IMG/VR virus record: IMGVR_UViG_3300041402_000686
Span: 1 to 24,361 of that record
Origin: a virus
Length of the DNA stretch: 24,361 nucleotides
Strand: one strand, 5' to 3'
Each line of letters starts with the position of its first letter. The first letter of the stretch is position 1. The notes under the pieces are model-generated. The model was given only the letters and a program-made list of their open reading frames with translations. It was not told where the DNA came from and did no database searches. Of the stretch, positions 1-24,361 are shown one piece after another. Both the position numbers and the translations under genes were made by a program.

Positions 1-321
1 AATTCTGAAGAACATAAAATTGTTAAAGATATTTTAGCCGATGTAATGGGCAAGACTTACAAAAAAGAACTCTCAGAAATGGAAACCATTGATTTTTTAT
101 TGTATCTTCATTTTGATGAGAACGGTAAAAAAACTCTTGAGCATAAGGCATCTATCAAAACCAAATTGTCAAAACTAAAATATCCATATAGCATTGATTG
201 CGATGAGGAAAGATCTGTATATATTCGAACCCCTACGATATGGAGCTATAACGAACATTGGCATAACTGCGTAGGCGCAACCGATAAAATGGCAGTCGAA
301 AAGTGCAATAAAATAAAATGA
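1..321 (+). CDS. Partial hypothetical protein (5' end outside window)
   Basis: The reading frame is open from base 1, with codons continuing upstream of the first ATG at 46. The true start probably lies outside the window, although a 91-residue protein from 46 is possible. The visible part is charged and hydrophilic, rich in Lys and Glu, with aromatic residues near the C-terminus (WSYNEHWHN). It shows no membrane segment or motif I recognise. Its TGA stop overlaps the ATG of the next gene (ATGA at 318-321), so the two are translationally coupled. Function unknown. Confidence 0.6.
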   Translation, partial: NSEEHKIVKDILADVMGKTYKKELSEMETIDFLLYLHFDENGKKTLEHKASIKTKLSKLKYPYSIDCDEERSVYIRTPTIWSYNEHWHNCVGATDKMAVEKCNKIK

Positions 322-827
322 ACTTCAAACAACACAGAAACTACGGCCTAACAATTTCCTTACTCGCTTCAATCGGGTATTGTTTGTTTTATACTGGATT
401 ATATTTATATCAATCTGGATCATTGGTATTTTCTTGGAAACTTCTTGAATATTGTTTAGGGCTGTTCGTCATTTGTTTTGCTGGTTCTCTCGCTCCTGAT
501 TTAGATACTGATTCAATACCTTCAAAATGGGTTGCCAGGATTTTAGCTGTTTATTTGGGGATTGTTCTTTTTTCAAAACAGATCACTGATAGTATTGGGA
601 TAGATTATGAACTGAAATGGAAGCCAGTCGCTAGTTTGATTTTTATTTTTTTAATCGCTAAAATTGGAAAGCACAGAGGAATATCACACGCTTTGTTTTG
701 GGTCCCGCTGTTAATGATTATGTCGCTTCGCACAGGAAACCATTTTATAGGAGCCTTTGCAGTTGGGTTAGGGGTTCATTATTATTGCGACAGTATTAAC
801 CCTTGGAGACTTAAAAATTGGCTTTGA
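318..827 (+). CDS. Membrane protein resembling metal-dependent hydrolases (DUF457/YdjM-like)
   Basis: A 169-residue, mostly hydrophobic protein with about four membrane segments (roughly 10-32, 42-58, 75-90 and 105-116, with more hydrophobic sequence to 155). Polar motifs between the segments match the pattern of membrane metal-dependent hydrolases of the DUF457/YdjM type: PDLD at 60-63, HRGISH at 119-124, and H154 with D158 near the end. These His and Asp residues would bind metal at the membrane face. No substrate is known for this group, so the enzymatic role is family knowledge and not shown here. The ATGA overlap with the preceding gene indicates one operon. Its last 60 bases overlap, antisense, the end of the leftward gene at 768-1019. 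Confidence 0.6.
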   Translation: MNFKQHRNYGLTISLLASIGYCLFYTGLYLYQSGSLVFSWKLLEYCLGLFVICFAGSLAPDLDTDSIPSKWVARILAVYLGIVLFSKQITDSIGIDYELKWKPVASLIFIFLIAKIGKHRGISHALFWVPLLMIMSLRTGNHFIGAFAVGLGVHYYCDSINPWRLKNWL

Positions 828-1019
828 ACATCCGTTATTAAGTTTTTCATACATTAAATTGGTCGCTTCGTTTTGCTGTTCCATTACACTAACTGCATCA
901 TTTGCAATTTTAATCCATTCGTTTCTGTCTTGTCGGAGGTTATAGTTTTCAAACCCTATGACAAGAAGAGTCAAGACAACTAAAAATAGATTGAGCTGTT
1001 CAGTTTTCGATAGTTTCAT
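768..1019 (-). CDS. Small single-span membrane protein
   Basis: An 83-residue protein with one hydrophobic segment near the N-terminus (about 10-23, LFLVVLTLLVIGF), followed by a hydrophilic, probably helical region rich in Asn, Glu and Gln. The start ATG overlaps the TGA of the upstream gene (ATGA), placing it last in the methyltransferase operon. An N-terminal anchor with a helical tail recalls inner-membrane spanins, but no endolysin, holin or lipobox partner is visible, so I do not call it one. Its 3' end overlaps the convergent gene at 318-827. Function unknown. Confidence 0.5.
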   Translation of the reverse strand: MKLSKTEQLNLFLVVLTLLVIGFENYNLRQDRNEWIKIANDAVSVMEQQNEATNLMYEKLNNGCSKPIFKSPRVNTVAIIMNP

Positions 1020-1282
1020 TTATCTTTTCTCCTGAAGCAATTAATAAAAACCTCTTGATCATAATCACCTTTATTATTGGCTACCAATTTTCCAAATTTA
1101 AAAACAGCGGTTTCGACGGTTTCATGTTTCTGGATGTTGAAAACCTCAGAAATACACTCGACTATTATAGCCGTGTGTTTTAATAACTTTTCATCCGTTA
1201 TTTTTTTCTTCCATGGCGGTGCGCTTATGGCTGTACCTAAAAACGCCACTGACATGACAAGTATTAATATTAATCGTTTCAT
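1016..1282 (-). CDS. Small exported protein with signal peptide
   Basis: An 88-residue protein starting with a classic Sec signal peptide: KR, a hydrophobic core (LILILVMSVAFLG), then a likely cleavage site after TAIS-A near residue 21. The mature part is about 67 residues, Lys-rich, with two cysteines (in VECISE and NCFRR) that could form a disulfide. There is no lipobox cysteine at the cleavage site, so it is not a lipoprotein. It overlaps both neighbours by ATGA junctions in the methyltransferase operon. Function unknown; it may act in the periplasm or outside the cell. Confidence 0.55.
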   Translation of the reverse strand: MKRLILILVMSVAFLGTAISAPPWKKKITDEKLLKHTAIIVECISEVFNIQKHETVETAVFKFGKLVANNKGDYDQEVFINCFRRKDK

Positions 1283-1539
1283 ATATTTTCAATCCTTTCC
1301 GATATTTTAACAAACTCTTGAGTAAGCCTTAACAATTCCTTATTCAATCTTTTATTCTCTAAATACAACTCAACGGCCTTGTCAAAGTAAGGCCGCACGT
1401 TGTCCTTATGTATCCAGCCTTGAAAAGTGCGACCAGGAGTCCCAAAGACCTCTTCCATTTTTTTGAAGTGTTCAGGTTTTGAGAAATGTTCAACCCCGAA
1501 CTCTTCAGACGCTAGTTTTTTGAAGGCTCCTTTATCCAT
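1279..1539 (-). CDS. Small basic protein, possibly DNA-binding
   Basis: An 86-residue charged protein with no membrane segment. The centre (FGTPGRTFQGWIHKDNVRPYF, spanning about 34-54) has the look of a recognition helix followed by an entry loop, as in small phage helix-turn-helix proteins. The C-terminal third (about 55-86) is predicted as a long helix of Leu, Glu and Lys. Its ATG overlaps the methyltransferase TAA by one base (TAATG), so it is translated directly after the enzyme. A regulatory role for the operon is a guess from size and position. I recognise no named family. Confidence 0.5.
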   Translation of the reverse strand: MDKGAFKKLASEEFGVEHFSKPEHFKKMEEVFGTPGRTFQGWIHKDNVRPYFDKAVELYLENKRLNKELLRLTQEFVKISERIENI

Positions 1540-2507
1540 TATTTCATTCCACGTAAAATGTGTTCAATAACTGATACGGTCCAGCCGTTGCCGATCATTT
1601 TATAACGCTGGGTGTTGCTTACTCCTTCGGTATAGTTGTCGGGGAGGGCTTGCAGGCGTTCGCATTCTGTGGGGGTTAGTTTTCTAAATTCAATTCCATC
1701 AGATACAAGTAATCCTTTTTTGTTGCGCTTAACCATAGATTTAGGGTTTTCTTTATAAATCGTTGCCGGTATGGTTTGTGATTTATCCACGAAAACAAGC
1801 TGCCTTCTTTTTCTTTTGAAATAATCCTTCGGATTGCTGCCTTTATGATAATTAGCATCAATACAATGTGCTTTATCTCTATCCACAACATGAACATTAT
1901 CGACCCAAGAGATGGCACCCATTGAGGGGCTTTTATTTTCTCTTAACCCGCCTTTGTTATTTCCTCGAGGTCTTTGATTTAATTCGTTCGATCCGCATTC
2001 AATAACGTCTTTCAATAAAATTCCTTTATCTTCTGGCTGTTCAACATCCCAATTACACCAATAATTCCTTTTTCTGTTCTGAGCAGAAACAAGAGCAGAA
2101 TTAATCATAATACTTTCAACCGCTAAATATTGATCAAGCTCTTTTACGATCTCTTTTTTCATAGAAGCCACATTCTCAAACAAGAAATATTTAGGTTTTA
2201 ATTCGTGCAGAATATCCATTGCCGTGAAAAATAACTGACTCCTTGGATCTTTCCAGTCTAAACCTTTTCCAGCTATTGAAAATCCTTGGCATGGAGGGCC
2301 GCCAATAATCATATCTATTTTAGGAAGATCCCAATTTTTCCAATCTTCAATATTTCCTAGATGTCGGATTTCTGGGTGATTCTTTTTTGCTATCTGAATT
2401 GCATATTTGTCGATCTCAGAAGCGTAGTAATTATCAACTTTTATTCCTGCCTGTTTTAGTGCTTGCATCCCGCAAGACATTCCATCGAATAAACTTAATA
2501 CATTCAT
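1539..2507 (-). CDS. DNA (cytosine-5) methyltransferase
   Basis: A 322-residue enzyme that transfers a methyl group from S-adenosylmethionine to C5 of cytosine in DNA. The C5-methyltransferase motifs are in order: motif I with LFDGMSCG at 6-13, motif IV with GGPPCQGFS at 69-77 (nucleophile C73), motif VI ENV at 111-113, motif VIII QNRKR at 143-147, and the C-terminal block LTPTECERLQALPD at 277-290 followed by GNGWTV at 307-312. The region at 150-275 would be the target recognition domain. The DGMSCG start and compact size resemble phage enzymes of the Dnmt3-like subgroup. No restriction endonuclease is beside it, so it is probably an orphan methylase protecting phage DNA or regulating expression. 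It is first in a leftward four-gene operon. The recognition site cannot be read from sequence. Confidence 0.92.
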   Translation of the reverse strand: MNVLSLFDGMSCGMQALKQAGIKVDNYYASEIDKYAIQIAKKNHPEIRHLGNIEDWKNWDLPKIDMIIGGPPCQGFSIAGKGLDWKDPRSQLFFTAMDILHELKPKYFLFENVASMKKEIVKELDQYLAVESIMINSALVSAQNRKRNYWCNWDVEQPEDKGILLKDVIECGSNELNQRPRGNNKGGLRENKSPSMGAISWVDNVHVVDRDKAHCIDANYHKGSNPKDYFKRKRRQLVFVDKSQTIPATIYKENPKSMVKRNKKGLLVSDGIEFRKLTPTECERLQALPDNYTEGVSNTQRYKMIGNGWTVSVIEHILRGMK

Positions 2508-2539
2508 TTTTTATAGCGAAAAAGATTAAAGTAAAACAC

Positions 2540-2626
2540 ACCGTACAAAAAGCGCAACACTCTGTCAACTCAAAAACGCAACTAACACAAAATAAACTTG
2601 ACCCACAATTAAAAAAATACTAGAGT
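2540..2626. promoter_or_regulatory. Divergent promoter region between methyltransferase and portal operons
   Basis: The 144-base gap between the divergent methyltransferase and portal genes has back-to-back sigma-70-like boxes. Leftward: TTGACA on the minus strand at 2568-2563, 17 bases, then a weak -10 TACGGT at 2545-2540. Rightward: TTGACC at 2598-2603, 17 bases, then TAGAGT at 2621-2626. The -10 boxes are poor matches. The arrangement resembles two other divergent regions in this window (12015-12070 and 17824-17948). Confidence 0.4.
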
Positions 2627-2651
2627 CGTTAAAACTAACTACTAAAACAAT

Positions 2652-4346
2652 ATGCCAGTAGAAAACAAAGCAGCCAGCCTAAGACTAGAACTCGCCAAAC
2701 TTGGAAATATTGAACCAAGGGAGGCGACAGGAATTGTAGTTCCAAAATCAAAAGCGAGACTTGATAGTTGGGCTAATGAAAATACAGGCTTTGGATTCCA
2801 ACATGCTACGAACAACAGTCAATATTTCAGGGTAGCCAAAAAGCTAGAGGCTGAACTTTCCTCACTTTATGAATCGGATTGGGCAACTCGCAAAGGATGC
2901 GATATGCCTGCCAGTGACATGGTTAGAAAAGGAATTTCATTCCTGCACAATGATGATGACGAGAATAGCCAGGAAACCGTTGAGCAATTAGAGGATATCC
3001 TAATCAATGAATGGTCATGGGCAAAACTCGAAACCGAAGCGATAAAATTCCAAAGGCTTTCGGGAGGATGTGCGACGTTCTATAATTTTGGTGGAACTGA
3101 AGAGGACCAACGGGACCCGATAGAAGAAAGCCAAATAAAAGAAATCCGGTCAATTAGAAACTTCCCTTCATGGCTTGCTGTTCCTCTTTCGTGGTATACA
3201 GAGTTTGATCATCCAAAACTAGGCCAACCTGAACACTATCAACTGCTTTTCAGAGATCCATCGACTTCAAGAACTGTTGTCGTTCACGAATCCAGATTGC
3301 ATATTATGCAGGGGGAGACCGTATCGCCTAGCACTCGTGCCCAGAATAGAGGCTGGAATGACTCCCCAATTCAGAGCATTTATAATGCCCTTCGTAACTT
3401 TGGAGTTGCTTCAAGTGCTGTCTCTGGAATTCTCCAGGATTTTAATTGGTTCTCACTTGGAATTGAAGGTCTTGCTGATAAGGTACAGCATCAAGATGAT
3501 GATTCAATATTAGAGCGAATATATCTCGCAAGACAAAAGCTCCATAGTGGTAATTTATCGCTTTATGATTCTGGCAGCGAGAGTATGGAGCGACACGGAA
3601 CCCCCGTAAACGGTCTTGAAAGACTTTGGGACAGGACAGCCGAAGAGATGTGCGCGGCGTGGAGCATACCTAGGGGCATGTTTTTGACGGCTAAAGAGGG
3701 AAGTCTGGGTGGGAGCTCTGCTGAAACAGACAAAGCAAGATATTATGACATAATAGGATCACAACAGGAAACTCACTCAAGGCCCTGGAAAAATGATTTT
3801 ATCCATTATGTGAGTTTGGTGAACGGGATAAATGATAGTGATATAAAATACATTTTCAACCCGATACAATCAAAAACTGATAAAGAGCGATACGAAGAGC
3901 GCAAATTTGTAGCAGAGACAGACAAGCTTTATTATGATATACAAGCCCTTTCTTCGAAAGAGATAGCTGAGTCAAGGTTTTCAAAGCCTGAAGTTGACCT
4001 CGAAACAATGAATTTAGATTTCGAGGAGCGAAATGCTCAGGAAAAACTTGAAGAGTTTAATCAAGAGAATGAAGATAAAATCCAAGAACTCGACATACAA
4101 GGCAAGGAAATCGACAATAAAAATAAGAAAAATGGTGAGCAAATACCGGACGAGCCAAAGAAAACAGAGAAAAAAGATTCAGCTCTTCCAGTAATCGAGG
4201 TCAAGCCTATAATCAATGTAGCTGCTCCGATTATTCCAGAGTTTCCAAAGCCAGTAGACCTTACGAAATTAATAGAATCAATGAACACGAAACTTGATCA
4301 AGTCGCAGCAAAAAAAGAAGACACCGTTATAAAATTTGAAGAATGA
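2652..4346 (+). CDS. Phage portal protein (DUF1073 family)
   Basis: A 564-residue portal protein, which forms the dodecameric ring at one head vertex for DNA packaging and ejection. Landmarks of the DUF1073 type include YESDWATRKGCDMPASDMVR (about 74-93), VPLSWY, HESRLHIMQG, the WNDSPIQSIYNALRNF segment, and the core region with WDRTAEEMCAAWSIPRGMF and a GSSAETDKARYYD stretch. The C-terminal 130 residues are a charged, coiled-coil-prone tail rich in Glu, Lys and Asn. Pfam groups this family with Acb1-like proteins, but I see no pair of HxT/HxS motifs, so no anti-CBASS phosphodiesterase domain is evident. The start at 2652 is the first ATG after the promoter; no strong Shine-Dalgarno is visible. 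The TGA overlaps the next ATG (ATGA at 4343-4346). Confidence 0.85.
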   Translation: MPVENKAASLRLELAKLGNIEPREATGIVVPKSKARLDSWANENTGFGFQHATNNSQYFRVAKKLEAELSSLYESDWATRKGCDMPASDMVRKGISFLHNDDDENSQETVEQLEDILINEWSWAKLETEAIKFQRLSGGCATFYNFGGTEEDQRDPIEESQIKEIRSIRNFPSWLAVPLSWYTEFDHPKLGQPEHYQLLFRDPSTSRTVVVHESRLHIMQGETVSPSTRAQNRGWNDSPIQSIYNALRNFGVASSAVSGILQDFNWFSLGIEGLADKVQHQDDDSILERIYLARQKLHSGNLSLYDSGSESMERHGTPVNGLERLWDRTAEEMCAAWSIPRGMFLTAKEGSLGGSSAETDKARYYDIIGSQQETHSRPWKNDFIHYVSLVNGINDSDIKYIFNPIQSKTDKERYEERKFVAETDKLYYDIQALSSKEIAESRFSKPEVDLETMNLDFEERNAQEKLEEFNQENEDKIQELDIQGKEIDNKNKKNGEQIPDEPKKTEKKDSALPVIEVKPIINVAAPIIPEFPKPVDLTKLIESMNTKLDQVAAKKEDTVIKFEE

Positions 4347-7063
4347 CATTAATTATCCCAAAAGAAGTCAAAATCAAATTAAAATCAGAGATTCGCTCCG
4401 AGCTTCTTGAAGAACTCGGAAAGCGAGAGATAAAACTCGACAGCTCAAGCGTTGAATTTATCCTTGCAAAAACTCAAAGCCTAATCGAATCACAACAGCC
4501 AAGATTCGACAACGAAGAGCTTGTGGTCAGACTCCTAAAACAAGTAAAACTTTCAGAAGGTGAAAAGCAACTTGCATTTAACAAAGACCGGATTCTAAGC
4601 AGGGAAGTTAGAACCGATTTTATCAATGATATTTTAGACAAGATCGTAAAGCCCAAAGATGGAAAAGAAGGTACCAAGGGACAAAAAGGAAACGATGGAA
4701 AAAATTACATACTGAACGATCAAGACAAGCTCGACATTGCCGAAGAAGTCAACGTCAAAGGATTGATGACGGAGGATCTTTTCAATAAGCGAAATGCTCA
4801 GTTAATCAAGGATATTCAAAACGGTAAAATTCGTCTTCCAAATCGAAGCGGTGGAGCAAATGGGCCTGAGATAATCGCAAAGATCGATAAGGCACTGCAA
4901 ACAACCGATTGGCAAAACGGCCTTCCAGGTGATGGCACTCTTTCAGGAAATCTTGATTCTTTGCAATATACAGTAGGAACAGCTGACCCAGCTTCACCAC
5001 CTGAAGGATATACATCGTGGAATGATTTAGATCATACCATGAATATATCAACAGGACTAGGCCCTATTTTACAGGTAGGGCAAGAATTTTATGAAATAGT
5101 TTACAATGATACACCTTCTCAAATTGATAATTTAAAACCTGTATATGTAACTGGTGCGTCAAATGGAAGGCATACAATCGCGGAAGCAAACAATACAACC
5201 CATGAAAAATTACTTTCCATTATTGTAATAACAACAATGGATATTCCAAGTGAAAGCATTGGAATAGTAACACGATTAGGACTTGTGAGAGATATTGACA
5301 CTAGTGATTGGGATGAAGGCGATAGGCTGTACGTAGATTCAACGGATGGAGGTTTAATAAATGTAAAGCCGTCATTTCCTGATTACGTAATAGCAGTCGG
5401 GCACGTACTTGTAAAAAGTGCAACAGAAGGGGTTATTCATGTTCATTCAGAAGGGAGACCTGGAGATACGGTTATAAATTTTTGGAACGGAGTTTTTAGG
5501 GAAACAATAAATTTTACAGTATCCAGTGACGGTGACACTGCCACTGGAAGTTTATCACCAGAAAACGGGCATCCAAACATGACCATGATGTTTAGTGATG
5601 GCCTATCAACTTTAATAGCCACGCCTCCTGCGACTATTGTATTAACATCGGGCACAGATTCTAATCCACAAGAAAACTTTGTTTATATCCCTAAAACCAC
5701 AAAAGTACTAACGGTATCAACATCAGGTTGGCCAACTACTGAACATATCAAAGTGGCTACTTTATTTTTGAGATCGGCAACAGCGACAGAATCAACAGGG
5801 CCATTAGTAAATCATAACTGGAATGACCATATACAATCTACAACTACAAACCAAGGCCATTTAGCGCATATTTGCGAAAAACTGAGACAGCTTGGTGCTC
5901 AATGGGACAATGGTATCGAAGGATCAATGAGTGGATTCCCAACAAATGTTTATGTATCTGTAACTTCTGGCGAAACATATCAGCTTCATAAACATTCATT
6001 TCCATCATTGTCTAATCCATCAGATGATATTCATGTTGTTAACAATTTTGCAAACCCGTATGAAACTATATCAAATATAAACACACAAACTTTAGATGCA
6101 TTAGGAAATTCATTAGCAAATTCTAGTTTCTCATTTGTCGTTTGGGGGTCTCAAACTCAAACATCTGCACTTTCGCATTTAATGTTGAATCTTCCAACAG
6201 GATCATATTCAAAAAATGCACCTGCTAATGCCGTTGCCGATGCGTTTAATTTTTCAGTTTACGATATTCCAAAGCAATTTCAAGGGTCATCATTTCTAAT
6301 TGCTAGATTCACACTCGTATTACAAGCCGATGGTACAACGTGGTCAATATTTGATACAGAAGATTTACGTGGAAAAATACCAAATACAACCGCTGGCGGT
6401 GGTGCCGGGGGTGGAGGTGTTACGACATATCTAGGTTTATCTGATACTCCTTCATCATACACAAATGAATCTGGTAAATCCCCAATAGTTAACAACGCTG
6501 AAACTGGTTTCGAATTTCTATCAGGGTGGAACGACCTTACGTCATCATTGACAGCCGGAAAGGTTACGGGCGGTGCTGCGCCAACATGGGCTGCATGGGG
6601 AGGAACGAATATTTATACGTGGCAATTCGCGGCGGCGTCTGTAGATTCACTACAGGTTGATCCATTTCATTTCGATCATGACTATAAAATTGGTACTAAT
6701 GTTTATCCGCATATACACTGGAAACCAGACGACACAAACACCGGAGTGGTTAGGTGGGGAATAGAATTTACATTTGCAATAGGCCACGGGCAAGCAGCAT
6801 TCTCAACAACAACGACAACAATATACATTGAGCAAGCCGGAAGCGGAACCCAATACATGCACCAAATCGCAGAGGTTGCCGACCCTGGAATAACGCTTAC
6901 AGGCCTTGAGCCTGACACATTAGTGCAAGCGAGGATTTTTAGAGATGCCACTCACGCAAATGATACTTATACAGGAGTCGCTCATGGGTTAACTGTAGAT
7001 ATGCATTACGAGGCAGACAGACCCTATACTTTCAGCAGAAGCCCAGATTTTTACACGCCTTAA
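4343..7063 (+). CDS. Large virion structural protein with collagen-like linker
   Basis: A 906-residue protein directly coupled to the portal gene. The N-terminal 100 residues are charged and helical. Five collagen-type Gly-X-Y triplets follow at about 105-119 (KDG KEG TKG QKG NDG), a motif frequent in phage fibres. The long middle (about 190-680) is Thr-, Ser- and Asn-rich and looks beta-structured. A flexible glycine linker (GGGAGGGG, about 685-692) leads to a C-terminal domain of about 200 residues containing HIHWKPDD and GVVRWGIEFTFA. I read it as a fibre, spike or decoration protein; I do not recognise a named family for the middle. Coupling to the portal suggests a vertex- or tail-associated location, which is inference. 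Confidence 0.7.
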   Translation: MTLIIPKEVKIKLKSEIRSELLEELGKREIKLDSSSVEFILAKTQSLIESQQPRFDNEELVVRLLKQVKLSEGEKQLAFNKDRILSREVRTDFINDILDKIVKPKDGKEGTKGQKGNDGKNYILNDQDKLDIAEEVNVKGLMTEDLFNKRNAQLIKDIQNGKIRLPNRSGGANGPEIIAKIDKALQTTDWQNGLPGDGTLSGNLDSLQYTVGTADPASPPEGYTSWNDLDHTMNISTGLGPILQVGQEFYEIVYNDTPSQIDNLKPVYVTGASNGRHTIAEANNTTHEKLLSIIVITTMDIPSESIGIVTRLGLVRDIDTSDWDEGDRLYVDSTDGGLINVKPSFPDYVIAVGHVLVKSATEGVIHVHSEGRPGDTVINFWNGVFRETINFTVSSDGDTATGSLSPENGHPNMTMMFSDGLSTLIATPPATIVLTSGTDSNPQENFVYIPKTTKVLTVSTSGWPTTEHIKVATLFLRSATATESTGPLVNHNWNDHIQSTTTNQGHLAHICEKLRQLGAQWDNGIEGSMSGFPTNVYVSVTSGETYQLHKHSFPSLSNPSDDIHVVNNFANPYETISNINTQTLDALGNSLANSSFSFVVWGSQTQTSALSHLMLNLPTGSYSKNAPANAVADAFNFSVYDIPKQFQGSSFLIARFTLVLQADGTTWSIFDTEDLRGKIPNTTAGGGAGGGGVTTYLGLSDTPSSYTNESGKSPIVNNAETGFEFLSGWNDLTSSLTAGKVTGGAAPTWAAWGGTNIYTWQFAAASVDSLQVDPFHFDHDYKIGTNVYPHIHWKPDDTNTGVVRWGIEFTFAIGHGQAAFSTTTTTIYIEQAGSGTQYMHQIAEVADPGITLTGLEPDTLVQARIFRDATHANDTYTGVAHGLTVDMHYEADRPYTFSRSPDFYTP

Positions 7064-7077
7064 CATAATGGTAAGCA

Positions 7078-7953
7078 ATGACAACTAGAAATACATTAGA
7101 AGAAGCGGCATTAATCCTTGCAAGGGCTAAATTCACAACTCTTGATACAGTTACAATTACAGTCTACCGAAATGCAGCTGGATCAGCCGAAGCTTTGGAT
7201 TCTGCCGCCTGTATAGAGCAGTCTTCAAGCGGTTATTTTTTATGGCCATTTAGCAGCCTTACAAATGCGCCTACGAGCTTTTCAAACTACCTGTGGATTA
7301 TGACGAATGGAACGCCAGCAGAAGACGTTCACGGGGAAACTTTTTTCGGAGGTTGGCCAAATTTTGTGTCAAATCTCCAAGGCGCAAACATGACAACAAT
7401 AACCATCAAGGATAATCAAGCGACTCCAGTCGTCATGGAAGGAGTTTCAGTTCAGGTCTACAATTCAGACAACACACTTTTCAAAGATTCAAAAGTAACC
7501 GATTCAAACGGGGAGGCTTTATTTCTTCTTGATAATGGGGCCTACAAGATTCGTCTCCAAAAAAATCAAACAGGGTTCACAATTCCAGAAGATTTGACCG
7601 TTTCAGGCGTAACAGCTCAAGAATACACTGGAATTTCAAATGTTATCGTTTCCGGCGCAGGAGTCGATCAATGCGAAGTTTGGATGGATGCGTCTTCCCT
7701 GTCTGGGGGGGCACCTAGTAATCTAACAGGGGTTGCCACAACTGCCTCATTACCAACGCTATTAAATGGGATCTATTACATTGGTGAAAAAGTAAACGGA
7801 ACCTATGATGCAGCAAATAAGCGTATTTTCTGGATACTTCCGCAAGGATCGGTGATCGAGTTTTCAATCAAGGACACATTAGGAACCACCAAAGTAAGCA
7901 AGTCAATTCCGGCTACTTCAACAGCAAACTTTCAAGATTTAGAGGACAGATGA
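7078..7953 (+). CDS. Virion-associated protein with Ig-like (CarboxypepD_reg/SpaA-like) domain
   Basis: A 291-residue protein. The N-terminal 100 residues contain a beta-rich segment with VTITVYRNAAG. At about 118-170 there is a prealbumin/CarboxypepD regulatory-like fold: VVMEGVSVQVYNSDNTLF, then DSNGEALFLLDNGAYKIRL, the usual strand-turn-strand pattern of small Ig-like modules in phage and surface proteins. The remainder, with WMDASSLSGG and ISWILPQGS-like strands, is also beta-rich. It has no signal peptide, as expected for a virion part. GGTAAG upstream of the ATG at 7078 is a fair ribosome site. Its stop overlaps the next start (ATGA at 7950-7953). Likely a fibre or decoration component. 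Confidence 0.6.
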   Translation: MTTRNTLEEAALILARAKFTTLDTVTITVYRNAAGSAEALDSAACIEQSSSGYFLWPFSSLTNAPTSFSNYLWIMTNGTPAEDVHGETFFGGWPNFVSNLQGANMTTITIKDNQATPVVMEGVSVQVYNSDNTLFKDSKVTDSNGEALFLLDNGAYKIRLQKNQTGFTIPEDLTVSGVTAQEYTGISNVIVSGAGVDQCEVWMDASSLSGGAPSNLTGVATTASLPTLLNGIYYIGEKVNGTYDAANKRIFWILPQGSVIEFSIKDTLGTTKVSKSIPATSTANFQDLEDR

Positions 7954-8516
7954 TAAGAGATAAAGCAGGTATTAAAGGTTTTGTAAGAGCTACGGTTTTT
8001 GGGCCTGATGGGAAAGTAAAAATATTTAAGCCTAATTTGTTACAGAAGTTTTTGAATTACACAGGGCTGTCAAAATATGGGTGGGTGCCTGACAGGCCCA
8101 TGATTATCGAAAATCGCAACATCGTAACAAATCACGGGGATGCTCTGATTGCTGACGCTCTGTCAGACACGCAAGCAAGAACAAAAGTTAATAACGCAAA
8201 CGGAGTTATTGGTGTGGGAACCGGGTATGTATCCGCAACTAAAGCAGTAACCGCTTTAGTTACTCAAACAGGATCAAATAAAGCAATGACCGCCACTTAC
8301 CCAAAACTGAAAGGGACTTTCAATGCAGCCGATGATAATGTGGTCCAATACAGGGTGAACTTTCTTGCCGGAGATTTGAACGACACTGGTATTGATGAGG
8401 TTGCCTTAGGGAATGGGACTGATTTAATGGCCTACGCTCAATTTTCACCAGCTTTTCCAGTGGCATCATCCGATACACTTCAGGTTGATTGGGAACTTAC
8501 ACCACTGGGGGCATAA
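7950..8516 (+). CDS. Predicted phage structural protein
   Basis: A 188-residue protein with an N-terminal FVRATVFGPDGKVK strand pair, a central VTNHGDALIADAL segment and a C-terminal half rich in beta strands (NDTGIDEVALGNG, MAYAQFSPAF, LQVDWELTPLGA). The pattern of a short header followed by 'NxGxxxIA' and a final beta half is seen in small phage tail/virion proteins that follow fibre genes. No catalytic motif is visible. It overlaps the preceding gene by four bases and its TAA shares an A with the next ATG (TAATG at 8514-8518), so it is part of the coupled structural operon. Confidence 0.55.
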   Translation: MIRDKAGIKGFVRATVFGPDGKVKIFKPNLLQKFLNYTGLSKYGWVPDRPMIIENRNIVTNHGDALIADALSDTQARTKVNNANGVIGVGTGYVSATKAVTALVTQTGSNKAMTATYPKLKGTFNAADDNVVQYRVNFLAGDLNDTGIDEVALGNGTDLMAYAQFSPAFPVASSDTLQVDWELTPLGA

Positions 8517-8779
8517 TGGCTATAACATGGGAAGCAGTATCAGCAAGGATCGAAGGTGATAGAAAATATATTACTATTCGAGAATTAACAGATGGAAACC
8601 CTAGTGATCCAGATAAACTTTATTCTATTGACGACAACATAGGCAAGTCAAATAATGAATTAGCTCAAAAACTTAAAATAAAAATCAACGCCGACAGAGC
8701 AAAAGAATTAGAAAAGCAAGCTGTCATCGACGAGTTGAACCTTGAACTTGAAAATTTTGAAACCTTCTTAAATACTTAA
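8516..8779 (+). CDS. Small hypothetical protein of the structural operon
   Basis: An 87-residue protein starting with MAITWEAVSARIEGDRKYIT. I chose the ATG at 8516 because it overlaps the previous stop in a TAATG junction, the same coupling used at 9160-9164 and 10398-10402. An in-frame upstream start at 8489 would overlap the previous gene by 28 bases. The N-terminal half reads as a short beta segment and the last 40 residues form a probable coiled helix (NADRAKELEKQAVIDELNLE). Function unknown; likely a small virion or assembly protein. Confidence 0.55.
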   Translation: MAITWEAVSARIEGDRKYITIRELTDGNPSDPDKLYSIDDNIGKSNNELAQKLKIKINADRAKELEKQAVIDELNLELENFETFLNT

Positions 8780-8781
8780 TC

Positions 8782-9162
8782 ATGGCAATAATAGAACCCA
8801 CATGGGAAACAGGTATAAGCATAAGGGGTGCTGCAGCCGTAGCATCGGGGGCAACAAGTAGCGATGCTGTAAGCTTAAAGACAGCAGCCAGAAGGCCTGC
8901 AAAAATACAATACAAAGTAGTTTTTGGAGGTTCACCGGATGACGATAGCCTTCTTGAGGCGTTTAATTCGTCCGATGACGGAACTAGTGTTGATACTGTG
9001 CCGTTTTATTCGATAGTTATACCGTGGCAAACATCATTTACTCATATAGATTCTTTTTTAACGAACAATCCGCATGTCACAATAAAACTAACAAATAATG
9101 ATACAACCGATAATGTGACATTTTCGGTCTTGTATGCTGGTCTATACCACACAACTACTTAA
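8782..9162 (+). CDS. Small beta-rich predicted virion protein
   Basis: A 126-residue protein beginning MAIIEPTWETGISIRGAAAV. The opening MAI-E-TWE resembles that of the preceding small gene (MAITWE), hinting at a shared fold or duplication of the leader. The central and C-terminal parts alternate hydrophobic residues as beta strands (IQYKVVFGGS, TVPFYSIVIPW, VTIKLTNNDT, VTFSVLYAGLY). It has no cysteines, signal peptide or enzymatic motif. It is coupled to the LamG adhesin gene by TAATG. Probably a decoration or fibre-base protein, by context only. Confidence 0.5.
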   Translation: MAIIEPTWETGISIRGAAAVASGATSSDAVSLKTAARRPAKIQYKVVFGGSPDDDSLLEAFNSSDDGTSVDTVPFYSIVIPWQTSFTHIDSFLTNNPHVTIKLTNNDTTDNVTFSVLYAGLYHTTT

Positions 9163-10400
9163 TGTCATTATTCAAACCTGAGAAAGGGCAAGGGCTTAAT
9201 TTTGATCATACTGTAAACAGTGGACTATTGCTTTGTATGCCGACGGTTGAAGGTTCAGGATCGAAAACCTTTAATTTAATCGGTAATCAAAATAATGGGA
9301 CCCTAACAAATGGACCAACTTGGGAGCCTTCAGAATTTGGTGGTAGTATCGGTTTTAATGGAAGCACTAGTTATATATCACTTGATTCAAACCCTACTCC
9401 TTCCTATCCATTCACTGTTTGTACATGGGTAGTTCCTGGCTCTCTCAGTGACAAACAATCAGTTTATTGCTCCGCAACCACGGGGGTAAATGTTGTTTTT
9501 GACTCGGTGGATAACCAAATTTTATCCGGAATTGCCGGTGGGAAAGCAGCAAATTATAATTCAGATATAGCAGCAGGGAAACCCGTACACGTTGCCTTTG
9601 TGTTTAGGGACGGGAGCACCGATCAGAGCGTGTACATCAATAGTGTAGATCTAACAGTTGCCTCGACAGAATGGTGGGGTTCAGGCTCAAACCGAATAGG
9701 AAGTGGAAACGCCAGGCATTATTGGGATGGATTAATTGATGAGGTCAGGATCTACAACAGAGCATTAAACGCATTCGAAGTAAAACTGTTGTCCCAAAGA
9801 CCACCAGAATTATATGAGCAACAAGATTTATCTTTTTTGTTTGCAGCATTGGCAGGACTCGCGATAATAAAATCAATATCCGATCCAATAGGCATCACAG
9901 ATTCAGCAAGCAGGATTCTAAGTCTAGTCAGGCAAAACTCAGAATCAATTGGAGTGTCGGATACGACAATAAGAGCCATAGGGTTATCCAGAACTGAAAG
10001 TGAATCTATTGGAATCACAGATACGGTAACGAGGAAAGTAGGGATATTTCGAACAATATCCGACACTGTAGGCATCACTGATTTAGCTGGGAAAGTTTTC
10101 AAACTTGTTAAAAAAATATCAGATTCAATAGGAATTTCCGATACTTCGTCAAGAATAATTGCATACGTAAGAAGTAAATCAGAATCCGTTGGAGTAACAG
10201 ATTCGGTTTCCAGGTCGGGGTTTGCTATTATAAAATCAATTGCCGATTCAATAGGGATAACGGACGTTGTAGTGAAAACTTTAAACCCATTTTTCCAAGC
10301 ATTCGCAAAACTAAAAGTATTAATTTTCGGGAATCCTAGAACCATTATTGAGATATACGGAAATCCTGAAACAACGATAAAAATTTACGGAGATCTTTAA
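9162..10400 (+). CDS. LamG-type adhesin with tandem 20-residue repeats
   Basis: A 412-residue protein. Residues about 20-215 are a concanavalin A-like LamG domain: it has NNGTLTNGPTW, IGFNGSTSYISL and the hallmark WDGLIDEVRIYNRAL, which in this family packs a jelly-roll used for sugar or ligand binding. A short hydrophobic stretch (SFLFAALAGLAII) follows, then seven repeats with the core S(E/D)S(I/V)G(I/V)(T/S)D at about 239-368. The C-terminus has mirrored strands, IFGNPRTIIEIYGNPETTIK. The layout fits a host-binding fibre: lectin-like head, periodic stalk, beta anchor. Which end attaches to the virion is not visible. It sits in the coupled structural operon with TAATG junctions on both sides. 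Confidence 0.75.
   Translation: MSLFKPEKGQGLNFDHTVNSGLLLCMPTVEGSGSKTFNLIGNQNNGTLTNGPTWEPSEFGGSIGFNGSTSYISLDSNPTPSYPFTVCTWVVPGSLSDKQSVYCSATTGVNVVFDSVDNQILSGIAGGKAANYNSDIAAGKPVHVAFVFRDGSTDQSVYINSVDLTVASTEWWGSGSNRIGSGNARHYWDGLIDEVRIYNRALNAFEVKLLSQRPPELYEQQDLSFLFAALAGLAIIKSISDPIGITDSASRILSLVRQNSESIGVSDTTIRAIGLSRTESESIGITDTVTRKVGIFRTISDTVGITDLAGKVFKLVKKISDSIGISDTSSRIIAYVRSKSESVGVTDSVSRSGFAIIKSIADSIGITDVVVKTLNPFFQAFAKLKVLIFGNPRTIIEIYGNPETTIKIYGDL
9876..10265 (+). repeat. Seven tandem coding repeats of 60 nt (20 residues)
   Basis: Within the LamG adhesin gene the core 'SIG(I/V)(T/S)D' recurs with the Ile/Val codon before the Gly at 9888, 9948, 10008, 10068, 10128, 10188 and 10251. The spacing is exactly 60 bases five times and 63 the last time. 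Copies differ in DNA sequence, including synonymous changes, so this is an old, selected protein repeat and not a fresh microsatellite. Each unit has the form core plus a basic stretch such as 'xxRxxxxxR'. Confidence 0.85.
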
Positions 10401-10684
10401 TGTCTATATTCTCTAATCAAACCAAATATACCTTGGTATCTCCTATTCGAGTTGATGATCTTGGAATCGAGTCTGGTACATTTGAATACATCAAACCATC
10501 AAATGTAAAAGGAAGTTTCGAGGCCACAGTTGACGCAGAAAACAATCAAATAACTTACGATGTAACAGCCGGAGATCTTGACGAACTTGGAACGTGGTCA
10601 ATATGGGCTACGTACACCGATGGGAACGGAAGATTTACGAGAGCAAGAACAACAAAGCATCTTTTTGAAGATGATAAACGTTAA
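10400..10684 (+). CDS. Small beta-sandwich-like virion protein
   Basis: A 94-residue protein that reads as a single Ig-like or baseplate-type beta domain: TKYTLVSPIRVDDLG, FEATVDAENNQITYDVTAG, then DELGTWSIWATYTDGNG and a final RTTKHLFE strand. The 'D-LGTWSIWATYTDGNG' pattern (compact strand with a turn before an aromatic strand) is typical of phage structural proteins that describe a polarity or strain term, but I cannot name the family. It starts at a TAATG overlap with the LamG adhesin gene, so it is probably made with it, perhaps as a cap or accessory fibre piece. Confidence 0.5.
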   Translation: MSIFSNQTKYTLVSPIRVDDLGIESGTFEYIKPSNVKGSFEATVDAENNQITYDVTAGDLDELGTWSIWATYTDGNGRFTRARTTKHLFEDDKR

Positions 10685-10700
10685 TATATAGGAGTTAAAA

Positions 10701-10917
10701 ATGACGACTGAAACAAGAGCTAAAAGAGAAATTAGACCCATAATCATTCCAACTATAGACCGTTTTCTTGGAAACGAAAACTGGAAGACTCCTAATCATC
10801 CTATTGTAGCGGCTCCAAGCGCAGCAGATGACACGGGAACGGTTTGTTGATGGGATGGCATATTTTTGCATAGCTGAGGATACATGGCAACGCGTGGTTA
10901 TTGCTACGTGGGCTTAG
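10701..10917 (+). CDS. Frameshift-interrupted small phage structural protein
   Basis: The ATG at 10701 has a good Shine-Dalgarno (TAGGAG) and opens a 49-residue frame that ends at TGA 10848-10850. The +1 frame then continues from about 10840 to TAG 10915-10917 and encodes RFVDGMAYFCIAEDTWQRVV and four more residues. This reads like the usual C-terminus of small phage virion proteins ('...YxCxAxxTWxRV...W'). The N-terminal part ends in SAADDTGT, so the intact product would be about 73 residues, joined at 10839-10842 (ACG|G). Removing one base restores one frame. Either the assembly carries an extra base or the gene is truncated or needs a +1 shift. Confidence 0.55.
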
Positions 10918-10933
10918 CTTTGTAATTCATTTA

Positions 10934-11311
10934 TTAGTTATCAAAATATCCAATTTTAAAACAATCTCTACTTTTCTCACCTTTGGAAAGAACAGGTTTA
11001 AAATTTATCCATCTCCAACAGCTTTTTGTATTGATTGGCCTTGGCTTCTTTGAGTTTTTAGATACCTTTAGCATCAAGTCATTTTCAAGAGCCTTCCACG
11101 CTTTCTTATTGCCTTTTTTCGGGATAGGGAAGCAATTCATAACCCTTACCATTAAGCCCCTGCATTTCGTACATTCTCCACCATGCTTATTCCCAATTCT
11201 ACATTTGAAACACACGTGTTTATTCCTAACCCAAAAACCAACCCTGTTTCTTTTTTCGATATGACCTTCTTTTTCGAAATTTTCTTTTGACTCTTTTGTG
11301 TATAAGAACAT
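10934..11311 (-). CDS. Small basic protein with zinc-ribbon-like cysteines
   Basis: A 125-residue, Lys- and Arg-rich protein. Two CxxC pairs at C34/C37 and C47/C50 (within CFKCRIGNKHGGECTKC) make a compact zinc knuckle; the loop between them also has a His. The C-terminal half (about 85-120) has further basic and Trp/Cys residues (SCWRWINFKP). The fold is plausible for nucleic-acid or protein binding by a small phage accessory protein. It is the last of three leftward genes; a start at 11311 is preceded by a weak AAGGGA-like site. Not recognised as a named family. Confidence 0.5.
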   Translation of the reverse strand: MFLYTKESKENFEKEGHIEKRNRVGFWVRNKHVCFKCRIGNKHGGECTKCRGLMVRVMNCFPIPKKGNKKAWKALENDLMLKVSKNSKKPRPINTKSCWRWINFKPVLSKGEKSRDCFKIGYFDN

Positions 11312-11349
11312 GATCCCTTATTAGTTATTGGTTTCCACCTATTACTATG

Positions 11350-11649
11350 TTATGAAAACAGGTCCGCCGATTCGTTAGTAGCCGGTATTGCATAGTATTC
11401 TTTTGGCGTCATCTCTATTACTGTGACACTTGCATACATCCTGTTCACATCAAACTGTTTTAATTGTTCCTGAGTGTACTGTTTTTTCAATTTTGACCAA
11501 AAGTTTCTGAGTGATTTCGCGTCTGTTTTATCAGTGAAAAACTCCCGTCCATCCCAAGCCACGCACTTCGCAATTTGCATAACATTCTGTTCAACTCGAC
11601 CGCTACCGTTCGAATTTTGCTCTTTTGTTTTACTCCGCTCTTCACTCAT
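11350..11649 (-). CDS. Small hypothetical protein
   Basis: A 99-residue soluble protein. The first 20 residues are polar and likely disordered (SEERSKTKEQNSNGSG). The rest reads as mixed helix and strand: AKCVAWDGREFFTDKTDAKS, a helical LRNFWSKLKKQYTQEQLKQF, and a C-terminal strand with VTVIEMTPKEYYAIPATN. An AAGGTGA Shine-Dalgarno lies seven bases before the ATG. It is the middle gene of the leftward trio at 10934-11939. Function unknown. Confidence 0.5.
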   Translation of the reverse strand: MSEERSKTKEQNSNGSGRVEQNVMQIAKCVAWDGREFFTDKTDAKSLRNFWSKLKKQYTQEQLKQFDVNRMYASVTVIEMTPKEYYAIPATNESADLFS

Positions 11650-11693
11650 AATTCACCTTTTGTTTTTCGCCTGTGCGGCGGGTTGTCATGGAG

Positions 11694-11939
11694 TTATTCT
11701 ACTTGGTACTCATATTTATCAATAATCTTTAAATCATACTTATTAAGCCCGCCAAGCCTCCACTCAATTAAGTTAAATCTATTGCTTGAATTGCTCCACT
11801 TTTTGTAATAAGTTTTGTCATCATCATTGCAATAAAAAATATCGCATGTATTCTCGTCAAACATGAGGCACCCACCATATTTAAGCTCATCAGTAATTTT
11901 AGGTGTTTGCTTTATCTTTTCTATAGCTTGCTTTTTCAT
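11694..11939 (-). CDS. Small hypothetical protein, first of the leftward trio
   Basis: An 81-residue protein with an excellent ribosome site (AGGAGG, six to seven bases before the ATG). The N-terminus is basic and helical, followed by strands with GGCLMFDENTCDIFYCNDDD and then WSNSSNRFNLIEWRLGGL. Three cysteines are visible but no zinc pattern. Together with 11350-11649 and 10934-11311 it forms a leftward three-gene set behind the divergent promoter at 12015-12070. I do not recognise it. Confidence 0.5.
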   Translation of the reverse strand: MKKQAIEKIKQTPKITDELKYGGCLMFDENTCDIFYCNDDDKTYYKKWSNSSNRFNLIEWRLGGLNKYDLKIIDKYEYQVE

Positions 11940-12014
11940 AATCCTCCTAAAGTTTAAAAACGCAATATAACATTCAATAAATCACACCATAACAATTACA
12001 AACCCGCTTCAAAC

Positions 12015-12070
12015 TGTCAATACTAAATAAACAAGCTAAAATATTGACGAACAAATAAAAACAGTATAGA
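12015..12070. promoter_or_regulatory. Divergent promoter region between leftward trio and rightward operon
   Basis: Minus-strand -35 TTGACA at 12020-12015 faces the trio at 11939; its best -10 (TGTAAT, 12000-11995) is only 14 bases away, so it is uncertain. The plus strand has TTGACG at 12044-12049, 15 bases, then TATAGA at 12065-12070. The sequence CTGTCAATACT at 12014-12024 is identical to 17847-17857 in another divergent promoter region. Read as a whole, the boxes form an imperfect inverted repeat centred near 12032. Confidence 0.45.
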
Positions 12071-12095
12071 TTCACTAGCGACACATGCAGTAAAA

Positions 12096-12190
12096 CGTTT
12101 CTATCCTAGGCTCTGAAACGAATAATAAAAGTTGTGTGACTTCACGGCGGTCTTAAAATGCGGGGTGAGAGTATCCAGACTGCCACACAA
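12096..12190 (+). promoter_or_regulatory. Structured 5' leader of the 12207-14487 operon
   Basis: No gene is seen at 11940-12206. Past the predicted promoter the leader can form two hairpins. The first is a perfect 6-bp stem CGTTTC (12096-12101) with GAAACG (12115-12120). The second is larger: TTGTGT (12132-12137) pairs with ACACAA (12185-12190), and GGCGGTCT (12146-12153) pairs with AGACTGCC (12177-12184) with one G-U, leaving an 8-nt bulge and a 23-nt loop. The ribosome site (AAAGGAG) follows at 12197-12203 just outside the stem. It is a riboswitch- or protein-binding-leader-like shape, but I match it to no known class. Confidence 0.45.
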
Positions 12191-12206
12191 TAAACAAAGG
12201 AGTAAA

Positions 12207-12353
12207 ATGAAAAACAAACTAGGAAGCGGAGGCGATGGCCTGCCAGTTAAACCAGAAGAAACAGGACTGAAAGATCCCAACTTTGGCAGAAACAAACCAT
12301 GCGGTGGCTCAGGATTACCAACTAGAAAGAATGGGCCAAAAGAGGTAAATTAA
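12207..12353 (+). CDS. Small hypothetical protein (48 residues)
   Basis: The ATG at 12207 has a strong AAAGGAG site six bases upstream and follows the structured leader. The 48-residue product is Gly-, Pro- and Lys-rich, with a loose internal echo: GSGGDGLPVKPEE near the start and CGGSGLPTRKN near the end. It has no hydrophobic core, so it is probably unfolded or binds a partner. An upstream in-frame ATG at 12132 is rejected because it would translate the leader hairpin and lacks a ribosome site. Its stop is followed at once by the next reading frame. Confidence 0.45.
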   Translation: MKNKLGSGGDGLPVKPEETGLKDPNFGRNKPCGGSGLPTRKNGPKEVN

Positions 12354-12413
12354 ATGCCAATAATGATCGACGGGTATGGAAACGCAACATTTTTACAAAG
12401 AGAGGAAAATAAA

Positions 12414-12619
12414 ATGGAACTATGGATTTCAGGGCATTATACAAAAGAATATAAGAGTGGAAACGTAGCATGGGAGCTTCACGGAATATTTGACGATAAA
12501 AAAAAGCGATTAAATCTTGCATAAAAAAGAGTTATTTTATAGCCCCATTTGAACTGAATAAAGAGCTTAAAAAAGAAACGGTCATTTGCGACGTTCATTA
12601 TCCATTAGCTGAATCATGA
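12414..12619 (+). CDS. Frameshifted small phage protein at an A AAA AAG slippery site
   Basis: The ATG at 12414 is preceded by GAGAGGA, and MELWISGHYTKEY begins the frame. In zero frame it hits TAA at 12522-12524 soon after KKRLNLA. In the -1 frame after a run of eight A at 12498-12505, it continues KAIKSCIKKSYFIAPFELNK and ends at TGA 12617-12619, overlapping the next ATG (ATGA). The continuous product of about 68 residues matches the pattern of a small phage protein ('WELxGxF...KAI..C...YFIAPxELNKEL'). The site A AAA AAG (12500-12506) is the same heptamer used by dnaX for programmed -1 frameshifting. A one-base assembly deletion in the A run is the simpler alternative. Confidence 0.6.
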
Positions 12620-13035
12620 ACATACTATGCAAGCTATTAGGCCATAAAACAACTTGGACTTCAATCCGAGCTTTCAGGGATCACCCATGCACAAGAAAAG
12701 ATTGCTCTTATATTGAAAAAGGTTTGAAATATCCACCTATGCCAGAATGTAAATCATCTAAGACAGAAAATAACATGAAAACAAAATTAACGGTAGAAGA
12801 CATTAAAAAAAAGATTGTAAGCAAAACATTCACAACGTTGCCAAGTGGGAAATGCATTGTTTGTGAAATCATGCTTAAAAACGGGTTTAGTGTCAGGGGT
12901 GAAGCCGCCGTAGTTGATATCAAAAACCATGTTCAAGAAATAGGCGAGGCAATAGCCTTTGAAAATGCTATAAAGCAAATCTGGATAGTTGAAGGATATC
13001 TTTTACAAGAAAAGCTTTACAAGGCTAACAATTGA
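12616..13035 (+). CDS. DUF1660-like finger fused to Gp49-family domain
   Basis: A 139-residue two-part protein. Residues 1-40 (MNILCKLLGHKTTW, then HPCTRKDCSYIEKG) resemble the DUF1660 zinc-finger-like prophage proteins that open with a C-x-LxGHK motif and end with paired cysteines. Residues about 55-135 match the phage Gp49/Sf6 gene 66 family: LTVEDIKKKIVSKTF, IVCEIMLKNGF, GEAAVVDIKNH, IGEAIAFENAIKQIW and EGYLLQEKL. An internal in-frame ATG at 12775 could start the Gp49-like part alone. Neither part has a settled function. The ATG overlaps the previous -1 frame stop (ATGA), supporting that frame. Confidence 0.65.
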   Translation: MNILCKLLGHKTTWTSIRAFRDHPCTRKDCSYIEKGLKYPPMPECKSSKTENNMKTKLTVEDIKKKIVSKTFTTLPSGKCIVCEIMLKNGFSVRGEAAVVDIKNHVQEIGEAIAFENAIKQIWIVEGYLLQEKLYKANN

Positions 13036-13036
13036 A

Positions 13037-13198
13037 ATGAAAAAATTCAAAGGTAAATTCCACAGGAAAGAAGAAGACAACAAATACACAAAGGAATCAC
13101 AAAAGAGCTTTAGAAAAACAGGCAAGAACCTATTACACTTTGATCCTGATACTATTTTCGTTCCTAGTTACAAAACACCGAAAGATTATATTTGGTAA
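13037..13198 (+). CDS. Small basic hypothetical protein (53 residues)
   Basis: The ATG at 13037 lies two bases after the previous stop (TGA 13033-13035), fitting translational reinitiation; a farther upstream in-frame start would overlap the Gp49-like gene by 47 bases. The product is strongly basic (KKFKGKFHRKEEDNKYTKES) and ends with an aromatic tail containing FVPSYKTPKDYIW. It looks like a small nucleic-acid- or capsid-associated protein, but no family is recognised. Confidence 0.4.
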   Translation: MKKFKGKFHRKEEDNKYTKESQKSFRKTGKNLLHFDPDTIFVPSYKTPKDYIW

Positions 13199-13223
13199 AA
13201 CCAAAAATTAAACCAAAGGAAAA

Positions 13224-13541
13224 ATGAAAGAAAAAACATTACATAATTCAACAGTTTCAGGCGCAAGAGAAAACGTAAAAGATATTAACATCGTAGGGAA
13301 TGGAGATCTATTTCAACTTTTGTGCAAAGCCTCTTCGAAAGAAGAAGGATGGATGAAATCAACAAAAGCAATGCAGATAGGAGGCGGCCTTTCAAGTGGG
13401 TGTTTAGTCCAGGTTACCACTCAGCAGAAAAATATAGACGGTTCATATTCAATAGCAGAGGCATTAACATTCATTCCATGTGTTAGAATAATCGAAGATA
13501 TTAACGGGGGTAGAAAATTAGTTTCTTTTGACCATGCCTAA
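13224..13541 (+). CDS. Conserved-type small phage protein
   Basis: A 105-residue protein with AAAGGA upstream. Motifs include FQLLCKASSKEEGWMKSTKAM, split by a Gly turn, then GCLVQVTTQQKNIDGSYSIAEALTF and PCVRIIEDINGG. The 'GCLVQVTTQQxxxDGSYSxAEAxTFxP' pattern is familiar from small proteins encoded near phage head genes, but I know no function. Its last bases overlap the ATG of the head morphogenesis gene by eight bases, so they are coupled. Confidence 0.6.
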   Translation: MKEKTLHNSTVSGARENVKDINIVGNGDLFQLLCKASSKEEGWMKSTKAMQIGGGLSSGCLVQVTTQQKNIDGSYSIAEALTFIPCVRIIEDINGGRKLVSFDHA

Positions 13542-14487
13542 ATCAAAACCATTCGCAAAACCAACCTTTCCAAATTCCATAGTCCAGGACTATGGAAAAG
13601 CTATAATCAAAGAAGTAAACCTAATCGACAATCTTATCAAAGAGATCCTTTATCCCCAACTCGATAAGATCACCAACACCAAAAGCGAAAGATTAGACTC
13701 AACTGTCAGACTTGATATTGAATTAAAAAAACTTGCAGGGGTTGACTTGGTTGTTGAATTAATAAGACGGATCAAATCAAAATTCTATGGAGAGCTCATT
13801 CCAGACGGACAGGAGCCAACGCAAAGACTATTCACCAAGTCTGCAAGGAGAATAGCAAAAACATTTATGACTCGGACTGAAGAGTTTACGGAAAAAAAGT
13901 TTGTCGCGGAGTTCGAAAATCAGACTGGAACAAAACCCTTGGCACGAGATTTAAATGTCGATATATTTCTGGATGAATCTATTGCTAGAAATGTAAATCT
14001 AATCAAAACCTTACCTAATAGATATCTATCACAAGTTACGGATCTTGTAACCGATGCTGTGAGCAAGGGCCAGCTTACTCGTGAAGTCAGGAAAGAACTT
14101 TTTAAAATTAAGGAAACAACCAAGAATTCTGCTAGACTTTTGGCAAGAGATCAGATTTCAAAGCTAACAGGTGTATTAAACGAATCACGATTACGAAAAC
14201 TCGGAGTAAAAGAATACATATGGAGAACTGTAAATGATAGCCGTGTAAGATCATTATCAAATACGAATGGCGTTAGTAGTCACGCTTATTTAGAAGGAAC
14301 GCTTCATAAATGGTCATCAGACCCTGTGGTTGTCTTCAAAGGAAAACGGGCAGGAACAAGGCATGCACCTACGGAAGATTTCCAGTGCAGATGCCACGCC
14401 CAAGGAGTTTACGACGACATAACAGGAATAGAACACCCCGAAACAAAAGCCGCCCGTAAGAAGTCTATTGCTTTGGGGTTGCTATAA
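13534..14487 (+). CDS. Phage head morphogenesis protein (SPP1 gp7-like)
   Basis: A 317-residue minor head protein of the SPP1 gp7/Mu F type, which binds the portal and enters the procapsid. The C-terminal domain (about 195-292) is diagnostic: SARLLARDQISKLTGVLNES, then YIWRTVNDSRVRSLSNTNGV, HAYLEGTLHKW and the terminal FQCRCHAQGV with C285 and C287. The N-terminal two thirds are helical with many Arg/Lys residues. I chose the ATG at 13534 over a TTG six bases upstream. It overlaps the previous gene. It lies about 9 kb from the portal, whereas these two are adjacent in most phages, pointing to insertions between them. Confidence 0.85.
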   Translation: MPKSKPFAKPTFPNSIVQDYGKAIIKEVNLIDNLIKEILYPQLDKITNTKSERLDSTVRLDIELKKLAGVDLVVELIRRIKSKFYGELIPDGQEPTQRLFTKSARRIAKTFMTRTEEFTEKKFVAEFENQTGTKPLARDLNVDIFLDESIARNVNLIKTLPNRYLSQVTDLVTDAVSKGQLTREVRKELFKIKETTKNSARLLARDQISKLTGVLNESRLRKLGVKEYIWRTVNDSRVRSLSNTNGVSSHAYLEGTLHKWSSDPVVVFKGKRAGTRHAPTEDFQCRCHAQGVYDDITGIEHPETKAARKKSIALGLL

Positions 14488-14490
14488 TAT

Positions 14491-15129
14491 TCAAACGGTA
14501 ATTAGTTTTTTTGAAAAATAAATCTGCCCTTTCCCCGTTACAAGAACTTTATGCGCTGTTCGTTCTTCCTCTTTGTGGTCCAAATAAGTCACTTTTTTAA
14601 CTTCAAACAACCCCGAGTTCATATAGGTTTGATAAGGTCTGTTAGATTTAACTAGATACTTATTATCATAGAAAAATTTAAAAAGTTTATTCTGACCTGT
14701 TTTGAATCCTTTTTTAGTTAGTAGGTTTGCAAATTCAGCAACAGTAATAGAGTTTACACTTGTTTTGACTTGATCGTGAAATTCAATCTTTGGTTGTGCT
14801 TCTTCTAACTGTAAAGATTGGCTCTCTATTTCTTGTTTTAGGTCTTCAATCTCTTCATTTAAAAACCCTATTGCCTGTTGGATTAATAATTTCTTTTCAA
14901 GGTCTGTTTTTGGGAGCTTTGACGATCGACTTAGGTGTTGATTTTGCTGGATGTTTAGTTTTATAGCTGTGACTTCTTCCTCATTCAGAAGCGTTACTAC
15001 TCCATTTTTAACTTTATCAGGGAATAACTTTTTTACATATTTTGAAACGGTTGTGTGGTGGATGTCAAAAGTATCAGACACCATGGCCACGGTCATATCA
15101 TCGGTGTGATTGATGGTTAGTTCTTTCAT
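14491..15129 (-). CDS. Phage antirepressor-type protein with KilAC domain
   Basis: A 212-residue regulator. The N-terminal 60 residues contain a helix-turn-helix pattern (MTVAMVSDTFDIHHTTVSKY, about 12-31), a coiled coil follows at about 75-112, and the KilAC/ANT domain covers 115-212: FHDQVKTSVNSITVAEFANL, KKGFKTGQNKLFKFFYDN and YMNSGLFEVKKVTY. KilAC proteins of phages counter repressors or regulate lysogeny by DNA binding. I chose the ATG at 15129 because it has a GAGAAG ribosome site; the in-frame extension to 15186 would begin inside the leader hairpin. Its stop lies three bases from the convergent end of the gp7-like gene. Confidence 0.85.
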   Translation of the reverse strand: MKELTINHTDDMTVAMVSDTFDIHHTTVSKYVKKLFPDKVKNGVVTLLNEEEVTAIKLNIQQNQHLSRSSKLPKTDLEKKLLIQQAIGFLNEEIEDLKQEIESQSLQLEEAQPKIEFHDQVKTSVNSITVAEFANLLTKKGFKTGQNKLFKFFYDNKYLVKSNRPYQTYMNSGLFEVKKVTYLDHKEEERTAHKVLVTGKGQIYFSKKLITV

Positions 15130-15147
15130 GATTTTCTTCTCAAAATA

Positions 15148-15217
15148 AAAAAGCCCACTAAACAAGAGTTGCGAACACGAATACAAGGATTAATGTCTCT
15201 TATCTAATGGGCTTTTT
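15148..15217 (-). terminator. Terminator-like hairpin in the KilAC gene leader (possible attenuator)
   Basis: AAAAAGCCCACTA at 15148-15160 and TAATGGGCTTTTT at 15205-15217 are inverted repeats with one wobble, a 13-bp stem, with an inner AGAG/CTCT pairing. On the minus strand the stem ends with GGGCTTTTTTATTTT, a terminator-like run, only 19 bases before the KilAC start codon. On the plus strand it also ends in T residues, so it may terminate in both directions. Confidence 0.6.
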
Positions 15218-15274
15218 GATATATTCGTAATTCGCACTGTTACTGTTTCAGTATTTTGGTATTAAATCAATAGT

Positions 15275-15346
15275 AAAAAAAACCGGAGCGGAACCAGCAC
15301 AGAACCGCCCCAGATACCACCGGATGGATTGGAGTACATCCAGTGG
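15275..15346 (-). terminator. Terminator of the leftward 671/128-residue gene pair
   Basis: Read on the minus strand just after the stop at 15355, a first hairpin pairs 15346-15337 with 15326-15317 (CCACTGGATG with CATCCGGTGG, one mismatch). A second, GC-rich stem pairs 15311-15305 (GGGGCGG) with 15291-15285 (CCGCTCC, one mismatch) and is followed by eight T residues (plus-strand A at 15275-15280 plus 15281-15282). This fits a Rho-independent terminator. Confidence 0.65.
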
Positions 15347-15354
15347 AGTGGAAA

Positions 15355-15741
15355 CTACCCTAACTTCTCTAGTTCCTTCTCCAATTCCTCGGTTGATTTA
15401 TCTTCGAGTTCTGCATTCTTCTTTTTATGCATGATTTCCAAAATAGTATCCTTTCTCGCTTTATTTTCAACCTTCTTTTCGTTTTGCTCTGCCTCATCAA
15501 GCTTAACCTTGATAATATGTTTAACAATATCAAACTTAAGCCCTAGAACCTCATTTGCATTGCTTTTCTTGACGACAAAGCTTTCTTCTTCATTCTCTTT
15601 TACTGCTTTATTTAAAGCCTTAGCCAAATTATCAAGGCATAGATCACCTTTAATCAAAGGAAGATCCCAAAGGTCTTCCTTTGTTAGGCTTCCTCTTGAA
15701 CTTTCAAATCGTAGTTTTAGTCTATCTGCTTTTTCAAACAT
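15355..15741 (-). CDS. Conserved small partner protein ('DLWDLPL' family)
   Basis: A 128-residue, charged protein. Its signature is KLRFESSRGSLTKEDLWDLP near residues 8-27, then a predicted amphipathic region (LDNLAKALNKAVKENEEESF), LGLKFDIVKHIIKVKLDEAE, and a C-terminal coiled coil of Lys and Glu ending in STEELEKELEKLG. I recognise this pattern from small phage and plasmid proteins of unknown function. An AAAGGAG site precedes the start. The gap from the 671-residue gene is 11 bases, and both share one promoter and the terminator at 15275-15346. Confidence 0.6.
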   Translation of the reverse strand: MFEKADRLKLRFESSRGSLTKEDLWDLPLIKGDLCLDNLAKALNKAVKENEEESFVVKKSNANEVLGLKFDIVKHIIKVKLDEAEQNEKKVENKARKDTILEIMHKKKNAELEDKSTEELEKELEKLG

Positions 15742-15752
15742 TATGTTCTCCT

Positions 15753-17768
15753 TTAAAAATTAATTTTAATTGTACGAGTAAAAGCACCCGTTACTTTGCA
15801 AAAAATACTGTTTTTTTGCGTTGATGAAAATCCAAGGCCAGAAAGTTGATTATCCGTTACACTGGCTTTCATTTTTGAACCAAGCACTTCAAAGACCTTT
15901 CTATGTTCAATCAAATCTGACTTTAAGAACTCATTAAAAAAACCTCTTGCGGAATTTTCATTTTTACACCCATCAAGAATAAAAAACAGATGTTTGTTCC
16001 CATTCGCTTTTTCATCCCAATGATTAGGAGAATTCATAATCATTGAAACCTTTTGGAACTTTTGCGTTGCAACATTCCAGACTTGTTTTGAGCTTTGAGA
16101 AGAAGGCAATGACTTAACGAATTTAAACCCAGATTCTTTATTGAAATTAACAGTGGCAACACTAACCTTTTCACCCTGTCGCAACTCTTTTCCGTATGAG
16201 TAAGAATATATTTTCCCGTCATATTCTATCTGAGCAGTAAATCCAGTTTTACCTCCATTGTGTCGGTAATTATGAACAAGGAATTCATGGTCCCCTGGCT
16301 GAATTTTATTAATATCCGTGTGTATAATATTTTCAACAGCCACTTTATTTCCGGGCTGTTGAATATCAACATCAAGCATACCAGACGAAGGTTGAATTCG
16401 TCCTTTTTTATGATAATCAATAAGATTTCCGTTAGGCTCAATACAATGAGCGTCAAAATCATTTTGATTGTTATCGCCATCATTCCACTGAATGGTGAAT
16501 CGTAAAACCCCTTCAACATTTCCCCCGGCTTTTTTAACTCGTTCTTTCATTGAGTCGGCAATATCACCATTATACGCCCATGAAAAGTTATTATGCCAGC
16601 TAAAAATAGGCATTGCATCTTTATTAACAGGGGCAATCAAACTCATGAGATTTCCACTATGGCGGTTCTCAAGCATCAATTCAATGCTTTCAGCTTTCGG
16701 CAAAATATCATTGATAAAAGTTGAAATTTCAACCTCATCAACTTTTTCCATTTTCTTAACATCATCTGGAACTTCATTTGACATTTCATCAAAAACGTTC
16801 ATTGCCTTTTTAACTGATCTATCAGCAAATAGAACATTGTTGATTGTAATATCATCTTGAACAGCAAATCTACGCTGTAATGAATCACCAATACCTAACT
16901 CTTCAACTTTCTTTTGAGCATTTTCAATCATACTTTTTGTAATAACTGCCGTTGGACGCTTGTAATTTGTTGGAGCAACTTTTGTTTCAAAACTTCGAAC
17001 AGCAAAATCGAGCTCTTTTCCATCGGAAACATCAACAAGTAATGTTCCGATTACAGAATTTCTTATTCTTGCCGCAGCTTTCAAAATTACGGATTCCGAC
17101 CAGCAATAATTATCTTGATGTTTTACTTCTAATTTGTCATACTCAACTTTATGTTTCAGAAATAAATCAACAATAGACTTGTGTTCTTCGCCTCGATAAA
17201 TTGACTTCTGTTCAATTAATTCAAGAACTGTCTCTACTGCATCAATTGAGATTTCATCAAGACCACGTTTGAAAACTTCTTTTCCACTTCGAATGTTTGA
17301 CAGGACAGTTCCAATTTCATCTTTATGCTTTACAAATTTATTAGGCAATTTGTAATGGAAATGATCAAATTTAAGAATTCCCCCATTTTTCAATTGCTGA
17401 AGGCTGCTGTCAGTTCCCAGATTAGCCTCGTAATGAAGAAATGTATTCTCAACTTTTTCAGATTTTACGAGTTTAGAAAGTGCATCGGCTACAACCTGAT
17501 AATGACCGCCAATAATAACGTCCCAAATTGAAATCAATTTATTATCAATGATAGCGACAACATTTCCACATGCTCGAATAAATTGCTTGCAGCATTGACA
17601 ATCATGCTCTGTTCTTTCCCTGAAAATAGGGTTTGATCCTTCTGGAAAACTTTTTAAATAAGCACCCCATAATTCGTCTTTTTCAATATCAACACAAAAC
17701 AGTTCTGATTTCGACATCTTAATGAACTGCTCATGTATTACTTTTTTAAATTGTTTGAAATTTTTCAT
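15753..17768 (-). CDS. Conserved 671-residue protein with DUF2135/YfaP-like beta domain
   Basis: I chose the start at 17768 because a near-perfect GGAGG lies nine bases upstream; an in-frame ATG at 17822 has none. A cysteine cluster at C57, C59, C60 and C67 (HDCQCCKQFIRACGN) suggests a metal site. The middle (about 150-400) is mostly helical. Residues about 420-545 form a beta-sandwich with WNDGDNNQNDFDAHCIEPNG, SSGMLDVDIQQPGN and HNYRHNGGKTGFTAQIEYDG, resembling the DUF2135/YfaP pattern. The C-terminus has a family-like NGNKHLFFILDGCKN, RGFFNEFLKS, HRKVFEVLGSKM and LSGLGFSSTQKNS. The whole matches an uncharacterised family I have seen with the 128-residue partner. It has no signal peptide, so it acts in the cytoplasm. 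Confidence 0.65.
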   Translation of the reverse strand: MKNFKQFKKVIHEQFIKMSKSELFCVDIEKDELWGAYLKSFPEGSNPIFRERTEHDCQCCKQFIRACGNVVAIIDNKLISIWDVIIGGHYQVVADALSKLVKSEKVENTFLHYEANLGTDSSLQQLKNGGILKFDHFHYKLPNKFVKHKDEIGTVLSNIRSGKEVFKRGLDEISIDAVETVLELIEQKSIYRGEEHKSIVDLFLKHKVEYDKLEVKHQDNYCWSESVILKAAARIRNSVIGTLLVDVSDGKELDFAVRSFETKVAPTNYKRPTAVITKSMIENAQKKVEELGIGDSLQRRFAVQDDITINNVLFADRSVKKAMNVFDEMSNEVPDDVKKMEKVDEVEISTFINDILPKAESIELMLENRHSGNLMSLIAPVNKDAMPIFSWHNNFSWAYNGDIADSMKERVKKAGGNVEGVLRFTIQWNDGDNNQNDFDAHCIEPNGNLIDYHKKGRIQPSSGMLDVDIQQPGNKVAVENIIHTDINKIQPGDHEFLVHNYRHNGGKTGFTAQIEYDGKIYSYSYGKELRQGEKVSVATVNFNKESGFKFVKSLPSSQSSKQVWNVATQKFQKVSMIMNSPNHWDEKANGNKHLFFILDGCKNENSARGFFNEFLKSDLIEHRKVFEVLGSKMKASVTDNQLSGLGFSSTQKNSIFCKVTGAFTRTIKINF

Positions 17769-17823
17769 TGATAAACCTCCAATCATCATTATCAGTTCGG
17801 CTTTGTGCCCTCTGCATGACAAA

Positions 17824-17948
17824 ACTGTATTTTAAAACGATTTAACCTGTCAATACTTATTTAAATAAAGCAACAATTATTGTTTATCTGAATAAATATT
17901 AAATAAGTTAAATAAAAGTATTGACAATCCCAACCAGTTTGATAGGAT
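17824..17948. promoter_or_regulatory. Divergent promoter region with 11-bp inverted repeat
   Basis: The 236-base gap between 17768 and 18005 holds two opposed promoters. Leftward: TTGACA on the minus strand at 17853-17848, 18 bases, then TACAGT at 17829-17824. Rightward: TTGACA at 17921-17926, 16 bases, then TAGGAT at 17943-17948. Around both -35 boxes lies a perfect inverted repeat, TGTCAATACTT (17848-17858) with AAGTATTGACA (17916-17926), extended by TTAAATAA-type A/T sequence. The region between is very A+T-rich. Confidence 0.55.
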
Positions 17949-18004
17949 GTATTTAACACAGCGGCACAAGGCCAAAGTGATCAACCTAATGATTGGAGAG
18001 AGTC

Positions 18005-18250
18005 ATGAAAACTATAAACTGGATCGAAAAAGAAGGAAAACTATTTAACGGATACATGAACCAGGGAATAAAGCGAGAAAATGCAATGATATTAGCATCG
18101 ACTGACATCAAAGCTATGAAATACGAACTAGTCTACACAGAGACAAAACAAGAGCTAGACAGTCTTAAAAATAAGACTCTTGTTTTTGGGTATTCAGAAT
18201 GGGAAATAAGAAAAATTATGGAATTAGAAAAAATTCTAAAAAGTTACTAA
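18005..18250 (+). CDS. Small hypothetical protein (81 residues)
   Basis: The ATG at 18005 follows GGAGAG by five bases. An in-frame TTG at 17993 is rejected because it would swallow that ribosome site. The 81-residue product is helical and charged (NWIEKEGKLFNGYMNQGIKR, later ETKQELDSLKNK and EIRKIMELEKILKSY) with no membrane segment. It begins a short rightward series of three small genes from the promoter at 17921-17948. I do not recognise it. Confidence 0.5.
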   Translation: MKTINWIEKEGKLFNGYMNQGIKRENAMILASTDIKAMKYELVYTETKQELDSLKNKTLVFGYSEWEIRKIMELEKILKSY

Positions 18251-18255
18251 TCGCA

Positions 18256-18300
18256 AAAAGCCGGAGAGGGCGACCTCTCCTTAACCGATAGACTGGAGAG
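18256..18300 (+). promoter_or_regulatory. Hairpin with anti-Shine-Dalgarno arm, plus 16-bp direct repeat
   Basis: GGAGAGG (18263-18269) and CCTCTCC (18274-18280) form a perfect 7-bp stem with a GCGA (GNRA-type) loop. The right arm CCTCTCC can also pair with the ribosome site GGAGAG at 18295-18300, so the two pairings compete. The 16 bases at 18256-18271 (AAAAGCCGGAGAGGGC) recur exactly at 18698-18713 after the third small gene. The repeat and pairing suggest a regulatory role, not proven. Confidence 0.5.
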
Positions 18301-18302
18301 TC

Positions 18303-18470
18303 ATGGAAAAACAAAAATCAATAAAAATGGCAGAAATTATTGGCGAACAAGTTGTTAGCTTAATGGAAAAAGGGGTAGACTATAAAATTGCAACCAAAAT
18401 CGTTTTTGATGATATTAATGAAAAATGGCCTTTAGCTATGGCTGACTATATCAAATCAAATGAGTCTTGA
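18303..18470 (+). CDS. Small hypothetical protein (55 residues)
   Basis: The frame at 18303-18470 begins at ATG two bases after a GGAGAG site and ends at TGA. The product is helical and acidic-basic mixed: MEKQKSIKMAEIIGEQVVSL, then EKGVDYKIATKIVFDDINEK and a C-terminal WPLAMADYIKSNES. The hydrophobic spacing fits a small soluble helical protein. The next gene's ATG lies inside its last codons (18460), an 11-base overlap. Function unknown. Confidence 0.45.
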   Translation: MEKQKSIKMAEIIGEQVVSLMEKGVDYKIATKIVFDDINEKWPLAMADYIKSNES

Positions 18471-18699
18471 GGAACTGCTTAGGCTTGGCGAATTCGCCAT
18501 CAACGACCCAAGCCTTTTAAAAAATCACTTTGACAATGAAATTCCTTTGAGAATAGCAAAAACCATAAAAGAGGAAAACCTATTTATATTGGATTCGTTG
18601 GGTGAAGATTATTATGATAAAGAATTTATAGGACTCCTACAGTCAGAATGTTTAAGGGCGTTTAAAATATTAAAATTCTATTTATCAAATCTTAAATAA
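18460..18699 (+). CDS. Small hypothetical protein (79 residues)
   Basis: The ATG at 18460 overlaps the previous gene by 11 bases, suggesting translational coupling. The product is Leu-rich and amphipathic: SLEELLRLGEFAINDPSLLK, then IPLRIAKTIKEENLFILDSL and ECLRAFKILKFYLSNLK. It is probably an all-helical soluble protein. The direct repeat AAAAGCCGGAGAGGGC begins at its stop. No family recognised. Confidence 0.45.
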   Translation: MSLEELLRLGEFAINDPSLLKNHFDNEIPLRIAKTIKEENLFILDSLGEDYYDKEFIGLLQSECLRAFKILKFYLSNLK

Positions 18700-18916
18700 A
18701 AGCCGGAGAGGGCTAATAAACACCCGCCTTTACTCTCTCACCAGTCAGGCGGTAGCGGTTAATTGCTTCTGTGATTAACCGCTTAAATTTAAAGAGTGTA
18801 CATTTTATCTAAAACAGATTAATGTTCATTCTAAACTGTGCAAGGTTTCATGACCTGCATAACCCAAGGAGTATAGTTATGCTCCTTATCTTTTAACTTC
18901 TTTTAAGGAGGTAATC
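18700..18916 (+). other. Noncoding stretch with two hairpins before exported-protein gene
   Basis: No gene is supported in these 217 bases. The direct repeat of 18256-18271 recurs at its left end (18698-18713). A perfect 10-bp stem pairs AGCGGTTAAT (18754-18763) with ATTAACCGCT (18774-18783), with a 10-base loop and no T-run, so it is not a classic terminator. A second hairpin, AAGGAGTATA with TATGCTCCTT (18866-18887, one wobble), is followed by T-rich sequence and may terminate transcription upstream of the gene at 18917. The AAGGAGG ribosome site at 18905-18911 lies downstream of it. Confidence 0.45.
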
Positions 18917-19321
18917 TTGAAACGATCATTTTTATTCACAGCGCTAACGTTGCTATTTGCCGTGTCTGCATTTGCATTCCCGTCGAAACCGCTGCCGGGG
19001 TTCAGTGCGAATCAATTTGTTTTTAAAGTTCCTATTGTTGCTCCACCGCCTGTTTTTGCGGTCCATGTAAGTGACCCAGGGCTGGGCCAAACAGCAACTA
19101 TAGATTATATTCAATCGATTTCCACGGCTGGCGCAACTTCTATCGCTGACTGTTATTTCTGTCACAAAGCTGAATCACTTAAAACCGCCTTGTTAAAATC
19201 CGGTAGTTCAGGAGGGCTACCAGTTTTTACCAGATATAGCGATACTTGGAAAACATTGAACCTTTATAAACCTACTCCCTGGACTTATAACCGACTTAAT
19301 CCTGACTTGTTTTTAAGTTGA
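18917..19321 (+). CDS. Exported small protein with CXXCH motif, TTG start
   Basis: The start is TTG at 18917, supported by a near-perfect AAGGAGG ribosome site five bases before it; no in-frame ATG fits. The 134-residue product begins with a Sec signal peptide (KR, then SFLFTALTLLFAVSAFA) with likely cleavage near residue 20. The mature part is Pro- and Ser-rich. CYFCH, at about residues 89-93, matches the CXXCH signature of covalent c-type heme attachment, but no distal Met or cytochrome fold is evident in about 40 residues around it, so chance or a metal or redox role is equally possible. A Rho-independent terminator follows at 19355-19386. Function unknown. Confidence 0.6.
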   Translation: MKRSFLFTALTLLFAVSAFAFPSKPLPGFSANQFVFKVPIVAPPPVFAVHVSDPGLGQTATIDYIQSISTAGATSIADCYFCHKAESLKTALLKSGSSGGLPVFTRYSDTWKTLNLYKPTPWTYNRLNPDLFLS

Positions 19322-19354
19322 ATTAAGCCGATCCAAAGTTTTCAAAGATACTAA

Positions 19355-19386
19355 AGCCTGATAAATTAAATTTTATCGGGCTTTTT
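19355..19386 (+). terminator. Rho-independent terminator
   Basis: AAGCC (one bulged T) GATAAA pairs with TTTATCGGCTT across a short A/T loop, with TTTTTT at 19382-19387. It lies 34 bases after the exported-protein stop and closes the transcription unit from 18005-19321. Confidence 0.75.
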
Positions 19387-19411
19387 TATTATCAGGTGTA
19401 AAAATAAATAC

Positions 19412-19446
19412 TTGACAAAATCTTAAAGTGCTTCACCATACATAGT
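19412..19446 (+). promoter_or_regulatory. Promoter immediately before the 19447 gene
   Basis: TTGACA at 19412-19417 is a perfect -35. A weak -10-like ACCATA falls 17 bases on (19435-19440), so transcription would start at or next to the ATG at 19447. No Shine-Dalgarno-like sequence precedes this ATG. Together these suggest a leaderless transcript, or else a start further downstream. Confidence 0.45.
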
Positions 19447-19926
19447 ATGGAAATTAAAAATCTATTCCCAAAAGCTAAAGAGCAAGCGAACGATGGTCCT
19501 TGGGTGATCGAAGAGATCAGCAACGGGCTCAAGGCGCGCAATGTTACTTTGAAATATGGGGTAGTAAGAACAGCAAATAAAAATATACCAGTCCAATTTT
19601 TTGAATACGACCGTATCTTTGGGAAAGGAGCTTTTTTAACAACGGGAATATTAAAAGTAATGGACATGTTTAACGAGCTTCAAGAGTTGACTCCTGAAAC
19701 TTCTGGGTATGTTTTTAAAGACGCAATATATTTGTATCATTCAAAGGGGATTTTGAAAAGAAATAACAGGTCGAATAGCGAAGAATTTTATTCTATAGAA
19801 ACTCTAAAGAATAAAGCTCTAGCATCCTATCTGAAATTAGACCATCAAGATCCTGATTATGAAAGAGATTCGAATAGGAGTGAAGTACACAGTGGTTGTA
19901 CCGAACTCCAAACGGTACAAGATTAG
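19447..19926 (+). CDS. Unknown 159-residue protein, possibly leaderless
   Basis: The frame starts at ATG 19447 without a ribosome site but directly after a TTGACA promoter box. The N-terminal half mixes strands and helix (FPKAKEQANDGPWVIEEISN, TLKYGVVRTANKNIPVQFFE) and the middle has ILKVMDMFNELQELTPETSG. The last 22 residues overlap the next gene by 68 bases in another frame. That overlap is unusual for this compact genome and could mean that the last codons, or the next gene's first codons, are not translated. I recognise no family; it heads the operon containing the patatin-like protein and capsid genes. Confidence 0.45.
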   Translation: MEIKNLFPKAKEQANDGPWVIEEISNGLKARNVTLKYGVVRTANKNIPVQFFEYDRIFGKGAFLTTGILKVMDMFNELQELTPETSGYVFKDAIYLYHSKGILKRNNRSNSEEFYSIETLKNKALASYLKLDHQDPDYERDSNRSEVHSGCTELQTVQD

Positions 19927-20998
19927 CGGGAATTTTTCCGGCACTAAGCTTTTTACGGAAATCACAAGCCAAACAGGACTATCTCACCCTGAGATGAGCC
20001 TGAACAGCCAAGATCAAATAGCTGAAATCTTATTCAACAAAGATCATAAAGTAGGGACTCCCTATGATATGATCACGACTGAGCAGGAATTAGTCGTTAA
20101 ATCCTACGATAAACCGCCCGTTAAAAAATCAATAGCAACAAGACAGCATTTCAGAGGAGAAGTTGAAGAGGGGCGCAAAGCTCTGTTTCCTTTCCTGAAT
20201 GTTGCTAATTGTTATTCTTTCGACCAGTCTTACTTTATCCGAACAATTGGTCAAATCAGAATTCAAGAAAATCTTGGTAATAATTCCGCACTATTTACCG
20301 GTGCTGGTTTCGGCGCAATTCAAGCGTTTTGGGGAGCTCTAGACCGCAAAGCTGTAGACTTAGCAAAATGGTTTGTAAATGATTTGAAAAAAGCCATCCA
20401 CAAAGGACCAGTTAGAAAAACAAGTGAATTTGTCATCGGTGTTCTACTAGAGCATGACGGTAAAAGACTCAATCCTTCAAGAGCAAAAAAAGCAATCAGG
20501 AAACTTTTCAAAAAAGACGCTGGCGATCTTTTAGTTCGAGATTGCAAAAAAGATATTTTCATTCCCGTTGAAGATATTTCAGGAAGAATCAAAGTCGTTA
20601 CAAAAGAAACATACCCGGACCTGCCAATATATCAAGTCTTAAATGCTGCTGTTTTCGATCCAATATTTTTCAAAACTAAACCAGAAGTTAAAGGGTTGGG
20701 CGTTCTTAATGGCGATATTGCAAAAAACAACAATTACTTTCTTAGAAAGAATAACCCAAATCTTAACATTACAAGTGTTGGGTGCCCTGTCCGATTATTT
20801 GACAAAGGAACTGAAAGTATCAGCCGTGAAGATTTAGCCTTGAAAGTTTCAGACCGAAAGCATGAGACTGACTTAATGGTTGAAATAGATGGGCCTTACA
20901 AACGAATTCAATGCAATCCTATTGATGAAGTTTACCAATTTGCTACAGATCAAAAATCAATCGAGTTAGCTTTTGCATCGGGGGATATCAATGGATAA
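19859..20998 (+). CDS. Patatin-fold protein lacking catalytic residues (pseudo-phospholipase)
   Basis: A 379-residue protein with the layout of a patatin-like phospholipase. The segment after a helical N-terminus (about 118-160) aligns with the fold: a Gly-poor oxyanion region FDQSYFIRTIG, then TGAGFGAIQAFW where the family has GxSxG. The nucleophile Ser is replaced by Gly (G150). A later block LNAAVFDPIFFKT (261-273) matches the family's ASxAAPxxF motif. LNGDIAKNN (283-291) matches the DGG/DGA..NN motif but Asp is replaced by Asn. Thus both dyad residues and the oxyanion glycines appear lost, implying a binding or structural protein. The alignment is by eye; a search is needed. It sits between an unknown gene and membrane-protein genes in a capsid operon. 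The start at 19859 overlaps the upstream gene by 68 bases and has a weak ribosome site. Confidence 0.55.
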   Translation: MKEIRIGVKYTVVVPNSKRYKISGNFSGTKLFTEITSQTGLSHPEMSLNSQDQIAEILFNKDHKVGTPYDMITTEQELVVKSYDKPPVKKSIATRQHFRGEVEEGRKALFPFLNVANCYSFDQSYFIRTIGQIRIQENLGNNSALFTGAGFGAIQAFWGALDRKAVDLAKWFVNDLKKAIHKGPVRKTSEFVIGVLLEHDGKRLNPSRAKKAIRKLFKKDAGDLLVRDCKKDIFIPVEDISGRIKVVTKETYPDLPIYQVLNAAVFDPIFFKTKPEVKGLGVLNGDIAKNNNYFLRKNNPNLNITSVGCPVRLFDKGTESISREDLALKVSDRKHETDLMVEIDGPYKRIQCNPIDEVYQFATDQKSIELAFASGDING

Positions 20999-21683
20999 TT
21001 GGGACAACACAGAAACGCAAAAGTTCGACACATTAAACGGAACTTTCAACATTACAAATAACACACTAGCAAATCGACTTTGGACAGTGTTAATTAGGAT
21101 GATCAGGTGGTCATTAATGAAATACATTTTGACGATTGTTTTCATGGGCATTTTAGCCTTGGCATTCGGGTACAGCCAGAAGGATAAAAAACTAGCCGAG
21201 GATATGGCGGCAAAAGCAGTTTATAACAATCCTAAAGGAATGTTTGATCTTTTCATTAAAAACAAAAACCCAAAGATCAAGATAACAAACAATCATCCTT
21301 TGTACAACTCAGAAGCCGTGAAGGAGTGGGAAGAAGAATTTAAGTTGAGTTTTGGAAGCCTATTTCAGTATATTACTATCGATGGCGAAGAGGGAAAAGA
21401 AGATTTGATCGTAATGAAAAAAGCGGCCTTTAGAATTGAAGATGAAAAAGAAGAACCTTTAAAGCTTGAATTTTCAACCTTAGTTTCAGATAGTGCTGAT
21501 GATATTTGTGAATCATATTTTGGCGAAGTTCCAACGGAGTATCAAAAATCTTTCTTCGACAGAAAACGATACTGGACTATAAGAAATATCAAGGACGAAT
21601 TAACCTATGAAAATGATGATGGAGAAAAATACTTTAGATGCGTAATCAATCAAGAAACAATCAACGAGTTACTTGATGAGTAA
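20991..21683 (+). CDS. Single-span membrane-anchored protein
   Basis: The ATG at 20991 follows GGGGGATATCA and overlaps the patatin-like stop by eight bases. The 230-residue product has a polar, Asn- and Thr-rich N-terminus (about 1-35), a membrane helix at about 40-60 (KYILTIVFMGILALAFGY), and a large soluble C-terminal domain rich in Glu, Lys and Asp (LFIKNKNPKIK, EEEFKLSFGSLFQYI, VSDSADDICESYFGEVPTEY). The orientation of the soluble domain is not clear from the sequence. No family is recognised. Its stop overlaps the next start by eight bases. Confidence 0.55.
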   Translation: MDNWDNTETQKFDTLNGTFNITNNTLANRLWTVLIRMIRWSLMKYILTIVFMGILALAFGYSQKDKKLAEDMAAKAVYNNPKGMFDLFIKNKNPKIKITNNHPLYNSEAVKEWEEEFKLSFGSLFQYITIDGEEGKEDLIVMKKAAFRIEDEKEEPLKLEFSTLVSDSADDICESYFGEVPTEYQKSFFDRKRYWTIRNIKDELTYENDDGEKYFRCVINQETINELLDE

Positions 21684-21939
21684 AGTATTTGTTGACCCTG
21701 ATAATGGGTGTGTAATGTATGAATGCCCAGGATGTGGGTACGCTCATAGCGCTGATAAAAGGTGGACATTTAATGGGGACTTAAAAAACCCGACATTAAA
21801 CCCCTCTTATTTAGTTCATGAAGATAAAAAAGCAAAATATAAAAGGTGTCATCATTACGTAAGGGATGGAAAAATACAATACCTTGCTGACTGTGGGCAT
21901 GGTCTAGCTGGACAAACAGTAGAAATGAAAAACTGGTAA
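21676..21939 (+). CDS. DUF6527-type zinc-binding protein
   Basis: An 87-residue protein: CPGCGYAH (C17, C20, H24), then RWTFNGDLKNPTLNPS (29-44), CHHYVRDGKIQYL (58-70) and ADCGHGLAGQTV (71-82, C73 and H75). This arrangement matches the DUF6527 family of small phage and prophage proteins whose cysteines and histidines would bind one or two zinc ions. The function of that family is not established as far as I know. The ATG at 21676 is chosen because a TTG three bases upstream is less likely; it overlaps the previous stop by eight bases. Confidence 0.7.
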   Translation: MSKVFVDPDNGCVMYECPGCGYAHSADKRWTFNGDLKNPTLNPSYLVHEDKKAKYKRCHHYVRDGKIQYLADCGHGLAGQTVEMKNW

Positions 21940-21941
21940 AG

Positions 21942-22415
21942 ATGAGTAAAGTTGACGAAGTTTTAACAAATATAAATATATTTCTATCGACCACTACTGA
22001 TAGGATAACGCCTAACGTCATTCTTTTTGTGACCGCTTTCAACGGGTTTATTCTTGGGTTCTTAACAACGGGGTATTTAGGCTTAAACTCAATGGGTATT
22101 TTTTCATTCCCGTTCTGGTTGTTTATTGAACAGTTCGTAGTAATTTGTTTTTTCTCTAGTCGATACGTTGACCTGACAACCGAATATCTAACAAAGTTTT
22201 TTCTAGCCGGTGTGATAGGATACTATGTTCAATGGCAATCATTCGGGGTTTATGTCGCTGAGTATGAACCAGAAATGTTAAAGCATATTCAGCCAGTGTT
22301 AGAAGGTGGGTCAGGAAATTTTATATTTATATTGTTTCTGATTATGGGCGTGAAGCATTGTTTTTCAGGAAATGAAGTCAAGCAGAGAACCAAAATAAAT
22401 ACAGATATACAGTAA
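21942..22415 (+). CDS. Multi-span membrane protein
   Basis: A 157-residue hydrophobic protein with about four membrane helices: roughly 25-45 (NVILFVTAFNGFILGFLTTG), 52-72 (IFSFPFWLFIEQFVVICFF), 84-98 and 122-138 (FIFILFLIMGVKH). A polar C-terminus (GNEVKQRTKINTDIQ) follows. The start is two bases after the DUF6527 stop with a GGTAAAG-like site. I see no holin class signature beyond small size, and phage membrane proteins of this kind are seldom assigned. Function unknown; position between virion genes is noted. Confidence 0.5.
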   Translation: MSKVDEVLTNINIFLSTTTDRITPNVILFVTAFNGFILGFLTTGYLGLNSMGIFSFPFWLFIEQFVVICFFSSRYVDLTTEYLTKFFLAGVIGYYVQWQSFGVYVAEYEPEMLKHIQPVLEGGSGNFIFILFLIMGVKHCFSGNEVKQRTKINTDIQ

Positions 22416-22699
22416 TGGATTATTTATCACTGGCGTTTTTCTGGTACTATTTCAATGTTGCCGCAATAACTACCATAATTATTTTCATGCTTGCCATTGG
22501 ATACCAAAGATCAAGGCGAGTAATAATAAACACAGCCGAAAGGCCATTCAAACAAGATAATTCGGTGATAAAATTAATTTTGAAAGTTGCAATCGTTGCA
22601 ATCGTTTGGTTTGTGGTTAGGGAATACGGGCTTGATAAATACGTGGGTCAGTTTTTTACATGGGCATCAGATTTAATAAGTGAGGCTTGGAATGGTTGA
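22415..22699 (+). CDS. Small two-span membrane protein
   Basis: A 94-residue protein with two hydrophobic helices, about 7-27 (AFFWYYFNVAAITTIIIFML) and 53-69 (LILKVAIVAIVWFVV), with a basic loop between (YQRSRRVIINTAERPFKQ) placing that loop likely in the cytoplasm. It overlaps the preceding gene at TAATG (22413-22417) and the following one by eight bases, so it is translated within the capsid operon. Holin-like dimensions are possible, but no endolysin is in view, so it stays unassigned. Confidence 0.5.
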   Translation: MDYLSLAFFWYYFNVAAITTIIIFMLAIGYQRSRRVIINTAERPFKQDNSVIKLILKVAIVAIVWFVVREYGLDKYVGQFFTWASDLISEAWNG

Positions 22700-23846
22700 A
22701 AGATTCGACGTAACAACGACAAAAAAATGGAAGCTTGACGCCAGAGGAAGACTTATTGTTGAGGCAACCCCAACGAGATCAGGCATTTTTAAATACATTT
22801 ATCCAGATGGCAGTACGGTTAGAGAGCTAAGACATCCCGACGATGTGTTTTCAAAAGAGACAATGGATTCCCTCGAAGTAATACCATACACAATTCAGGA
22901 AAACCACACGTCATTGATGACTCCTGAAGACGTCAGGGAAAAGACATACGGCACAACAATGGCCGGGGCAAAAAGAATCGATAATCTCGCCAAAATAGAT
23001 ATCAAAATCAATGACGGGAAAGAGATCAAAGCCGTCATGAAAGGTGAAAGCTTAGAATTGTCAAATGGGTACACTTGCGACGTTATCAAAGAATCAGGAA
23101 CGTTCGACGGGGAAGAATACGACGTAAGACAGAAAAATATAATTTACGATCATGTAGCTAGGGTCAAAAAAGCCAGAGGTGGTGGAGATTGCCGCATCCG
23201 CCTTGACAGTGCTGACTCAGCTATTTGTGGCATCGAAGCCGAGAGACTTGACTCTTCAGGCGAAACTAAAAACCATCCAACAGGAGAAAGCATGGGTGAA
23301 CCAACCAAGGTGATTCAACGAGAGTTGCCATCGAGAGAGTCAGGAGAGTTCAAACTTGACGCTCAAGATATTGAAATAGACGAGTCTAATAAAGGTGTCA
23401 TCGATACTTTTGTTGCTCGTGAAAATAAACTTTTTACAGCCTTGGCAACTGCCAATACTTCACTGGTGGAGCAATCTGTAAAAATGGATAAAATGGAATC
23501 TGAAAACAAAGCTCTAATCAAGAGTGCAGAAAATTCGGTTCCTTCTGAAAAAATGGATCAAGAGATTGAGAAACGAACTAATCTTTACGCAATGGCCGAA
23601 GAAGCCAAGATTAAAGATTACAAGAATCTGTCAATCAAGGATTTGAGCAAACAGATTGTTGAGCAGTCGGGCTTATTCAATAAAGAAAAACTTGACAGCG
23701 TTGAGTATGTGGATTTTGCAATCGAACACATGCAAGAGGATCATACAAAAAAAGTTCTTAAATCACGTAAAAATTTAACTCTCCATAAAGGCATCAAATT
23801 CGATGATGGAAATAAAGGGGAATCCGCACTAGAACAAGCCCAATAG
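22692..23846 (+). CDS. DUF2213 prohead protease/scaffold-type protein
   Basis: A 384-residue protein. The N-terminal 170 residues show DUF2213 features: LDARGRLIVEATPTRSGIFK, VRELRHPDDVF at 43-53, ENHTSLMTPEDV at 70-81 (H72), ELSNGYTCDV at 122-131 (S124) and YDVRQKNIIYDHVA at 143-156 (H154). These His and Ser residues are candidates for a protease triad of the prohead type, which I infer and cannot confirm. The C-terminal half (about 210-384) is charged and helical (EKMDQEIEKRTNLYAMAEEA), as in scaffold tails. It would shape or mature the capsid. The ATG at 22692 overlaps the previous stop by eight bases; the cement gene begins eight bases after its stop. Confidence 0.8.
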   Translation: MVERFDVTTTKKWKLDARGRLIVEATPTRSGIFKYIYPDGSTVRELRHPDDVFSKETMDSLEVIPYTIQENHTSLMTPEDVREKTYGTTMAGAKRIDNLAKIDIKINDGKEIKAVMKGESLELSNGYTCDVIKESGTFDGEEYDVRQKNIIYDHVARVKKARGGGDCRIRLDSADSAICGIEAERLDSSGETKNHPTGESMGEPTKVIQRELPSRESGEFKLDAQDIEIDESNKGVIDTFVARENKLFTALATANTSLVEQSVKMDKMESENKALIKSAENSVPSEKMDQEIEKRTNLYAMAEEAKIKDYKNLSIKDLSKQIVEQSGLFNKEKLDSVEYVDFAIEHMQEDHTKKVLKSRKNLTLHKGIKFDDGNKGESALEQAQ

Positions 23847-23854
23847 GAGGACAA

Positions 23855-24361
23855 ATGGCGTACGAACCACAAACAAGTATTACCCCAAGGGTAACAAGAA
23901 TACAGGGAAGAATCAATGATTTCGCCCTTCCACTAACATACACAGGTATTGCAGAAGGCGCGACGCCGATTGATGCTGGTATGGCTGTTATTCGTGGGAC
24001 AGCAGAAAATGAAGTAATATTGCCAGCCGCCGCATTTACAGTCGCTAACTTCAGAGGTGTAGTCGGATGGTCCCCCGTAGACCGTGAGAAAACTTTGGTT
24101 ACCGGGGTTAAGCAATATGCCGCAGGTAATACTCTTGGAGTTGGAACCGATGTAGAAATAGAAGTTCTTGTAACTGACACAGTTTTAGAGGGTACAGCAG
24201 TATGGTTCGTTCACACAACTGGTGGAGCATCGACAATCCACACTTTCAGAAGTGATATCGATACAGACAAGGCGTCTCAAATACCAGCGGTTTATTTAGA
24301 GGGCGGTGTCACTGGAGATATTGTCAAAATCAGAGTTTCATTAGGTGCTAGAATAGCATCA
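23855..24361 (+). CDS. Gp24-type structural cement protein (3' end at or past window edge)
   Basis: The gene has a perfect AGGAGG ribosome site and begins MAYEPQTSITPRV. Visible residues (169) show the cement-protein pattern: IDAGMAVIRGTAENEVILPA, then FRGVVGWSP, VGTDVEIEVLVTDTV, GTAVWFVHTTGG and FRSDIDTDKASQIPAVYLE, ending VKIRVSLGARIAS at the edge. In this family the protein stabilises the capsid by bridging capsomers, and the end is nearly reached here, so only a few residues are probably missing. It follows the DUF2213 gene, which commonly precedes cement and major capsid genes; the capsid gene is expected just outside the window. Confidence 0.75.
   Translation, partial: MAYEPQTSITPRVTRIQGRINDFALPLTYTGIAEGATPIDAGMAVIRGTAENEVILPAAAFTVANFRGVVGWSPVDREKTLVTGVKQYAAGNTLGVGTDVEIEVLVTDTVLEGTAVWFVHTTGGASTIHTFRSDIDTDKASQIPAVYLEGGVTGDIVKIRVSLGARIAS

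Follow-up and report, generated by a model that had tools for sequence, protein, structure and literature searches.

Patatin phospholipases are united in Pfam PF01734, which includes RssA, plant patatin and PlpD and is defined by the motifs GxSxG, DG[GA] and GGGx[KR]G. One of them, CapV (NF041079), is an effector of the CBASS defence system; solved CapV relatives are available as 9kh6, 9kh7, 9wn0, 9wn1, 8zr9 and 9kej. In Vibrio cholerae CapV the serine was replaced (S62A) to make a catalytic mutant (PMC12802263). Filamentation caused by the E. coli CapV variant Q329R does not need the nucleophilic serine, while an arginine and an aspartate of other motifs are required (PMC9095652), and therefore this variant sets a precedent for a scaffold role of a patatin without its nucleophile. 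A patatin has also been described in Wolbachia phage WO, where it lies by the tail module, is annotated as phospholipase A2 and is proposed to form a putative lytic cassette together with an adjoining holin-like protein (PMC9203015). None of the open-licence PMC papers that we searched describes an inactive patatin encoded among phage head genes.

We have analysed a stretch of 24,361 nucleotides, referred to below as the window, that makes up positions 1 to 24,361 of the IMG/VR virus record IMGVR_UViG_3300041402_000686. The gene under study occupies positions 19859–20998 of the + strand, begins with ATG and codes for 379 amino acids followed by a stop codon. Its product, the pseudo-patatin, consists of a predicted β-sandwich (residues 1–77), a linker with a conserved PPxKKSI sequence (residues 78–114) and a patatin region similar to CapV (approximately residues 115–379). 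No homologue came up when annotated phages, plasmids, viral contigs and genome contigs were searched directly, and there is no match to a PHROG family. Homologues were found in five further records when IMG/VR was scanned first with the MuF-like protein encoded nearby and afterwards with family alignments. Since two of these records (L009 and L010) have identical sequence, there are five distinct proteins together with that of the window, one of which (L012) is incomplete at a contig end. Identity to the window protein is 62% for L087 and about 41–42% for L011, L012 and L009/L010. Repeating the search with different peptide patterns led to the same set, and scans with the DUF2213 protein and with a 159-residue protein encoded next to the pseudo-patatin gave nothing new. 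The phages nearest to the terminase of a 72-kb relative infect scattered hosts, with less than 40% identity in this protein.

Taken alone, the window protein resembles patatins weakly. Specifically, it matches the Pfam Patatin model with E 0.042 over residues 138–273 (PF01734 E 1.2e-4 in its own record), NCBIfam CBASS_lipase with E 0.039 and a PADLOC phospholipase effector with E 0.0042. All five family members match PF01734 (best E 9.6e-6), PADLOC phospholipase effectors (best E 9.2e-8) and CBASS_lipase (best E 2.2e-5). The PF01734 score of the L087 protein is 28.2 bits when read from the record and 26.4 bits as a protein, the gathering cut-off being 27.7. Searches of PDB sequences by phmmer and with profiles revealed no patatin match. 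The initial annotation had singled out CapV as the relative of interest, and this is borne out: of the defence and NCBIfam models, that of CapV matches best, and among all NCBIfam models the matches are limited to CBASS_lipase and one anti-phage phospholipase. In a tblastn search of plasmids with the L012 homologue, five of the eight best matches are annotated as CBASS cGAMP-activated phospholipases, although with E values of 0.9–5 they are individually not significant.

For a direct comparison, twelve CapV-type proteins were aligned and made into a profile HMM. With it, the five phage proteins score 13.5–22.9 bits, while 2000 shuffled copies reach at most 4.7 bits. HHalign, the kind of profile check that had been proposed beforehand, aligns the phage family with the CapV profile over 269 columns at a probability of 95.4% and a score of 66.6; none of 100 column shuffles exceeds 22.2. 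Chance resemblance of the motifs was rejected on the grounds of these shuffle controls. At about 16% identity, the alignment continues beyond the catalytic centre in the direction of the C-terminal end of CapV, and over approximately 270 columns the oxyanion loop, the nucleophile elbow, a β hairpin, the AAP block and the DGG block follow each other in the same order and at the same spacing as in CapV, as the initial annotation had supposed for the patatin fold in general. Plain membership of the CapV family was rejected as well: with NF041079 the window protein scores 13.2 bits and the scores in G009 and G005 are 19.3 and 18.5 bits, the curated cut-off being 200. No CD-NTase gene stands beside the pseudo-patatin, whose neighbours are head and membrane genes; in most of the CapV loci that we fetched a nucleotidyltransferase adjoins CapV. 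The matches of the homologues to Pfam, together with the HMM and HHalign scores above shuffles, uphold the patatin ancestry claimed earlier in spite of replaced catalytic residues. We consider it well supported by these comparisons that the 379-residue protein is truly, if remotely, related to patatin phospholipases and is closest to the CBASS effector CapV.

The catalytic motifs themselves are altered in every member of the family. SFDQSYFIRTIGQ (residues 120–132, 20216–20254, + strand) replaces the oxyanion loop LDGGGxRG. The glycine run is missing, as had been noticed, because SFDQSYFIRT (residues 120–129) occupies that loop in the alignment with the twelve CapV proteins. GAGFG (residues 148–152, 20300–20314, + strand) replaces the nucleophile elbow GxSxG and aligns on GTSxG of CapV, so that the serine is changed to glycine in all five proteins. 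DPIFF (residues 267–271, 20657–20671, + strand) takes the place of AAPxxF, with the CapV block ATSAAPtyF pairing with AAVFDPIFF. NGDIAKNN (residues 284–291, 20708–20731, + strand) replaces DGGxxxNN, with NGD (residues 284–286) on DGG; the catalytic aspartate has become asparagine in four members and glycine in L087. The three blocks originally named, TGAGFGAIQAFW, LNAAVFDPIFF and LNGDIAKNN, are thus all present in the open reading frame. Across the family the changes are GGGxRG to QSYFxRT, GTSxG to GAG[FV]G and DGG to NGD (four proteins) or GGD (one protein), and in the merged alignment DGGxxANNP of CapV pairs with [NG]GDxxKNN. None of the three defining motifs of PF01734 is kept in any of the five phage proteins, even though all of them match the profile. 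We strongly infer that phospholipase activity has been lost, because GGG, Ser and Asp are retained in 12/12 CapV proteins and in 0/5 phage proteins. The anatomy of a pseudo-patatin is very probable.

Nowhere in the patatin region is conservation as strong as in the altered motifs. Invariant residues make up 30 of the 42 positions in the four motifs versus 54 of 223 elsewhere in the region; the hypergeometric P of 8e-9 is a guide only, since the five sequences are related and the motifs were picked beforehand from knowledge of patatins. Conservation is highest in the former oxyanion loop, where 12 of 13 residues are invariant. Where dS could be measured between two members, dN/dS is about 0.07 (dN/dS components 0.103/1.51 for L010–L011, 0.076/1.12 for L011–L012 and 0.116/1.55 for L010–L012); dS is saturated in the pairs that contain the window sequence, and the value comes from these other pairs. 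Decay of a pseudogene was rejected, there being no stop codons and strong purifying selection. As judged from the sequences, the pocket is rebuilt and was then held under selection. A conserved pocket together with replaced lipid-cutting residues makes it appear that a defence-type enzyme has been converted to a binding or structural protein.

Within the altered motifs Ser120, Asp122, Ser124, Tyr125, Arg128, Asp267 and Asp286 are invariant among the five sequences. A displaced catalytic pair is conceivable because two of them could form a new active centre, namely Ser124, within the former oxyanion loop, and Asp286, which follows the position of the old aspartate by two residues; or the pocket could carry out some other chemistry. 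The strict conservation of the altered motifs speaks for such a rebuilt enzyme, but the glycines for an oxyanion hole are gone and we know of no patatin with a nucleophile in the oxyanion loop. We regard this explanation as quite unlikely. The term phage pseudo-phospholipase used in the initial annotation therefore holds as far as the patatin ancestry and the altered motifs in all five proteins are concerned, while Ser124 and Asp286 leave room for a displaced pair in what was meant to be an inactive protein.

CapV does not have a counterpart of residues 1–77. AlphaFold gave pLDDT 32 with a single sequence; with five sequences the patatin region stayed mostly below 50 and the N-terminal part was predicted confidently. 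The secondary structure assigned to the remainder of the protein likewise has low confidence. The fold searches in effect covered residues 1–78 because confidence in the model of the patatin region was low. For the N-terminal part they matched C-terminal domains of GH29, carbohydrate-binding domains and domains of tailspike type, with Z values up to 5.8, which are common folds and not diagnostic. A search of BFVD, where the query was in effect residues 1–78, returned nothing under E 0.001.

The claim that the gene belongs to a capsid operon is confirmed by its neighbours. Upstream lies the gene of the 159-residue protein (19447–19926, + strand), which has no family match and no transmembrane segment; the start of the pseudo-patatin gene overlaps it by 68 bp in the window and by 71 bp in L087, the two loci measured. 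Downstream follow three membrane protein genes, all on the + strand: the first (20991–21683; its ATG start is backed by homologues) codes for one N-terminal transmembrane segment and a soluble C-terminal part, the second (21942–22415) for 157 residues with predicted transmembrane segments, and the third (22415–22699) for 94 residues with two such segments. Every record in which the second was found carries the pseudo-patatin as well. This cassette is bordered downstream by the DUF2213 head maturation protease (22680–23846, + strand; Pfam and PHROG) and upstream by a MuF-like minor head protein (13528–14487, + strand), which adjoins the 159-residue gene in the relatives and lies 5 kb off in the window. 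The order from the 159-residue gene through the pseudo-patatin and the three membrane genes to the protease is the same in the window and in three other independent loci, and L087, L010/L009 and L011 have the full order with the MuF-like gene in front, the second membrane protein having multiple transmembrane segments. In L087 a cement protein and the major capsid protein come next; a major capsid protein is likewise encoded in the L010 record. Pfam, PHROGs and synteny thus agree in placing the pseudo-patatin in a head morphogenesis operon of conserved gene order. A more distant relative (L003) has the MuF and DUF2213 genes without the cassette.

Two differences in gene order distinguish the window. 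Approximately 5 kb of mainly minus-strand genes (14491–19400), absent at this place in the relatives, part the MuF-like gene from the cassette; they include a gene for a 689-residue phrog_1735 protein that is present in more than 500 phage records. A cysteine-rich gene of 88 codons (21673–21939), which L087 does not have, is located between membrane genes 1 and 2.

A patatin gene followed by small membrane proteins calls to mind the putative lytic cassette of phage WO, and one of the three membrane proteins resembles spanins, though very weakly (E 0.39). If the similarity of layout (PMC9203015) reflected function, the cassette would serve lysis or membrane disruption. The WO patatin is annotated as a phospholipase A2 and stands by the tail module, whereas the protein described here has lost the catalytic residues and its cassette is placed inside the head operon; moreover, no cassette protein matches a holin or endolysin family. 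We consider a role in lysis very unlikely.

Relatedness to CapV raises another explanation. A dead CapV-like subunit could act as an anti-CBASS decoy, joining the CapV assemblies of the host in a dominant negative manner or soaking up the activating cyclic dinucleotide. The closest relatives found are indeed CapV-type patatins, the alignment extends beyond the catalytic core, and there are known phage sponges of CBASS messengers, Acb2, Tad1 and Tad2 (PMC12043709). These are unrelated proteins that bind signalling nucleotides directly, and their likeness to the pseudo-patatin is limited to the hypothetical role in countering CBASS. The location in the head operon, the conserved membrane partners and the extra N-terminal domain would not be expected of a simple decoy, and the identity to CapV is low for co-assembly. 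Furthermore, none of the records points to a host that has CapV. A decoy is in our opinion rather unlikely, and the stricter idea of a catalytically dead CapV copy that works as an effector mimic, by disrupting the assembly of CapV or intercepting the signal that activates it, is unlikely too. If the latter were true, it would be counter-defence by conversion of the host's own killer protein.

The roles put forward in the initial annotation, to bind, mimic or block a host patatin or lipid or to serve as a virion protein, are candidates; the position in the head operon and the N-terminal β-sandwich make a structural role more likely than counter-defence early in infection. On balance, the pseudo-patatin is somewhat more probably than otherwise a non-lipolytic, re-tooled patatin that has a binding or scaffolding function shared with the adjacent membrane proteins, either late in infection or as part of the virion. 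The phage lineage would have acquired a CapV-type patatin, dropped the lipid-cutting chemistry and retained the domain as a binding or scaffold module. In the course of this the oxyanion loop and nucleophile elbow may have turned into a strictly conserved new pocket made of SFDQSYFxRTIGQ, GAGxG and [NG]GDxxKNN, and the β-sandwich may offer a surface for the attachment of partners. The protein would be produced alongside the head proteins, in one cassette with the 159-residue protein and the three small membrane proteins, and would work together with them, either within the virion or at the cytoplasmic membrane. Instead of hydrolysing lipid it might tether something to the membrane, be it a lipid, a protein or the head. 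Ligand binding, the complex with membrane proteins, the time of expression and the place in the virion are what we infer from these data; the tie to the virion comes from gene order and a common type of β-sandwich, which is not diagnostic.

When a relative of a defence enzyme is inactive, service as a decoy or as a new structural component readily suggests itself. The small defined set of proteins found here, with one pocket and three membrane partners, could be used to study how viruses reuse the fold of an immune effector.

The head region has further features in the relatives. Inside the MuF-like gene of L087 (3178–5265) and L002 (3021–5093) there is an intein, with matches to Hint_2 and Intein_splicing; the window copy is without one. 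Antisense open reading frames of 270–282 codons (L087, 4210–5058, − strand; L002, 4041–4853, − strand) overlap the middle of these genes and contain a Cys pair and VDYQADF...VIEVQ motifs, nuclease-like by eye. Mismatches by codon position in the antisense frame (0.27/0.13/0.41) suggest that this frame is the selected one. It looks as though a homing endonuclease is coded antisense inside the MuF intein of both records. Directly before the MuF gene, L002 (2091–3020) and L094 (17845–18681, − strand) have genes with a repeated CxCG-type pattern, by eye similar to homing endonucleases, and therefore mobile genes seem to be drawn to this head region. Elsewhere in the window there is a DNA cytosine-5 methyltransferase gene (1539–2507, − strand; TIGR00675, E 1.3e-44) and, close to the left contig end, a gene for a YdjM-like inner membrane protein (318–827; PF04307, E 9.8e-8).
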